The translations under genes were made by a program, and so were the position numbers. The notes under the pieces were generated by a model that was not told the origin of the DNA, searched no databases, and saw only the letters and a program-made list of their open reading frames with translations. This document shows positions 1 to 64,000 of a stretch of DNA of 64,000 bases, piece by piece. This stretch comes from Bacillota bacterium (lineage in GTDB: Bacteria > Bacillota > Sulfobacillia > JAIMAT01), in the NCBI GenBank assembly GCA_029961055.1, contig JASBVM010000051.1, positions 1 through 64,000 on the forward strand. Direction: 5' to 3'. Every line of letters starts with the position of its first letter. The stretch's first letter is position 1.

Positions 1-1054
1 GGACGAAGCCGGGGTAGGAGTAGGCTTCCTCGCGCGGGACGCCGCCCAGCGTCGCCTGCTCGCGCAGGTTGTTGCCGTAGTCGAAGGCGACCGCGCCGCG
101 CCGCTTGAAGTCGAGGATGGCGCGCATCTGCTCCGCCATGGAGGCCCGCGCGCGACGGACGTACTCCTCGGGATCCGTCCGGCGCAGCCCCGCCGCCGCC
201 TCCAGGCTGAGCCCCGCGGGGACGTAGCCGTTGAGCGGGTCGTGGGCCGAGGTCTGGTCGGTGACCACGTCCGGCAGGAAGCCCCGCCGCGCCAGCTCCG
301 GCTCCACCTCGGCGGCGTTCCCCAGGAGCGCCACCGAGAGCGGCCGCCGCGCGCGGCGCGCCTCCTCCACCCAGGCCAGCGCCTCCTCCAGGGAGGCCGT
401 CCAGCGGTCGACCAGCTTCCCCTCGTGGCGCCGCCGGATCCGCGCCGGGTCCACCTCCACGATCAGCCCGACGCCGCCGTTCATGGTGATGGCCAGCGGC
501 TGGGCGCCGCCCATCCCGCCCAGACCCGCGGTGAGGACGAGCCGCCCCTCCAGGCCGCCGCCGAAGTGCTGGCGGCCGAGCTCGGCCAGCGTCTCGAACG
601 TCCCCTGGATGATCCCCTGCGAACCGATGTAGATCCAGGAGCCGGCCGTCATCTGGCCGTACATGGTCAGGCCCTTCCGCTCCAGCTCCCAGAAGTTCTC
701 CCAGGTCGCCCAGGCGGGCACCAGGAGCGCGTTGGCGATCAGCACCCGGGGCGCCATGCGGTGCGTGCGGAAGACGCCCACCGGCTTCCCGGACTGGACG
801 AGGAGCGTCTCGTCCTCCTCGAGGTGCGCGAGCGCGTCGACGATGGCGTCGAAGGCCTCCCAGCTGCGCGCCGCCTTCCCCGCGCCGCCGTAGACGATCA
901 GCTCCTCCGGCTTCTCGGCCACCTCGGGGTCCAGGTTGTTCATCAGCAGGCGCAGAGGCGCCTCGGTCTGCCACGACTTGGCCGTCAGCCTCGTCCCGCG
1001 CGGGGCGCGGACCTGGCGGGGTGCACCGGCCTTTCCCTCCTGCGCGACCGGCAT
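1..1054 (-). CDS. hutU: Urocanate hydratase, 5' part (gene continues past base 1)
   Basis: Urocanase converts urocanate to imidazolonepropionate with a tightly bound NAD+, the second step of cytoplasmic histidine degradation. The first 351 residues are present. The N-terminal signature [17 protein letters not shown] followed by [20 protein letters not shown] is diagnostic of the family. The ATG at 1052-1054 is preceded by GAAGGAGG at a good distance, which fixes the start. The family is about 550 residues long, so roughly the last 200 residues lie outside the window. It is transcribed away from the degV-like gene. Other hut genes, if present, would be downstream, beyond the left edge. The identification is secure; only the C-terminus is unseen. 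Confidence 0.96.
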
Positions 1055-1192
1055 GGCGCTCCCTCCTTCGGGCCAGCTGTCGAGAGTGTTCCACCGAGGC
1101 CAGGGGCTTCCTGCGCTCCCGGGCGGCCGGCAGGAAGCGGGGGTCCGGCCGCGGTAGCTGGGTTCCAGCGGGAAGGCGAGAGGGGGAGCACC

Positions 1193-2062
1193 ATGCAGAA
1201 AGTGGCCATCGTCAGCGACAGCGCCTGCGACCTGCCCGGCGACCTGGCGCGCGAAGCGGGCGTCGAGCTCGCCCCGGTCCACACCATCGTCGACGGCCAG
1301 GACTACCGCGACCGCTACGACCTCCCCGCGCAGGAGGTCTACCGGGCGCTGCAGCAGGGGCGCACGGTCAGCACCGCCGGCGCCTCGGGGGAGGACTTCC
1401 TCGAGGCCTACCAGCGCGCGCTGGAACGGGCGGAGAGCGTCGTCTGCCTCTCCATCGGGCCGAGCCTGAGCGTCACCTATCGGAACGCCCTGGCCGCCCG
1501 GGAGGTGCTGGAGGAGGCGGACATCACCGTGGTCGACAGCCGGACGGTGCTGGCGCCGCAGGGGCTGGGCGCCCTGGCGGCGGCGCGGGCCGCGCAGCAG
1601 GGCGCCGGGAAGGAAGAGGTGCTGGCGCTGGTGGAGCGGCTCCTGGGTCGGAGCGGCATGCTCTTCACCGCCCAGACCCTGCGCCACATGGCGCGCGGGG
1701 GCCGGCTCCGCGCCGGCCAGGCGGAAGAGGCTGCCGGGGAGCCGGGCGAGGACGGCCCGCGCGCGGTCCTCCGCGTCGCCGCCGACGGCTGGCACCCCGT
1801 GGCCCAGGCACCCACCCGGGAGGAGAGCGTGGAGCTCCTCCTCCGCCTCCTGCAGGCCGACCTGGAGGCCTTGGGGTGGCATCCGGGGGACCCGCTCCGC
1901 CTGGTGGTGGACCAGGCGCTCTGCGAGGAGGAGGCCGCGGCGCTCCTGGAGCGGTTGCGCCGCACCTGGCGGGTGGAGGAGTCCTTCCTCTGGGAGGTGA
2001 GCCCCACCGCGGGCGTCCACCTCGGACCGGGCACGCTGGGCGTCGCCTACCAGCTGCCCTAG
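1193..2062 (+). CDS. DegV family fatty-acid-binding protein
   Basis: DegV proteins bind a fatty acid; in Firmicutes, FakB members of the family present it to the kinase FakA. The 289-residue product has the family architecture: N-terminal VSDSACDLP, the second motif [10 protein letters not shown] near residue 60, then [13 protein letters not shown] and VVDSRTV. The C-terminal half is Glu/Ala/Arg-rich and slightly diverged. ATG at 1193 follows GGGGGAG. It stands alone, divergent from hutU and convergent with the next gene, so no partner kinase is visible here. The family call is firm, but which lipid or partner it serves cannot be told. Confidence 0.88.
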
Positions 2063-2144
2063 CGTCCCTCCGGCGCTCTGCCCTCCGCCCGCCGCCCGCG
2101 CCGGCCCAGGTGAGCTGCCCCGCGGCCGGGAGCGCCTGGCGACC

Positions 2145-2552
2145 TCACTCCTCGCTCTCCGGCGCCTCCGGCTCCTCGCGGCCGGAGGAGCCGGGGGGCA
2201 GGTCCGCGCCGCGCGAGGCCGGAGCGGCAGGCTGCCCCGGGCCGGTGTGGGCAGGCGAGGCCGACGCCACGTGGCGCGGCCGCTCCGGCTCGATCCGCAC
2301 GGTGACCACGCCCGCCGGCCCGAGAGGGAGCGTGACCCGGACCGGGACCCGTTCGACCGCGGCGGGGACCGGCTCGGTGACCAGCATGGGTGCCGTCGCC
2401 CAGCGGGCGAGGCCCGTGGCGGCCAGGGCCACGCCCAGCGCCATCGCGCCCAGAAAGGCCGGCAAGGCGCCGACCGCCAGCCACCGGCGGCCCCCGGCCC
2501 CGGCCAGGCGGCTTCCGATGCCCTCCCCCCGCTTCATGCCCGCGTCCCGCAT
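2145..2552 (-). CDS. Hypothetical single-pass membrane protein
   Basis: I do not recognise this 135-residue protein. It has a short basic N-terminus, one hydrophobic segment (residues about 22-50, rich in Ala/Leu/Gly), then a Pro-rich and acidic tail ending PEAPESEE that should lie outside the membrane. I chose ATG 2552 because GGAGGG sits 10 bases before it; in-frame ATGs at 2609, 2570 and 2537 are also possible. It lies between the convergent degV-like gene and plsY, and may be co-transcribed with plsY. Composition matches the neighbourhood, but there is no homology support. Confidence 0.5.
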
Positions 2553-2667
2553 CCCTCGGAGGCCCTCCATGCCGGCAGCCTCGAACCTCCGGCCGGCAGC
2601 GACTGGCATCCATGTATATTCTTCGCACCCGAGGCGCGGATGGGGAGGGGGGCCGGGGAAGACGCCC

Positions 2668-3249
2668 TCAGCGAAACATGGCGCCCCGGGAGCGGCCCCG
2701 GCCCCAGCCCAGCTGGCGCAACAGGACGGCCACCATGACGGCCAGCGCGCTGACCGCCTGGGAGGCCGGCGCGGTCGCCAGGAGCAGGGCGAGGCCGACG
2801 GGAAAGCCGACGTAGCCGACCATGGGCATGCGGCGGGTGAGGAGCGCGGCCAGCGCTCCGGTGGCCGCGGCGGGCACCATCTGCGCCGGGGCGAGGACGA
2901 AGAGCGCGCCCAGGGCCGCGGCCAGGCCCCTTCCTCCGCGGAAGCGGGTGTAGACGGGCCAGTTGTGGCCCACGGTGGGCGCCACCGCCACCGGCAGGAG
3001 CCACCAGCCGCCGAGGCCTGTCCAGCGCGCCAGGAGCATGGGGAGCGCCCCCTTGGCCATGTCGGCCAGGAGGACGGTGATGCCGGCCACGGGGCCGGCC
3101 AGGCGCCACGTCGCGTTGCCCCCGGGATTCTCGCCCAGCTCCTCGGGCGACTGCCCGCGGTAGCGGCGCACCACCCAGCGCGCCGGCAGGAAGGAGCCCA
3201 GGAGATAGCCCAGGATCGTCAGGGCCGCGGTGAGGACCTCGGTTCGCAC
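2668..3249 (-). CDS. plsY: Glycerol-3-phosphate acyltransferase PlsY-like
   Basis: PlsY moves an acyl group from acyl-phosphate to glycerol-3-phosphate in the membrane, the first step of phospholipid synthesis. The 193-residue product has about five hydrophobic segments. The first PlsY motif is LGYLLGSFLPARWVVRRY, the second ENPGGNATWRLAG (a diverged form of SGNPGATN), and the third GGRGLAAALGA (usual GGKGVAT). I chose GTG at 3247-3249 because GGGAGGTG lies just before it; the frame remains open upstream, but that part reads as noncoding Arg/Gly-rich sequence. The divergence from the consensus suggests a PlsY paralogue rather than certainly the main enzyme. Confidence 0.82.
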   Translation of the reverse strand: MRTEVLTAALTILGYLLGSFLPARWVVRRYRGQSPEELGENPGGNATWRLAGPVAGITVLLADMAKGALPMLLARWTGLGGWWLLPVAVAPTVGHNWPVYTRFRGGRGLAAALGALFVLAPAQMVPAAATGALAALLTRRMPMVGYVGFPVGLALLLATAPASQAVSALAVMVAVLLRQLGWGRGRSRGAMFR

Positions 3250-3372
3250 GTGCCACCTCCCATCCACGGTTCCGGCGCCGCCAGGCGTCGTCGCAGCTCC
3301 TCCGCCAGCCCGGCTGCCTGACCCCGGCCTCCTTTTCACCCTGCGCCACCCGATCTCCTGGCTCGGCCGGCC

Positions 3373-5631
3373 TCACGCACGGAGGGCGAAGAAGGTCTCG
3401 GCGCCCTCCTCCAGCCGCCGGCGTTCCTCGGACCGCCTTGCGCCGAGGCGGCGAAGGCGGACCTCCAGCTCCCGCCCCGCCAGCCGGCGGATCTCCAGGT
3501 CCAGCCGCTGGCCGCCCACGGCCAGCCCCCGGAGGCGGACGGCTGCCAGCGCCCGCTCCCCCTCCCCGCCGCCGAGGAAGGGGCGGAGCCGAATCCGCCC
3601 CCGCACCGCGTCCAGCTCCAGCCCCGCCAGCGCCGCCACCACCAGGAAGGGAGCCCCCGCCGCCCACGCCTGGGGCCGGCAGGCCGCCGGGTACTCTTCG
3701 GGGCGCCCTCCCGCCGCGCCTCCGTTCCGGTCTCCCGCCGGCGGGGTCGCCGGCGGGCGCTCCGCCCCCGAGAAGCACTCCGGCAGGCGATGGCGGGGCA
3801 GCGCCGCACCGGCGTCGAGGAGCGCCGCCGCCAGGTCATAGGCCTCCCGCAGGTGGCCGTAGCGGGCGAGGCCGGCGACGGCGACGGCCGTGTCGTGCGG
3901 CCAGACCGCGCCGCGATGGTAGGCCAGCGGGTGGTAGGCCGGGTTGGCCGCCGAGAGCGTCCGGAGCCCCCAGCCGGTGAAGAGGTCGGGCGCCAGGAGG
4001 CGGCGGGCCAGCGCCGCCGCCCGCTCGGGCGCGGCCACCCCCGCCCAGAGGAGATGGGCCGCGTCGGAGGTGACCGCCCCCGCCCGCCGCCGCGCCGCGC
4101 CCCGGCGGGCGCCGAGCGCCAGGGCGTAGCTTCCTTCCCGGGGAAGCCAGAAGCGCGCCTCGATCCGCTCGGCCAGGCGGTCCGCCTCCCGCCGGAGGCC
4201 CGCCGCCCGCCCCTCCTCCCCCAGCTCCGCGAGCACCTCCGCCCAGGCGCGCAGCGCCGCCACGACGTAGCCCTGCACCTCCACCACCGCCAGCGGTGGC
4301 TCGACCGGCCGTCCCCGCTCGTCCACCATGGAGTCCGCCGAATCCTTCCAGGCCTGGGTCCGGAGCCCCTCGGCCCCGTGGCGGCCCGCGTGCGGCTCGA
4401 AGCTCAGGAAGCCCTCGGGATCCCGTGCCCGCGCCCGCTCCACCCAGGCCAGCGCCCGTTCGACGGCGGGGCGGATCCGCTCGAGCCAGGGGCGGTCGCC
4501 CGTCCGGCGCCAGGTCGCGGCGGCCAGCCAGACGAAGAGCGGCGTGGCGTCGATGGAACCGTAGTAGCGGCCGTAGGGGAGCCTGCCGGTGCCGGTCGCC
4601 TCGCCGAAGCGGAGCTCGTGGGGGATGCGGCCCGGCTCCTCCTCGCGCCAGGTCTCCTCGCGGCGACCCTGCCAGGCGGCCAGCGTCTCCAGCGTCGCCC
4701 GGGCGAGCGACGGGCGGAAGGGCAGCAGCTCGAAGGCGGTGAGCAGGGCGTCGCGGCCGAAGAGGGTGGCGAACCAGGGCGCCCCGGCGGCGACGGTGGG
4801 GCCGGCTCCCAGGTCGAGGGAGAGCGCCTCCAGATCCCGTTCGGACCGGCGGAGCACGCGCTCCCAGGCAGAGGCATCCCCCGCGCCCCCGATGCCCCCT
4901 GCGCCCCCCGCAGCGGCGGGCTCGAACTCCACCCGGGCCCCGCCCGCCTCCCAGGCCAGGCGGCGGTCGGCCCGTCCCGTCCCCGGGGGCGGGGCGGACC
5001 GGCGCCGCGAGCAGGGGAGGCCCAGGGGCGGGCGGCGGCCGGGCCGCAGGCGGCAACGGATCCGCGCCTCCTCGCCCGCGGCCAGCCGGAACCGCCAGAC
5101 GGCGGAGCAGGTGTCCATCTCGCCGGGCACGGGATCCAGTTCGATCTCCAGCCAGCGTTCGACGCCGTCGGCGCCCGCATGGCGCCAGCGGATCCGCCCG
5201 GAGGCGCGGTCCGCTGCGGTCTCCGGCGTCCTCGGCCGCGGCTCGACGAAGCCCCGCACCTCCATCAGGTCGGCGAAGTCGCCCTCCAGCGCCAGCTCGA
5301 CGAGGGCGGTCAGCGGCCCGCGCGCCTCCGCCCTCCACCGGAGCTCGAGCAGGGCGCCGTCGTCGTCCAGGCGGAGGCGGCTCCGCCTGCGCAGCCGCCC
5401 CTCGCCCTCGCGCACGGTCGACCGCCACTCCAGGCGCGAGAGCAGGCGGGTGTCGCCGGCGTAAAAGCCCTCCACCCCACCCGGCCGGATCTCGCCCACC
5501 CGGCGCGCCAGCCAGAGCCGGTCGCCCGCCACGGCGACGCGGGGCGGCGTCGCCGGCGCGCGGCGGACCGGCCTGCCCTCCGGCCTCTCGCTCCGGTCCG
5601 GCCCGGTGCCGGCGACGGGAGCGCCCGCCAT
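3373..5631 (-). CDS. Amylo-alpha-1,6-glucosidase-like glycogen-debranching family protein
   Basis: The 752-residue protein has the N-terminal beta-rich domain of glycogen-debranching-type proteins (GDRLWLARRVGEIRPGGVEGFYAGDTRLLSRLEW region, residues about 35-70). The (alpha/alpha)6 glycosidase domain follows: GAPWFATLFGRDALLTAFEL, then KDSADSMVDERG and YHRGAVWPHDTAVAVAGLARYG. Family members hydrolyse alpha-glucosidic branch points, or trehalose- and glucosylglycerate-like sugars. A Gly/Ala linker near residue 255 is low complexity. It is followed upstream by a broken sugar-binding protein gene, suggesting that a former sugar-use locus has decayed. The exact substrate is unknown. Confidence 0.88.
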   Translation of the reverse strand: MAGAPVAGTGPDRSERPEGRPVRRAPATPPRVAVAGDRLWLARRVGEIRPGGVEGFYAGDTRLLSRLEWRSTVREGEGRLRRRSRLRLDDDGALLELRWRAEARGPLTALVELALEGDFADLMEVRGFVEPRPRTPETAADRASGRIRWRHAGADGVERWLEIELDPVPGEMDTCSAVWRFRLAAGEEARIRCRLRPGRRPPLGLPCSRRRSAPPPGTGRADRRLAWEAGGARVEFEPAAAGGAGGIGGAGDASAWERVLRRSERDLEALSLDLGAGPTVAAGAPWFATLFGRDALLTAFELLPFRPSLARATLETLAAWQGRREETWREEEPGRIPHELRFGEATGTGRLPYGRYYGSIDATPLFVWLAAATWRRTGDRPWLERIRPAVERALAWVERARARDPEGFLSFEPHAGRHGAEGLRTQAWKDSADSMVDERGRPVEPPLAVVEVQGYVVAALRAWAEVLAELGEEGRAAGLRREADRLAERIEARFWLPREGSYALALGARRGAARRRAGAVTSDAAHLLWAGVAAPERAAALARRLLAPDLFTGWGLRTLSAANPAYHPLAYHRGAVWPHDTAVAVAGLARYGHLREAYDLAAALLDAGAALPRHRLPECFSGAERPPATPPAGDRNGGAAGGRPEEYPAACRPQAWAAGAPFLVVAALAGLELDAVRGRIRLRPFLGGGEGERALAAVRLRGLAVGGQRLDLEIRRLAGRELEVRLRRLGARRSEERRRLEEGAETFFALRA

Positions 5632-5661
5632 TCCGCCACCCCTCCTTCCTCGACGCCCTCG

Positions 5662-6225
5662 CTACGGGTGGATGGAGGCCTGCGCCTGCCGCAGCGCCTC
5701 TTTCGGGTCGGCACCCTGCAGGTAGATCGCCTGGAGTGCCTCGCCCGCCGCGTCGATCACGGTCTGGCCGTTGGGACCGAGCTGCCAGGGCAGCGCATGC
5801 TCCGCCTCGCCGGCGAAGGCCTTCTGCTCCGGGTCGTCCTGCGTGAAGGTCTCCAGCATCGACCGGACCGATGGCATCTCCAGCCCGCCTTGCTCCGTGA
5901 ACTTCTCACCGTCCGCACTGGTCAGGAAGTCGATCAGCTGATAGGCCTCGTCCGGGTGCTGGGTATCCTTGCCCATCACGTAGGCGACCGTGAAGGCGAG
6001 GCTACCCGGCCTCCTGCCCACAGGAAGCGGAGCCACCGCCCACTTCAGATCCGGCGCTTCCCGGCGGAGCGCCGCCACCACCCCGTTCCCTTCGATCACC
6101 ATGGCCGCCTTCCCCTTGGCCAGGGCGTCGCCGGCCCCCTGGGCGCCCACATCCAGAGTCGGGTGTTGTAGACGAGCGCCAGCGTGGAGAGGTTGGGTAG
6201 GAACCGCGAGAGATCGGTCTTGCAT
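5662..6225 (-). pseudogene. Sugar ABC transporter solute-binding protein, internally deleted remnant
   Basis: From about 6156 down to the stop at 5662 the minus strand encodes the intact C-lobe of a family 1 extracellular sugar-binding protein. It has the motif ALAKGKAAMVIEGNG, then YVMGKDTQHPDEAYQLIDFL and a C-terminal helix KEALRQAQASIHP. In the adjoining 60 bases a different frame encodes LSTLALVYNTRLW, a motif that in this family lies in the N-lobe. The two pieces normally lie far apart, so an internal deletion with loss of frame is the simplest reading. There is no signal peptide or start, and no transporter permease nearby. The gene cannot make a working binding protein. Confidence 0.8.
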
Positions 6226-6376
6226 TGAACGCGTTCTTCCTCCTGCCGGTTCCTCATTTCGTTTCATGCAATGCGTGCACCAGTGGCTTCCGGCCGCCGC
6301 TGGGATCGCATCCGCAGCCGCTGGCTCCCTCCTGCCGGCGCATCGCGGGCACCAGGCGGAGGACGGACGGCGGATC

Positions 6377-6416
6377 CGGCGGCCATGCATGCACCCGGGC
6401 GCATGCATAGCCGGCC
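6377..6416. repeat. Imperfect palindrome with 8-bp perfect core arms
   Basis: ATGCATGC at 6385-6392 is the exact reverse complement of GCATGCAT at 6401-6408, with ACCCGGGC between. GGC/GCC pairs extend the arms after one mismatch. It lies between two decayed genes. It could be a terminator-like hairpin or a protein-binding palindrome; there is no T-run on either side. Confidence 0.5.
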
Positions 6417-6443
6417 GGGAGCCGGCCCGGTGCCCGCCGGGCT

Positions 6444-6726
6444 TCACCCGGCCAGCTTCAGCAGCAGGGAGAGCCCGCTCAGGGCGGCGAGGGCGACCGC
6501 GTCGACCGCCAGCACGCGGCGGAAGAGCCCCGGGTCCCTCTCCTCGGGAGGCAGGAGGCCCAGCGCCAGCCCGAGCCGGGGGGGCCGACGCCATGGTCAG
6601 GAGCGAGGCGGAGACATTCTGCATCGCGACCAGCCGCTCCGCCGGATACCCGAGCGCTGTCGCCGCCATCCCGGCGCTCGCCATGAGCGCCCCCAGGACC
6701 AGGAAGGCGACGGTGGTCCCGGCCAC
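6444..6726 (-). pseudogene. Small membrane protein gene with a frameshift in a G7/C7 run
   Basis: The minus strand from a GTG at 6724-6726 encodes a hydrophobic N-terminus (TTVAFLVLGALMASAGMAAT, then LGYPAERLVAMQNVSASLL). At the run of seven G on the plus strand near 6579-6585 the sensible reading moves to another frame. That frame gives GLALGLLPPEERDPGLFRRV, then VDAVALAALSGLSLLLKLAG, and stops at 6444. Read together it would be a protein of about 93 residues with two or three membrane segments. I do not recognise the family. It could be a real inactivation, a sequencing error in the homopolymer, or a slippery phase-variable site. Confidence 0.5.
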
Positions 6727-6812
6727 CGGCCGCCGGAGCGCGTCTCTCCCCTCCCCGCACGAAGCCGGCAGGCAGAGGCCCCGCCCGGCGGTCTATCCTT
6801 GCACCCGGGGGG

Positions 6813-7226
6813 ATGCCCATGACCGACCGGGAGCCGAGCCCGCGCCCGGGCGTCCGGCCCCGGGCGTCCCTGGCCGCGTTCGCCCTGGCCGTCCTGCTCC
6901 TGGCGGGCTGCGGGGCGGGTGCCGGAGGGGGCGGCGGCGCGACGGGTGCCGCCGGCACCGACTCGGACAGCTACCTCGCCCGGCGCGCGGAGGCGATCCG
7001 GGCGGCGGAGCAGCTCTTCCGCGCCAAGGCGGCCGAGGGCGTGGAGATGGCGGACGGCCCCTGCCTCTCCCAGGAAGTGATCCCGGACTGGGCGGTGGAC
7101 GTCGCCCACGACCCCCGCCAGCCCGTGGACGACCTGCCCCAGAACCAGTGCGCCTCCTACCGGGAGGGGCGCGTCCACCACTTCGTCGAATTGGACCCGG
7201 ACGGCCGCCTGATCCGCGCCGAATGA
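6813..7226 (+). CDS. Hypothetical lipoprotein
   Basis: This 137-residue secreted protein has a basic start, a hydrophobic stretch and the lipobox LLAGC at about residues 29-33, so it should be lipid-anchored on the outer face of the membrane. A Gly-rich linker follows, then a mixed domain with SYLARRAEAIRAAEQLFRAK and HHFVELDPDGRLI and two further Cys. An ATG six bases downstream (6819) is an equally good start. It precedes a PAP2-like gene by 36 bases and may be co-transcribed with it. No family is recognised. Confidence 0.7.
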   Translation: MPMTDREPSPRPGVRPRASLAAFALAVLLLAGCGAGAGGGGGATGAAGTDSDSYLARRAEAIRAAEQLFRAKAAEGVEMADGPCLSQEVIPDWAVDVAHDPRQPVDDLPQNQCASYREGRVHHFVELDPDGRLIRAE

Positions 7227-7262
7227 GCGAGCGGGCCGGAGGAGCCGGAAGCGAGGAGGTCC

Positions 7263-7922
7263 ATGGGCACAAGGCTGAAGGCGGAGGGCGACGCGTCCCC
7301 GGGGGGAGCCCCGCCGGCGGCGGACCGGGTCGCCGCCTGGATCTCGGCCCTCTTCAACCCGTACACCCACCTGACCCTCTGGCTGGGTGCGGTCGCCTGG
7401 CTCACCCCCGCCAGCCGCCGGGCCGCCGCGGTGGGCTGGCTGGCGGCGGTCGCCCTCCCCCTCTCCGTCCTGGCGGCGGGGCGGCGGCTCGGGTGGTGGA
7501 GCCATCCCGACCTGGTCGACCGCGGGGAACGCTCGCTCTTCCTGCCGGTGGCCTGGACGGGGTCGGTGCTGGCCTGGCTGTCCGCGCTCCGCTGGGCGCC
7601 GGCGAGCTGGCTGCCGACCGGCTTCGCCGTGGTCGTCGTCTGGCTCGCCGGCGTCTGGCTGATCACCCTGCGCTGGAAGATCAGCCTGCACACGGGTGCG
7701 ATCGGGGCGATGGCCGGCGCCCTGGCGCTCGTCCCGGCCCGCGCCGGACAGCCGGGGCTCGCCCTGCTGCTCTTCCTCGCCGCCACCCTCCTCGCCGCCG
7801 TCGTGGGCTGGAGCCGGCTGCGGCTCCGGCGGCACACCCCGGCCCAGGTGGTGGCCGGCTACCTGTTCGGCGCCGTCAGCGCCCTGGCGACGGCGATCTG
7901 GTTCCCTCCCGCCGCCCCCTGA
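7263..7922 (+). CDS. PAP2-superfamily-like integral membrane protein
   Basis: The 219-residue protein has about six hydrophobic segments. Near the C-terminus are SLHTGAIGAMAGAL and, later, GWSRLRLRRHTPAQVVAGYL, matching the second and third motifs (SxHxx and SRxxxxxHxxxDVxxG) of membrane-bound PAP2 lipid phosphatases. The first motif is not clear, and the third is changed (RRHTPAQ), so catalytic activity is uncertain. Possible roles are dephosphorylation of phosphatidate or undecaprenyl-pyrophosphate. ATG at 7263 follows GAGGAGG. It sits between a lipoprotein gene and an orphan secreted protein gene on the same strand. Confidence 0.75.
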   Translation: MGTRLKAEGDASPGGAPPAADRVAAWISALFNPYTHLTLWLGAVAWLTPASRRAAAVGWLAAVALPLSVLAAGRRLGWWSHPDLVDRGERSLFLPVAWTGSVLAWLSALRWAPASWLPTGFAVVVVWLAGVWLITLRWKISLHTGAIGAMAGALALVPARAGQPGLALLLFLAATLLAAVVGWSRLRLRRHTPAQVVAGYLFGAVSALATAIWFPPAAP

Positions 7923-8032
7923 ACGGGGCGCCTGCCGTCGACCCGCCCCCGACACGTTTTCCGACCGATCCCCCTGGCGCTCCGCCTATCCTCTTCCCCG
8001 TCATCCTTCCCGCCGATGCGAGGCGATGAGCC

Positions 8033-9232
8033 GTGGAGCGCCTTGGGCTCCTTCCGTTCCGGCCGGGCGCGGTCCCCCCGCGCGCGCACAGGGCGGCCGC
8101 CCTGGCCGGCGCCTTCCTGCTTTCGGCCGTCTGGGCCCTGCTGCCGGTGATGACGCAGGCCCGCGCGCAGCCCGCCGCCCCGCCGGTCCTGCGGCCGGTC
8201 GGCTCGCTTCGCCTCGCCGGCGCGGCGGACGGGGTCTTCGCCGGCGGCGGGCGGCTCCTCTGGCTGGTGGCCGCGGGTCCCGCAGGGCTGGAGGCGGCGA
8301 GCCGTTCCCCGGCCTCCGGCTGGCGCTGGGCGCCGCGGCTGGTCTGGCCGCCGGCCATGAAGGCCAGCGGCCTCCGCGTCGAGGCGACGACCGCCCTGGT
8401 CGACCGGAGCGGCCGGCTCCACGTCCTCCTGACCACCGCGCCCGCCACGCCCGCGGGCGACGCCCTCGACCTCGCCGCGCGCACCACCTGGTACGCGGAG
8501 CTGGCGGGCGGGCGGTGGCTCGGGCCGGAGCGCGTGGGCGAAGGTCCCTTCCTCTCCCTGGGGCTGCGGCCCGGTACGGGTGGGAAGGCGGAGCCCGTCG
8601 TCACCCTGGCGTCAGGGTTCGACGCGCAGGGCGCGCTCGTCGAGCGGAGTCTCCTCCGCACCGGGGCCGGCTGGCAGCCGGCGGCGGCTCTGCCCGTGGC
8701 CCGTCCGCCGCTGGCCCTGGGTTGGAGCCACCTGTGGGACGCCGCGCCCGTACCCGGCACGCGCGACTGGGTCGAGCTGGTCAGCCGGGAGGGGCAGCGC
8801 TTCCTGGAGGTGGTGAAGGTCGCCCCGGACGGCCGCCCGCTCGCCGATCTGGGGAGGATCCCGCCGCCGGTGGCCACCGATGCGCCGGTCTTCCACCTGC
8901 TGGGCGGGGGACCCCGCTGGTATGTGGTCTACCGGAACACCGTGGGCCGGCTGGTGCCGGGCGATCCGGCGACCTTCCGCTGGAGCGAGGAGCTGCGGAT
9001 CTACGCGGAGCCGTCCCGGCCGGCGGCCGGGCGGCCCTGGCCGGAAGTCGCCGCCTTCGGCACGGATCGGACGCCCCTCGCCGGCCTGCGCCTCGTCGCG
9101 GGCGGAACCCGGGCCGTGACGGCGGCGGCGGACGGACGGCTCTTCCTCCTCTGGCGCCTGGCTCCGGCGACCGGCACCGCGGCGGAGGAGCTCTGGCTGA
9201 CGGAGCTGGCGCCCGCCGGGCCGGGGCGCTAG
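8033..9232 (+). CDS. Secreted protein of unknown function
   Basis: I do not recognise this 399-residue protein. Residues 1-45 look like a signal peptide: a basic segment, then a hydrophobic core around LAGAFLLSAVWALLP and a likely cleavage after QARAQ. The rest is rich in short beta-strand-like repeats with Trp and Gly (GRLLWLVAAG, GRLHVLLTTA, DGRLFLLWRL), which suggests a beta-propeller-like fold. This is only an inference from the pattern. GTG at 8033 with GAGG nearby is the chosen start. It is the last gene before the ribose operon promoter region. Confidence 0.65.
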   Translation: MERLGLLPFRPGAVPPRAHRAAALAGAFLLSAVWALLPVMTQARAQPAAPPVLRPVGSLRLAGAADGVFAGGGRLLWLVAAGPAGLEAASRSPASGWRWAPRLVWPPAMKASGLRVEATTALVDRSGRLHVLLTTAPATPAGDALDLAARTTWYAELAGGRWLGPERVGEGPFLSLGLRPGTGGKAEPVVTLASGFDAQGALVERSLLRTGAGWQPAAALPVARPPLALGWSHLWDAAPVPGTRDWVELVSREGQRFLEVVKVAPDGRPLADLGRIPPPVATDAPVFHLLGGGPRWYVVYRNTVGRLVPGDPATFRWSEELRIYAEPSRPAAGRPWPEVAAFGTDRTPLAGLRLVAGGTRAVTAAADGRLFLLWRLAPATGTAAEELWLTELAPAGPGR

Positions 9233-9485
9233 CGGGGGCTCGCCGCCCGGGTCCGATGACGGCCGCGCTTGCTCCCGGGTCACGTTCCGCAACGTCTCCG
9301 CTCGTTCCGACGGGACGACCCGCTGGCCGAACCCGAGACCGCGACCCCCTCGCAAACTTGGAGGAAGCTTCTCCGACCCCGCTTCCCCGGGCACCGCCCC
9401 CCCTCCGGCTCCGTCTCCCCGGATTGCCTTCACCTCCCGGGAAGGGATTTCTCCCTGGCCGTCGAAATGGGTCTTCGTACAGCGG

Positions 9486-9521
9486 TGAAACCGGTTTCAG
9501 TATTCATGAAACGTGTTTCAT
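9486..9521 (+). promoter_or_regulatory. Tandem LacI-family operators before the ribose operon
   Basis: TGAAACCGGTTTCA at 9486-9499 is a perfect palindrome and also fits the CcpA cre consensus. TGAAACGTGTTTCA at 9507-9520 is the same sequence with two centre bases changed; its flanks extend it to ATGAAACGTGTTTCAT at 9506-9521. The centres are 21 bp apart, two helical turns, so both face the same side of the DNA. The adjoining gene encodes a LacI-family regulator, so autoregulation of the operon is likely. The second site overlaps the regulator's first ATG. Confidence 0.85.
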
Positions 9522-10554
9522 GTTCCCTCCGGCGGAGGGCAAGGGGGCGTCGGATCTGGCCACGATCCGCGAGGTGGCGCGGATGGCGGGCGTCAGCCCG
9601 GCGACGGTCTCCAGGGTGCTCAACGGCCAGGCACCGGTGCGCGAGTCGACGCGCCGCCGCGTCCTCGAAGCCGTGGAGGCGCTGGGCTTCACGCCCAACG
9701 GCCTGGCGCGGGGGCTGGCCAAGGGGGTGACGCGGACCATCGGCCTGGTCCTCCCTGACATCGCCAACCCCTACTTCCCCGCCCTCGCCCGCGGCGTCGA
9801 GGACGCGGCGCGGGCGGCCGGCTTCGCCGTCATCCTGGGCAACAGCGACAACGACCCCGCCCAGGAAGCGGCGCACGTCGCGGTCATGCGCGAGCGCCTG
9901 GTGGACGGGCTGATCATCGCCTCCAGCGGCCAGCCCGAGCGCCTGCCGGCGGTGGTCGGCGACGTGCCGACCGTCCTCATCGACCGCCGCGTGGACGGCT
10001 GGCCGGCCGACTCGGTCTCCACCGACAACCGCCTGGGGGGGCGGCTGGCGGTCGCCCACCTGCTCTCCCGGGGGCGGCGGCGGATCGCCCATCTGGGCGG
10101 GCCCGAAGGCGTCACCTCCGCCGGCGACCGCGCCCTGGGCTTCTCCGACGCCCTGCGCGAGGCGGGTCTCGAGCCCGACCCCAAACTGGTCAGCCGGGGC
10201 CCCTTCGCCTTCGAGAGCGGCTACGAGCGGACGCGCGCGCTCCTGGCGTCCGGAGTCGACTTCGACGCCATCTTCGCCGCCAACGACCTGCTGGCCGTGG
10301 GCGCCATCCAGGCCTGCCAGGACGAGGGGCTGGACGTCCCGCAGCAGGTGGCGGTGGTCGGCTTCGACGACATCCTGCTGGCGCGGCTGGTCCGGCCGCG
10401 CCTGACCACGGTCCTCCAGCCCGCCTACCGCGCCGGCACCCTCGCCTGGGAGCGGCTGGCCGCCCGGATCGCCGCCCGCGCGGCCGGCCGGGCGCCGGCC
10501 GAACCGCTGGACGTGCAGCTGACGCCGCGGCTGGTGGTGCGCGAGTCGGCGTGA
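9520..10554 (+). CDS. rbsR: LacI-family transcriptional regulator of the ribose operon
   Basis: This is a DNA-binding repressor with a sugar-binding effector domain. The helix-turn-helix is [20 protein letters not shown] and the hinge [20 protein letters not shown]. The periplasmic-binding-like domain runs from about residue 70 to 330 and includes [20 protein letters not shown] and [20 protein letters not shown]. The start is uncertain: ATG 9520 lies inside an operator and lacks a ribosome site, while typical family members begin near the CTG at 9556, which follows GGAGGGCAAGGGGG. Being first in the rbs cluster and next to two palindromes, it most likely represses the operon and responds to ribose. 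Confidence 0.93.
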
Positions 10555-10609
10555 GGACCCGATCGGCCTGCGCTCGGTGGACGCGAAGACAGGGGAGCAG
10601 AGCGGGGGG

Positions 10610-11590
10610 ATGGCGGAAGTGGCACGGATCGTGGTCGTCGGCAGCCTGAACATGGACCTGGTGGTCCAGGTGCCCCGCTGGCCCGGCCCGGGCGAGACCG
10701 CGCTGGGGGAGCGCTTCCTCCAGGTGCCCGGCGGCAAGGGCGCCAACCAGGCGGCCGCGGCGGCGGCGCTGGGCGGGGAGGTGGCCATGGTCGGGCGCGT
10801 CGGCCGGGACGCCTTCGGGGCCGCGCTCCTGGAGAACCTCCGCCGTTTCGGCGTCGACGTGAGCGGCGTGGTCGCCGACGCCGAGGCACCTACCGGGCTG
10901 GCCGTCATCGGCGTCGAGCAGGGCGGCGAGAACCGGATCGTCGTCATCCCCGGCGCCAACGGCCGGCTGGGCGTGGAGGACCTCGAGGCCTCGGCCGCGG
11001 CGGGCCTCTGGGAGGAGGCCCGGGTCCTGCTCCTGCAGTGCGAGGTCCCGGCCGAGACCATCGTCGCCGCGGCGCGCCTGGGCCGTCGCCACGGCCTCAC
11101 GGTCCTCCTCGACCCGGCGCCGCCGATCCCGCTTCCCGAGGAGGTCTGGCGCTACGTCGACGCCTGCCTGCCCAACCGGCTGGAGGCGGGCGCGCTGACC
11201 GGCCGGCCGGTGGCCGACCTGACCTCGGCGCGTCTGGCCGGCGCCGACCTGCTCGCCCGCGGCCTGCGCTGGGTGGTGGTCAAGCTGGGCGCGCAGGGCG
11301 TGCTGGTGGGCGAAGGAAGCGACTTCCTGCACATCGAGGGGCTGAGGGTGCCGGCGGTGGACACCACCGCCGCCGGCGACGTCTTCGCCGGAGCCCTGGC
11401 GGTGGGCCTGACCGAGGGGCTGGCCTTCACCGCCGCGGCCAGCTTCGCCAACCGGGCGGCCGCCCTCTCCACCACCCGGCCCGGCGCCCAGAGCTCCATC
11501 CCGGCGCGCTCGCAGGTCGACGCCCTCCTCCAGCCGCCGGCCGCGAACTCGACCTCTCCCGACAACGCCCGAAACGAGGTGGACCGATGA
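10610..11590 (+). CDS. rbsK: Ribokinase
   Basis: Ribokinase phosphorylates D-ribose to ribose-5-phosphate with ATP in the cytoplasm. The 326-residue product is a PfkB-family enzyme. GSLNMDLVVQVPRWPGPGET is at residues 11-30, the sugar-binding loop GGKGANQA at 41-48, and the C-terminal signature DTTAAGDVFAGALA contains the catalytic Asp and anion hole. ATG 10610 was preferred over the upstream GTG because a G-rich ribosome site precedes it and residues then match the family. It overlaps rbsD by ATGA, so the two are translationally coupled. Confidence 0.96.
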   Translation: MAEVARIVVVGSLNMDLVVQVPRWPGPGETALGERFLQVPGGKGANQAAAAAALGGEVAMVGRVGRDAFGAALLENLRRFGVDVSGVVADAEAPTGLAVIGVEQGGENRIVVIPGANGRLGVEDLEASAAAGLWEEARVLLLQCEVPAETIVAAARLGRRHGLTVLLDPAPPIPLPEEVWRYVDACLPNRLEAGALTGRPVADLTSARLAGADLLARGLRWVVVKLGAQGVLVGEGSDFLHIEGLRVPAVDTTAAGDVFAGALAVGLTEGLAFTAAASFANRAAALSTTRPGAQSSIPARSQVDALLQPPAANSTSPDNARNEVDR

Positions 11591-12006
11591 GACGCGACGG
11601 CCTGCTGCACGCCGAGCTGCTCGGCCTGCTGGCGGCGCTCGGCCATGGCCAGACGATCGTGGTGGCGGACGCCGGCCTGCCCGTTCCGCCCGGCGTCCGG
11701 CGCATCGACCTGGCGGTGACGCCGGGCTTGCCCGGCTTCCTCCCGGTGCTGGAGGCGGTGACCGGCGCCATGGTGGTCGAGGGTGCCACGGTGGCCGAGG
11801 AGTTGGCCAGGGGAAACGCCTCCCTGCTGGAGTCGGTGCGCCGGCTCCTCGGTCCGGGCGTCCGGGTCGAGGCGGTCCCGCACGAGGAGCTGAAGCGCCT
11901 GAGCGGCCTGGCGGCGGCGGTGGTCCGGACCGGCGAGTTCACGCCGTACGCCAACGTCCTCCTCCGCGCCGGCGTCGCCTTCGGGCCGGCCTCGGGCGGG
12001 AGGTGA
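11587..12006 (+). CDS. rbsD: D-ribose pyranase
   Basis: RbsD interconverts pyranose and furanose forms of ribose so that ribokinase can use imported sugar. The 139-residue product fits the family length. It keeps the catalytic His at residue 20 in GHGQTIVVADAGLP and the C-terminal TGEFTPYANVLLRAGVAF, which forms the active site between subunits. The ATG overlaps the rbsK stop. It is placed between kinase and transporter, as in other ribose operons. Confidence 0.96.
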   Translation: MRRDGLLHAELLGLLAALGHGQTIVVADAGLPVPPGVRRIDLAVTPGLPGFLPVLEAVTGAMVVEGATVAEELARGNASLLESVRRLLGPGVRVEAVPHEELKRLSGLAAAVVRTGEFTPYANVLLRAGVAFGPASGGR

Positions 12007-12014
12007 GGACTTCC

Positions 12015-13505
12015 ATGGGCGCCGCCCTTCTCCAGGTGCGCGGCCTGCGCAAGGGCTTCCCCGGCGTCCAGGCGCTGGGGGGTGTCGACCTGGACGTCGC
12101 GGCCGGCACCGTCCACGGCCTGGTGGGCGAGAACGGCGCCGGCAAATCGACGCTCCTCAAGGTGCTGGCGGGCGTCCTCCGGCCCGACGCGGGGGAGGCC
12201 CGCTTCGACGGCCGGCCCCTCCCCTTCGGCTCGCCGCGGGCCTGCCAGGCGCTGGGCATCCGCGTCATCCACCAGGAGTTCAGCCTCGTGCCAGGGCTGA
12301 GCGTGGCCGAGAACATCCTCCTCGACCACCTGCCCGCGCGCGGTCTCCGCCTCGACGGCCGCCGGCTCCGCCAGGAAGCCCTGGCGACGCTGGACCGGCT
12401 GGGCGTCGACCTGCCGCTGGATCAGCCCGTCCGCCGCCTGAGCGTCGCCCAGCAGCAGCTGGTCGAGATCGCCAAGGCGCTCTCCGCTCGCGCCCGCCTG
12501 CTGGTGATGGACGAGCCGACCGCCGCCCTGAGCGAGCGGGAGATCGAGGCGCTCTTCGCCATCGTCCGCCGGCTGCAGGGCGAAGGCGTCGCCATCCTCT
12601 TCGTCTCCCACCGGCTGGAGGAGGTCCTCGCCCTCGCGGACCCCGTCACGGTGATGCGCGACGGGCGCGTCGTGGCCACGCTCCCCCGGGACGAGGCGAG
12701 CCAGGAGCGGCTGATCGGGCTGATGGTCGGCCGCGAGCTCGGCGAGCTCTTCCCCGAGGGGCGCCGCCGGCCCGGCCCGGTCGTCCTGGAAGCCGAGGGC
12801 CTGGAGAGCCGCGGCCGCTTCGCCGGCGTCGACCTCCGGCTCCACCGCGGCGAGGTGCTGGCCCTGGCCGGGCTGGTCGGCTCCGGCCGGAGCAGCGTCG
12901 CCCGGGCGCTCTTCGGGCTGGTGCCGCTGACGGGCGGCCGCCTCCGGGTCGACGGGCGCGAGGTGCACATCGGCTCGCCGCGGGAGGCGATGCGCCTCGG
13001 CATCGCCTACGTGCCCGAGGACCGCCACCTGGAGGGCCTCGTCCTCCCCCGCTCCATCCGCGAGAACGTCTCCCACGCCAGCCTGGCGGTCCGCGGGCGC
13101 TGGGGCCGGGTCGACGCCCGGCGCGAACGGGCGGCGGCCGAGGAGGCCGTCCGCGAGCTGGCCATCCGGGCGCCGTCGGTCGAGGCGCGCGTCGAGGGGC
13201 TCTCCGGCGGCAACCAGCAGAAGGTCGTGCTCGCCAAGTGGCTTGGCATCGAGCCCCGCGTCCTCCTCCTGGACGAGCCGACGCGCGGTATCGACGTCGG
13301 GGCCAAGCACGAGATCTACCGGCTGATCGACCGCCTGGCGTCGCAGGGGGTGGCCATCCTCCTCATCTCCTCCGAGCTTCCGGAGCTGCTGGGGCTCGCC
13401 GACCGCCTCCTGGTCCTGCGCGAGGGCCGCCCGGCCGGCCTCCTCCCGCGCGAGGAAGCGACCCCCGAGCGGGTGCTGCAGCTGGCGATGGGGGGTGCAG
13501 CCTGA
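12015..13505 (+). CDS. rbsA: Ribose ABC transporter, duplicated ATP-binding protein
   Basis: This 496-residue ATPase drives ribose import. It has two ABC domains. The first has Walker A GENGAGKST (about residues 37-45) and a changed signature LSVAQQQ. The second has the typical degenerate Walker A GLVGSGRSSVARALFG and an intact signature LSGGNQQKV, followed by LLLDEPTRGIDVGAKHEIY. This asymmetry is normal for RbsA/MglA proteins. ATG 12015 follows GAGGTGAGGA; a GTG at 12003 overlapping the rbsD stop is the alternative. The stop overlaps the rbsC start (TGATG). Confidence 0.96.
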   Translation: MGAALLQVRGLRKGFPGVQALGGVDLDVAAGTVHGLVGENGAGKSTLLKVLAGVLRPDAGEARFDGRPLPFGSPRACQALGIRVIHQEFSLVPGLSVAENILLDHLPARGLRLDGRRLRQEALATLDRLGVDLPLDQPVRRLSVAQQQLVEIAKALSARARLLVMDEPTAALSEREIEALFAIVRRLQGEGVAILFVSHRLEEVLALADPVTVMRDGRVVATLPRDEASQERLIGLMVGRELGELFPEGRRRPGPVVLEAEGLESRGRFAGVDLRLHRGEVLALAGLVGSGRSSVARALFGLVPLTGGRLRVDGREVHIGSPREAMRLGIAYVPEDRHLEGLVLPRSIRENVSHASLAVRGRWGRVDARRERAAAEEAVRELAIRAPSVEARVEGLSGGNQQKVVLAKWLGIEPRVLLLDEPTRGIDVGAKHEIYRLIDRLASQGVAILLISSELPELLGLADRLLVLREGRPAGLLPREEATPERVLQLAMGGAA

Positions 13506-14467
13506 TGCGGGCATGGCGCGAGCGTCTGACGGTGACGGACTACGGGCTGGTGGTCGGCTTCCTGCTGCTCTGCGCCTTCCTCGCCGTCCTCTCGCCCTCC
13601 TTCCTGAGCGCGACCAACCTGCTCAACGTGGCGCGCCAGGTGGCGGTCAACGCGCTCCTGGCCGCGGGCCAGACCTTCGTCATCCTGACCGCCGGCATCG
13701 ACCTCTCGGTCGGCTCGGCGCTCGCCCTCTCCGGCGCGGTCGCGGCGGGCACCATGGTCCAGCACGGCATGGCGGCCGGCATCCTGGCGGGGCTGCTGAC
13801 GGGCCTCCTGGTGGGGGCCTTCAACGGCCTGGTCGTCACGCGGCTGGGCATCCCCGACTTCATCGTCACGCTGGCCATGCTGAGCGCGGCGCGCGGGCTG
13901 ACGCTCATCTACACCAACGGCCTCCCGATCGGCAACCTGCCCCCCGCCTTCCTCACCATCGGCGGGGGCTACCTCGGGCCGATCCCCATCCCCGTCCTGC
14001 TGATGCTGCTGGTCTACCTGGTGGCCTACCTGGTCCTTCGCACCACCGCCTTCGGCCGGTACGTCTACGCCGTCGGCGGCAACCGGAAGGCGGCCGCCTA
14101 CGCGGGCATCCCGGTCCGGCGCGTGCGCCTGGCCGCCTATCTGATCTCCGGCTTCCTCGCCGCCGTGGCGGGCATCGTGCTGACCAGCCGCCTGGCCACC
14201 GCCGACCCGCAGGCGGGGACCGGCTACGAGCTGGACTCCATCGCGGCCGTCGTCCTGGGCGGCACGAGCCTCTTCGGCGGGGAGGGACAGGTACTCAAGA
14301 CGCTGCTGGGCGCCCTCATCCTCGGCGTCCTCGGCAACGGCATGAATCTCCTCAACGTCTCGCCGTTCTACCAGGAGGTGGTGAAAGGCATCGTCATCCT
14401 GCTGGCGGTGGCACTGGGCAATCTGAAGGAACTGCGTCGGCTGCTCTCCAGCGGGGAGGCGGGCTGA
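13505..14467 (+). CDS. rbsC: Ribose ABC transporter permease
   Basis: The 320-residue integral membrane protein has about ten hydrophobic segments and belongs to the BPD_transp_2 family. Recognisable stretches are ILTAGIDLSVGSALALSGAV near residue 60, RTTAFGRYVYAVGGNRKAAA with the ATPase-contact loop, and GYELDSIAAVVLGGTSLFGG. It should form a homodimer that works with RbsA and the binding protein RbsB. The ATG at 13505 shares a base with the rbsA stop. Confidence 0.95.
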   Translation: MRAWRERLTVTDYGLVVGFLLLCAFLAVLSPSFLSATNLLNVARQVAVNALLAAGQTFVILTAGIDLSVGSALALSGAVAAGTMVQHGMAAGILAGLLTGLLVGAFNGLVVTRLGIPDFIVTLAMLSAARGLTLIYTNGLPIGNLPPAFLTIGGGYLGPIPIPVLLMLLVYLVAYLVLRTTAFGRYVYAVGGNRKAAAYAGIPVRRVRLAAYLISGFLAAVAGIVLTSRLATADPQAGTGYELDSIAAVVLGGTSLFGGEGQVLKTLLGALILGVLGNGMNLLNVSPFYQEVVKGIVILLAVALGNLKELRRLLSSGEAG

Positions 14468-14522
14468 CCCGTCGACATCGGGCCGGCGCGCTCCCGCCAG
14501 ACGACCTCGAGGAGGAATGGCC

Positions 14523-15512
14523 ATGCGACGGAATCGAACGGGCATCTGGGTCGCTCTCCTGCTTGCCGGCACGCTCGCGCTCGCCGCCTGCGGCGGCGGC
14601 CAGGCGCCCGCCAACCAGCAGGGCTCGTCCAGCTCCAGCAACGCCGGCGGCTCCGGCTCGTCCGGCACGAAGGCGAAGGTGACCATCGCGCTGGCCGTCT
14701 CGACGCTGAACAACCCGTACTTCGTCACGCTCCGGGACGGCGCGCAGAAGGAGGCCGACACCCGGGGCGCCCAGCTGATCGTCTACGACGCCCAGAACGA
14801 CCTGGCGAAGCAGACCAGCCAGATCGAGGACGCGATCACCAAGAAGGTCGATGCCCTCATCGTCAACCCGGTCGACTCCTCCGGCATCGTCCCGGCGGTG
14901 GAGGAGGCCAACAAGGCGGGCGTCCCGGTGATCGCGGTCGACCGCGGGGTGGCCGGCGGCAAGCTCGCCGCCTTCATCGCCTCGGACAACGTGGAGGCCG
15001 GCAAGCTGGCCAGCGAGGCGCTCTTCAAGGCGCTGGGCGGCAAGGGGAAGGTGGCCCTGCTGATGGGCGTGCCGGGCGCCTCGGCGACCAACGACCGGAC
15101 GCGCGGCTTCGAGCAGGCGCTCGGCCAGTACGGCGGCATCCAGGTGGTGGCGCGGCAGACGGCCAACTTCGACCGTGCCCAGGGGCTCTCGGTGATGGAG
15201 AACCTCCTCCAGGCGCATCCCGACCTGAACGGCGTCTTCGCCGAGAACGACGAGATGGCGCTCGGCGCCATCCAGGCGCTCAAGTCCGCCGGCAAGAACG
15301 GCAAGGTCCTGGTGACCGCCATCGACGGCACCCCGGACGGCGTGGCCGCGGTCAAGGCGGGCGACCTCCTGGTGACCGTCGCCCAGCAGCCGAGCTGGAT
15401 GGGCTCCAAGGCCGTCGAGTACGCGGTCGACCTGAAGGCGGGCCGGAGCGTCCCCTCGGGCTTCACGCCGGCGCCGCTGACGGTGATCGACAAGGCGCAC
15501 GCCGGTCAGTAA
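14523..15512 (+). CDS. rbsB: Ribose ABC transporter substrate-binding lipoprotein
   Basis: This is the extracellular ribose receptor of the RbsABC system. The lipobox is LAAC at about residues 19-22, followed by a Ser/Gly/Gln-rich tether (to about residue 50), then a periplasmic-binding-protein fold: ALAVSTLNNPYFVTLRDGAQ, then ALIVNPVDSSGIVPAVEEAN and FAENDEMALGAIQALKSAGK. I chose ATG 14523 because GAGGAGG at 14509-14515 lies 7 bases upstream; ATG 14517 is too close to it. It is the last gene of the operon, followed by a hairpin terminator. Confidence 0.95.
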   Translation: MRRNRTGIWVALLLAGTLALAACGGGQAPANQQGSSSSSNAGGSGSSGTKAKVTIALAVSTLNNPYFVTLRDGAQKEADTRGAQLIVYDAQNDLAKQTSQIEDAITKKVDALIVNPVDSSGIVPAVEEANKAGVPVIAVDRGVAGGKLAAFIASDNVEAGKLASEALFKALGGKGKVALLMGVPGASATNDRTRGFEQALGQYGGIQVVARQTANFDRAQGLSVMENLLQAHPDLNGVFAENDEMALGAIQALKSAGKNGKVLVTAIDGTPDGVAAVKAGDLLVTVAQQPSWMGSKAVEYAVDLKAGRSVPSGFTPAPLTVIDKAHAGQ

Positions 15513-15522
15513 CGCCCGCAAC

Positions 15523-15555
15523 CCCTGCCGGGTGCCGGTACGGCGCCCGGCAGGG
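15523..15555 (+). terminator. Hairpin after rbsB
   Basis: CCCTGCCGGG (15523-15532) pairs perfectly with CCCGGCAGGG (15546-15555). The stem continues inward with a bulge around a short loop. No T-run follows, but it lies 11 bases after the last gene of the ribose operon and before the riboswitch leader. Confidence 0.65.
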
Positions 15556-15678
15556 CCGCGTGCGGAGGACCGGTCTCAGGGATACCGGAGGCGGGCATCT
15601 CCCGGCGGGCAGGATCTCCGCGCCCCTCATGGAAAGCTAGCACGTCCGGGGAGGTCGGCTCCCCGGCAGGAATCCCGT

Positions 15679-15878
15679 GGCAGGTGCCCGGCCCGGCCCG
15701 CAGGGGTCGTCCGCCGGGAGAATAGGGAAGTCCGGTGAGCCCGGTACCGCCTGCGGCGGTCCGGGCGATTCCGGCGCGGTCCCGCCACTGTGACCGGGAG
15801 CCGGGACGGAAGCCACTGTCGCGCAGCCGACGGGAAGGCGTCCACGGCGACGAACGGAAGCCAGGAGACCTGCCTGCC
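15679..15878 (+). ncRNA. Cobalamin (adenosylcobalamin) riboswitch
   Basis: The leader contains the ordered conserved blocks of the class. AGGGAAGTCCGGTGAG is at 15724-15739, GCGGTCCCGCCACTGTGA at 15775-15792, GACGGAAGCCACTG near 15805-15818, and the B12 box GGAAGCCAGGAGACCTGCC at about 15856-15874. A P1 helix can form between GGCAGG (15679-15684) and CCTGCC (15873-15878). It lies about 200 bases before btuF on the same strand, so it should reduce btuF expression when cobalamin is plentiful. Confidence 0.93.
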
Positions 15879-15942
15879 GCGTACCGAGTCCGCCTTCGCA
15901 GGAAAGGGGGCTGGTCCGATGCGGTCGTCATCCCTCCCCGAT

Positions 15943-15968
15943 CGACCCGGCGCCTGAGCGCCGGGTCG
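15943..15968 (+). terminator. Probable riboswitch expression-platform terminator
   Basis: CGACCCGGCGC (15943-15953), loop CTGA, and GCGCCGGGTCG (15958-15968) form a perfect 11-bp stem with a tetraloop. A pyrimidine-rich stretch (GTCTCCCGTCTCTTCGCTC) follows. Position between riboswitch and btuF suggests transcription termination as the output. No clear antiterminator pairing was worked out. Confidence 0.6.
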
Positions 15969-16083
15969 GCACGTCTCCCGTCTCTTCGCTCGCACCTGCG
16001 GCCCTGTTCGACTTCGACCGCCGGCCGGGGCGCCGCCGAAGCACCCCGGCCATGGCAGGACCAGGAAGGGAAGTGACCCATCC

Positions 16084-17139
16084 GTGAGATCTCTCCGCGG
16101 GCGGAGGCGCCGGCGGCTCTCCCCCGCCTGGATCGTCCTCGCCCTGGCGCTGGTGGTGAGCGGGTGCGGCGGCCAGCCGGGCCAGACGGGCCAGGCCGCC
16201 AAGCCGGGGGCCGGCGGCAGCGCCGGTTCCGTGGCGCGGGCGGCCCAGGCGCACTTTCCGGTCACCCTGACCGACTACGCGGGCCACCGCGTGACGATCG
16301 CGAAGGAGCCCCGGAGGATCGTCTCCTTCGCCCCCTCCAACACCGAGATCCTCTTCGCCCTGGGGCTGGGGAGGCGGCTGGTGGGCGTCGACGCCTACAG
16401 CGACTACCCTCCCCAGGCCAAGTCGCTCCCCAAGGTGAGCGCCACCGGCCCGCAGCTCAACTACAGCGTGGAGAAGACGGTGGCGCTCAAGCCGGATCTC
16501 GTCCTGACCATCCGCGGCACCCAGAAGGCGGACGATCAGCTCCGCCAGATGGGCATCCCGGTGCTGGTCATCCAGCCGGCCGACCTGTCGCAGGTGCTCG
16601 ACTCCATCCGCCTGATCGGCCGGGCGACGGGCGCCGTCGCCCCGGCGGAGCGGCTGGTCGCCTCCATGGAGCGCCGGATCCGGGCGGTGGAGGCGCGGGC
16701 GGCGGCCATCCCTTCCTCGGAGCGGGTACGCGTCTTCTACGAGGTCTGGAACCAGCCGCTGATGACGGCCGGCCCGGGCAGCTTCATCGACGACCTGATC
16801 ACCCGCGCGGGCGGGATCAACATCGCCCACGACGCCAAGAGCGCCTGGCCCGAGTTCAGCGAGGAGGAGCTCCTCGCCCGGAATCCGCAGGTGATCCTCC
16901 TGCCCAGCAGCAACGCGGCCGAGCGGCAGGCCGTCCTGGGCGGCCGGCGGCCGACCTGGGCGCGCCTGGACGCGGTCAAGAACCGGCGCGTCTACGTCAT
17001 CGACGAGAACCTGGTCTCCCGGCCGGGGCCGCGCATCGTGGACGGCCTGGAGCAGATCTTCCGCCTGCTCTACCCGCAGGCGGCCAAGACCGGCCTCGGC
17101 CCGGTCCCGCGGGCGCGGACGCTGCCCCGCGCCGCCTGA
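16084..17139 (+). CDS. btuF: Cobalamin-type ABC transporter substrate-binding lipoprotein
   Basis: This receptor should capture cobalamin (or a related chelate) outside the membrane. The 351-residue product has a very basic N-terminus, a hydrophobic segment and lipobox VVSGC at about residues 24-28. A helical-backbone (BtuF/FhuD, PF01497) domain follows: RRIVSFAPSNTEILFALGLG, then LVGVDAYSDYPPQAKSLPKV and VFYEVWNQPLMTAGPGSFID. GTG 16084 follows AAGGGAAGTG. The riboswitch upstream makes B12 the likely ligand. No permease or ATPase gene follows; the next gene is on the opposite strand, so partner subunits must be elsewhere. Confidence 0.92.
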   Translation: MRSLRGRRRRRLSPAWIVLALALVVSGCGGQPGQTGQAAKPGAGGSAGSVARAAQAHFPVTLTDYAGHRVTIAKEPRRIVSFAPSNTEILFALGLGRRLVGVDAYSDYPPQAKSLPKVSATGPQLNYSVEKTVALKPDLVLTIRGTQKADDQLRQMGIPVLVIQPADLSQVLDSIRLIGRATGAVAPAERLVASMERRIRAVEARAAAIPSSERVRVFYEVWNQPLMTAGPGSFIDDLITRAGGINIAHDAKSAWPEFSEEELLARNPQVILLPSSNAAERQAVLGGRRPTWARLDAVKNRRVYVIDENLVSRPGPRIVDGLEQIFRLLYPQAAKTGLGPVPRARTLPRAA

Positions 17140-17152
17140 GACCCGAGACGCG

Positions 17153-17196
17153 GGGCGGGGCCGGTCCAGCCCGGGCGGCGCGGTCCGGCCCCGCCC
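17153..17196. terminator. Bidirectional hairpin between btuF and ctaG
   Basis: GGGCGGGGCCGG (17153-17164) and CCGGCCCCGCCC (17185-17196) are exact 12-bp complements around a 20-base loop. The element lies between two convergent genes, so it may end transcription from both sides. No strong T-run is present. Confidence 0.55.
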
Positions 17197-17226
17197 GCTC
17201 CTCCCCCTCCTCCGCCCGTCCGCCCC

Positions 17227-18111
17227 TCAGGCGGAGCGGCGCCGGCGGAGGAGGATGACCCGGGCGGGGGGCTGGCTTCCCGGGGCGCCGGACTCGCCGG
17301 TTTCCAGCCAGGCGGCAACCTCCAGCAGGAAGGCGAAGACGTAGAGCACCGAGATCACCAGCAGGCCCGCCCCCGCCACCTGCTGGTCCATCAGCGCCGA
17401 GAAACCGAGGGGCAGCGCCTCCCCTCCCCGGGCGTAGAGGATCCGGCCGCCGAAGAGGAGGACGACGGCGGCGATCCAGAGGACCGGCACCAGGCTGCCG
17501 ATGTAGGCCATGCCCGCCGCCGGCCGCAGACGGCGCCCGTGGAGCGAGTAGCCCACCACCGGCCCCCAGAAGGCCACCCCGCTGGCCAGGAAGAGCGCCA
17601 GCGTCACCTCGCCGCCGAAGCCGCTCCCGTGCGCCCAGCGCTCGACGGGCGGCAGGAGGCTGAAGGCGAAGACCCAGACGAAGCCCATCCAGCCCACCGG
17701 CACGCGGAGGAGCCAGCCGAGCGTCTGGCGGAGCGGCCGCCAGCGGACCAGCGCCGGCAGCCAGCGCCGCCGCCAGGCCGCCGGCAGCCCCCAGGCCCAG
17801 GCCGGGCCCGGCAGCCCGAGGAGCAGGAGCGGCGCCGCCACCAGCGCCAGCAGCTGGTGCTCCAGCACGTGGAAGCTGACCAGCCGGCGGCTGAGCGCCT
17901 CGGCCGGCGAGTCGAAGGCGACGACCACGGCGGCCAGCCCCGCCAGGAAGAGGAGCGCCCGCCAGGCGGCGGCGCTCTTCCCGAGGCCGCGGCGCCGCAT
18001 CCGCACCCAGCCCGCCAGGTAGAGGGCGAGCAGAAGGCCGGCCGCGGCCAGAAGGAGCGGGCTCAGGCGCCACCCGCCCTCCGCCGGGACGGCGACACCG
18101 CCAGGAAGCAT
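17227..18111 (-). CDS. ctaG: Cytochrome c oxidase assembly factor CtaG
   Basis: The caa3-type CtaG family (PF09678) is needed in Bacillus for cytochrome caa3 oxidase formation. The 294-residue product has about seven membrane segments. The conserved SFHVLEHQLLALVAAPLLLL lies near residue 80, then WRPLRQTLGWLLRVP, and MDQQVAGAGLLVISVLYVF toward the end. ATG 18111 follows a GGGGAGGGGGG ribosome site; GTG 18120 is too close to it. It is separate from ctaD, which lies 3.3 kb away on the other strand. Divergent from the DinB gene. Confidence 0.9.
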   Translation of the reverse strand: MLPGGVAVPAEGGWRLSPLLLAAAGLLLALYLAGWVRMRRRGLGKSAAAWRALLFLAGLAAVVVAFDSPAEALSRRLVSFHVLEHQLLALVAAPLLLLGLPGPAWAWGLPAAWRRRWLPALVRWRPLRQTLGWLLRVPVGWMGFVWVFAFSLLPPVERWAHGSGFGGEVTLALFLASGVAFWGPVVGYSLHGRRLRPAAGMAYIGSLVPVLWIAAVVLLFGGRILYARGGEALPLGFSALMDQQVAGAGLLVISVLYVFAFLLEVAAWLETGESGAPGSQPPARVILLRRRRSA

Positions 18112-18183
18112 GCCCGCCACCCCCCTCCCCTCGCACTCAGTCTACCCCGCCCGGTCTATGATCAAGCGGAGGGGGGACGTCCG

Positions 18184-18684
18184 TTGCCGACACCGACTCG
18201 CCCGGCGGCCGATCTGGCCGTCCGGGCCATCCGCCTGGCGCTGGACGAGGTGCCGGCCCACGTCCGGCCCGAGGTGGCCCTGGAGGCGCTCGGGGTGGGG
18301 ACGGCGGGCCGGCTGCCGGAGTCGGCGCCGTATACCATCCACCAGCTTCTCGGCCACCTGACCTTCTGGCTCGAGTTCACCCTGGCGCAGCTCCGGGGCG
18401 ACGAGCCGCAGGAGCCGGCGCACGCCGAGGAGGGGTGGCCCTTCCCTCCCGCTCCCTCGAGCCAGGAGGAGCTGGACGGGGAGGTGGCCCACTTCCTCTC
18501 CACCCTGGGCCAGGTGAGCGGCTACCTGCCCCGCTGGCAGGAGCCCGTCGCGGGGAGCCGGCGCTCGGTGGGCGAGCTGCTCACCGACACCGCCATCCAC
18601 AACTCGTACCACCTCGGGCAGATCGTCCTCCTGCGGCGGCAGATCGGGGACTGGCCGCCGCCGTCGGGCGGCTCCACCTGGTAG
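18184..18684 (+). CDS. DinB family protein
   Basis: DinB/YfiT-type four-helix-bundle proteins are often metal- and thiol-dependent transferases; the specific reaction is unknown here. The 166-residue product carries the metal-binding His pattern: YTIHQLLGHLTFW near residue 55 and DTAIHNSYHLGQIVLLRRQ near residue 140. I chose TTG 18184 because GGAGGGGGG lies 7 bases upstream and no ATG or GTG is available in frame. It reads divergently from ctaG and converges on mogA. Confidence 0.82.
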   Translation: MPTPTRPAADLAVRAIRLALDEVPAHVRPEVALEALGVGTAGRLPESAPYTIHQLLGHLTFWLEFTLAQLRGDEPQEPAHAEEGWPFPPAPSSQEELDGEVAHFLSTLGQVSGYLPRWQEPVAGSRRSVGELLTDTAIHNSYHLGQIVLLRRQIGDWPPPSGGSTW

Positions 18685-18725
18685 CGCCGGCCCGCCCCCG
18701 CCTCCCAGCCCCCGGCCGCGGCCGC

Positions 18726-19205
18726 TCAGTGGTCGACGGGCCGGCCGCGCAGGATGGCGACGGCGTGCTCCACGATCGGCTCCAGCGCGGCCAGGGCGTC
18801 CCGGACGCCGGAGGGGCTGCCGGGGAGGTTGACGATCAGCGTGCCGCGCCGGACGCCGGCGACGCCGCGGGAGAGGAGCGCGCGCGGGGTGGCCGCCGCG
18901 CCCCGGCGGCGGAGCTCCTCGGCGATGCCGGGCACCTCCCGCTCCACCACCGCGCGGGTCGCCTCGGGCGTCACGTCGCGCGGGGCGAGGCCGGTGCCGC
19001 CGGTGGTCAGGACCAGCTCCAGGTCCAGCTCGTCGGCGCAGTGGAGGAGCGCGCGGCGGATCGCTTCCTCGTCGTCGGGGAGGAGCGTCCGGTAGGCCGG
19101 TTCGTGGCCGTGCTCCCGGAGCCAGCTCTCGATCAGGTCGCCGGAGCGGTCCTGCCGCTCGCCGCGGGCGCCGGAGTCGCTGGCGGTGAGGATGCCGCAG
19201 CGCAT
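18726..19205 (-). CDS. mogA: MogA/MoaB family molybdenum cofactor biosynthesis protein
   Basis: MogA/MoaB adenylates molybdopterin before molybdenum insertion. The 159-residue product has the family signature LTTGGTGLAPRDVTPEATRA at about residues 66-85 and NLPGSPSGVRDALAALEPIV near the C-terminus. It starts 10 bases after the coxS stop on the same strand, so it is probably the last gene of the coxG-coxM-coxS transcript. This placement fits a job in maturing the cofactor of a molybdenum hydroxylase. Confidence 0.93.
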   Translation of the reverse strand: MRCGILTASDSGARGERQDRSGDLIESWLREHGHEPAYRTLLPDDEEAIRRALLHCADELDLELVLTTGGTGLAPRDVTPEATRAVVEREVPGIAEELRRRGAAATPRALLSRGVAGVRRGTLIVNLPGSPSGVRDALAALEPIVEHAVAILRGRPVDH

Positions 19206-19215
19206 GGCGAGCGCC

Positions 19216-19734
19216 TCAGCGCGCGGGCCCGGCCCCGCCCGCGGGTGCCCGGCGGAGCCGCCCGGCCGCGTCGGCCACCGCCTCGACGATGGGCTGGTAG
19301 CCGGTGCAGCGGCAGATGTTGCCCGAGAACGCCTCGCGGATCGACGCCTCGTCCGGCTCCGGGTTCTCCCCGAGGAAGGCGACCGCCGTCATCAGGAAGC
19401 CCGGCGTGCAGAAGCCGCACTGGAGCGCGTGGTGCTCCAGGAAGGCCTGCTGCACCGGGTGGAGCTGCCCCTCCGGCCCGGCCAGGCCCTCCACCGTCCG
19501 CACCTCGGTCCCGTCGGCCTGGACCGCCAGCATCAGGCAGGAGCGGACCGCCTGGCCGTCGACCAGGACCGTGCAGGCGCCACAGACACCGTGCTCGCAG
19601 CCCAGGTGGGTGCCGGTCAGCCCCAGCCCCTCGCGCAGCCAGTCCGCCAGGGTGGTCCGGACCTCCACCTCGTCCTCGACCTCGCGCCCGTTGACGCGGA
19701 GCCGGATCCGCTTCCTCTCCAACAGCTCCGTCAA
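19216..19734 (-). CDS. coxS: Molybdenum hydroxylase [2Fe-2S] small subunit (CoxS/XdhC-type)
   Basis: This 172-residue iron-sulfur subunit passes electrons from the molybdenum centre to FAD in CO/xanthine dehydrogenase-type enzymes. The plant-ferredoxin-like cluster motif is HLGCEHGVCGACTVLVDGQA with a fourth Cys in SCLML. The second cluster is bound by QCGFCTPGFLM and GNICRCTGY. All eight Cys are present. TTG at 19732-19734 overlaps the coxM stop (TTGA) and follows GGGAGGG. Whether the enzyme acts on CO, purines, nicotinate or aldehydes cannot be decided without the large subunit. Confidence 0.93.
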   Translation of the reverse strand: MTELLERKRIRLRVNGREVEDEVEVRTTLADWLREGLGLTGTHLGCEHGVCGACTVLVDGQAVRSCLMLAVQADGTEVRTVEGLAGPEGQLHPVQQAFLEHHALQCGFCTPGFLMTAVAFLGENPEPDEASIREAFSGNICRCTGYQPIVEAVADAAGRLRRAPAGGAGPAR

Positions 19735-20621
19735 GCCTCTCCCTCCCGGTTGCCAGAGGTCGCGCGCCGCCAGGCGGCCGCCAGGGCGCGGCGGGTCAGC
19801 ACCCCGGCCAGGTGGCGCCGGTACTCCGCGGAGGCGTAGATGTCCGCCTCGGGGTCGACTTCCTCGGCGACGCGCTCCGCCGCCCGCGCGAAGAGCGCCT
19901 CCGACGGCGCCTCCCCGCGCAGGAGCGCCTCCGCCGAGCCGGCGCGGAAGGGCGCCCCGCCCACGCCGGTCAGCGCCAGGCCGGCCGCCCGGATGCGGCC
20001 GCGCTCGTCCAGGGTGAGCTGCGCCGCCACGCCGACGATGGCGAAGTCGCCCGCCCGCCGGTTGAACTCGAGGAAGGCCGACCCGCTCCCGGGCGGCGCC
20101 ACCGGGAGGCGGATCGCCTCCACCATCTCCTCCGGTCCCAGCGCGGTGGTCAGAAACCCGAGGAAGAACTGCTCGGCCGGCACGCTCCGCGCCCCCGCGG
20201 CGCTGCGCAGGAGCACCTCGCCGCCCAGCGCGGCCAGGACGGCGGGGATCTCCGCCGCCGGGTCGGCGTGGGCGACGCTCCCGCAGAGCGTCCCCCGGTT
20301 CCGGATCTGCGGGTGGCCGATCTGGCCGACCGCCTCCGCCAGGAGCGGGAGGCGCCGCCGGACCAGCGGCGAGCGCACCGCCTGCCGGTGGCGGACCAGC
20401 GCGCCGATGCGGAGGAAGCCGTCCTCTTCCTCGATCCGGTCCTCGCCGGGGAGACGGTTGATGTCCACCAGGACCGACGGCCTGAGGAGCCGCAGGTTGA
20501 GCATCGGCATCAGGCTCTGCCCGCCGGCGAGGACCTTGGCGTCGCCCCCGTACTCCCGGAGGAGGCCGAGCGCCTCCTCCAGGCTCTCCGGCACCGCGTA
20601 GGCGAAGCGGGGCGGCTTCAC
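19731..20621 (-). CDS. coxM: Molybdenum hydroxylase FAD-binding medium subunit (CoxM-type)
   Basis: This is the flavoprotein subunit of a CO/xanthine dehydrogenase-family enzyme, 296 residues. FAD contacts are seen in AKVLAGGQSLMPMLNLRLLR at about residues 26-45 and in IRNRGTLCGSVAHADPAAEI, the second family motif. The C-terminal CO_deh_flav_C domain ends near RRHLAGVLTRRALAAA. GTG at 20619-20621 overlaps the coxG stop (GTGA) and follows GGGGGAGG. The tight overlaps on both sides make a coupled coxG-coxM-coxS unit. Confidence 0.93.
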   Translation of the reverse strand: MKPPRFAYAVPESLEEALGLLREYGGDAKVLAGGQSLMPMLNLRLLRPSVLVDINRLPGEDRIEEEDGFLRIGALVRHRQAVRSPLVRRRLPLLAEAVGQIGHPQIRNRGTLCGSVAHADPAAEIPAVLAALGGEVLLRSAAGARSVPAEQFFLGFLTTALGPEEMVEAIRLPVAPPGSGSAFLEFNRRAGDFAIVGVAAQLTLDERGRIRAAGLALTGVGGAPFRAGSAEALLRGEAPSEALFARAAERVAEEVDPEADIYASAEYRRHLAGVLTRRALAAAWRRATSGNREGEA

Positions 20622-21085
20622 GGGGCACCCGCCTCCCCCTGCGCCGTGCGCGCCTCCACCTCGCGCGTCAGCGCCGAGAAGAACTGGCCCGTGATCAGCT
20701 TGGCCACCCCGCCCAGCATCCGCTGGCCGACGCTGGCGATGGTGCCGCCGGCCTGGGCCTCGCCCTCGTAGCGGAGACGGGTGCCGTCGTCCTCTTCCTC
20801 CAGGGCGAAGTGAAGCTCGGCGTTGACGAAACCCGGGCCTCCCTGGCCCGAGACCAGCAGCGTGTATCGTTCCGGCGGCTCGGCGTCGCGGATCTCGACC
20901 CGGCCGCTGTAGCGCCCCTTGATGGCCGCGACGCCCAGCTCCAGGTCGGCCTCGTAGGCGCCGTCGGCCACCTGGCGCAGCGCCTTGCACCCGGGGATGC
21001 AGCGCGAGAGCACCTCGGGATCCATGAGGAAGCCGTAGACCACCGGGCGCGCCGCCCGCAGCACCTGCTCGCCCCTGACCTCCAA
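20618..21085 (-). CDS. coxG: CoxG-like SRPBCC family protein (CO dehydrogenase subunit G)
   Basis: CoxG proteins are SRPBCC-fold accessory proteins; in carboxydotrophs CoxG anchors CO dehydrogenase to the membrane or aids its maturation. The 155-residue product has the family pattern VYGFLMDPEVLSRCIPGCKA near residue 15, then KGRYSGRVEIRDAEPPERY and the C-terminal GGVAKLITGQFFSALTREVE. It is the first gene of the cluster. Upstream is only the divergent ctaD promoter region, so no large subunit gene precedes it. Confidence 0.9.
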   Translation of the reverse strand: MEVRGEQVLRAARPVVYGFLMDPEVLSRCIPGCKALRQVADGAYEADLELGVAAIKGRYSGRVEIRDAEPPERYTLLVSGQGGPGFVNAELHFALEEEDDGTRLRYEGEAQAGGTIASVGQRMLGGVAKLITGQFFSALTREVEARTAQGEAGAP

Positions 21086-21318
21086 CCTCTCGCCCTCCTC
21101 CCGTCGCCCTCGGATGGGAGCCTACTTCGACCCGCAGCGGCGAGCGCCTGCTCGTCCGTGCCGGCGACCCCGGCGGGCACCCGGTCCCGCCGCACCCGGG
21201 CCGTCGCCCCCGCCCGGTCGTTCCGCCCGGCGCGGGGATGCGGGTCGGCAGGATTCCCCGGAACAGCGGGGAGTTTTCATACTTTTGCCTATCCTTTGTT
21301 TTCTTAGCTCGAAATGGA

Positions 21319-21347
21319 TTGCCGCGGAACGGATGCGACTACATAAT
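21319..21347 (+). promoter_or_regulatory. Probable sigma-A promoter of ctaD
   Basis: TTGCCG at 21319-21324 and CATAAT at 21342-21347 are 17 bases apart. They lie in a distinctly AT-richer stretch (about 21260-21360) within very GC-rich surroundings. ctaD starts about 97 bases downstream. The rest of the 358-base gap between coxG and ctaD holds no gene I can support. Confidence 0.55.
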
Positions 21348-21443
21348 TTAGTGCAATCAGGGAAAACGCCGCCGGGCCCGGTCCTTCCATGCCACGCCTC
21401 CTGCCCGGTGGCCCGCTCCGGTTCGAAAGGAGGTCCTCCCAGC

Positions 21444-23318
21444 ATGGCCACCGCCGAACGTGCGCTTCCCCGGGTCGAGGCCCGGGCGCCTTCCGAGCGG
21501 GGTCTCCTCAGTTGGCTGACGACCGTGGACCACAAGCGCATCGGTATCCTCTACCTGGTCACTTCCTTCGCCTTCTTCGCCGTCGCCGGCGTGGAGGCGC
21601 TCCTGATGCGGACGCAGCTGATCCGGCCCGACAACCAGCTGATCGGTCCCGGGCTGTTCAACCAGCTCCTCACCATGCACGGCACCACCATGCTCTTCTT
21701 CGCGGTCCTGCCCATGGAGACGGCGTACTTCAACTACTTCATGCCCATCATGATCGGGGCGCGCGACGTCGCGTTCCCGCGGCTGAACGCGCTCAGCTAC
21801 TGGCTCTACCTGGCCGGCGGTCTCCTCCTCTACTCGAGCTGGTTCCTGGGCGGGGCGCCCGACGCGGGCTGGTTCAACTACACCCCGCTGGCCGGACCTT
21901 ACGCGGGGGTCGGCGAGGACTTCTACATCCTCGGCCTCCTGATCTCAGGCCTCTCCTCCATCGTCTCCTCCGTCAACCTGATCGTGACCGTCCTGCAGAT
22001 GCGCGCCCCGGGCATGTCGCTGATGCGGGTGCCGATCTTCGCCTGGGCCAGCCTGATCACCGGCGCCCTCATCCTCTTCGCCATGCCGCCCTTCACGGTG
22101 GCGCTCATCCTGCTCCTCCTGGACCGCTGGGCCGGGACGGGCTTCTTCGTGCCGGCCATGGGCGGCAACGCGCTGATGTGGCAGCACCTCTTCTGGATCA
22201 TGGGCCACCCGGAGGTCTACATCCTGGCGGTGCCGGCCTGGGGCGTCATCTCCGAGGTGATCCCCACCTTCTCGAGGAAGCCGCTCTTCGGCTACCGCGG
22301 CGCCGTCCTCGCCCTGATCGCCATCGCGGCCATCTCCTTCACCGTCTGGTCGCACCACATGTACGCCACGGGCATGGGGCCGGTGGTCAACGACGCCTTC
22401 ATGATCACCACCAAGCTGGTCTCCTGGCCGACGGCCGCGCTGGTCTTCACCTGGCTCCTGACCCTGTGGGGCGGCCGGATCCGCTACACCACCGCCATGC
22501 TGTACGCCGTCGGCTTCCTGCCGGTCTTCATCGTCGGCGGGCTCACCGGGCTGATGCTGGCGACGGCGCCGGCCGACCTGCAGCTGACCGACACCTACTT
22601 CGTGGTCGGCCACTTCCACTACGTGGCCGTGGGCGGCATCCTCTTCTCCATGCTGGCCGCAGCCTACTACTGGCTGCCCAAGATGACGGGCAGGCTGCTG
22701 GACGAGCGGACGGGGGTCTGGTCCTTCTGGGTCACCTTCGTCGGCTTCAACCTGACCTTCTTCCCGATGCTGCTCAGCGGCCTCCTGGGCATGTCCCGGC
22801 GCATCTACACCTACCCGCCCGAGCTGGGCGTCGCCACCTTCAACCTGCTCTCCTCCATCGGCGCCTACATCCTCGGGGCGGGCGTCCTGATGACGGTGGG
22901 CAACATGCTCTGGAGCGTCTACCGCGGCCGCCAGGCCGGCGCCGACCCCTGGGACGCCCGGACGCTGGAGTGGTCGGTCCCCTCGCCGGTGCCGGCCTAC
23001 AACTTCGCCCGCATCCCCGAGGTCCGCTCGCGCGACGCCTTCTGGGCGGCGAAGCAGGGCGGGGAGCGCGGCCCCGCCGCGGAGGGCGGGCAGCCGGCAC
23101 CCGGCGCGATCCGCCTCCCCTCGCCCACCCTCCTGCCGCTGGTCCTGGCGGCCGGCGTCCTGATCCTCGGCTACGGCGGTCTCTTCCACCAGCTCTGGCT
23201 CGCCGCGCTGGGCGCGCTGGTCGTCTTCTACTCCCTCTTCCGCCAGATGTTCGAGGCCGACCACGGCTACCTGGTCGAACCTGCGGGAGAGGAAGAGCGG
23301 GTCGCCTCGCACAGCTGA
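21444..23318 (+). CDS. ctaD: Cytochrome c oxidase subunit I, A-type haem-copper oxidase
   Basis: Subunit I carries haem a, haem a3 and CuB and pumps protons at the membrane. The 624-residue protein begins its core with LTTVDHKRIGILYLVTSFAF; low-spin haem ligands occur in LLTMHGTTMLFF and VGHFHYVAVGG. The CuB/cross-linked region GHPEVYILAVPAWGVISE includes the Glu of the D channel. VWSHHMYATGM supplies the other CuB His residues, and FNYFMPIMIGARDVAFPRLN gives the D-channel entrance. After the usual twelve helices a linker (residues about 500-560) leads to two extra hydrophobic segments. AAAGGAGGT precedes ATG 21444. No ctaC or ctaE is adjacent. Confidence 0.95.
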   Translation: MATAERALPRVEARAPSERGLLSWLTTVDHKRIGILYLVTSFAFFAVAGVEALLMRTQLIRPDNQLIGPGLFNQLLTMHGTTMLFFAVLPMETAYFNYFMPIMIGARDVAFPRLNALSYWLYLAGGLLLYSSWFLGGAPDAGWFNYTPLAGPYAGVGEDFYILGLLISGLSSIVSSVNLIVTVLQMRAPGMSLMRVPIFAWASLITGALILFAMPPFTVALILLLLDRWAGTGFFVPAMGGNALMWQHLFWIMGHPEVYILAVPAWGVISEVIPTFSRKPLFGYRGAVLALIAIAAISFTVWSHHMYATGMGPVVNDAFMITTKLVSWPTAALVFTWLLTLWGGRIRYTTAMLYAVGFLPVFIVGGLTGLMLATAPADLQLTDTYFVVGHFHYVAVGGILFSMLAAAYYWLPKMTGRLLDERTGVWSFWVTFVGFNLTFFPMLLSGLLGMSRRIYTYPPELGVATFNLLSSIGAYILGAGVLMTVGNMLWSVYRGRQAGADPWDARTLEWSVPSPVPAYNFARIPEVRSRDAFWAAKQGGERGPAAEGGQPAPGAIRLPSPTLLPLVLAAGVLILGYGGLFHQLWLAALGALVVFYSLFRQMFEADHGYLVEPAGEEERVASHS

Positions 23319-23372
23319 CGGCCCTTCCCTGTCTTCTCTCCCGGCTCTCCCGGCCGCGGGAAGAGCGGCAGC

Positions 23373-23400
23373 GGGCGGCCGGCCCAGGCGCCGGCCGCCC
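23373..23400 (+). terminator. Hairpin after ctaD
   Basis: GGGCGGCCGGC (23373-23383), loop CCAGGC, and GCCGGCCGCCC (23390-23400) form an 11-bp perfect stem, followed by GGTTCTTCC. It lies 55 bases after the ctaD stop. The remaining stretch to 23624 holds no gene I can support except the hydrolase ribosome site. Confidence 0.7.
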
Positions 23401-23624
23401 GGTTCTTCCCCCGGAGGAGGGGAGGAGGGTTCGCACCGGTGGGCCAGCCCGCAGCAGCCGCCGCCGGTTCCCCGGTTCCCACGGAAGGACCGGACGCGTA
23501 GACATATGAAAATGAAAAGGGTGTGCCGGACGGCACCCCGGCCCCGACCTCCGCCCGGGCGGGTAGACCCCTACCCGTCGTCCGCCGCGGTCGGAAGGAG
23601 TCGGAAGGAGGAGGAGCTTCGAGC

Positions 23625-24668
23625 ATGCGGCCCGCCCGTCCCGGGCGCCCACCCTGGCGCGCCCTCCTGGCCTGGTCCACGATCCTGGTGCTGTGGACCA
23701 TCGCGCTCCTGCCGGCGGTCGCCCGGGCGGAGGCACCCGGCGCGGTTCCACCGGACTCCCCGGGGGATGCCGTCCCCTACGGCGGGGAGCCCGGCTCCCT
23801 CACCCCCCGCTCCCTCGCCACGGTCACGCTGCGCGCCGTCCCGCCGGAGGCGTTGGACCCGAGCCTCGACCGCTCGGCCGCCGTCGGCACCGTCTTCTAT
23901 TCCCGCCATCCCGGCCGCGAGGCGCCCTGGCTGGTCTTCGTGCACGGGATCCACGAGGGCCCGTCGTACTTCCAACCCATGTACGGCCAGGCCTTCCAGG
24001 CCGGCTACAACGTGGCCGCGGTCAAGCTCGACCCCGGCGCCGACGCCGTCGCCGACGGCGCCATCCTGGCCGAACAGCTGAACCGCCTCAGCCGGATGGC
24101 CCAGGACCGGCTCGTCGCCATCGGGCACAGCATGGGCGGGCTGGACGTGGCCGAGGCCACCGCGCGCTACGGGAGCCCGGCCGTCGCCGCGCTGGTGACG
24201 CTGGGGACGCCCTGGGGCGGCAGCCCCCTGGCCGACGTCGACCGCGCCCTGGCCGGGAACCCCCTGACCCGGATCGTCCCGGATCTCCTCGGCTACGGCA
24301 CCCCCTCCGACCGCTGGCTCACGCCGGCAACCGTCCAGGCCGAGGTGGCCGGGCTGCACCCGAGGCTCGGCTACCCCATCGTCTCCATGGTCGGCGAGAT
24401 CCGGCGGCCCTCCCTCACCATGGGGATCCAGGTCCTGGCAGGCCTGGCACTCCTGGCCCTCCTCGGCTATCCCCGGAGCGACGGCGTGGTCCCGGTGGAG
24501 ATGCAGACCTACCCCTACGCCAGCCCGGCCTCCGTCTTCGTCATGCCGGGCGTGGGCCATCTCGACTACCGGAACTTCTGGAATTCGCCCGGGACTGCGG
24601 GCGTGCCCTCGGTCGAATCGATCCTGCGCGGGGTGCTGCAGGTCGAGCCGGTCGCCTCGCCCCGGTAG
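23625..24668 (+). CDS. Secreted alpha/beta hydrolase (lipase/esterase-like)
   Basis: The 347-residue protein starts with a basic segment and a hydrophobic stretch (about residues 12-35) ending in VARAEA, a likely signal peptide. The alpha/beta-hydrolase core has the oxyanion-hole region WLVFVHGIHEGPSYFQPM and the nucleophile elbow GHSMGGLDVAEA, so the Ser in GHSMG should be catalytic. SDGVVP and GVGHLDYRN match the expected acid and His regions. Triacylglycerol-lipase-like proteins share this pattern; the substrate is unknown. ATG 23625 follows GGAAGGAGGAGGAGC. It stands alone between ctaD and a convergent transporter gene. Confidence 0.85.
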   Translation: MRPARPGRPPWRALLAWSTILVLWTIALLPAVARAEAPGAVPPDSPGDAVPYGGEPGSLTPRSLATVTLRAVPPEALDPSLDRSAAVGTVFYSRHPGREAPWLVFVHGIHEGPSYFQPMYGQAFQAGYNVAAVKLDPGADAVADGAILAEQLNRLSRMAQDRLVAIGHSMGGLDVAEATARYGSPAVAALVTLGTPWGGSPLADVDRALAGNPLTRIVPDLLGYGTPSDRWLTPATVQAEVAGLHPRLGYPIVSMVGEIRRPSLTMGIQVLAGLALLALLGYPRSDGVVPVEMQTYPYASPASVFVMPGVGHLDYRNFWNSPGTAGVPSVESILRGVLQVEPVASPR

Positions 24669-24756
24669 CGTCGGCACGCGCCGGGCGGCCATACCCGCTG
24701 ACGTGCCCCGCCCCCGTCCGCGGCAAGGCGCCCGGAGGGCCGGGGGCGCGGCCCGC

Positions 24757-25923
24757 TCACTCCGCCGGCGGTCTCTCCTGCACCGGCGGCCGCTTCCACC
24801 GCCACGGGCGGATGCTCCCGCGACGCTCCGGCCCCGCCACCGCCGTCGCGCCCGCACCCGGGCGGGCCGCCCCGGCCGCCAGGCTGACCCCCCCGACCAC
24901 CAGCAGGCCGCCCGCCACCGACCAGGGATCGACCGGCTCCTGCAGGAAGAGGCTCCCCCAGAGCGCGGTGAAGACGGGCAGGAGGTTGTTGAAGCTGATG
25001 GCGCGGGCGGAGCCGATCCGGCGGACGCCGCTGTTCCAGGCCCACATGGCCAGCACCGAGGCGCCCAGCGCCACGTAGAGGACGCCCGCCAGCGCGGAGA
25101 GCGAGAGCTCCAGGCGGGGACCGCTGCCGTACGCCTCTTTCCACGCCCCGCCCCAGAGCCACTCCGCGGCGGTCAGGAGCGCCAGCGGCACCAACCCCGC
25201 CAGCGAGGACCAGGCGGTCACGCCCAGGGCCAGGTCGGTGCGGCCGGGGGCCGGCCGCACCGCTCGCGAGCCCGGCGACGGCGCGTCCGGGGCCGACTGC
25301 CAGGCCTCCGCCGCGCGCTGGGCGTAGAGGGTGTAGACGGCCCAGAGGAGGGCGGACAGGAGCATGAGCAGGTCGCCGAGCCGGAGACCTCCCCAGCCGC
25401 CCGCCGCCCCGCCCCCGGGGGCTGGCGCGGCCGCCGGGAGGCGGGCGGGGGCGAGCAGGATGAGGGCCACGCCGGCCACCGTCAGCAGCGAGCCCCCCGC
25501 CTGCCTCCAGCCCGGGCGGAGGCCCGCCAGCGCCGCCAGGGCGACGCCGAAGACCGGCGTGGTCGACTGGAGGAGCGAGGCCTTCAGGATCGCGGTGGTG
25601 TGGAGGGCCAGGTAGACCGCGGGCGTGAAGATCGCCACGCCGCTCAGCCCCATCCAGGCCAGCGCCGGCCGGGCGGCCCGCGGCGGGCGGCCCAGCCCCG
25701 CCCGGTGCGCCAGGAGGAGCAGGACCGGCGTCGCCACCAGCCAGCGGACCAGGCTGAGCGTGACGGGGGGCAGGCTGCCCGCCAGCAGCCTGCCCGCCAG
25801 GAAGTTCCCGCTCCAGAGGAGGGGCGCCAGCACCAGGAGCGCATAGGCGCCGGCGTGCCCCCCTTCCTCGGACCGGTTCCGCCGCCGCTCCGGCCGCCGG
25901 TTCAGCAGGAGCTGAAGCCGCAT
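24757..25923 (-). CDS. DMT-superfamily (EamA) transporter
   Basis: This is a ten-helix drug/metabolite transporter with two EamA repeats. The first is ALLVLAPLLWSGNFLAGRLL to ALILLAPARL. The second is GDLLMLLSALLWAVYTLYAQ to the end, with the common LLPVFTALWGSLFLQEPVDP near the last helices. Two low-complexity Pro/Gly/Ala inserts occur around the middle. The substrate is not predictable. The start is uncertain: ATG at 25921-25923 overlaps the end of nrdJ by 22 bases without a ribosome site. The first helix begins near 25857, so a rare internal start is possible. Confidence 0.85.
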   Translation of the reverse strand: MRLQLLLNRRPERRRNRSEEGGHAGAYALLVLAPLLWSGNFLAGRLLAGSLPPVTLSLVRWLVATPVLLLLAHRAGLGRPPRAARPALAWMGLSGVAIFTPAVYLALHTTAILKASLLQSTTPVFGVALAALAGLRPGWRQAGGSLLTVAGVALILLAPARLPAAAPAPGGGAAGGWGGLRLGDLLMLLSALLWAVYTLYAQRAAEAWQSAPDAPSPGSRAVRPAPGRTDLALGVTAWSSLAGLVPLALLTAAEWLWGGAWKEAYGSGPRLELSLSALAGVLYVALGASVLAMWAWNSGVRRIGSARAISFNNLLPVFTALWGSLFLQEPVDPWSVAGGLLVVGGVSLAAGAARPGAGATAVAGPERRGSIRPWRWKRPPVQERPPAE

Positions 25924-28474
25924 TCCAGGCACTTGACGCACCCGTCCTGGTGGACGGCGATGGCGCCGCAGACCGGGCAGAGGTCGATGTCCTTGGGGCT
26001 GCGGGGCCTCCGGGGCGCGGGTGCCGCCGCCGGGCCGTCCGTCGCGGCGGGCTCCAGCGTGGCCGCGGGGGCGTCGTCCGCCTCCCCTTCCTCGCCGGGG
26101 GCGTGGCCGTCCGGCCAGGTGCCCGCCAGGAGCCGCCCCAGGGCGTCCGGCACGGAGCGGATCCGGTGCGGGCCGAAGCCGACGGACTGGCTTCCGCCGA
26201 TGCCGATCAGCTGCTCGGCCACCGCGTCGGGATCGACGCCCGAGCGGAGGGCCAGCGAGATCAGCCGGGCCAGCGCCTCCGTCAGCGCGGTCACGTCCGA
26301 GCCGGCCTTGCCGATCTGGGTGAAGACCTCGAAGGGCCTGCCGTTCAGCTCGTTGACCGTGACGTACAGGTTCCCCAGCGGCGTCCGGATGCGCGTGGTC
26401 CGGCCGGTCAGCACCTCGGGCCGCGCCTCGGGCCGGAGGCGCGGCTCGGCGGCGGGCCGCCCCGGCGCCGCCTCCTCCCTGGTCTCCCCGGCGCGCCCCT
26501 GCGCCCGGGCGGGCGCCTCCTGGGTCGCCAGCACCTGCTCCTGCCGCGAGCGGTCCCGGTAGACGGTGACGCCCTTGCAGCCCAGGTCGTAGGCGAGCAT
26601 GTAGAGGTCGGAGACCTGCTCCGCCGTGTAGTCGGCGGGCGCGTTGGCCGTCTTGGAGATGGAGGAGTCGGTCCAGCGCTGCACCGCCGCCTGCATGCGG
26701 ACGTGCTCCTCCGGCGTCAGGTCCATCGCCCCGACGAAGTACCCCGGCAGCTCCTCGCCCGGGTGCGCCTCCATCCACTCCTGGGCGACGCGCACGTACT
26801 GCACGTCCTCGCCCAGCCGGGAGCGCCGGGTGAACTTGAGCGCGTAAAAGGGCTCGATGCCGGTCGAGGTGTCGACCATCGTGCCCACGGTCCCGGTGGG
26901 CGCCTGGGTGAGGAGCGTCACGTTCCGGATCCCGTGCTGGCGGACGGCGTCCCGGATCTCCTCCGGCATCCGGCGCATGAAGCCGGACTGGAGGAAGCTC
27001 TCCGCGTCGAAGGCGGGGAAGGGCCCCTTCTCCTTCGCCAGGTCGATGGACTCCCGGTAGGCCTCCAGCGCGATGAAGCGGTAGAGCCGCTCGGTGAACT
27101 CCACGGCCTCGGGCGAGCCGTAGCGCAGCCCGAGCCGGATCAGGAGCTCGCCCAGCCCCATGGTGCCGGCCCCCACCCGGCGCTCGCGCAGCTGGTTCTG
27201 CCGGTTCTCCTCCATGAAGTAGGGCGTCGCGTCCACCACGTCGTCCAGGAAGCGGACCAGCGTCCGGACGGAACGGCCCAGCTTCTCCCAGTCCACGTCC
27301 GTCCCCTCGGCGTTCACCATCCGCGCCAGGTTGACGTGGCCGAGGGTGCAGACGCCCCAGGCCGGAAGCGGCTGCTCGGCGCATGGATTTGTACAGATTA
27401 ACCTGTTGAAATACCACGAGTTGGAGTCCTTCTCGTGCCGGGTGGAGAAGACCACGCCCGGCTCGGCCGACTCCCAGGCCGCCTCGATGATCTCGCGCCA
27501 GACCTCGCGCGCCGGCCGCCGATCGTAGACGACCTTGGGCAGACCCCGCGCCTCCCAGTCGTCGAAGTCGCCGCGCCAGATCTCGTCGTAGCCGGGGGTG
27601 GAGGTGTCCGGGAACCAGAACTCCCACTCCCGGTCTTCCTTGACCGCCTGCATGAAGTCGTCGGTGATCCGGAAGGAGATGTTGGCGTTCTCCACCCGGC
27701 CCGGCTGCTTCTTGATGTCGACGAAGCGCTTCCAGTCGGGGTGGCGGATGTCCAGCTGGAGCATCAGGGCACCGCGGCGGCTCCCGCCCTGCTCGATCAG
27801 CCCCGTCGCCATCGAGTAGAGCTCCATCCAGGAGACGGGCGTTGGGTGGGCCCGTTGACCGAGCGGACCGGCGCCCGGAAGGGCCGCAGCGAGGAGACGT
27901 TGATGCCGACGCCCCCGCCCCGGGACATGATCTCGATCATCTGGCCGAGCGTCTCCACGATCCCCTGGCGCGAGTCGCGGGGGCTCGGGATGACGTAGCA
28001 GTTGTACAGCGTCAGGTCGAGGCCGGTGCCGGCGCCCGCCCAGACGCGGCCCCCGGGGATCAGGCGGAGCGCCTCGATCTCCTCGGCGAAAGCCCGGGCC
28101 CACGTCGCGCGGCGCTCGTCGTCGGGCTCCACCGCCGCCACGCCGCGGCCGATGCGCGCGGCCACCTCGGCGAGGGTCGTCTCCAGCGGCCGGTCGCAGC
28201 TGAGCCGCGAGCGCTCCAGCTCCTCGCCCCTGGCCTCGCCGGTCAGGAGCCGGACCCGGAGGCGGTCGCCGTCGACGGCCAGCACCTCGGCCAGCTCCTT
28301 CTGGGGCCAGCGCGGATCCTCCCGGGTCGGGACCACCGCCAGGTCGCCCGGCTGGAAGGCGCGGTTGGCGTCCTTCATGGTGTAGCGGTCGATGAAGATC
28401 TTCCACGAGAGCTCCGTCGGCATGCCGGCGAAGCGCGTCGACGCCCATGCACGCGCGTCGGCCTTCCTTGCCAT
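25902..28474 (-). pseudogene. nrdJ: Adenosylcobalamin-dependent class II ribonucleotide reductase, frameshifted as given
   Basis: The class II enzyme makes deoxyribonucleotides with a B12 radical. The first part (28474 to about 27850) has LSWKIFIDRYTMKD, then YNCYVIPSPRDSRQGIVETL and SRGGGVGINVSSLRPFRAPV. The rest, in another frame, runs from PVSWMELYSMATGLIEQGGS with CTNPCAEQPL and TQAPTGTVGTMVDTSTGIEP to a TSCPD domain and a C-terminal zinc ribbon (CPVCG, CVKCLECGFSSC). The frame is lost by one base at about 27840-27855, within an otherwise conserved stretch. All domains are otherwise intact, totalling about 857 residues, so a sequencing error is as likely as true loss. ATG 28474 follows AAGGAG. 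Confidence 0.88.
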
Positions 28475-28549
28475 GACCCCAACTCCTTCGACGCCGGCTC
28501 CGGCCGGGTGGCCCCCGGACGGGGCGGGAGCGCCCGGCCCGAGCCGTGG

Positions 28550-28597
28550 ACACTATATGTTGTGTCTGTGGCGATTACCTTCCACCACATGTTGTAC
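28550..28597 (-). promoter_or_regulatory. Paired NrdR-like boxes over the nrdJ promoter
   Basis: ACACTATATGTTGTGT at 28550-28565 closely matches the NrdR-box consensus (ACACWATATWTWGTGT-like). A weaker copy CCACCACATGTTGTAC lies at 28582-28597, exactly 32 bases away, the usual three-turn spacing of paired boxes. The stronger box contains TATAGT on the minus strand, a probable -10 element for nrdJ. This implies repression by the dATP-sensing regulator NrdR, whose gene is not in the window. Confidence 0.75.
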
Positions 28598-28721
28598 GTT
28601 GAAGGCAGTTACGCCACCGGGGGCTCGTCCCCTGCCTCGGGAACCGGCGATCTGCCGGTCGATTTTGGCGCTATGCGCCACCGGCCGTCCGGGAGACGGG
28701 CTTCCCCGCCCCCCGCCTACC

Positions 28722-29744
28722 TCAGATAAACAGCACCAGGAAGTAGCCGACGAGCAGCACCGCACCGATCGGCACGGCGAGCCGCGCCCAATCGGCCATG
28801 CGGATGCGGAGGCGGGCGGCGGTGATGATATTCGGAATGTTGCCGGGGATGAGCATCCCGCCCGAGACGAGGAGGCCGATCAGGACCGACTCCACCTGCA
28901 GCGTCGTCATCCGCGGGCTCAGCTCCGCCGCGGCCAGCGTGGCGTTGTCCAGCACCGCGCTCAGCATGTTGATCCAGTACAGGTAGGCCGGGTGGAGGCC
29001 CAGGAGGTAGCGGTTGATCAGCTCCTCGTAGGCGGCGCCCAGGAAGGTGAGGCCGACGACGAAGAGGTAGACCTTGACCGTCCGCAGCAGCACCTCGAGG
29101 TAGGAGTCCTCCGGCGCCTCCGGAAGCTCTTCCTCGGCGGCGGCCTCGCGCGCCCGGGCGTGCGCCACCATCGCGCCGGCCACCACGGCCAGCAGGACCA
29201 GGCCGGGGATGACGTACCGGCCCAGCGTCCGCACCAGGAACCAGAAGTCTTCCTGCAGCCGGCTGACGGCGATCGTGGCCAGCGGCTCGCCCACCGGCGT
29301 CAGCACGGCGCCCAGGCCGATGGCGTAGCTCCCCAGCACCGCCAGTCTGATCTGCGAGCGGCGGTGGAGGCGCATCGCGTGCAGGAGAGCGGCCAGCACC
29401 AGCGAGGCGACGATGGCCGTGATCACGCTGGAGAGGAGGCCCAACACCAGCACCAGCAGCCCCGCGAAGAGCGGCAGCGGGACCCGGTCGACCACCCGGG
29501 CGACCGCCGCCTCCATCCCCCCGTGGAACCACTTGAAGAGGAGGCTGGCGACCAGCACCGCCAGCGTGATCGCGACCGGCTCGCGCAGGGCGCGGAGCAG
29601 CAGCGGCCCGCCGGCCACGCCCGCCACCAGCGCCGCGGCCACGCCCATGACGAACAGGAAGACCTCCAGGTTCTCCTCGATCGCGTGGGCCACGAAGGGC
29701 AGGAAGAGGATGAGCAGCAGAATGGCCACGAGCCCCAGCTCCAC
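28722..29744 (-). CDS. DUF1646 family membrane protein (putative cation transporter)
   Basis: The 340-residue integral membrane protein has about ten hydrophobic segments. The pattern matches DUF1646: LPFVAHAIEENLEVFLFVMG at the N-terminus, GLGAVLTPVGEPLATIAVSR in the middle, and NMLSAVLDNATLAAAELSPR and GGMLIPGNIPNIITAARLRI near the end. The repeated TPVGEP and GNIPN motifs resemble ion-transporter (ArsB/NhaD-like) proteins, from which the transport role is inferred. GTG 29744 follows AAGGAGGGGGCG. It is a single gene between nrdJ and the tRNA pair, with an AT-containing 250-base gap downstream holding the nrdJ promoter. Confidence 0.85.
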   Translation of the reverse strand: MELGLVAILLLILFLPFVAHAIEENLEVFLFVMGVAAALVAGVAGGPLLLRALREPVAITLAVLVASLLFKWFHGGMEAAVARVVDRVPLPLFAGLLVLVLGLLSSVITAIVASLVLAALLHAMRLHRRSQIRLAVLGSYAIGLGAVLTPVGEPLATIAVSRLQEDFWFLVRTLGRYVIPGLVLLAVVAGAMVAHARAREAAAEEELPEAPEDSYLEVLLRTVKVYLFVVGLTFLGAAYEELINRYLLGLHPAYLYWINMLSAVLDNATLAAAELSPRMTTLQVESVLIGLLVSGGMLIPGNIPNIITAARLRIRMADWARLAVPIGAVLLVGYFLVLFI

Positions 29745-29845
29745 CGCGCCCCCTCCTTCCTGACCCCGCCGGGCGATTCCCCGCCATTCTACCAGACGGC
29801 ACCCGCCCCGCCCGGCCTTGGCCGCGCGCCCGCGTCCGGCGGCCG

Positions 29846-29875
29846 TTGCAGCCCCGCCCCGGCCCGTGCTATAGT
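29846..29875 (+). promoter_or_regulatory. Promoter of the tRNA pair
   Basis: TTGCAG at 29846-29851 and TATAGT at 29870-29875 are separated by 18 bases. Transcription should start close to the tRNA-Glu 5' end at 29891. Confidence 0.7.
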
Positions 29876-29890
29876 GAAGCCCTGGATCGG

Positions 29891-29966
29891 GACCCCATCG
29901 TCCAGCGGTCTAGGACTCCACTCTTTCAAGGTGGCGACCCGGGTTCGAATCCCGGTGGGGTCACCA
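29891..29966 (+). tRNA. tRNA-Glu (UUC anticodon)
   Basis: A complete cloverleaf: acceptor GACCCCA pairs with TGGGGTC (29956-29962). The anticodon arm is CCACT-CTTTCAA-GGTGG with TTC in the loop, the T arm contains GGGTTCGAATCCC, and CCA is encoded at 29964-29966. It is followed 47 bases later by tRNA-Val on the same strand. Confidence 0.96.
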
Positions 29967-30012
29967 GATTTGGAGGAAGCGGATCCATGACCGCTCCTTC
30001 CCCGGATTTCCA

Positions 30013-30087
30013 GGGCGCGTAGCTCAGCGGTGGAGCGTTCGGTTCACATCCGAAAGGTCGCAGGTTCGAACCCTGCCGCGCCCACCA
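30013..30087 (+). tRNA. tRNA-Val (CAC anticodon)
   Basis: Acceptor GGGCGCG pairs with CGCGCCC (30077-30083). The anticodon arm is TTCGG-TTCACAT-CCGAA with CAC in the loop, the T arm carries GGTTCGAACC, and CCA is encoded at 30085-30087. The 3' end of this tRNA faces a decayed integrase gene, the usual position of an integration site. Confidence 0.96.
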
Positions 30088-30093
30088 ACCAAG

Positions 30094-30126
30094 AAGCCCG
30101 AATCCACGCGGGGTTCGGGCTTTTTC
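30094..30126 (+). terminator. Intrinsic terminator after the tRNA pair
   Basis: AAGCCCGAA (30094-30102) pairs with TTCGGGCTT (30114-30122) and is followed by a T-run (TTTTTCGTT). This is the clearest rho-independent terminator in the window. Confidence 0.88.
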
Positions 30127-30226
30127 GTTCGGATGCGGATTGACCGAGAACGGCTCTCCGGTCAATCTCCGAAAGCACGAAGGGCGGAGAGCGACCCTGT
30201 CCCAGGTTCTCTCCGGCGCTAGCGGT

Positions 30227-30620
30227 TCATCTCGCTGGGCCATCCGCCTCGCTTCCGCGGAGCCTGCGGAAGGCGTCCTGAGCCTGGACGAAGGCCGGGC
30301 CTTCGTAGGCGTGGGTGTAGACGCCGAGCGCCGTGGTGACGCGGCTATGCCCGAGGTGGGCGACCCCTTCCAGCGGGGGAACGCCCGCCTCCTGGAGGAG
30401 ACTTCGAGGGAGTGCCTCAGGGCATGGCGCCGGACGCCCTCGACGCCTGCTCGCTCGCAAATCCGGAGCCATGCGTGGCGGATGTTGTCGGGCCGGAGCA
30501 GGCTCCCGGCCCCGCTGGCGAAGACCCTGCCCGCAGTGAATCCAAAATCCCCTTGTCGAAGGTGACGACCCTGCCGGATAGTGGCAAGGGCACCTTGCCA
30601 AGTGCTGAATGCTTCGTCCA
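30227..30620 (-). pseudogene. Phage-type tyrosine recombinase (integrase), C-terminal remnant
   Basis: Two frames of the minus strand together give the C-terminal catalytic part of a tyrosine recombinase. The first is VFASGAGSLLRPDNIRHAWL followed by RRHALRHSL (the Arg of the second catalytic box). After a frame change come SLLQEAGVPPLEGVAHLGHS, RVTTALGVYTHAYEG (LGH and the Tyr region) and the stop at 30227. The N-terminal domains and start are missing. It lies 140 bases beyond tRNA-Val and points toward it, typical of an integrated element that has since eroded. Confidence 0.8.
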
Positions 30621-30850
30621 CGGCGGTCACGCTCAAGGCGGTCAAGGTCGACGGCACAGTTGACACCAGCTTCAAGATGCCGGGTTCAGCGGCGGCTACC
30701 TGACCGTGGTGAATGGCGCGGCTTTCAGCGGCATCACGTCGGGCAAGTACATCGGCTTCACCGGTCTGCAGCCTGGCGATACAGTCGATCTCTACACGGA
30801 CGGGAGCGGCCACTACGCTATCGTGGACCTCTACCGCTCAGCTAGGACTC
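30602..30850 (+). pseudogene. Remnant of a surface-protein-like gene, C-terminal end
   Basis: The plus strand shows VTLKAVKVDGTVDTSFKMPG, and after a frame change near 30680 GYLTVVNGAAFSGITSGKYI and GFTGLQPGDTVDLYTDGSGH, then YAIVDLYRSA. The Thr/Gly/Asp-rich, beta-strand-like composition differs from the Arg/Ala-rich neighbourhood and resembles a repeat domain of a secreted or S-layer protein. No start, signal peptide or recognised domain is present. A perfect hairpin follows at once. It is probably the tail of a gene brought in by, or cut by, the integrated element. Confidence 0.45.
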
Positions 30851-30851
30851 T

Positions 30852-30883
30852 AAGGAGGGAGCGCCCGAGGGCGCTCCCTCCTT
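30852..30883. terminator. Perfect 13-bp hairpin after the surface-protein remnant
   Basis: AAGGAGGGAGCGC (30852-30864), loop CCGAGG, and GCGCTCCCTCCTT (30871-30883) pair without mismatch. No T-run follows on the plus strand. The bases from 30884 to 31156 contain no gene I can support. Confidence 0.65.
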
Positions 30884-31156
30884 GGCGTATTCGGCTATGC
30901 GACGGCTGCCGTCGCGGGTTTCGTGGTGTGAGCGTTTCGCCACTTTGACGCGATGGGGAGTCGCTTCCCGGGTCCGTAACGCACATGTAATTCTGCGGGG
31001 TCGCCTTCGCCGTCGGTCCGGAGAGGCGGTCACCGCCGCCCTCCGCGGGTGGCTTGACGCCGGCCGGGCCAAGCCGCACGCTACCCTCCGGGGTATCTGC
31101 CCGCTTCCTGCCTTCCCTCCGGCGTCTCAGCCCGTGGACCGGAGGGGATCGAAAGC

Positions 31157-31801
31157 GTGAGAACGTGGTCGAGGATCAGGGCGTCCTGGCGGGCCTACCG
31201 CGACTTCTTCGCCGGCTGGTGGAGGTACCGCGACCGCCTGCGCCGGGACGAGCGGTGGATCCAGAACTTCGCCCGCAGGAACGGGCTCCGGGTCAATCCG
31301 CACCGGATGATGCGCACCAACCTGAAGATCTGGATCGAGGAGAACCGCGACCTCTACGGCACGCAGCAGTGCCCCTGCTTCGAGCCGACGGGCGACGCGG
31401 CGATGGACAGGAAGCTGATGTGCCCGTGCAAGTTCGCCCTGGCGGACATCGAGGCGACGGGGACCTGCCATTGCACGCTCTTCGGGCGCGGCGACCTGAC
31501 GGCGGCAGGCTTCGCCGAGGCGGAGGCCCGCCTCATGCGCGAGTACCGCCCCCGTCTCAAGCTCGAGGGGAACCGGTTGGACACGCGCGGCTGGCCGCTC
31601 AACCCGCGGCGCCAGCTGCCGGTCCCCGACCCCGTGCACCAGGTGAAGCAGGCGCTCCACCAGACGACGGGCGACCTGGTCGTGGTCGTCGACCGGCCGT
31701 CCTCCGTCGCCAATCTGCGCAGGCTGGCCGAGAGTCGGGGATTCGGCTTCGACAGCCGCGAGAGCGAGCCGGGCCTCTGGGAGGTCACCCTGCGGCGGTG
31801 A
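31157..31801 (+). CDS. Ferredoxin-thioredoxin-reductase-like iron-sulfur protein with a TusA-like C-terminal region
   Basis: The 214-residue protein has an N-terminal helical region, then the FTR catalytic-chain pattern: QQCPCF, a second CPCKFALADIEATGTCHC about 20 residues later. These Cys would hold a [4Fe-4S] cluster beside a redox-active disulfide. Residues about 165-214 (DLVVVVDRPSSVANLRRLAE to GLWEVTLRR) resemble the TusA/SirA beta-alpha fold but lack the usual Cys. Stand-alone FTR-like proteins occur in many anaerobes and may reduce thioredoxin-type partners; the partner here is unknown. GTG 31157 follows GGAGGGG. It lies alone next to the eroded island. Confidence 0.8.
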   Translation: MRTWSRIRASWRAYRDFFAGWWRYRDRLRRDERWIQNFARRNGLRVNPHRMMRTNLKIWIEENRDLYGTQQCPCFEPTGDAAMDRKLMCPCKFALADIEATGTCHCTLFGRGDLTAAGFAEAEARLMREYRPRLKLEGNRLDTRGWPLNPRRQLPVPDPVHQVKQALHQTTGDLVVVVDRPSSVANLRRLAESRGFGFDSRESEPGLWEVTLRR

Positions 31802-31939
31802 GACCGCGAGGCCGCCTGAAGGGCGGCGGGTACCCGGCGGGTACCGGAGGCGTCAGGTTCTTCTGCAGCAACCCGGATAGGCATCCGAGCGGCTGAGGCG
31901 GGCCGGGGGGAGCAGGGAGCGGGCAGGGTCTCCTCGCCC

Positions 31940-32986
31940 TCAGCCGCCCGTCGTCTCCGGGAGCCTCTTCTCCAGCTCGATCTCGTCGTGGAGGGGGATG
32001 CCCCCGTCGCCCAGCTCGGGGATGGACGGCTTCTGCCGGCGCGCCGCGTCGACGGCGCCCGCGTGCACGGCCGTGATCCGGTAGCCGCGCCGCTGGTAGA
32101 AGCGGAGCGCGTCCAGGTTGTCGTTGGAGGTGACCAGCCAGAGGCGGCGGCAGCCGGCCGCCCGGGCGCGCTCCTCCACGGCGGCGAGGAGCGCGCTGCC
32201 CACGCCCCTCCCCTGCCGGGTGGCGTCGAGGCTGACCAGCTCGCATTCGTCGTCGTCGGCGTGCCAGGTGGCGGCTCCGGCCGGCTGGCCGTCGAGGTAG
32301 GCGACCAGCGCCTGGAGGGAGTCGAGGCGATGGACGCGCCCGCGGGTGACCATGACGGTGTCGCCCCAGCGCTCGCGCCAGAGCTTCGCGAGCCAGGCCC
32401 GCTCCGGCTCCCCGCGAGCGTCGGCGATGCGGAGCCGGGGCCCCGCGGCCGCCTCAGCGCTCGCGCGGTCGTCTCCCCCGGCCGCCCCGGCTCCCGGGAG
32501 GGCCGCCGCCTCGTGCGGGAAGCGCAGATCGGAGTCCGCGACCGGGTGGCCGAGCAGCCGCGCGGCGAGGACGATCTGCCCCTTGTGATGGAACTCGTGG
32601 GTGATGGGATGGGCGAGGAGCCAGCGGGGCGTCAGCTCCAGCTCCTCCCCCTTCCAGCGCCGCGGAAGCGGCCGGTCCAGCTCCCCCTCGAACCGCGCCA
32701 GGAAACGCTCCACCAGCCGGTCCACCTCGGCGAAGAGGGCGCGCGCCCGGCGGGCGTCCGGGACCTCTCCCGGCGCGGGGTCCGCGAACGACCGCTCCTG
32801 CAGCCCCACCCGCTCCAGCCAGACGACGTAGCCCTCGGCGATGTGGACGTGCCGGTCCCGGACGCTCTCGCCCGCCAGGAGCTCCAGCGGGCGGCGGTAG
32901 AGCTCGGGCGGCCAGCCCTCGAGGTGGTCGAGCAGCGCCTGCCGGGTGGCGCGCACCCAGTCGTAGACCGTGCGGATCCCGTCCAT
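31940..32986 (-). CDS. DinB-type domain fused to a GNAT acetyltransferase
   Basis: Residues about 1-160 form a DinB-like four-helix bundle with His positions in DRHVHIAEGYVVWLERV and AHPITHEFHHKGQIVLAARL. After a Gly/Ala linker, residues about 185-330 are a GNAT domain with the acetyl-CoA loop TRQGRGVGSALLAAVEERAR and the C-terminal NDNLDALRFYQRRGYRI. The pairing joins a putative metal/thiol enzyme to an acetyltransferase in a single 348-residue chain; a joint detoxification role is only inference. ATG 32986 is preceded by GGAAGGGGGAC. It is the downstream end of the long minus-strand gene run. Confidence 0.88.
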   Translation of the reverse strand: MDGIRTVYDWVRATRQALLDHLEGWPPELYRRPLELLAGESVRDRHVHIAEGYVVWLERVGLQERSFADPAPGEVPDARRARALFAEVDRLVERFLARFEGELDRPLPRRWKGEELELTPRWLLAHPITHEFHHKGQIVLAARLLGHPVADSDLRFPHEAAALPGAGAAGGDDRASAEAAAGPRLRIADARGEPERAWLAKLWRERWGDTVMVTRGRVHRLDSLQALVAYLDGQPAGAATWHADDDECELVSLDATRQGRGVGSALLAAVEERARAAGCRRLWLVTSNDNLDALRFYQRRGYRITAVHAGAVDAARRQKPSIPELGDGGIPLHDEIELEKRLPETTGG

Positions 32987-33035
32987 GTCCGTCCCCCTTC
33001 CTGAGCGCCGGGGTCCTCGTGAGGAAGGGCGGTGC

Positions 33036-33485
33036 TCAGTCCCAGGTGGGCGGGGAGGACTCCTCGCCGCGGAAGCGGTCGGGGTCGACGCCCGCCTTGG
33101 CGAGCACTTCCTCGTCCACGAGGATGGGGCAGCCGGCGCGGACGGCGACGGCGACGCCGTCGCTGGGGCGGCAGTCCACCTCCAGCACGCCGCGGCTGGT
33201 GGCGACGTCGAGCTGGCCGATGAAGGTCTCGCCGCGCATGTCGTGGACCAGCACCCGCTGGATGCGGCCGCCCAGCTCCTCCACCACGCGCAGGAGCAGG
33301 TCGTGGGTGAGCGGCCGCGGCGGCTGCGCGCCGCTCATGCCGATGGCGATCGCCTCCGCCTCGCCGGAGCCGATGGTGATGGGCAGGGCGGTCCTCCCTT
33401 CCTCGTCCACGAGGACGAGGATGTGGCTCCTCTCCCCCTCCACCGTGACCAGCTCGAGGACGCGCTCGACGTGCACCGGCACCAT
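33036..33485 (-). CDS. Bifunctional nuclease family (DUF151/BFN) protein
   Basis: The 149-residue product matches the BFN domain along its full length: LPITIGSGEAEAIAIGMSG at about residues 34-52, RPLTHDLLLRVVEELGGRIQ, and the acidic cluster LEVDCRPSDGVAVAVRAGCP, where conserved acids sit. Members in plants and some bacteria are nucleases or redox/regulatory proteins; in Firmicutes the role is unproven. It lies 6 bases after maf and probably shares its transcript. Confidence 0.9.
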   Translation of the reverse strand: MVPVHVERVLELVTVEGERSHILVLVDEEGRTALPITIGSGEAEAIAIGMSGAQPPRPLTHDLLLRVVEELGGRIQRVLVHDMRGETFIGQLDVATSRGVLEVDCRPSDGVAVAVRAGCPILVDEEVLAKAGVDPDRFRGEESSPPTWD

Positions 33486-33491
33486 CTCGCC

Positions 33492-34112
33492 TCATCCCCT
33501 CCCGCGGTCCAGCGCGGCCAGGTGCTCCAGGAGGAGCGGGACCGGGAGACCGACCACGTTGGTATAGTCGCCCCGGATCCACTCGATCAGGACCGCTCCC
33601 CGGCCCTGGGCCGCGTAGGCGCCCGCCTTGTCCATGGGCTCGCCCGTGGCCACGTAGCGCTCCGCCTCGCCCGGCCGCAGCGCGCGCAGGTGGACCTCCG
33701 TCCGCTGGTGGGCGACCCGCGCCTCGCCCTCGCCGGGCGGCTCGCCGGCCCCCGGCCGGACCGGGACCAGCGCGATGCCACTGTAGACCGTGTGCGTCCG
33801 GCCCGCCAAGCGTCCCAGCATGGCCGCCGCCTCGGCGGCGTCGGCCGGCTTGCCGAGGATCTCGCCGTCGAGGACGACCACGGTGTCGGAGCCGAGGACC
33901 CAGGCCGGCTCCGGCTGCGGCGGCCCGCCGGCCGCCAGGCGGCGGGCCACGGCCAGCGCCTTCCGCAGCGCCAGCCGCTCCACCACCCGCCCGGGCGGCA
34001 GGCCGTCCTGCCGCGGCTCGTCCACATCCGGCGGGATCACCTCGAAGGAAAGACCCAGCGCCTCCAGCAGCGCCCGCCTGCGCGGCGAGCTGGAGGCCAG
34101 GATCAGACGCAC
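33492..34112 (-). CDS. maf: Maf family nucleoside triphosphate pyrophosphatase
   Basis: Maf proteins hydrolyse modified or excess dTTP/UTP and affect septum formation. The 206-residue protein opens with LILASSSPRRRALLEALGLS, has the second motif VLGSDTVVVLDGEILGKPAD and the third YVATGEPMDKAGAYAAQGRG. All family motifs are intact, with a small Pro/Gly insert near residue 125. It is co-directional with the M20 hydrolase upstream and the BFN gene downstream. Confidence 0.95.
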   Translation of the reverse strand: MRLILASSSPRRRALLEALGLSFEVIPPDVDEPRQDGLPPGRVVERLALRKALAVARRLAAGGPPQPEPAWVLGSDTVVVLDGEILGKPADAAEAAAMLGRLAGRTHTVYSGIALVPVRPGAGEPPGEGEARVAHQRTEVHLRALRPGEAERYVATGEPMDKAGAYAAQGRGAVLIEWIRGDYTNVVGLPVPLLLEHLAALDRGRG

Positions 34113-34176
34113 CCCCGCCTCACCCCCGCTTCCGCTCCCGCAGCGCCACCGCCGCCGCGGCGCCCCGGTCAGACGG

Positions 34177-35454
34177 TCAGAGCGTCCGGTCGAGCCGGAG
34201 CGTCGCCCCCAGCAGCACCTCGGCGCCGAGGACCAGGTCCTCGGGTCGGGTCGCTTCCTGGGGCACGTGGGAGAAGCCGCCCAGGCTCGGGACGAAGAGC
34301 ATGCCCACCGGGCAGAGGTGGGCCATGCTCTGGGCGTCGTGGCCGGCGCGGCTGTCCAGGCGCGGCACCTCCTCGTCGCCCCGCAGGCGCTCTCGCGCGG
34401 CCGCCTCCAGCGCCGCCATCACCCGCGGGTCGCAAAGGGTGGGCGGGTCCCAGGCGCCCGGCTCGAACTCGGCCGTGCACCGCTCGCGCTCGGCCGCCGC
34501 CTCCGCCAGCCGCGCCACCTCCGCCTCCAGCTCGGCCAGCTCCGCCGCCTCCAGGGCGCGGAACTCGCCCTCCAGGCGGGCGGCGCCGGGGATGACGTTG
34601 ACCGCGCCCGGCTCGAGGCGGAGCGCTCCCACGGTCCCGACCACGCCCTCCCCCCGCTCCAGGATCCGCTCGCGGAAGTCGAGCAGGAAGTGGGCGGCCG
34701 CCAGCGCGGCGTCCCGCCGTCCGCGCATCTCGGTCGTCCCGGCGTGGTTGGCCTCGCCGCGGAAGGTGACCAGGAAGCGGCGGATGCCCACGATCCCGCG
34801 CACCACCGCCAGCCGCCCCCCCATCCGGTCGAGGCGACCCCCCTGCTCCACGTGCAGCTCGACGTAGCAGGCCAGCTCCCCCGGCTTCCGCGCCGCCTCG
34901 CCGAGGCGCCTCGGGTCGAGGCCCGCCTCGCGCATGGCGTCGCCCACGTCCATCCTGCGCTCGGCGTACTCCGGCTCCACCAGGCCGGCCAGCGCGCGGC
35001 TGCCGAAGAGGCCGCCGCCGATCCGCCCCTCCTCGTCGGCGAAGACCAGGACCTCCAGGGGGTGGCGGAGCTCGCTGCCGGCGCGGCGGACGGCGTCGGC
35101 CACCTCCACCGCGGCCAGCACCCCGTAGGCGCCGTCCAGCGCCCCCGCGTGGGGGACGGTATCGATGTGGGAACCCAGGGCGATGGCCGGGACCGGCCGC
35201 TCGGCAGCCGCTCCGGCCGCGCCGCCGGCGCCCTCCCTGCGGCCGATCAGGTTGCCGGCCGCGTCCACCCGGACCGCCAGGCCCGCCTCGCTCATCCAGG
35301 CGGCCACCCGGGCCCTCGCCTCGAGCCAGGCGGGACCGTAGGTCGGCCGGTTGATGCCGCCTCCCTGCGCCTCGGGCAGGCGGCCGATCTCGCCCAGCTC
35401 CTCGATCCGCCGGAGCAGGCGCCGGGCGTCGATGGTGGGAGCCTCCGCTGGCAC
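34177..35454 (-). CDS. M20-family amidohydrolase (N-carbamoyl amino acid/allantoate hydrolase type)
   Basis: This zinc-dependent enzyme should cleave a carbamoyl or ureido amide. The 425-residue protein begins with INRPTYGPAWLEARARVAAW. Metal ligands lie in ALGSHIDTVPHAGALDGAYG and VFADEEG, and the dimer-domain residues in YVELHVEQGG and RGEANHAGTTEMRGRRDA. The C-terminal SRAGHDAQSMAHLCPVGMLF supplies the last ligand region. These match beta-ureidopropionase, L-carbamoylase and allantoate amidohydrolase, among which the sequence alone does not decide. GTG 35454 follows GGAGGAAGG. It adjoins a creatininase-type gene, suggesting use of ureido compounds as nitrogen source. Confidence 0.9.
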   Translation of the reverse strand: MPAEAPTIDARRLLRRIEELGEIGRLPEAQGGGINRPTYGPAWLEARARVAAWMSEAGLAVRVDAAGNLIGRREGAGGAAGAAAERPVPAIALGSHIDTVPHAGALDGAYGVLAAVEVADAVRRAGSELRHPLEVLVFADEEGRIGGGLFGSRALAGLVEPEYAERRMDVGDAMREAGLDPRRLGEAARKPGELACYVELHVEQGGRLDRMGGRLAVVRGIVGIRRFLVTFRGEANHAGTTEMRGRRDAALAAAHFLLDFRERILERGEGVVGTVGALRLEPGAVNVIPGAARLEGEFRALEAAELAELEAEVARLAEAAAERERCTAEFEPGAWDPPTLCDPRVMAALEAAARERLRGDEEVPRLDSRAGHDAQSMAHLCPVGMLFVPSLGGFSHVPQEATRPEDLVLGAEVLLGATLRLDRTL

Positions 35455-35523
35455 CGTAGCCTTCCTCCTCTCCCGCGCGAGCGGTCGGGATCGCTCGCGA
35501 TGGTGGTGGTGGCAGGTGGATCC

Positions 35524-36402
35524 TCAGGCGCCCCTCTCGCCCGCCCGGGGCCCGGGCGTCCAGTGGAGCAGGCCGCTCACGTCCTCGCCCTGGAGGTGGC
35601 GGAGGACCGCGTCGACGTAGGCGGCGGTGTACCGCTCCCACCAGATCCGGCCCGCCTCGGGGCTGGCCGCGCCGGGGCGCCCGGTGTAGCCCAGGCCCTC
35701 GCCCAGCTGGCGGAAGGAGCGCAGGCGCTGCAGCCCCCGGAAGCTGACGGGCACCGGCGGCAGCCGGCGCGCCTCCTCCAGGCGGACCAGCTCGGGGCGG
35801 ACGGCGAGGAGGTAGCTGGTCTCGATGAGGCCGGCGTGGACGTCGTCGCGGGCCTCCTCGCCCCAGAGCTCGGCGGGGTCCCCCTCGAGCAGGTCGCGTA
35901 GGATCAGCGCCTCGTAGCCGTGGAGGGCGCGGGCGCCCTCCTGCTCGTTGACCGCCTGGCAGGCCTCGTCCAGGGCGCGGATGAAGGGCGGGTCGATGTG
36001 GCAGCTGGTGACCACGATCCAGGGCAGGCCGTTGCGCGCGAAGGAGGCCAGAACGTCGCCGACGAAGGCGGCCAGGTGCTCGCGGCGGACGGAGACCGAG
36101 CCGGGGAACTCCCGCGCCAGCGGCGCCGTCCCGTACGGCAGCGTGGGGCAGACCAGCGCGTGGTAGCCGTGCTCCACGAGCGCCGAGACCAGCCGCTCCT
36201 GCATCGTCTCGGCGTTGACGACGTCGGTGCCGAAGGGGAGGTGCGGCCCGTGCTCCTCCATCGGTCCCACCGCCAGGCAGACCACCGTCCGCTCCGGCGG
36301 GAGCGAGGCCACCTCGGTCCAGGTGGCATGGGCGAGCTCGACGACACGGGGATGGGGAGGGCGCCCCGCCGGGGGGCGCCCTCCAGGACGGTAGCCGGAC
36401 AT
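35524..36402 (-). CDS. Creatininase family amidohydrolase
   Basis: The family includes creatininase, mycofactocin-system MftE and pyrimidine-biosynthesis ArfB-like hydrolases. The 292-residue product has the metal motif GPMEEHGPHLPFGTDVVNAE near residue 50, TSCHIDPPFIRALDEACQAV in the middle and DDVHAGLIETSYLLAVRPEL with further ligands. Creatininase proper is about 260 residues. The ATG at 36400-36402 is 8 bases past the rpoD stop; the first 18 residues (Gly/Pro/Arg-rich) are encoded by a strong hairpin, so they may not be conserved. With the M20 gene downstream it may form a nitrogen-scavenging pair. Confidence 0.88.
   Translation of the reverse strand: MSGYRPGGRPPAGRPPHPRVVELAHATWTEVASLPPERTVVCLAVGPMEEHGPHLPFGTDVVNAETMQERLVSALVEHGYHALVCPTLPYGTAPLAREFPGSVSVRREHLAAFVGDVLASFARNGLPWIVVTSCHIDPPFIRALDEACQAVNEQEGARALHGYEALILRDLLEGDPAELWGEEARDDVHAGLIETSYLLAVRPELVRLEEARRLPPVPVSFRGLQRLRSFRQLGEGLGYTGRPGAASPEAGRIWWERYTAAYVDAVLRHLQGEDVSGLLHWTPGPRAGERGA
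36355..36383 (-). terminator. 12-bp perfect hairpin just after rpoD, inside the creatininase 5' end
   Basis: On the plus strand GGAGGGCGCCCC and GGGGCGCCCTCC pair exactly around a five-base loop (about 36355-36383). The element lies some 30 bases after the rpoD stop in the direction of transcription. It could end or attenuate the dnaG-rpoD transcript. Its overlap with the coding start of the next gene is unusual. Confidence 0.45.
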
Positions 36403-36410
36403 CTCCCGCC

Positions 36411-37563
<1,153 letters not shown>

Positions 37564-37571
<8 letters not shown>

Positions 37572-39432
37572 CCCGTCTCCCCCCTCTCCCCTCCGGGATC
37601 GGGCCGCCGGAACGCCCGGCTCCGGTGGAACCCGTCAGCAGGCGCAGCTGGTCCTCGCACTCCTTCCACTGCCGCAAGAGTTCCGTACAATCCCTCCCGC
37701 TCCGCTGGCACTCCGCGATGGCGACTCCCAGCTCCCTGCTCCTCCGCTGCAGCGCCTCCCGTCTCAGCCTGAGCAGGCTGTCTTCCAGCGCCCGTTCCGG
37801 ATCCGCGTCCGGGGTTTCGTCCATCGCCGCCGCGGTGAGAAAGGAAGCCGCCTTCGCCTCCTGTTCCGCCTCCAGTCTACGCAGGGCCCCGGACAAATCC
37901 CCGCGCGCCTCGCGCAGCGCTTCGACGGCCTTGCGTTCGGCATCCGCCGGTATAACACCCGTGTCGAAACCGTCAAGCCGCGAAAGAAGCTGAGGATGAT
38001 GCTGGAGCACCCGTAGTAAGGTTTTCGTCGCCGCCGACCCGGTTCCTGCCCCGTTCTCTCGCGCTCGCTGGCTCGTGGGCCCCTGGATGCGCGAAGCGCG
38101 TTCGTTAGTATAGCGATTCGGCCTCCGATTATGTGATGCGGAGCCGACCCCGCGACGCTTTTCGACTTTCCCGGCGACCAGCCGGCGCACCGCCGTCTCC
38201 TCCACCCCGAGTCGCTCCGCGACCCAGCGGATCCCCTCGCTCTGGCGGACCGGGTGCCTCTCCGCGGCCAGGAGCCCGGCCATCGCCTCGGCCACCTCCA
38301 CCCGGACCTCCATGTCCTCCAGGTTCCGGTCTTCGACCAGCCGCTGGAAGCGGTACTCCAGCCACGGCCGGGCCGCCTCCACCGCCGCCTGGAAGGCGGC
38401 CGGCCCGCGCCGGCGGATCAGCTCGTCCGGGTCCTTCCCCTCGGGCAGCTCCGCCACCCGCAGGCTGAGCCCGCTCTGGCGGAGCATCTCCAGGCCGCGC
38501 AGCGTCGCCTCCTGGCCGGCGGAATCTGCATCGTAACAGATCACGACCTCTTTCGCCAGGCGACGGAGCGTCTCCACCTGCTCCGCGGTCAGCGCCGTCC
38601 CCAGGGAGGCGACCGTCTCGCCGAACCCCGCCTGTTGAGCGGTGAGCGCGTCCATATAACCTTCGACGAGAATCACCCGCCCCCGGTTCCGTATGCTGGG
38701 GGCGGCGCGGTCCAACCCGTAGAGGACCCGCCGTTTGGAGAAGATCTCGCTCTCGGGCGAGTTCAGGTACTTGGGCTGGCCATCGGTCAGGAGACGTCCG
38801 CCCAGGCCGACCAGGTGGCCCCGCTCGTCCCGGATGGGGAAGATCAGCCGCTCGCGGAACCGGTCGTAGAGGCCGTGCTCCCCCTCCGCCACCAGGCCGG
38901 CCGCCCGGGCCGCCGCCAGCTCCATGCCCGCCGCCTCCAGCCGCCGCAGGAGCCGGTTCCCGCCCGGCGCCCAACCCAGGGCGAAGGCGCGGACGCTGTC
39001 CGGCGCCACCTGCCGCTCGGCCAGATACCGCCGGGCCTCGGCCCCCTCCGGCGCCTGGAGCCACTCGCCGAACCAGCGGACCGCCAGCTCCAGCATCTCT
39101 TCCGCCGCCCGGCGCCGCTGCCGGCGCGCCCGCTCGCGCGGATCGGCCGTCTCCTCCAGCTCGATGCCCGCCCTCCGCGCCAGTCTCTCCAGCGCCTCCC
39201 GGAAGCCGACCCCGTCCCGCCGCATGACGAAGCTGAAGACGTCGCCCGAAGCCTGGCAACCGAAGCAGTGGAAGAGCTGCTTCTCCGGCGAGACGGTGAA
39301 GGAAGGGCTCTTCTCGTGATGGAAGGGGCAGAGGCCGACCAGGTTCCGCCCCTGCCTGCGGAGGCGGACCGTCTCGGAGACCAGCTCGACCAGATCGTTC
39401 GCCCGGCGGACCCGGTCCACGATCTCCGCCAC
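37564..39432 (-). CDS. dnaG: DNA primase
   Basis: Primase makes RNA primers at the replication fork. The 622-residue protein has an N-terminal CHC2 zinc finger ([11 protein letters not shown] to [15 protein letters not shown], about residues 36-65). The TOPRIM catalytic core includes [18 protein letters not shown] and [18 protein letters not shown]-terminal helical DnaB-interaction domain follows after a variable basic linker (about residues 425-480) of less GC-rich DNA. GTG at 39430-39432 with GGGAGGGTGAG was chosen; the open frame upstream is Arg/Gly-rich and not family-like. Located between ppdK and rpoD. Confidence 0.97.
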
Positions 39433-39653
39433 TGGACGCTCACCCTCCCGCCCGCGCGAGGAAGCCTTCCCCGCCCGCGGGACAACCTCCTTCCGCGCAC
39501 GGTTCGAACCGTCCTCCGCGTCCTCCCCGCCCCGGGCGCGCCGGAAGGGCGCCCGCCCCGCGGGGCAGGCGCCCTTCCTCCGTGAAGATGCCGGCGCACC
39601 GCGCGCCTTCCGCGCCACGCCGGCGCCCTGCGCCGGCTGCGCGGCCGCTCCGG

Positions 39654-42335
39654 CTACTGGTTGACCTCGGCGCGCTCCGCCGCCCTGGCCGCGTCGCGGG
39701 CGCGCAGCTCCGCCTGGGCGGCCGCCAGCCGGGCGATGGGAACCCGGAAGGGCGAGCAGCTGACGTAATCCATCCCCACCCGGTGGCAGAAGTCGATGGT
39801 GGCCGGATCACCGCCCTGCTCGCCGCAGATGCCCACCTCCAGGTCGGGCCGGCGCGAGCGTCCCCGCTCGATGCCGAGGCGGACCAGCTCGCCGACCCCC
39901 CGCTCGTCGATGGAGACGAAGGGATCCTCGGGCAGGAGCTTCTGCTCCAGGTACTCGCGCAGGAACTTCCCCTCCGCGTCGTCCCGGCTGTACCCGAAGG
40001 TGGTCTGGGTCAGGTCGTTGGTGCCGAAGGAGAAGAACTCCGCGATCTCCGCCAGCTCGTCGGCGATCAGGCAGGCGCGCGGCACCTCGATCATGGTGCC
40101 GACGTGGAAGTCCAGCTCCATCCCCTGCTCCTCCATCACCTGGCGCGCCACCCGGCGGACCAGGTCGTCCATGGCGCGCATCTCGCCCTGCAGGCCCACC
40201 AGCGGGATCATCACCTCGACCACGGGGTGGAAGCCTTCCCGGAGAAGCTGGGCCTGCGCCTGGAAGATGGCCCGCGCCTGCATCTCGTTGATCTCCGGGT
40301 AGACGATGCCCAGGCGGCAGCCGCGGAAGCCGAGCATCGGGTTGAACTCGCGCAGCGCCCGGGTGGAGGCGAGCATCCTCTCCCTGTGGGCGATCGCCTG
40401 CGGGTCGGCCTTCTCGGCCTTCATCCGGGCGATCTCCTCGCCCAGGACCTGCTCGTCCGGAAGGAACTCGTGGAGCGGCGGGTCGAGCAGGCGGACGATC
40501 ACCGGCTGCCCGTCCATCGCCTTGAAGATCTCGTAGAAGTCCTGCTGCTGCATGGGCAGCAGCCGGTCCAGCGCCGCCTGCCGCTCCTCGCGGCTCTGGG
40601 CGGTGATCATCTCCTGGACGACGGGGAGCCGCTCCTGGGCCATGAACATGTGCTCGGTCCGGCAGAGGCCGATCCCCTCGGCGCCCAGCTCGCGCGAGCG
40701 CTGCGCGTCCACCGGCGTGTCGGCGTTGGCGCGGACGCCCAGCCGCCGCACCTCGTCCGCCCAGCCCAGCAGCTCCTGCACCTCGGCGCTCAGCCCGGGC
40801 GTGCTCAGCGGCACCGCGCCCAGGAAGACGCGGCCGGAGGTGCCGTCGACGGTGATCACCTCGCCGGCGTGGACCTCCTGGCCGCGGACGCGGAAGAAGC
40901 CTTCCTGCGCGTGGATCTCCAGCGCCTCGCAGCCGACCACCGCCGGCTTGCCCATGCCGCGGGCGACGACGGCGGCGTGGGACGTCATCCCGCCGTGGCT
41001 GGTGAGGACGCCCTGCGCCTCGACGATGCCGTGGATGTCGTCGGGCGTCGTCTCGGTCCGGACCAGGACCACCTTCCGCCCCTGCTTCCCCAGCCGCTCG
41101 GCCTCGTCGGCGCTGAAGACCACCTCGCCGGTGGCCGCCCCGGGCGCCGCCGCCAGCCCTTCCGCCAGGATCCCGCCGCTGTAGGAGGGGTCGACGCTGG
41201 GATGGAGGAGCTGGATCAGCTGCTGCGCGTCGACGCGGAGGAGGGCGGTCTCCCGGTCGATCAGCCCTTCCTTGACCATGTCGACGGCGATGCGCACCGC
41301 GGCCGCCGCGCTGCGCTTGCCGGCGCGGGCCTGGAGCATGTAGACCCTGCCGTGCTCCACCGTGAACTCCAGGTCCTGCATGTCCTTGTAGTGGCGCTCC
41401 AGCAGGTCGGCGATGCGCTGCAGCTCGGCGTAGACGGCCGGCGCCTCCCGCTCCAGGCGGACGATGGGCAGCGGGGTCCGGATGCCCGCCACCACGTCCT
41501 CGCCCTGGGCGTTGGGGAGGTACTCGCCGTAGAGCACCTTCTCGCCGGTGGAGGGGTCGCGGGTGAACATGACGCCGGTGCCGGAGTCGTCGCCCGTGTT
41601 GCCGAAGACCATGGCCTGGACGTTGACGGCGGTGCCCAGGGTGTCCGGGATCTTGTTGACGCGCCGGTAGACCTTGGCGCGCTCGTTCTCCCAGGAGTCG
41701 AAGACGGCGCGGACCGCGCGCAGCAGCTGCTGGTGCGGGTCCTGCGGGAAGGGCTCGCCCGCCTCCCGCTCCACCACCGCCTTGTACTCGGCCACCACCC
41801 GCTCCAGCGACTCGGCGCTCAGCTCGGCGTCGCTGGAGGCCCCCTGCTCGGCCCGGGCGCGCTCCAGCACCTGCTCGAAGGCGTCGTGGGCGACGCCCAT
41901 GACCACGTTCCCGAACATCTGGATCAGCCGCCGGTAGCAGTCGAGGGCGAAGCGGCGGTCGCCGGTGGCACGGGCGAAGCCCTCCACGTTCCCGTCGTGG
42001 AGGCCCAGGTTGAGGATCGTGTCCATCATGCCCGGCATCGAGATCGGGGCCCCGGAGCGGACCGAGACCAGAAGCGGGTTCTCGGCGTCGCCGAAGCGCC
42101 TGCCCGTCTTCTCCTCCAGCACCCGCATCTCGCTCTCGATCGCTTCCGGGATCCCCTCGGGGAGCACCTTGCCGTTGGCGTTGTACAGGCGGCAGACCTC
42201 GGTGGTCAGGGTGAACCCCGGCGGCACGGGGAGGCCGACGTGGGTCATCTCCGCCAAGGAAGCGCCCTTGCCGCCCAGGAGGTCCCGCATGGACGCCCTG
42301 CCCTCTTCGAACCGGTAGACTAGCCGCTCGAGCAT
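39654..42335 (-). CDS. ppdK: Pyruvate, phosphate dikinase
   Basis: The enzyme interconverts pyruvate, ATP and phosphate with PEP, AMP and pyrophosphate. The 893-residue product has the complete set of domains. The N-terminal ATP-grasp has LLGGKGASLAEMTHVGLPVP and SVRSGAPISMPGMMDTILNL. The central phosphohistidine domain carries LTSHGGMTSHAAVVARGMGK, where the His of TSHA is phosphorylated and the nearby Thr is the regulatory site. The C-terminal PEP barrel has GLCRTEHMFM and VGICGEQGGDP. ATG 42335 follows GAAGGAGG and overlaps the stop of its regulator gene (TGATG). Confidence 0.98.
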   Translation of the reverse strand: MLERLVYRFEEGRASMRDLLGGKGASLAEMTHVGLPVPPGFTLTTEVCRLYNANGKVLPEGIPEAIESEMRVLEEKTGRRFGDAENPLLVSVRSGAPISMPGMMDTILNLGLHDGNVEGFARATGDRRFALDCYRRLIQMFGNVVMGVAHDAFEQVLERARAEQGASSDAELSAESLERVVAEYKAVVEREAGEPFPQDPHQQLLRAVRAVFDSWENERAKVYRRVNKIPDTLGTAVNVQAMVFGNTGDDSGTGVMFTRDPSTGEKVLYGEYLPNAQGEDVVAGIRTPLPIVRLEREAPAVYAELQRIADLLERHYKDMQDLEFTVEHGRVYMLQARAGKRSAAAAVRIAVDMVKEGLIDRETALLRVDAQQLIQLLHPSVDPSYSGGILAEGLAAAPGAATGEVVFSADEAERLGKQGRKVVLVRTETTPDDIHGIVEAQGVLTSHGGMTSHAAVVARGMGKPAVVGCEALEIHAQEGFFRVRGQEVHAGEVITVDGTSGRVFLGAVPLSTPGLSAEVQELLGWADEVRRLGVRANADTPVDAQRSRELGAEGIGLCRTEHMFMAQERLPVVQEMITAQSREERQAALDRLLPMQQQDFYEIFKAMDGQPVIVRLLDPPLHEFLPDEQVLGEEIARMKAEKADPQAIAHRERMLASTRALREFNPMLGFRGCRLGIVYPEINEMQARAIFQAQAQLLREGFHPVVEVMIPLVGLQGEMRAMDDLVRRVARQVMEEQGMELDFHVGTMIEVPRACLIADELAEIAEFFSFGTNDLTQTTFGYSRDDAEGKFLREYLEQKLLPEDPFVSIDERGVGELVRLGIERGRSRRPDLEVGICGEQGGDPATIDFCHRVGMDYVSCSPFRVPIARLAAAQAELRARDAARAAERAEVNQ

Positions 42336-43183
42336 CACGCGTCCTCCTTCCCCAGCATCTGCAAGACTCGGCTGGCCGTCTCCTCCACCGCCCGGTTGCT
42401 GACGTCGATCACGCGGCAGCCCAGGCGGCGGAAGACCTGTTCCGCGTACTCCAGCTCCTCCACGATGCGGCGCAGATCGCCGTACGGCGCCGACGGATCC
42501 AGGCCGATGGCGCGGAGCCGCTCGCGCCGGATCTCCTGGAGCTGCTCGGCGTGGATGGTGAGACCGATCAACTTGGAGCGAGGCACCTCGAAGATCTCGC
42601 GGGGCAACTCCACCTCCGGCACCAGCGGCAGGTTGGCCGCCTTGACCCGGTGATTGGCAAGGACCATGCAGACGGGGGTCTTCGACGTGCGGGAGACGCC
42701 CAGCAGGACCACGTCCGCCAGGTGGAAGCCGCGGGGGTCGCGGCCGTCGTCGTACTTCACGGCGAACTCGATGGCCTCGACGCGCTGGAAGTACTCCTGA
42801 TCCAGCCGGTGCAGGAGGCCCACCTGAAGCCTGGGCGTCAGCCGCGTCACCCGCTGGATCAGCGTCAGCACCGGTCCGAGGAGGTCGATGGTCGGGATCC
42901 CGGCGGCCTTGGCTTCGTGGACCATCAGCCGGCGCATCTCCGGCGAGATGATGGTGTAGAGCAGGATCGAGTGGTCGCCCGAAGCCTGCCGGACCGCGCT
43001 CCGGACCGCCTCGGCGCTGTCCACGTGGGGGATCCGGTGGATCCGGATCCGACCGTGCTCGAACTGGCTGGCGGCCGCGCGCGCCACCACCTCGGCGGTC
43101 TCGCCGAGCGAGTCGGAGACCACGAAGATGGTGAAGCGACCTCTCCCGGCTTGCTCGCTCTCCCCCGACGCGATCGCCGACAC
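42335..43183 (-). CDS. PPDK regulatory protein (bifunctional kinase/pyrophosphorylase)
   Basis: DUF299/PSRP proteins inactivate PPDK by ADP-dependent phosphorylation of the Thr near the catalytic His and reactivate it by Pi-dependent removal. The 282-residue product has FTIFVVSDSLGETAEVVARA at the N-terminus, LGVSRTSKTPVCMVLANHRV with the P-loop-like site (about residues 155-175), and the C-terminal RRLGCRVIDVSNRAVEETAS. The tight overlap with ppdK supports this pair. In other Firmicutes the same gene next to glyS is known as yqfL. Confidence 0.95.
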   Translation of the reverse strand: MSAIASGESEQAGRGRFTIFVVSDSLGETAEVVARAAASQFEHGRIRIHRIPHVDSAEAVRSAVRQASGDHSILLYTIISPEMRRLMVHEAKAAGIPTIDLLGPVLTLIQRVTRLTPRLQVGLLHRLDQEYFQRVEAIEFAVKYDDGRDPRGFHLADVVLLGVSRTSKTPVCMVLANHRVKAANLPLVPEVELPREIFEVPRSKLIGLTIHAEQLQEIRRERLRAIGLDPSAPYGDLRRIVEELEYAEQVFRRLGCRVIDVSNRAVEETASRVLQMLGKEDA

Positions 43184-43201
43184 CCCTCCGCGTCCTCGCC
43201 T

Positions 43202-45336
43202 TCAGGAAGTTCGTTTCACCGCCGGGGGTTCCTGCCGGGAAGGGCCGGCTTGGCCGCGCTCGCCGGAGAGCCGCCCCAGGTCGGCCACCAGCGCGGCGAG
43301 GCGCTTCACCCATCCGAGCAGCGCCAGCCGGTTGGCGCGCAGGGCGGGATCCTCCGCCATCACCAGCACCTTGTCCAGGAAGGGGTCGAGGGCCGAGCGG
43401 AGGCTGGCCAGGAGCCGGAAGTAGCCGCTGTAGTCGGCGGCGGCGACCGCTTCCTGGAGCCGCGGCTCGGTCACCTCCAGCGCGTCGTAGAGGAGGCGCT
43501 CCTCGGGTTCCACCAGCAGCTCGCGGCTCGGCCGCCGCTCGCCGCCGGACTCCTCCCTGGCCAGGTTGGCCGCCCGCCGGAAGACGGTGAGCACGTCGGC
43601 CGCCAGCGCCCCGTCGCCGGCCAGGGCGGCCACCGCCCGCGCCCTCCGCCAGAGGTCCGGGAGGACGCCCAGGCGGCCGGCCAGCACGGCGTCGATCACG
43701 TCGTGCTCCAGCCCTTCCTCCGTCATCTGCACGCGGATCCGCGCCGCCAGGAAGTCCAGGAGCCGCTCCCGGACCCTCCCCCGCTCCTCCTCGGTGAGCT
43801 CCGGCGGCTCCAACGCCAGCGCCTGCTCCAGCGCCTCCTCGATCCCCACGGGCCAGCCCGCCTCCAGGAGGATGGCGATCAGGCCGGACGCCTGCCGGCG
43901 CAGGCCGAGGGGGTCCTGGGAGCCGCTCGGCTGCTCGCCGGCGGCGAAGAGGCCGGCGAGCGTGTCCAGCCGGTCGGCCACCGCCAGCAGCCGGCCCTCC
44001 ACCGAGGCCGGCAGCGGGTCGCCCGCCTGCGCCGGCAGGTACTGCTCGCGGATCGCCTGCGCCACCCCGGCCGGCTCGCCGCCCCGCGCCGCGTAGTGCC
44101 CGCCCATGATCCCCTGCAGTTCGGGGAACTCGTAGACCATGCGGCTGACCAGGTCGGCCTTGGCCAGCCAGGCGGCGCGCTCGGCCCGGCGGCGCACCTC
44201 GGCGCTCATGCCCAGCGTCTCCGCCAGCCAGCCCACCAGCCGCCGCACGCGCCCGGTCTTGTCGTAGAGGCTGCCGAGGCCCTCGTGGAAGTGGACGCCG
44301 CGCAGCCGCTCCACCATCGCCTCCAGCGGCTGCTCCAGGTCCTCCCGCCAGAAGAAGGCGGCGTCCGAGAGGCGGGCCCGCACCACCTTCTCGTTCCCGT
44401 GGCGGACCTGCTCGGCCCCCTCGCCCCCGCCGTTCCGGACGGCGATGAAGAGCGGGAGCAGCCGCTCGTGCGCGCCGCGCACGGGGAAGCAGCGCTGGTG
44501 GTGGCGGAGCGTGGTGATCAGGACCTCCTCCGGCACCTCGAGAAAGGCGGGGTCGAAGCGGCCGAGGACGATGCTGGGCCACTCCACCAGCTGGGTCACC
44601 TCGTCCACCAGCTCGGCCTCCTCCACCAGCGTCCCCCCGGCGGCGTGGGCGGCCTGGCGCGCCGCCTCCAGGAGCCGGCTCCGGCGCTCCTCGGGGTCGG
44701 CCAGCACGCCGGCGGCCTCCAGGGGCCCGGGGTAGTCGGCGGCCGAGGCGAAGACCACCGGCTCGGGGTGGTGGACGCGGAGCCCGCGGCTCTCGCGCCC
44801 GCTCCGCACCCCGTCCAGCTCCAGCGGCACCACCGACTCCCCCAGGAGCGCGACGCACCAGCGGATCGGCCGGGCGAAGCGGAAGGAGCCGCTTCCCCAG
44901 CGCATGCTCCGCGGCCAGTCGATCGAGGCCACCGCCTCGGGGACCAGCCGGGCGAGGAGCTGGGCGGTGGGCAACCCCGTCTCCCGGCGGCGCGCGAAGA
45001 CGTAGGCGCCCTGCTCCGTCTCCCGCACCTCCAGCGCCTCCACGGGGACGCCCTGGGAGCGGGCGAACCCTTCGCCGGCCCGGGTCGGCCTCCCCTGGGC
45101 GTCGAAGGCGACGGAGGCGGCCGGGCCGCGCACCTCCCACTCCCGGTCGGGCTGCCGCTCGGGCAGGTTGCGGAAGCGCACCGCCAGCCGGCGGGGCGTC
45201 GCCCAGCGCTCCGGCTCCTCCGCCTCGATCCGCGCCCCGGCCAGCGCCTGCCGCAGGAGACGGCCCAGCTGCCCCACGCCGGGGAGGACGTAGGCAGCCG
45301 GCAGCTCCTCCACACCGATCTCCAGGAGGAAGTCGC

Positions 45337-45340
<4 letters not shown>
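43202..45340 (-). CDS. glyS: Glycyl-tRNA synthetase beta subunit
   Basis: The beta chain of the bacterial alpha2beta2 GlyRS recognises tRNA-Gly. The 712-residue product starts with [20 protein letters not shown], includes [20 protein letters not shown] near residue 135 and [13 protein letters not shown] near 270. [20 protein letters not shown] follows, with an HD-like region ([20 protein letters not shown]), and a C-terminal DALR-like helical domain. It overlaps glyQ by ATGA. Slightly longer than usual because of Gly/Arg-rich stretches and the C-terminal tail. Confidence 0.97.
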
Positions 45341-46253
<913 letters not shown>

Positions 46254-46257
<4 letters not shown>

Positions 46258-46691
46258 CGCGTCGTCGGCTCCCTTCGCACGATCTCGATCTCCACCAGCC
46301 CTGCCGCCTCGGCCAGGATGCCGGCGGCCGCCAGGTAGCCGGCCGCCACGGGCCAGACGAGCGCACCCACCGCCCCGGCGGTCACCGGCAGGGAGAGGAG
46401 CGTCCGGTCGCCCTGGCGGATCCGGAGGTGGGTGACGTTCCCCTGCTGGATCAGCTCGCGCAGGCGCCCGAGCAGCTCCGAGCCGGCCGTCTGGATCCGC
46501 TCGCGGAGGACGGGCTCCGCCTGCTCCAGCTCCACCAGCGCCTCGATCACGTCGCCGCCCGTCGCCTCCAGCACCTCGCGGGCGCGCCGGTAGGAGACGC
46601 CCGTCCGCTCGCGCAACAGGTCGATCCGCCGCAGGAGCTCCCGCTCGTCCAGCTCCGGGCCGATCCCGCCCTGCCGCTCTTCATCCGCCAT
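46254..46691 (-). CDS. DUF4342 / UBA-like domain protein
   Basis: This 145-residue protein has an N-terminal UBA-like three-helix region: [24 protein letters not shown] (residues about 24-47), as in EF-Ts. A DUF4342-like part follows, with [20 protein letters not shown] and a hydrophobic C-terminal segment ending VEIEIVRRE. The function is unknown; location between recO and glyQ is shared with some related Firmicutes as I recall it. ATG 46691 was chosen over 46712 because GGGGAG lies 8 bases before it. It overlaps the recO end. Confidence 0.8.
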
Positions 46692-47454
46692 GGCCAGCAC
46701 TCCCCTTCGCATCGTGTCTGATTATATCCAGCAGCTCCATCGACTTCATGGAACGGTCCAGGATGGCGGAGAGCGTCCGGGCCAGCGCCCGCAGGGCCTC
46801 CCCGGCCGTCTGCGGGTCGACGGGCAGCGCCTCGGCGCTCCGCGGGCCGAGGCGTCCCAGCTCCTCGGCCAGCCGCGCGACCGCCTCCGGCAGCGGCTCG
46901 CCCTGGCCGGAGCGGAGGCTGCACTCGCCGCAGAGGACGCCCCCCTCGGCCGGCGCGAAGCGGCGCGCGCCCGTGACGGGGCGCCCGCAGCGGACGCAGC
47001 TCGACCAGGACGGCTCGAAGCCCTCGATGCGCAGGAGCTGGGCGAGGAAGTAGGCCAGCACCGTCTCCGGTCGCCCGCCGCCGGCCAGCCGGTCGAAGGC
47101 GTAGAGGAGAAGGCGGTAACGGCGGGGCGCGTCCGCGTCGGGGCGGGTCAGGGCGAGCGCCGCCTCCGCCGCCACGGAGGCGTAGGCGAAGCTCTCCAGG
47201 TGTTCCCGCAGCTCGTGGAAGGAGCGGATCACCTCGGCCTGGCTGATCCCGTCGAAGGTCCGCCCCCGCCAGAGCAGGAGCTGCACGCGGGCGAAGGGCT
47301 GGAGACGGCCGCCGAGCCGGCTCGGCACCTTCCTCGCCCCCCGCGCCACCGCCCGGATCGGACCGAACTCAGGGCTGAGCAGGTCGAGCCTCCGGTCGGC
47401 CTCCCCCATCTCCGAGGAGCGCAACACCAGCGCCTCGGTCTTGTAGAACGGCAT
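46681..47454 (-). CDS. recO: DNA repair protein RecO
   Basis: RecO anneals single strands and helps load RecA with RecR. The 257-residue protein has an N-terminal OB fold (FYKTEALVLRSSEMGEADRR to RVQLLLWRGRTFDGISQAEV) and a helical domain. A C4 zinc finger is seen as CVRCGRPVTG and CGEC near residues 155-180. ATG 47454 gives the family-like N-terminus and follows GGAAGGCGAGG. It lies downstream of era and yqzL, as in Bacillus. Confidence 0.95.
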   Translation of the reverse strand: MPFYKTEALVLRSSEMGEADRRLDLLSPEFGPIRAVARGARKVPSRLGGRLQPFARVQLLLWRGRTFDGISQAEVIRSFHELREHLESFAYASVAAEAALALTRPDADAPRRYRLLLYAFDRLAGGGRPETVLAYFLAQLLRIEGFEPSWSSCVRCGRPVTGARRFAPAEGGVLCGECSLRSGQGEPLPEAVARLAEELGRLGPRSAEALPVDPQTAGEALRALARTLSAILDRSMKSMELLDIIRHDAKGSAGHGG

Positions 47455-47578
47455 CGGCCTCGCCTTCCGGGGCCTGGGAACGGGCGGCCGAGAGCTCGCG
47501 ATAGGCCAGATAGGCCGAGACACTGCCGGTGAGCCGGAAGAGCTCCCACCAGAGTTCCTGCGAGTCCACCCCGACCAT
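47369..47578 (-). CDS. yqzL: YqzL-like small protein
   Basis: The first 30 residues, ELWWELFRLTGSVSAYLAYR following a short start, match the YqzL family, whose gene lies between era and recO in Bacillus. The family is about 47 residues; here the frame stays open for 69 and overlaps the recO start by 86 bases, so the tail is probably not conserved. The GTG at about 47567-47569 is better spaced from GGAGGGGG than the ATG at 47578. Function unknown. Confidence 0.7.
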   Translation of the reverse strand: MVGVDSQELWWELFRLTGSVSAYLAYRELSAARSQAPEGEADAVLQDRGAGVALLGDGGGRPEARPAQP

Positions 47579-47665
47579 CCCCCTCCGCCAGGGATAGTCT
47601 CAGGTCGCCAGTCCGGGGCCTATTCCCGATGGCAACATCCTACCGCGCCTGGGAGTCGCGCCGTC

Positions 47666-48568
47666 TCACGACCTCCCGTTCTCGTCGGCGTAACCCAGCG
47701 AGCGGAGCCGGCCCGGGTGGTCGCGCCAGTCCTCCTTCACCTTGACGTAGAGGTCGAGGTAGATCGGGGTGCCGAAGAGCGCCTCGATCTGCTGCCGCGC
47801 CCGGCTGCCGATCTCGCGCAGCATGCGCCCGCGCTGGCCGATGACGATCCCTTTCTGGGAGTCGCGCTCGACCCAGATCGTCGCCCCCACGTAGAGGCGG
47901 CCCTGGGGCCGCGGCTCCAGCGCCTCGACGGTGACGGCGGTGGAGTACGGGATCTCTTCCCGGGTCAGCTCGAACACCTGTTCGCGGATCAGCTCGGCCA
48001 TCACCCGCTCCTCCGGCTGGTCCGTCCGCTCGCCCTCGGGGAAGTAGGCCGGTCCCTCGGGCATGGCGGCCAGGACGCCCTCGCGCAGTTCGGGCAGCCC
48101 CGCGCCGGTCAGCGCGGAGACGCGCCAGCGCCGCGCGTAGGGCGCCAGGGAGGCGTAGGCTTCCTCGCGCCGCTCCAGCGTCGCCGCGTCGACCAGGTCG
48201 ATCTTGTTGACCACCAGGTGGAGGGGCGCCTCGGCCCGGGCGATCCGCTCGGCCGCCTTCCGCTCCGCCTCCCGGGGCTCGCGGTCGGCGGCCACCACGT
48301 GGAGCACCAGCTCGACGCCCTCCAGCGCCCCTTCGGCCACGCGCTCCATGTACTCGCCCAGCCGGCTCTGCGGCCGGTGGAGGCCGGGCGTGTCCAGGAA
48401 GACCACCTGCCCGCCGGGGTGGTGGAGGACGCCGGCGATCCGGTGGCGCGTCGTCTGCGGCTTGGACGAGACGATGGAGACCTTGGTCCCCAGGAGCGCG
48501 TTGAGCAGCGTCGACTTGCCGACGTTGGGCCGTCCGGCCAGGACGGCGAAGCCCGACCGGTAGCTCAT
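47666..48568 (-). CDS. era: GTPase Era
   Basis: Era binds the 3' end of 16S rRNA and aids assembly of the 30S subunit. The 300-residue protein has G1 GRPNVGKST, the switch region SSKPQTTRHRIAG, G3 DTPGLH and G4 NKIDLVDA. The C-terminal KH domain has GIVIGQRGRMLREIGSRARQ. It is the usual length. The start codon overlaps the stop of the DUF502 gene by ATGA. Confidence 0.97.
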   Translation of the reverse strand: MSYRSGFAVLAGRPNVGKSTLLNALLGTKVSIVSSKPQTTRHRIAGVLHHPGGQVVFLDTPGLHRPQSRLGEYMERVAEGALEGVELVLHVVAADREPREAERKAAERIARAEAPLHLVVNKIDLVDAATLERREEAYASLAPYARRWRVSALTGAGLPELREGVLAAMPEGPAYFPEGERTDQPEERVMAELIREQVFELTREEIPYSTAVTVEALEPRPQGRLYVGATIWVERDSQKGIVIGQRGRMLREIGSRARQQIEALFGTPIYLDLYVKVKEDWRDHPGRLRSLGYADENGRS

Positions 48569-49101
48569 GCCCTCCCGCCCCCCTGGCGCCGGGCGGGGCC
48601 CTCGGCGCCGCCCGGCCCGGCGGTGTCGCCGCGCGGAGCCGGCACCACCATGCCCGCGGAGACGATGACGCGCATCGCTTCCTCGACGCTCATGTCGACG
48701 AAGACCACCTCGTCGCGCGGGACCATCACCCGGCTGCCCGAGGCCGGGTTGGGGGTGGTCGGGATGAAGACGTTGACCAGCGATCCGGGCGCAGCCCGCG
48801 AGCCGCCGCGGTCCGCCCGGCCGTCGCCGGCGGCGGGCGGGCCGGGCCAGCGCTCGCCCAGGCCCCCGGGGTCCCTCGTCACGAAGCCGGGCGACCAGAA
48901 ACCCCGCCGCAGCCCCGGCAGGTGCCAGGGCAGGAAGCTGAAGAGCACGCCGCGCAAGAAGCTGTCGGTCCAGGTGAAAAGCAGGCAGAGGGCGTAGACG
49001 GTGGCCACCACCGGCACCAGCGCGCCCAGCCCGCTCAGGAAGAGCGTCCTCAGCCTGGCGAGGAAGGGCTCCCCGATCCGTCGCCACCTCCGCCTGCTCA
49101 T
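48565..49101 (-). CDS. DUF502-like membrane protein, apparently lacking its middle region
   Basis: The N-terminus (LRTLFLSGLGALVPVVATVY and a first membrane helix) and the C-terminal block (SLVNVFIPTTPNPASGSRVM, then VPRDEVVFVDMSVEEAMRVI) are typical of DUF502. Family members normally carry, between these, a second helix and an IPLVRSIY-type segment; here only about 60 residues with WSPGFVTRDPGG join the parts. The protein is 178 residues against about 200-230 in the family. The frame is intact and overlaps both neighbours by ATGA, so it appears to be expressed despite the loss. Confidence 0.75.
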   Translation of the reverse strand: MSRRRWRRIGEPFLARLRTLFLSGLGALVPVVATVYALCLLFTWTDSFLRGVLFSFLPWHLPGLRRGFWSPGFVTRDPGGLGERWPGPPAAGDGRADRGGSRAAPGSLVNVFIPTTPNPASGSRVMVPRDEVVFVDMSVEEAMRVIVSAGMVVPAPRGDTAGPGGAEGPARRQGGGRA

Positions 49102-49640
49102 CGCACCCCGCGCCCCCCGCTCGCTCCATGCCCTCCGCGACCCCCGCGCGGCCCGCCCGCCCAGGCCAGAGCGGCCAGGACGAGCGCGCCCGCCAGGACC
49201 AGCCCCTCCCGCCAGCCGCTCTCCAGCAGACGCCGGACGACCCACCCCGGCTCCAGCGCGGCCGGGAGCAGGACACCCAGCGCCACCGCCAGCGCCCCCG
49301 CCGCCATCACCAGGACCGCGCCGGCGGAGACGTCCTTGGCGCGCCCCGCCTTGGGGTGGAGGCGGGGCATCGCCAGGTCGACCGCTTCCTCCACCGCCGT
49401 GTTGAAGAGTTCCCCGGCCAGGACCAGCGCGATGGCCACCGCGACCACCGCCAGCCGGGTGCCGCCCACCTCCAGCCACCAGCCGGCGGCCAGGGCGAGG
49501 TAGGCGGCGACCACGTCGATGCGGAAGTTGGGCTCGGTCCGCCAGGCGTTGGCCAGGCCGCGGAACGCGTAGCGGAAGGAGTCCAGCCGGCTCCGCGCCC
49601 GCAGCGGCGGGCGCCTCACGGGCCGGCCCGGCGGCTTCAT
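49098..49640 (-). CDS. dgkA: Diacylglycerol/undecaprenol kinase
   Basis: The small membrane kinase family (PF01219) phosphorylates undecaprenol in Gram-positives. The 180-residue product has FRYAFRGLANAWRTEPNFRI at residues 22-41 and the catalytic AGELFNTAVEEAVDLAMPRL, followed by HPKAGRAKDVSAGAVLVMAA with the conserved Glu/Asp residues. Three membrane helices precede a fourth, less conserved one and an Arg/Gly tail. It overlaps ybeY by ATGA. Confidence 0.95.
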   Translation of the reverse strand: MKPPGRPVRRPPLRARSRLDSFRYAFRGLANAWRTEPNFRIDVVAAYLALAAGWWLEVGGTRLAVVAVAIALVLAGELFNTAVEEAVDLAMPRLHPKAGRAKDVSAGAVLVMAAGALAVALGVLLPAALEPGWVVRRLLESGWREGLVLAGALVLAALAWAGGPRGGRGGHGASGGRGVR

Positions 49641-50137
49641 CCCCCGGCCTCCCGCCGGAGGCCGAACTCGGCCAGGACCGCTTCCGTCTCGGCCATCATC
49701 CGCTCCTCTTCCTCCGGCTCCTGGTGGTCCCAGCCGAGCACGTGGAGCGTGCCGTGGACGACCAGGAAGGCCATCTCCCGTTCCAGCGAGTGCCCGTACT
49801 CGCCCGCCTGGCGGCGCGCCGTGGGGAGGCTGACCACCACGTCGCCCAGGAGGAGCGGCGGCGCCTCGCGGGCGCGCGGGGCGGCCGATCCGGCCAGGCG
49901 ACGGATCTCCTCGGGCTCGTACTGGGGGAAGGAGAGGACGTCGGTGGGCCGGTCGACGCCCCGGTGGAGGCGGTTGAGGCGCCGGACCTCCTCGTCGCCC
50001 GTCACCGTCACGTCCAGCTCACCCGCGCCCACCCCCGCACGCTCCAGCGCCCGCTGGCCGACCCGCTCCAGGAGCCCTTCAAGCGCCGGATCGATGCCCT
50101 CGTCGCTGGGCAGCTCCACCCTCACCCGGACGGTCAC
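49637..50137 (-). CDS. ybeY: Endoribonuclease YbeY (rRNA maturation factor)
   Basis: YbeY is a zinc metalloprotein needed for 16S rRNA 3' processing and ribosome quality control. The 166-residue protein has TDVLSFPQYEPEE in the middle and the zinc-binding HGTLHVLGWDHQEPEEEERM motif with three His (HxxxHxxxxxH). It begins within the last 60 bases of pgpH and overlaps dgkA, so it belongs to a densely packed transcript. Confidence 0.96.
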   Translation of the reverse strand: MTVRVRVELPSDEGIDPALEGLLERVGQRALERAGVGAGELDVTVTGDEEVRRLNRLHRGVDRPTDVLSFPQYEPEEIRRLAGSAAPRAREAPPLLLGDVVVSLPTARRQAGEYGHSLEREMAFLVVHGTLHVLGWDHQEPEEEERMMAETEAVLAEFGLRREAGG

Positions 50138-52313
50138 CCTCGCCGACCTCCCTCTCCAGCTCCTCGATCATCCGGTTGTCCGGATACTCCACGCGGTGGT
50201 GGTAGGCTCCCGTCAGCACCCGGACGAAGGTCTCCCGGATCGTGTCCAGGTCGCGGAGCGTCAGGTCCGAACGATCGAGCTGGCCGTCCGCCAGCCGGTC
50301 CTGGATGATCTTCCGCACCATTCCCTCGATGTGCTGGGGCGTCGGCCGCTCCAGCGAGCGCACGGCCGCCTCCGAGCCGTCGGCCAGCATGACGATCGCC
50401 GTCTCGCGGCTGTGCGGGCGCGGTCCGGTGTGGCGGAACTGCGCCTCGGGCGGCGGCGAGCCCGCCTGGCTGGCGGCCCGATGATAGAAATAGCTCACCA
50501 GGGCGGTCCCGTGGTGTTCGGGGATGAACGCCTGGATCTCCTCGGGGAGCCCGTACTCCCGGGCCAGCTCCAGCCCGTCGCGCACGTGCGACTGGACGAT
50601 CAGCGCGCTCAGGTAGGGCGAGAGGCGGTCGTGCGGGTTCTCGCCGGTGAACTGGTTCTCGACGAAGAAGTAGGGCCGGCGGATCTTGCCCACGTCGTGG
50701 TAGTAGGCGCCCACCCGGGCCAGGAGCCCGTTGGCGCCGACGGCGTCGGCCGCCGCCTCGGCGAGGTTGGCCACCATCAGGCTGTGGTGGTAGGTGCCGG
50801 GCGCCTGGGTGATCAGGAGTCGCAGGAGCGGCTGGTCGGGGTTGGCCAGCTCCATCAGGCGGATCGGCGTCAGGATGCCGAAGGCTTCCGCCAGCGGAAG
50901 CATGCCGATGGTGGTCACCCCGCCCAGCAGGAGGCCGCCGGCCGCGGCGGCGAGGACGTCGATCCAGAGGGTGGCGCTGCCGAGGGGCGTCGGCGAGAGC
51001 AGCCCCTCCACCGCCAGGGTGGCCACCGCCTGGACCAGACCCACCAGGAGGCCGGCGCGGAGGATGTCGCTGCGCAGCCGCACCCGGCGGACCGCCTCCA
51101 CGCCCATCAGGGCGCCCGCCCCCAGCACCAGCGTCAGCGCCGGCTGGGGCGAGAGGACGAAGCCCAGCACCCCGCCCAGGAGGACGGCGACCACCACGCC
51201 CAGCATGGGCTCGAAGGTGATGGTGACCAGCATGGCCGTCCCCGCCAGGGGCGCCAGGAAGGCCGAGACGGGGCGCAGGAGGAGCGAGAGCGCCAGCGCG
51301 CTGGCCATGGTCAGCGCCAGGAGCGCCAGGTGGCTCACCCGGCTCCAGACATGCGGCCAGAACCGCCGGAGGAAGAGCGCCAGCAGCGCCACCACCAGCC
51401 CCGCCCAGACCGCCGCGCCGCCTGCCGCGCGCAGGCGGTCCAGCGGCCCGGCGGCGCGGAGCAGGCCGGCTTCCCGGAGAAGCTCCACCTGCTCGGGGGT
51501 CACCCGCTCGCCCTCGCGGACGATCACCTCGCCGCGCAGGATCATCTGGTCCGGCACCGCCCGCCGGGCGGCCTCCACGGCCTGCGCGGTCCGCTGCCTG
51601 TCCTCGAAGGTGTTGGGCTGGAGGCGGGCCGCCCCCAGGTCGGCCATGAACTGGCGGAGGCCGGCGGTGAAGTCCATCTGGGCGGTGGCCAGGCGGAGGT
51701 CGCTCTGGTAGGCGGAGAGGTTGGCCTGGGTGATCTCCTGCCCCAGCTCCCTGGAGACCGCCTGGTCCAGCATCCGCTCCACCGAGTCGACCGTACGGTC
51801 GCTGGCGGTCAGGATCTCCCGGAGCGCCTGCCGGGTGGTGGGCAGGTCGAGCCGGCTCTCCAGGAGCGTCATCTTCTGGTCGAGGGGGAGCTGGGCGGCG
51901 CGTACCTGGCGGACGACGGAGAAGTCGTTCTGGATCTGATCGAGGACGCGCCCGGTGACCGTGGGGTCGCGCCGCATCACCGGAGCCACGTGGCTGGCCG
52001 CTTCCTGCCGGAGCTTCTCGGTGGTCCGGCGGTCGACGAAGTCGTGGGGGGCCTTGAGCGTGACGGGCGCCACCTGCCCGGCCCTGACCGTCAGCGTCCG
52101 CGGCCAGGCGGCGGTGCCCAGGACGAGGGCGAGCACCAGCCAGAGGCCGGCGACCAGGAGGGTCCGCTGCGCGCGCCGGCCCGGCGCGATGCGCGCGAAG
52201 AGGCGGCGGACCGCCTCCCGCGCCCGCACCGCATCCTGCGGCCCCCTGCCCTGCGACGGCGGCAACGGCCTCGCCCTACTTCCTGCCGTCCCGGGAGCGC
52301 TCGGCCTCCTCAT
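50079..52313 (-). CDS. pgpH: PgpH-type HD-domain cyclic-di-AMP phosphodiesterase
   Basis: This membrane protein degrades c-di-AMP. The 744-residue product has one N-terminal helix, a large extracytoplasmic 7TMR-HDED domain (about residues 75-310) and seven membrane helices (about 315-490). A cytoplasmic HD domain follows, with [40 protein letters not shown] and [16 protein letters not shown]. The metal ligands are all present. ATG 52313 has no ribosome site and overlaps phoH by 38 bases; TTG at 52263-52265, which follows AGGGCGAGG, is a good alternative. Its tail overlaps ybeY. Confidence 0.94.
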
Positions 52314-53274
52314 AGCGCTCGTAGGCCTGGATCACCTTCTGCACCAGCGGATGGCGGACCACGTCGGTCTCCTGCAGGTAGACGAAGGCGATGCCCTCGA
52401 TGCCCTGGAGGATGCCGCGCACCACCTGGAGGCCGGAGTACTGGTCGCGGGGCAGGTCGACCTGGGTGACGTCGCCCGTGATCACCGCCTTGGAGCCGAA
52501 GCCGAGGCGGGTGAGGAACATCTTCATCTGCTCCGGCGTCGTGTTCTGCGCCTCGTCCAGGATGACGAAGGAGTCGTCCAGCGTGCGGCCGCGCATGTAG
52601 GCCAGCGGCGCCACCTCGATGATGCCCCGCGAGACGTAGCGCTCGAAGGTGTCGACGCCCAGCATGTCCCAGAGCGCGTCGTGGAGCGGCCGCAGGTAGG
52701 GGTTGACCTTCTCCTGCAGGTCGCCGGGCAGGAAGCCCAGCTTCTCCCCCGCCTCCACCGCCGGCCGCGTGAGCACCAGGCGGACGAAGCGCCGCTCGCG
52801 CAGCGCGGCCACGGCCATGGCCACCGCCAGGTAGGTCTTGCCCGTGCCGGCGGGGCCGATGCCGAAGACGATGTCGTTGCGGCGGATCGCCTCCACGTAG
52901 CGGCGCTGCCCCAGCGTCTTGGGATGGACCTGCCGGCCGCGGGGCGTGGTCAGAATGGCGTCCCGCGCGACCTCGCCCAGCCGCTGCACCTCGCCGCGCC
53001 GCGCCAGGTCGATGGCGTAGTGCACGTCCTGACTGGAGATCTCCTGCCCCTGGGACTGGAGCTCCACCAGCTGCTCCACCAGTTCGCGAACCTGTTCCGT
53101 CGACTCCGGGGAACCGGAGATGGCCAGCTCGTTGCCGCGGGCGACGATCTCCACGTCGAAGGCCCGCTCCATGGCCTTGAGAGGCTCTTCCTGACGGCCG
53201 GCCAGAAGGCGGGCCGCGTCATCGGGGATCAGGATCTGCCGGGTGGAGACATTCTTCGCCGGCAAGCTCGGCAT
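52276..53274 (-). CDS. phoH: PhoH-like ATPase
   Basis: The 332-residue protein has an N-terminal KH-like domain (about 10-110) and a P-loop ATPase/helicase-like domain with Walker [41 protein letters not shown] and Walker [21 protein letters not shown] follow. PhoH proteins are thought to act in RNA metabolism with YbeY; the linkage with ybeY here fits that. ATG 53274 shares a base with the yqfD stop. Confidence 0.96.
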
Positions 53275-54542
53275 CAACCTCCCGGAGGAGCCGTCCGCCC
53301 CTCCTGCCCGGCGCCCCCTGGAACGGGTGCGGGCTCCACCGCCCGGGCGACGCCGATCTCCTCGATGGTCTCCAGCTGCACCCAGACCCCGACCCGCTGG
53401 GCCGTCCGCTGCACCACCTGCGTCCGCTCCTCCACGATGCGCGCGCCGCGGACGAGCTGGCGTCGAATCAGGGCCAGGGCGCTCTCGCGGGCCGCCCGCT
53501 CCGCGGCATGGACGTCGCGTCGCCGGAGCACGGTGGCGTTTTCATTATACTGCACGCGCCGGACGCTCACGGGCAGCCAGAGGTGCCGCCACTGGGCCGG
53601 CAGCACCTCCACCACCCGGCGCCGGTACTGCCCGAAGGGCGGCGCCTGCCACCACGGCGGCCAGCCCACCTCCAGGCGCGCGCCCAGCACCTCCACCTGC
53701 CAGCGCGCGTACGAGCGACCCGTGGGCACCTCCGCCGGGTAGACCAGGGCGGCTTCGGCGTAGGCGCTGTACCAGACCCGCCCCAGGACCCGGCCGCGGG
53801 CGTGGACCCAGAGGACACCCTCGCCCTCGCCGCCGCCCTCGCGGGCGACCGGCACCTGGCCGCTGATCAGGACCCGGCCCGGCTCCACGATGTCGCCCGG
53901 CTTCACCTGGGCCAGGCCCTGCTCCGCCTCCACCCGGACCACCTGCGCCTCCCGCCGGGCGACCACGTCGGCGGGCCGGGCGGGCGCCGGCTTCGGTTCG
54001 GGCAGCTTCTCCACCACCCGCACCAGCGCCCGGGAGCCCTGGATGCGGATGCCGGCCCAGGCCACCTGCGGCAGCGAGCGCTCCAGGGCACCCGCCACCC
54101 TCGCCGGGTCGATCAGCGGCCGGAAGGCCCCCGGCTTCAGCCCCTCCCGGGCGAGCACGGCCAGGATGGCCTGGCGGGGGAGCTGGTGGTTCCCCCGCAC
54201 CTCGACGAACCAGACGAAGTTGGACAGCAGGTAGACGAAGAGGAGCGCCAGCGCGGCGCCGCCCACCCAGCCGCGGTGCGCCCGCATCCTGCGCGCGAGG
54301 AAGGGCGCTCCCCCGCGCTCCCGGATCCGGACCCGGACGCGCAGGCCGCGCGCGGCACGGCGCAGCGCCGGCAGGTCGCGGAGCCGGAGGAGGAGCTCCA
54401 GCCCGCCATCCTCCCGCGCGGTCCGCACCCCCCAGACGGGCACGTCTTCCTGCATCAGCCGGTTGAGCAGCCGCTCCGGCCTCCGCCCGCTGAGCGTCAC
54501 CCGCAGGAAGCCCCTCCACCAGAGCGCCAGCCTCAGCCCCAT
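53274..54542 (-). CDS. yqfD: Sporulation protein YqfD
   Basis: YqfD (SpoIV-type) is made in the mother cell under sigma-E in Bacillus; its biochemical role is unclear. The 422-residue product starts with a cytoplasmic domain (LSGRRPERLLNRLMQEDVPV), has one membrane segment near residue 95 (GGAALALLFVYLLSNFVWFV) and a large outer domain with ARPADVVARREAQVV and IVEPGRVLISGQVP. A C-terminal YNENATVLRRRDVHAAERAA region follows. It is coupled to yqfC upstream and phoH downstream, and supports an endospore-forming host. Confidence 0.92.
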   Translation of the reverse strand: MGLRLALWWRGFLRVTLSGRRPERLLNRLMQEDVPVWGVRTAREDGGLELLLRLRDLPALRRAARGLRVRVRIRERGGAPFLARRMRAHRGWVGGAALALLFVYLLSNFVWFVEVRGNHQLPRQAILAVLAREGLKPGAFRPLIDPARVAGALERSLPQVAWAGIRIQGSRALVRVVEKLPEPKPAPARPADVVARREAQVVRVEAEQGLAQVKPGDIVEPGRVLISGQVPVAREGGGEGEGVLWVHARGRVLGRVWYSAYAEAALVYPAEVPTGRSYARWQVEVLGARLEVGWPPWWQAPPFGQYRRRVVEVLPAQWRHLWLPVSVRRVQYNENATVLRRRDVHAAERAARESALALIRRQLVRGARIVEERTQVVQRTAQRVGVWVQLETIEEIGVARAVEPAPVPGGAGQEGRTAPPGG

Positions 54543-54877
54543 GGCCGCTTCCTCCGCTCGCCCGGCCGCTCCGGCCGCGCCTGTCCCTCCGGCCGGACCG
54601 GGCGCTCGAGGCGGATGGAGGCGATCCGGCCGGCGAGGACGAGCTGCTCGCGGTCCATCTTGCGCACCACCAGCTCCTCTCCGCCCACCAGCAGGAGGCC
54701 GATGCGGGTGGCGACCCGGATCTCTTCCGGCGTGTAGCGGACGAGGCCGCGGTGATTCTCCAGCAGGAGCATCACCTGGCCGATCAGCGTCAGCCGGGGC
54801 AGGTCGAGGAGGGTGTCGTCCGGCAGCTCGAGCCACGCTTCGAGGGCGCCCGCCAGCCCGCTGGGCCGCTCTGGCAA
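54533..54877 (-). CDS. yqfC: Sporulation protein YqfC
   Basis: This 114-residue protein has the YqfC core LPDDTLLDLPRLTLIGQVML at residues 18-37 and LENHRGLVRYTPEEIRVATR, which is also related to YabP. A basic, Pro-rich tail follows. YqfC is a sigma-E-controlled spore protein of unknown action that occurs next to yqfD. The TTG at 54875-54877 follows GAGGGAGGGAGG. It overlaps yqfD by 10 bases. Confidence 0.9.
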   Translation of the reverse strand: MPERPSGLAGALEAWLELPDDTLLDLPRLTLIGQVMLLLENHRGLVRYTPEEIRVATRIGLLLVGGEELVVRKMDREQLVLAGRIASIRLERPVRPEGQARPERPGERRKRPWG

Positions 54878-54932
54878 GGGCCTCCCTCCCTCTCGCGAGG
54901 AGTCTATGGACGTGGGTCGCCGGGTAGAAGCG

Positions 54933-54956
54933 GGGCGCCGGCCGGAGCCGGCGCCC
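54933..54956 (-). terminator. Hairpin between rpsU and yqfC
   Basis: GGGCGCCGGC (54933-54942), loop CGGA, and GCCGGCGCCC (54947-54956) form a perfect 10-bp stem just after the rpsU stop in the direction of transcription. No T-run follows, so read-through into yqfC is possible. Confidence 0.6.
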
Positions 54957-54979
54957 TGCGAGGCCGGGAGAGGATGCGG

Positions 54980-55153
54980 TCAGGCGCGCTTCCGCCGCGC
55001 GGCCTTCGACTTCTTCTTCCTGCGGACGCTGGGTTTGTCGTAGTACTCGTGGCGTCGCGCGTCCGCCAGAACACCGCTCTTCTGGCAGACCTTGCGGAAC
55101 CGGCGGAGGGTGGCGTCCAGCGACTCGTTCTCGCCCCGCACGACCTGGGCCAT
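54980..55153 (-). CDS. rpsU: Ribosomal protein S21
   Basis: The 57-residue basic protein has the S21 core [20 protein letters not shown] and the C-terminal [21 protein letters not shown] region. ATG at 55151-55153 follows GGAAGGAGGGG; the open frame upstream is longer but not family-like. It heads the run of minus-strand genes and has its own promoter and hairpin. Confidence 0.97.
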
Positions 55154-55257
55154 CTGCTCCCCTCCTTCCGGCCGCGGCGCGCGGATCCGGTCCGGCGCCG
55201 TCCGTCCGGAGACCGGGCGGCCTGGCCCATGGTACCGCATCGCCTGTCGGTGGCCTG

Positions 55258-55263
55258 ATTATA
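55258..55263 (-). promoter_or_regulatory. -10 element of a probable rpsU promoter
   Basis: The minus strand reads TATAAT here, a perfect -10, about 105 bases before the rpsU start. The matching -35 is weak (TTCGGC, 16 bases upstream). This is the only AT-rich hexamer in the 336-base gap between rpsU and the divergent HxlR gene, which otherwise holds no gene I can support. Confidence 0.5.
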
Positions 55264-55489
55264 GGCGAGAGTCGATCCCGCCGAACAGAGGTTTCGTGGG
55301 GCGGGTGCCGGACCGGCGCGCCCGGGGCCATCCCCCGCCGGTCCCGTCCCGGAGGTTAACGCCTGCTTCATCCAACCTTCGTCGACCCGCAACCCGCCCG
55401 GCGCTCACCCGGGATAGCCTGCCTACAGAACGGCGGCTCCGCCGGTCCCAGGGAAGCGGAGCCGCCCCACGAAAGCGAGGCGATCCCGC

Positions 55490-55909
55490 ATGCCGGCCAT
55501 CGGAAGCGCCACCCTCCCCTGGCGCGACGAGGAAGCGCCCTTCGACGCCCCCGCCCCGTCGGGGGGATCCCCCGCGGGGGCGCTGGAGGCGGCGCTGCGC
55601 ACGTGCGGCCTGGTCTGCGACCGGTACATGGAGGCGACCCGGCTGGTGGAGAGGCGCTGGACGCTCCCCATCCTGGCCGCCCTCCTGGCCGGCCCGCGCC
55701 GTTTCAGCCAGATCGCGGAAGAGGTGCCCGGCCTCAGCGACCGGCTCCTCTCGCTCCGGCTCCGCGACCTGGCGCGCCGGGGCCTGGTGGTGCGCGAGGT
55801 GGAGGCGACCACGGTCCCCGTCCGCATCCGCTACCGGTTGAGCGAGAAGGGATACGACCTCTGGCGGACGGTGGTGGATCTCCACCGCTGGGCCGACCGC
55901 TGGCTCTGA
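55490..55909 (+). CDS. HxlR-family transcriptional regulator
   Basis: A winged-helix DNA-binding protein of 139 residues. After a 40-residue leader the family core begins with VERRWTLPILAALLAGPRRF and SQIAEEVPGLSDRLLSLRLR. The wing is GLVVREVEATTVPVRIRYRL, followed by SEKGYDLWRTVVDLHRWADRW. A Cys-containing stretch CGLVCDRYMEATRLVERRW precedes the helix-turn-helix; some HxlR proteins sense electrophiles or redox changes through such Cys, but that is inference. It is divergent from rpsU and converges on ddl. Confidence 0.9.
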   Translation: MPAIGSATLPWRDEEAPFDAPAPSGGSPAGALEAALRTCGLVCDRYMEATRLVERRWTLPILAALLAGPRRFSQIAEEVPGLSDRLLSLRLRDLARRGLVVREVEATTVPVRIRYRLSEKGYDLWRTVVDLHRWADRWL

Positions 55910-55919
55910 GCCCGGAAGG

Positions 55920-57233
55920 CTACCCCGCCGGCTCGCCCGGGCCGGCCGCGTCGGCCGCCTCGTCCGGGTCGGGCAGGAGGCTGAGGCCGGCGCGGAGCCG
56001 GTGCCGCTCCAGCGCCAGCTCGATCAGCCGCTCCAGCAGCTTGGGGAGCGGCAGACCCGTCGCCTCCCAGAGCTTGGGGTACATGCTGATCGACGTGAAG
56101 CCGGGGATGGTGTTCAGCTCGTTGACGTAGAGCCGGCCGCTCCCCCGCTCCATCAGGAAGTCGACCCGCGCCATCCCCTCGCAGCCCAGCGCCCGGTAGG
56201 CCTCCACCGCCAGCTGGCGGACGCGCTCGGTGGTGGGGCGGTCGAGCGGAGCCGGGATCAGGAGGGCGCTTCCTTCCTCGAGGTACTTGGCGCGGTAGTC
56301 GTAGAAGCTCCGGTGCGGGACGATCTCGCCGGGAAGCGAGGCCTCGGGCGAGCTGTTCCCGAGGACCGAGCACTCGATCTCCCGGGCGGGGATCGCCCGC
56401 TCCACCACCAGGCGGAGGTCGTAGCGGCCGGCCCGCTGGAGCGCCGCGGGCAGCCGCTCCGGGCGGTCGACGCGGGAGATGCCGACGCTGGAGCCGAGGT
56501 TGGCGGGCTTGACGAAGACCGGGTAGCCCAGCTCCTTCTCCACCCGCTCCGCCACCCGGCCGGGCTCCTCGTCGCGCCGGACGAGGAGGAAGGGGAGGAC
56601 GGGCAGGCCGTGGGCGCGCAGGACGTCCTTGGTCAGCGCCTTGTCCATGGCCAGCGCCGAGGCCGTGACGCCCGCGCCCACGTACGGGATCCCGGCCACC
56701 TCCAGGAGGCCCTGGATCGAACCGTCCTCGCCGAAGGGGCCGTGCAGGACGGGGAAGACCACGTCCCACCGGCCGGGGGCCAGCCCGCCGGCTCCCGCCC
56801 CGCCCTCGCCGGGGAGCGGCCGGACACCCCCGGCGGCGAGCAGCCGCGCCCCCTCCGCGGGGAGCAGGGCCACGCCCTCGCCGCCCTCCTCGGGCGGGGC
56901 GCCGGCCGGGGCCTCCGCCTCGCCGGGCGCGGAGGCCCACGCGGCCAGCAGGCGGTGAAGCCGCTCCGGCTCGCCGCCCAGCCCCTTCAGCGCGGCGGCG
57001 GGCAGCTGCCGCCAGCGGCCGTCCCGGGAGATGGCCACCGGCACCGGTTCGAAGCGCGACCGGTCCAGGGCGGCGATCACGGTGGCGGCCGAGTGGACGG
57101 AGACCTCGTGCTCCGCCGAACGGCCCCCGAAGAGGACGGCCACCCTTAACCTGCGCCCGCCTGAAGCGCTGTCCTGCTCCAACCTCCTCGCCTCCACCCT
57201 CCGGGGCCTGCCGGTTGACGGCCCGGCTGCCAT
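55920..57233 (-). CDS. ddl: D-alanine--D-alanine ligase
   Basis: Ddl joins two D-Ala for peptidoglycan. The 437-residue enzyme has the N-terminal VAVLFGGRSAEHEVSVHSAA and the substrate motif VFPVLHGPFGEDGSIQGLLE. ATP-grasp residues lie in GYPVFVKPANLGSSVGISRV and CEGMARVDFLMERGSGRLYV, followed by NELNTIPGFTSISMYPKLWE. Longer than E. coli DdlB because of a Pro/Gly/Ala insert (about residues 95-150) and a C-terminal tail. It follows mtaB closely on the same strand. Confidence 0.96.
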   Translation of the reverse strand: MAAGPSTGRPRRVEARRLEQDSASGGRRLRVAVLFGGRSAEHEVSVHSAATVIAALDRSRFEPVPVAISRDGRWRQLPAAALKGLGGEPERLHRLLAAWASAPGEAEAPAGAPPEEGGEGVALLPAEGARLLAAGGVRPLPGEGGAGAGGLAPGRWDVVFPVLHGPFGEDGSIQGLLEVAGIPYVGAGVTASALAMDKALTKDVLRAHGLPVLPFLLVRRDEEPGRVAERVEKELGYPVFVKPANLGSSVGISRVDRPERLPAALQRAGRYDLRLVVERAIPAREIECSVLGNSSPEASLPGEIVPHRSFYDYRAKYLEEGSALLIPAPLDRPTTERVRQLAVEAYRALGCEGMARVDFLMERGSGRLYVNELNTIPGFTSISMYPKLWEATGLPLPKLLERLIELALERHRLRAGLSLLPDPDEAADAAGPGEPAG

Positions 57234-57238
57234 GGATT

Positions 57239-58630
57239 CTATGCGTATCGCGCCGGCAGCTCGCCCCCCACGGGCCTGCCGACCAGCGCCTCGCCCTCCT
57301 CGCCCTCCAGCCGGACGCGGACGATCCGGTTGGCCAGCTCCGGGCCGCCGGGAAGCCGCACCCGCAGGTAGCCGGGCGTCAGCCCCTCCATCCAGCCCTC
57401 CCGTGCCGGCTCGTCCTCCACCAGCACCGGCGCCTCGCGGCCGATCCAGGAGCGCCGCGCCGCCGCCGCCAGCCGCCCGCCCAGCTCCAGCAGCGCCGCC
57501 ACCCGCTCCCGCTTGACCGGCTCGGGCACCTGGTCCGGGAAGGCGGCCGCCGGCGTCCCCTTCCTCGCCGAGTAGGGGAAGACGTGGAGGCGCTCGAAGC
57601 CCGTCGCCTCCAGGAAGCGGTACCCTTCCCGGAAGGCTTCCTCGTCCTCGCCCGGGAAGCCGGTGATCACGTCGGTGCTCAACCCCACGTCGGGCATCAG
57701 CCGGCGCGCCCGCTCGACGATCCGGGCGAAGTCCGCCGTGGTGTAGCGGCGGCGCATGGCGCGGAGGATGCGGTCCGAGCCGGCCTGGAGCGGCAGGTGG
57801 AGATGGTGGCAGAAGTTGGGGCTCTCCGCCATGGCCGCCAGGAGCTCCTCGTCCACGTCCATGGGCTCGATGGAGGAGAGCCGCAGCCGGTCGAGGCCGG
57901 GGAGGCGGCCCAGCGCCCGGATCACCTCGGCCAGGGACGGCCGCCCGGGCAGGTCGCGGCCCCAGGCGCCGACGTGCACACCGGTCAGCACCACCTCGCG
58001 GAAGCCGGCGGCCAGGAGGCGCTCGGCCTCCCGCCGGATCGACTCCAGGCTGCGGGAGCGGAGGCCGCCGCGGGCGTAGGGGATGACGCAGTAGGTACAG
58101 AACTCGTTGCAGCCCTCCTGGATCTTGAGCGGCGCGCGCGTCCGCCCGGTGAACGCCTCCACCGCCAGGTCGTCGAAGCTCCGCTCCGCGAAGATATTGC
58201 CGACCGTGGAGGCGGGCCGGCCGCCGGCGCGGGCCGACTCGGCCAGCTCGACGACGCGCTCGCGCCCCTGGTTGCCCAGCACCACGCCGACGCCGGGCAG
58301 GCCGGCCACCTCGCCGCGCGCCACCTGCGCGTAGCAGCCGGCGACCACCACCACCGCCCCGGGGTTGCGGCGGTGGGCGCGGCGGATCAGCTGGCGCGAC
58401 TTGCGGTCGCTCTCGCCGGTCACGGTGCAGGTGTTGACGATGTAGACGTCGGCCTCCGCGTCGAAGGGGACCACCCGGTAGCCGGCGCGACGGAAGCGCT
58501 CCAGGAGCGCCTCCCCGTCGTACTGGTTGACCTTGCAGCCGAGCGTCCGGAGCGCCACGCGGCCCCTCTCTGCCGCCGCGGGCGCGGCCGCGACCAGGCC
58601 GGCGCCGGGAGACGTCGGGTTCGCATCCAT
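57239..58630 (-). CDS. mtaB: tRNA methylthiotransferase MtaB
   Basis: MtaB adds a methylthio group to t6A37 of tRNA by radical-SAM chemistry. The chosen 463-residue form has the N-terminal UPF0004 domain (ALRTLGCKVNQYDGEALLER, NTCTVTGESDRKSRQ and VAGCYAQ giving three cluster Cys). The radical-SAM motif CNEFCTYCVIPYARG follows, and a C-terminal TRAM domain (REAPVLVEDEPAREG onward). I chose ATG 58630 because GGAGGAAAG precedes it; a GTG/ATG at 58729 is in frame but upstream of an Ala-rich stretch. Confidence 0.93.
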   Translation of the reverse strand: MDANPTSPGAGLVAAAPAAAERGRVALRTLGCKVNQYDGEALLERFRRAGYRVVPFDAEADVYIVNTCTVTGESDRKSRQLIRRAHRRNPGAVVVVAGCYAQVARGEVAGLPGVGVVLGNQGRERVVELAESARAGGRPASTVGNIFAERSFDDLAVEAFTGRTRAPLKIQEGCNEFCTYCVIPYARGGLRSRSLESIRREAERLLAAGFREVVLTGVHVGAWGRDLPGRPSLAEVIRALGRLPGLDRLRLSSIEPMDVDEELLAAMAESPNFCHHLHLPLQAGSDRILRAMRRRYTTADFARIVERARRLMPDVGLSTDVITGFPGEDEEAFREGYRFLEATGFERLHVFPYSARKGTPAAAFPDQVPEPVKRERVAALLELGGRLAAAARRSWIGREAPVLVEDEPAREGWMEGLTPGYLRVRLPGGPELANRIVRVRLEGEEGEALVGRPVGGELPARYA

Positions 58631-58903
58631 GCGGCTTTCCTCCACCTCGGCCGGGGCCGCGGCCAGCGCGGCCGTCGCGCCCCTCTCCGGGCGGGCCCGC
58701 CCGGCCGAGCCACTCTCGATCGTGCCCACGCTAGCGCCCGCCGGCGGCGGGCGTCAACGGCCGCCGCCCGGAGACGACCGCCGGGAAGCCGTCCCCGGGG
58801 ACCGCCGCCGGCACGGGCGCGGCGCGCCGTCGCCCGGCCCCGCCTCGGCGTGGTATCCTGGCAGCAATCCATCCGCTTCAGCCCTTCGAGGAGTGGGACT
58901 CCA

Positions 58904-59386
58904 TTGGCGACGGCGTCCGGCGACGCGATCCGGAAGATCCACCTGTCCTGGGAGTCGGTGGCCGAGGCGGTCGACCGCCTCGTCGAAAAGCTGCCCGGCG
59001 ACTACGACGCGCTGCTGGTGGTGACGCGGGGGGGCATGGTACCCGCCTGCCTGATCAGCGAGAAGACCGGCATGCGCAACATCCTGGTGGCGGCGGTCAT
59101 GTTCTACGACGACGTGGAGCACCGCATCGAGCAGCCCACCTTCCTGCAGTTCCCGCCCGACCCCTTCCTCAAGGGGAAGCGGATCCTGGTCGTGGACGAC
59201 GTCTGGGACACCGGCCGGACGGTGATGGCGGTCCGGCAACGGGTGCTGGAGGCCGGAGGGCGTCCCGAGGTGGCGGTCCTCCACTACAAGCCCTCCCGCT
59301 CGCTCTTCCCTGAGCAGAAGCCCGACTACTACGACCAGGTGATCGAGCAGTGGATCGTCTACCCCTGGGAGCCTGACGGCGTCTAG
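58904..59386 (+). CDS. Phosphoribosyltransferase-family protein
   Basis: The 160-residue product has the PRTase core: YDALLVVTRGGMVPACLISE near residue 37, and the PRPP-binding loop GKRILVVDDVWDTGRTVMAV at about residues 90-110. It resembles xanthine/guanine phosphoribosyltransferases, but the base is not certain. TTG 58904 with GAGGAG upstream is the only sensible start. It is divergent from mtaB, and its stop shares the tetramer CTAG with the stop of prmA on the other strand. Confidence 0.85.
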   Translation: MATASGDAIRKIHLSWESVAEAVDRLVEKLPGDYDALLVVTRGGMVPACLISEKTGMRNILVAAVMFYDDVEHRIEQPTFLQFPPDPFLKGKRILVVDDVWDTGRTVMAVRQRVLEAGGRPEVAVLHYKPSRSLFPEQKPDYYDQVIEQWIVYPWEPDGV

Positions 59387-60297
59387 GCGCCCACCGGCCG
59401 CTCGAGCAGGGGCGCGACCCAGCCGCTCTCGCTGCGCGCGCCCCTCCAGAGGAGGCCGGCCTCGCCCAGGCGCTGGCGCACCTCCTCGGCGTAGACGTCG
59501 ACGATGCCCGAGGCGACCAGCAGGCCGCCGGGAGCCAGGACGCGCGCCAGGTCGGCGGCGTTCTCGCTGAGGAGATCGGCGGTCAGGTTGGCCAGCACCA
59601 GGGCGTACGCCCCGTCCGGCTCGTAGCCCACCTCGCCCAGGGCGACGTGGACCCGGTCCGCCACCTGGTTCTCCTCCACGTTGTGGCGGGCGACGCGGAC
59701 GGCCACCGGGTCGATGTCCAGGGCCCGGACCTCCCGCGTCTCGTCGAGAAGGGCGACCGTGATGGCCAGGATGCCCGAGCCCGTCCCCACGTCCAGGACG
59801 GGTCCCGACGGAGCCCGCGGCGGGCTGCCCCCACTGCCCCCCTCGGGGGCGCCCAGGACGCTCTCGATCCAGCGCATGGCCAGGGCGGTGGAGGGATGCG
59901 TCCCGGTGCCGAAGGCCATACCGGGATCCATGCGGATGATCCGGTCGCCCGTCCGGGGCTGGTACTCCTCCCAGGTGGGCACGACGACCAGGTGCTCGCC
60001 GACGCGCGTGGGATGGTAGAAGCGCCGCCAGGCGTTGGCCCAGTCCTCCTCGTGGACCCGGCGCCGCTCTTCGCGCCACTCCGCCATGCCCGGGAAGAAG
60101 GCCACCAGGTCGGTCAGCGCGCCGCGGATCGACCGGAGCCGCTCGTCGAGCCGGTCGTCGTCCGGGAAGTAGGCGCGGAGCGTGGCCTCCCGCTCGTCGT
60201 CGATGGCCACCCCGCCGGAGCCCTGCTCGTTCAGGAGGTTGGCCACCGCCTCCAGCGCGTCAGGCGGGACGGTGAGACGCACCTCGATGTAGTCCAT
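59383..60297 (-). CDS. prmA: Ribosomal protein L11 methyltransferase
   Basis: PrmA trimethylates L11. The 304-residue protein has an N-terminal substrate domain (EDWANAWRRFYHPTRVGEHL near residue 85) and the SAM-binding domain with MDPGMAFGTGTHPSTALAMR and VLDVGTGSGILAITVALLDE. VLANLTADLLSE (the NLTAD motif) and APGGLLVASGIVDVYAEEVR follow. It is downstream of dnaJ, as in many Firmicutes. Confidence 0.96.
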   Translation of the reverse strand: MDYIEVRLTVPPDALEAVANLLNEQGSGGVAIDDEREATLRAYFPDDDRLDERLRSIRGALTDLVAFFPGMAEWREERRRVHEEDWANAWRRFYHPTRVGEHLVVVPTWEEYQPRTGDRIIRMDPGMAFGTGTHPSTALAMRWIESVLGAPEGGSGGSPPRAPSGPVLDVGTGSGILAITVALLDETREVRALDIDPVAVRVARHNVEENQVADRVHVALGEVGYEPDGAYALVLANLTADLLSENAADLARVLAPGGLLVASGIVDVYAEEVRQRLGEAGLLWRGARSESGWVAPLLERPVGA

Positions 60298-60387
60298 CAG
60301 CCATCACCTGCCGCCTTCCCAAAGGGCTCGCCCCCCGCGGCGCGGGAGACGACCCCCCGGCCTCTCGGCCCGGCCTCGCCCGGCGAT

Positions 60388-61527
60388 CTACATATTGAGC
60401 GCGTCCCGCATACGCCGGACGAAGCCCCGCTCGTCGCGCCCCGAGGGAGAGCGCCCCTCCAGCTCGGCCAGGCGCTGGAGAAGCTCGCGCTGCTCCTGGC
60501 TGATCTCCTTGGGCACGTGGATCTCGACGCGGATGAGCAGGTCGCCGGTCCCCGCGCGGTCCAGCCTGCGGGCGCCCTTGCCGCGGATGCGGAACTCGGT
60601 GCCGGAGCGGGTCCCGGGCGGGATGCGCAGCCGCTCCGCCCCGCGCGGCCCCTCCACCTCGATCTCGTCGCCCAGGACCGCCTGGGTGTAGTGGATGGGC
60701 ACCGTCATCTCCACGTCCGCCCCGGCCCGTCGCCAGCGAGGATCGGGCCGGACATGGAGCAGGACCAGCAGGTCGCCCGGCGGTCCGCCCGCCGGGCCGG
60801 CCTCGCCCTCGCCGGCCACGCGCAGCCGGACACCGTCCTCCGCGCCCTCGGGGATCCGGACCCGGATCTGCTTCTTCCTGCGGACCGTGCCGCGGCCGCC
60901 GCAGCTGGGGCAGGGCCGCTCGATCACCGTGCCGCGGCCGCCGCACTGGGGGCAGGTGCTGGAGACGACGAACTGGCCGAAGGGCGTCTGGCGGGCGGTC
61001 CGCACCTGGCCGCGACCGCCGCAGCGCGGGCAGCGGACGGGTCCGGTCCCCGGGGCCGCGCCGCTCCCGCCGCAGGTGCCGCAGCGCTCCTCGCGGACCA
61101 CGTCCACTTCCTGCCAGCCGCCGAAGAAGGCGGTGCGGAAGTCGGTGGTCGCCTCCACCACCACGTCCCGGCCTCGCTCCGGACCGGCGTGACGGCGCGG
61201 CCCGCCGCCGAAGAAGCTCTCGAAAAGGTCGCCCAGGCCGAGGTCCTCGAAGTCGAAGCCGCCGAAGCCGTCCGCGCCACCCGGCCCGGCGCCGGCCCCC
61301 GGCTGGAAGGCCGCCCGGCCGAAGCGGTCGTACTGGGCGCGCTTCTCCGGATCGCTCAGGATCTGGTAGGCCTCGTTGATCTCCTTGAACTTGGCCTCCG
61401 CATCCGGGTCATCCGGGTTGGCGTCCGGGTGGTACCGGCGCGCCAGGCGCCGGAAGGCCGCCTTGATCTCCTCCTGCGACGCCCCCCGGCGGACGCCCAG
61501 CACCTCGTAGTAGTCGCGGTCGGCCAT
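60388..61527 (-). CDS. dnaJ: Chaperone DnaJ
   Basis: DnaJ stimulates DnaK ATPase and delivers unfolded protein. The 379-residue type I protein has the J domain (residues about 5-70 with [12 protein letters not shown], the HPD motif) and a Gly/Phe region (about 75-110). The zinc region has four repeats [24 protein letters not shown] and CPSCGGRG. Two beta-domains and a C-terminal dimer segment follow. It starts 3 bases after the dnaK stop. Confidence 0.97.
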
Positions 61528-61530
61528 GGA

Positions 61531-63405
61531 TCAGCGACCCTCCGTGTCGACGGTGGGACCCCCTTCGGTCCCGGTGGCCTGGCTGCCGGTTCCACCGGCA
61601 CCGCCCTGCCCCTGCTGGTAGAGGTGCGCCCCCACCTGCATCACCGCCTGGTTCAGCTCCTCGGTGGCGCGCCGGATCTCCTCGGGCTGCTCCGCCGACT
61701 GCACCTTCCGGACGGCGTCGATCTTCTCGCGGATCCGCGAGGCCTCGTCCGCCGGCACCTTGTCGCCCAGGTCCTTGAGCGCCTTCTCCGCGGCGTAGAC
61801 GGCGGCGTCCGCCTCGTTCCGGGCGTTGGCCAGCTCCTGGCGGCGGCGGTCCTCCTCGGCGTGGGCCTCCGCCTCCTTCACCATCCGCTGGATCTCTTCC
61901 TCGCTCAGGTTGGAGGAGGCCTGGATGGTGATCTTCTGCTCCCGTCCGGTTCCGCGGTCTTTGGCGGATACCTTCAGGATACCGTTGACGTCGATGTCGA
62001 AGGTGACCTCGATCTGGGGCACGCCGCGCGGGGCCGGCGGGATGCCGTCCAGGATGAAGCGGCCGAGGCTCTTGTTGTCGGCGGCCATCTTCCGCTCGCC
62101 CTGGAGGACGTGGATCTCCACCTGCGTCTGCCCGTCGGCGGCGGTCGAGAAGACCTGGCTCTTCGAGGTGGGGATGGTCGTGTTCCGCTCGATGATGGGC
62201 GTCATCACCCCGCCCAGCGTCTCGATGCCCAGCGTCAGCGGCGTCACGTCCAGCAGGAGGACGTCCTTCACCTCGCCCGCCAGCACGCCCGCCTGGATGG
62301 CGGCGCCGATGGCGACCACCTCGTCCGGGTTGATGCCCTTGAACGGCTCCTTGCCGAAGCGGCGGCGGACCGCCTCCTGGACGGCCGGGATCCGCGTGGA
62401 GCCGCCCACCAGCAGCACCTTGTCGATCTTGTCCGGGCTGAGGCCCGCGTCGGAGAGCGCCTGCTCCACCGGGCCCATGGTCGCCTCGACCAGGTCGGCG
62501 GTCAGCTCCTCGAAGCGCGCCCGGGTCAGCGTCATGTCGAGGTGGAGCGGCCCCTCCGGACCCGCCGTGATGAAGGGCAGGTTGATGGAGGTGGTGGTGG
62601 CGCTGGAGAGCTCGATCTTCGCCCGTTCCGCCGCCTCCTTCAGCCGCTGGAGCGCCGTCCGGTCCTTGGAGAGGTCGATGCCGTGCTCGCGCCGGAACTC
62701 CTCCACCAGCCAGTCGATGATGCGCTGGTCGAAGTCGTCGCCGCCCAGGTGGTTGTTGCCCGCGGTCGCCTTCACCTCGAAGACGCCCTCGCCCACCTCC
62801 AGCAGCGAGACGTCGAAGGTGCCGCCTCCCAGGTCGAAGACCAGGATGGTCTGGTTCCCCTGCTTGTCGAGGCCGTAGGCCAGGGCCGAGGCGGTCGGCT
62901 CGTTGATGATGCGCAGCACCTCCAGCCCGGCGATCCGCCCGGCGTCCTTGGTCGCCTGGCGCTGGCTGTCGTTGAAGTAGGCGGGGACGGTGATCACCGC
63001 CTGGGTGACGCTCTCGCCCAGGTACGCCTCGGCGTCCGCCTTCAGCTTCTGCAGGATCATGGCCGAGATCTCCTGGGGCGAGTAGAGCTTGTCGTCGATG
63101 CGGACGCGCGTGTCGCCGCTCGGCCCCTGCTCGACGCGGTAGGGGACGCGCGCCCGCTCCTCCGCCGTCTCGGCGTAGGTACGGCCCATGAAGCGCTTGA
63201 TGGAGTAGACCGTCCGCTCGGGGTTGGTCACCGCCTGCCGCTTGGCCAGCTGGCCCACCAGCCGCTCCCCGCTCTTGGTGAAGGCGACCACGGAGGGGGT
63301 GAGCCGGCTGCCTTCCGCGTTGGTGATGACCACGGGGTCGCCACCCTCCATGACGGCGACCACGGAGTTGGTCGTGCCCAGATCGATGCCGATCACCTTG
63401 CCCAC
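61531..63405 (-). CDS. dnaK: Chaperone DnaK (Hsp70)
   Basis: The 624-residue protein has the N-terminal nucleotide-binding signature [20 protein letters not shown] and [20 protein letters not shown], then [20 protein letters not shown]. The substrate domain includes [20 protein letters not shown], and a lid rich in Glu/Arg/Ala ends with a Gly/Thr tail. GTG at 63403-63405 follows GGGAGGCG. It lies between grpE and dnaJ; a CIRCE operator would be expected upstream of hrcA, outside the window. Confidence 0.98.
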
Positions 63406-63409
63406 TTGC

Positions 63410-64000
63410 TCACGCCTCCCCGCTCGTGCTCTCCTCGCCGGGGCCCGGGGCCGCGGCGCCCTCGTCGCCGGCGCCGGCCCCGGCACCCGCTTCCGGGCCG
63501 CTGCCCTCCGCTGCGGCCTCTCTTGCGGCGGCCTTCGCCGCCTCCTCCCCCGTCCCGGCGGCGACGGCCACCAGGGCGGGGCGGAGGAGCCGATCCTTCA
63601 TCCGGTACCCCTTCCGGATCTCCTGGACGATCTCGCCCTCCGGGCGGCCGCTGCCCTCCACGCGCTGGACCGCCTCGTGGACCGCCGGATCGAAGGGCTG
63701 GCCGACGCCGGCCACGGCCTCCACGCCCAGGCGGGCGAGCGCCTCCCGCATCTGCCGCAGGGTCAGCTCCACGCCCTGGCGGAGCGCCTCGGCGGAGGAA
63801 GCCTGGGAGGCCAGGGCCCGCTCCAGGTTGTCCGCCACCGGCAGCAGCTCCAGCACCGCCGCGGCCACCCCGTCCGCCTTCCAGCGGCTCTGCTCCTGGA
63901 ACATCCGTCTCCGGTAGTTGTCGAAGTCGGCCTTCAGGCGCCGGGCGGTCTCCAGGTATTCTGCCGCCTGCGCCCGGACCTGCTCCAGCTCCCGTTCGAG
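63410..64000 (-). CDS. grpE: Nucleotide exchange factor GrpE, 3' part (gene continues past base 64000)
   Basis: GrpE opens the DnaK nucleotide pocket. The last 196 residues are present: a coiled-coil stretch ([20 protein letters not shown]), the conserved [29 protein letters not shown] and the C-terminal beta domain with [20 protein letters not shown] and [16 protein letters not shown] Gly/Ala/Glu tail of about 45 residues is unusual but in frame. The start lies beyond the window. It is 4 bases from dnaK. Confidence 0.97.

Follow-up and report, generated by a model that had tools for sequence, protein, structure and literature searches.

A Ferredoxin–Thioredoxin Reductase-Type Domain Fused to a TusA-Fold Domain Lacking the Sulfur-Carrying Cysteine

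Results

The Fusion Gene and Its Surroundings

The window (i.e., the whole 64,000-nucleotide stretch of Bacillota DNA that we analyzed) contains an open reading frame that starts with GTG and encodes a protein of 214 amino acids. This protein combines a domain of the type found in the catalytic (beta) chain of ferredoxin–thioredoxin reductase (FTR) with a C-terminal, cysteine-less domain of the TusA fold, hereafter TusA*. The features of the gene are the following:

31141..31147, + strand: GGAGGGG, a probable ribosome-binding site, 9 nt ahead of the start codon (from reading the sequence)
31157..31801, + strand: FTR-TusA* fusion gene, stop codon included (ORF list, Pfam, orthologs)
31157..31252, + strand: N-terminal extension (residues 1-32) with many aromatic and Arg residues (ortholog alignment)
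31253..31510, + strand: FTR catalytic (beta) domain, residues 33-118 (PF02943; PDB chains 7pwe_A, 4tpu_A, 7bzk_A)
31370..31474, + strand: six Cys, namely C72/C74 (CPC), C89/C91 (CPC) and C104/C106 (CHC) (alignment positions)
31574..31798, + strand: Cys-less TusA-fold domain (TusA*), residues 140-214 (profiles, alignment, predicted fold)
31586..31609, + strand: insert of 8 residues (144-151) in the loop that joins beta1 to alpha1 (alignment with 9 canonical TusA/YedF domains)
31622..31639, + strand: V156-P-D-P-V-H161, replacing C-P-x-P-V-hydrophobic of TusA (alignment)

The gene lies about 1.1 kb downstream of tRNA-Glu(ttc) and tRNA-Val(cac) (29891-30087). Upstream, on the opposite strand, are genes for a DUF1646 protein and a ribonucleotide reductase; downstream are genes for a DinB-GNAT protein, a bifunctional nuclease domain, Maf, an M20 peptidase and a sigma-70 factor. 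Some frames around 30227-30813 (- strand) resemble, by eye, a broken tyrosine recombinase, and the two that we scanned gave no Pfam match.

Within the N-terminal extension, F17, Y24 and R25 were invariant across seven aligned orthologs. The model of the full-length protein placed a helix at residues 3-41, at low confidence; with a mean pLDDT of 55.2, this model was too poor for use, and the mutual arrangement of the FTR and TusA* domains cannot be read from it. Structural comparison was consequently made with a model of the tail only. A Pfam match to the DNA polymerase beta thumb (residues 32-78) scored 16.5 bits against a cut-off of 25, and we took it as due to chance.

The FTR Half

The assignment of the CPC/CPC/CHC pattern to an FTR-type protein, made in the original prediction, was borne out by the Pfam profile PF02943 (FeThRed_B), which matched residues 33-118 with 49.5 bits (E 4.7e-13, cut-off 22). 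All six cysteines were kept in 14/14 fusion genes. Related sequences in the PDB were FTR subunit B (7pwe_A), an FTR-type chain deposited under the name rubredoxin (4tpu_A) and chloroplast FTR (7bzk_A).

FTRs are textbook redox regulators, in which electrons pass from ferredoxin to a cluster, from there to a disulfide and finally to the substrate. For many non-photosynthetic FTRs, we know of no substrate. By analogy with the plant and cyanobacterial enzymes, we take C74 and C106 to form the redox disulfide, and C72, C89, C91 and C104 to be the ligands of a [4Fe-4S] cluster.

The C-Terminal Half Is Predicted To Be a Complete TusA Domain

The tail was matched by two profiles. PF01206 (TusA) covered residues 153-214 with 28.3 bits (E 1.6e-6) in the protein search and 29.6 bits in a six-frame search, against a cut-off of 28.6. 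TIGR03527 (YedF) covered residues 152-213 with 29.6 bits (E 5.8e-7), against an equivalog cut-off of 110; no other NCBIfam model matched the tail with an E value of 1 or lower. A DsrE domain gave no match in the fusion protein at that same level in either Pfam or NCBIfam. In a profile–profile comparison of the 14 fusion tails with nine TusA/YedF domains, the probability was 98.7.

When the tail was modeled alone (residues 129-214, three sequences), the mean pLDDT rose to 85.9 and the elements came in the order strand-helix-strand-helix-strand-strand. The top structural match was the SirA-like protein 3hz7 (Z 10.1, 69 residues, rmsd 1.9 A), followed by two YeeD entries (Z 9.3 and 9.0), two TusA entries (Z 8.5 and 8.4) and then by an unrelated one (7.6), in a ranking that covers Foldseek's own candidates only. 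Foldseek itself returned nothing that reached E 0.001, the best being 2yxd_A (6.3e-3) and then 3hz7 (1.3e-2). Judged by profiles and predicted fold, the C-terminus of the fusion is thus a complete TusA domain, TusA/YedF-like in character. It models as the TusA fold and not as something unrelated, in line with what had been anticipated, except that its length is not 50 residues but about 75, from a strand at about residue 140 to residue 214.

In TusA, the cysteine of the CPxP motif receives sulfur from IscS, and the conserved cysteine of TusA and YeeD is reported to be important for partner binding (PMC11073785). In the window protein the corresponding residue is Val156 and no cysteine occurs beyond residue 106, so the absence of the sulfur-carrying residue from the TusA-like tail, noted at the outset, was confirmed. 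The same column held Val in 13 fusions, Ile in one and Cys in none (0/14), whereas CPxP was intact in 13/13 TusA/YedF-type sequences among the loci listed, nine of which served in the tail alignment. Elsewhere in the tail, cysteines occurred in 5/14 fusions (G274, G570, G585, G627, G657); the tail was wholly free of them in the window protein and eight others, among them the G573 copy, which is cut short.

The lost motif has a conserved replacement. V/I-P-D-x-x-H was found in 14/14 fusions, with P, D and H invariant, and all 14 had the eight extra residues that separate strand 1 from helix 1.

The Fusion Is Rare and Patchy, and Its Tail Is Maintained

We found the fusion in 14 genomes. Within the class, full-length copies occurred in the window's genome, G002 (80% identical), G112 (79%), G081 (69%) and G005 (66%); outside it, the carriers were G274, G238, G569, G570, G573, G585, G627, G657 and G576, the G573 copy being cut by a contig end and the G576 gene split between two contig ends. 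In the ortholog alignment, identity to the window protein went down to 42%. Any FTR match at all was present in just 12/154 class genomes (five intact fusions, one remnant and six short FTRs that have additional Cys pairs at the N-terminus), and 3/398 sampled phylum genomes gave a match over both domains. The fusion occurred in 4/45 genomes of family f51 (the family of G274), 1/3 of the class of G238 and 4/299 of the class of G576. It is, therefore, rare and patchy.

The original prediction had named absence of the fusion from close relatives as grounds for refutation. One member of the genus, G002, has the fusion; in G001, the other genome of the genus searched, the 13 kb covered yielded nothing of the gene beyond a piece corresponding to roughly residues 85-134, meaning that the gene can be lost. 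Spread on plasmids was rejected, as a search of 72,556 plasmid records gave no match. A PHROGs search gave no match of the fusion to a phage family.

The short FTRs of the class represent a second subtype (L023, L024, L026, L027, L028 and L029, in G068, G076, G084, G047, G040 and G039, respectively), with CxxC-type Cys pairs ahead of a CPC/CPC/C[LR]C core. In at least three of the six genomes (G039, G047 and G068; Pfam-confirmed in G039), the short FTR comes immediately after a glutaredoxin-like gene; no such gene was seen directly adjoining a fusion in the fusion loci inspected.

The FTR domains of the fusions formed one clade with support 100/98 (14 rows), in a tree for which the tree tool warned that long branches meet. 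RUB_L052 and the six short class FTRs, not matched by the motif filter, are absent from the tree, and the clade statement does not extend to them. Such a topology fits a single fusion with subsequent loss or transfer.

Between the window gene and its G002 counterpart, dN was 0.093 and dS 0.427 in the FTR half, and 0.153 and 0.448 in the TusA* half; dN was lower than dS in both halves in 4/4 pairs. This argues that the tail is maintained and, given that 14 genomes carry the fusion, that the pairing is not a product of chance.

These data bear on the idea that the tail is merely structural, serving stability or dimerization as a passenger that an ancestral fusion to a functional TusA or YedF domain left behind. 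Loss of the active-site cysteine in 14/14 copies, the patchy distribution and the G001 remnant would all agree with a passenger. We nevertheless consider it quite unlikely, because two observations speak for a specific role of the tail: the P-D-x-x-H residues, not seen in canonical TusA, are invariant in 14/14 copies, and dN is lower than dS.

Neighboring Genes, DsrE-Like Proteins, and Selenium

Inspection of the fusion loci outside the genus revealed no neighbor shared with the window, in gene calls that are rough (longest open frames) and that, at GC-rich loci (window, L031, L035, L032), sometimes took the wrong frame, on occasion across the fusion gene too, so that a shared neighbor could be missed. 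In G274 (L077 6924-9329), Pfam identified a 2-hydroxyglutaryl-CoA dehydratase D-type (HGD-D) gene, a BadF-type ATPase gene and a DsrE-like gene in a row beside the fusion. HGD-D and BadF-type genes were also found, by similarity, beside the G573 fusion (L081) and were not seen at other fusions; genes that we take to be of arsenic type lie near the G274 and G627 copies and, again, were seen at no others. We accordingly rejected a common neighborhood built on either group, with the proviso of rough gene calls. About 2.3 kb from the G274 fusion there is also a small frame (L077 12323-12583) that by eye looks thioredoxin-like, with a CSKC motif, and whose product is a possible substrate.

The DsrE-like gene deserved attention. 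It encodes 112 residues (PF02635, 33.8-34.4 bits) and adjoins the fusion in G274, G569 and G570, i.e., in three of the four f51 carriers, being convergent with it in two; in the third, both genes lie on one strand, 53 bp apart. Such an arrangement would fit a relay reductase for sulfur or selenium, in which TusA*, as a mimic of YedF's TusA half, would dock a DsrE-like protein and the FTR would reduce the CxxC disulfide or persulfide of that protein; YedF (TusA + DsrE) would have been split and its TusA half moved onto the FTR. The YedF profile as the only NCBIfam match of the tail and the PF02635 proteins found in 12/14 fusion genomes, including that of the window, point the same way. However, in the fourth f51 carrier, G573, the DsrE-like gene lies inside another contig; a profile of the f51-type DsrE found no match in the fusion genomes G000, G002, G005, G081, G112 and G576; PF02635 matched nothing in G627 or G657; and G200 and G272 carry the DsrE-like gene without the fusion. 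With support confined to f51 and two carriers devoid of any PF02635 match, we rejected the DsrE-like protein as a general partner.

Selenium metabolism offered a further indication for such a relay. SelD scored over the cut-off in 13/14 fusion genomes versus 10/16 without an intact fusion, the sole exception among carriers being G112, a genome 78% complete; the difference is not significant (Fisher p 0.086) and the genomes are not independent. Taking these observations together with those on DsrE, we regard the relay as unlikely, if still worth keeping in mind.

In the window's genome, a SelD gene with one in-frame TGA is located at G000:C51:79907-80836, ~48 kb downstream of the fusion and outside the window. 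Of 30 genomes, 23 had a SelD over the cut-off, and in every one of these the best match contained an in-frame TGA. On another contig of this genome (G000:C1), a DsrE-like gene (L001 1845-2270, -) sits beside a canonical TusA gene (about 1501-1710, -), apparently downstream of a frame that by eye is sulfide:quinone-reductase-like, meaning that the window genome also has an ordinary TusA-DsrE pair.

Replacement of NADPH thioredoxin reductase by the fusion was another candidate, for which we found no support. TIGR01292 matched in 24/24 genomes, comprising 11 with the fusion (one cut, one split) and 13 without an intact one (G001 included), and was over the cut-off in 21/24, the others being G001, G026 and the fusion genome G112.

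A C-Terminal Accessory Domain in Other FTRs

Among the phylum-sample loci listed, eight FTRs (L047-L054) carry a rubredoxin-like domain, identified as such by eye and through the name under which 4tpu was deposited. It sits at the C-terminus, where the fusion has TusA*; that position, therefore, tolerates accessory domains. By extension, the tail might serve the electron-donor side, docking a ferredoxin or flavodoxin in the role of the rubredoxin-like domain. Against this stand the absence of a redox cysteine from TusA* and the lack of a ferredoxin match in the nine neighboring window frames scanned with Pfam. Beside the G238 copy there are genes presumably of electron-transfer-flavoprotein type, but these were not seen beside the others. 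Donor docking by the tail hence seems to us distinctly improbable.

Discussion

On balance, we think it probable that this single chain is a disulfide reductase that depends on ferredoxin and is equipped with a noncatalytic TusA* docking or specificity domain. A ferredoxin-type donor would deliver electrons singly to the [4Fe-4S] cluster held by C72, C89, C91 and C104; the cluster would reduce the C74-C106 disulfide, and the resulting FTR dithiol would reduce a disulfide in a partner protein. The TusA* tail would carry no sulfur and would dock through the face where TusA presents its cysteine, a face remade by the enlarged loop with V/I-P-D-x-x-H. A thioredoxin-like, a sulfur-relay or a selenium-related protein would be candidate partners.

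We favor docking because the TusA fold is kept while its cysteine is lost in 14/14 fusions, with P-D-x-x-H conserved at the same face. Moreover, the retention of the fusion in scattered relatives favors a binding module over a sulfur carrier as the role of the tail. On the other hand, outside one family no neighboring gene was seen to be common, and the gene is rare and, as in G001, losable. In addition, if the cysteine is important for partner binding in TusA and YeeD, as reported in PMC11073785, its loss could also mean lost partner binding. The initial suggestion of a redox cluster coupled to a partner-binding module thus fares well as regards the lost cysteine in a preserved fold, and less well as regards the neighbors, which are not visibly conserved outside one family.

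The conserved residues could alternatively constitute a remade active site. During reduction by the FTR dithiol, a persulfide or selenium group on the partner (or a small polysulfide) would be held in place or protonated by the Asp and His of V/I-P-D-x-x-H. If this were true, the protein would not be a thioredoxin reductase; ferredoxin would instead drive the reduction of sulfane sulfur or selenium. We attach little credence to this reading.

Under the docking model, a sulfur-carrier fold stripped of its cysteine and attached to an FTR narrows the search for the substrate, and the tail is usable as bait. The protein would also be a case of a TusA fold retained for a role other than sulfur carriage. 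Both domain types are known. Our literature search, whose coverage left out most subscription journals, brought up no paper that joined ferredoxin–thioredoxin reductase (or FtrB) with TusA, and no description of an FTR paired with a degenerate TusA.

Comparison with Known Systems

In fold and sequence, the tail resembles TusA and SirA-like proteins (PF01206; 3hz7, 3lvj_C) and YeeD/TsuB (8k1r_B), from all of which it differs by lacking the CPxP cysteine and by having the 8-residue insert and V/I-P-D-x-x-H. What it matches in YedF (TIGR03527, TusA + DsrE) is the N-terminal TusA half; unlike YedF, the fusion protein has no DsrE domain, and the CPxP cysteine is missing.

On the FTR side, the double-selenoprotein FtrB (NF041072) has the FTR domain in common with the fusion (44 bits, cut-off 160). 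That model spans 121 positions, leaving the TusA* tail outside the match, and the window gene has Cys codons and no in-frame TGA. With the FTR beta chain (PF02943; 7bzk_A, 7pwe_A) the fusion shares the domain and its CPC/CPC/CHC-type core, to which it adds the N-terminal extension and the C-terminal TusA*. The first CPC is followed by FE in the fusions, by R in the PDB chains matched and by R or Q in the other FTRs of the tree. The FTR-rubredoxin fusions (4tpu_A; L047-L054) are likewise FTRs with a C-terminal accessory domain. Theirs is Cys-rich and rubredoxin-like whereas that of our fusion has the TusA fold, and in the tree the rubredoxin-type FTRs (7/8 included) fall apart from the fusion clade.
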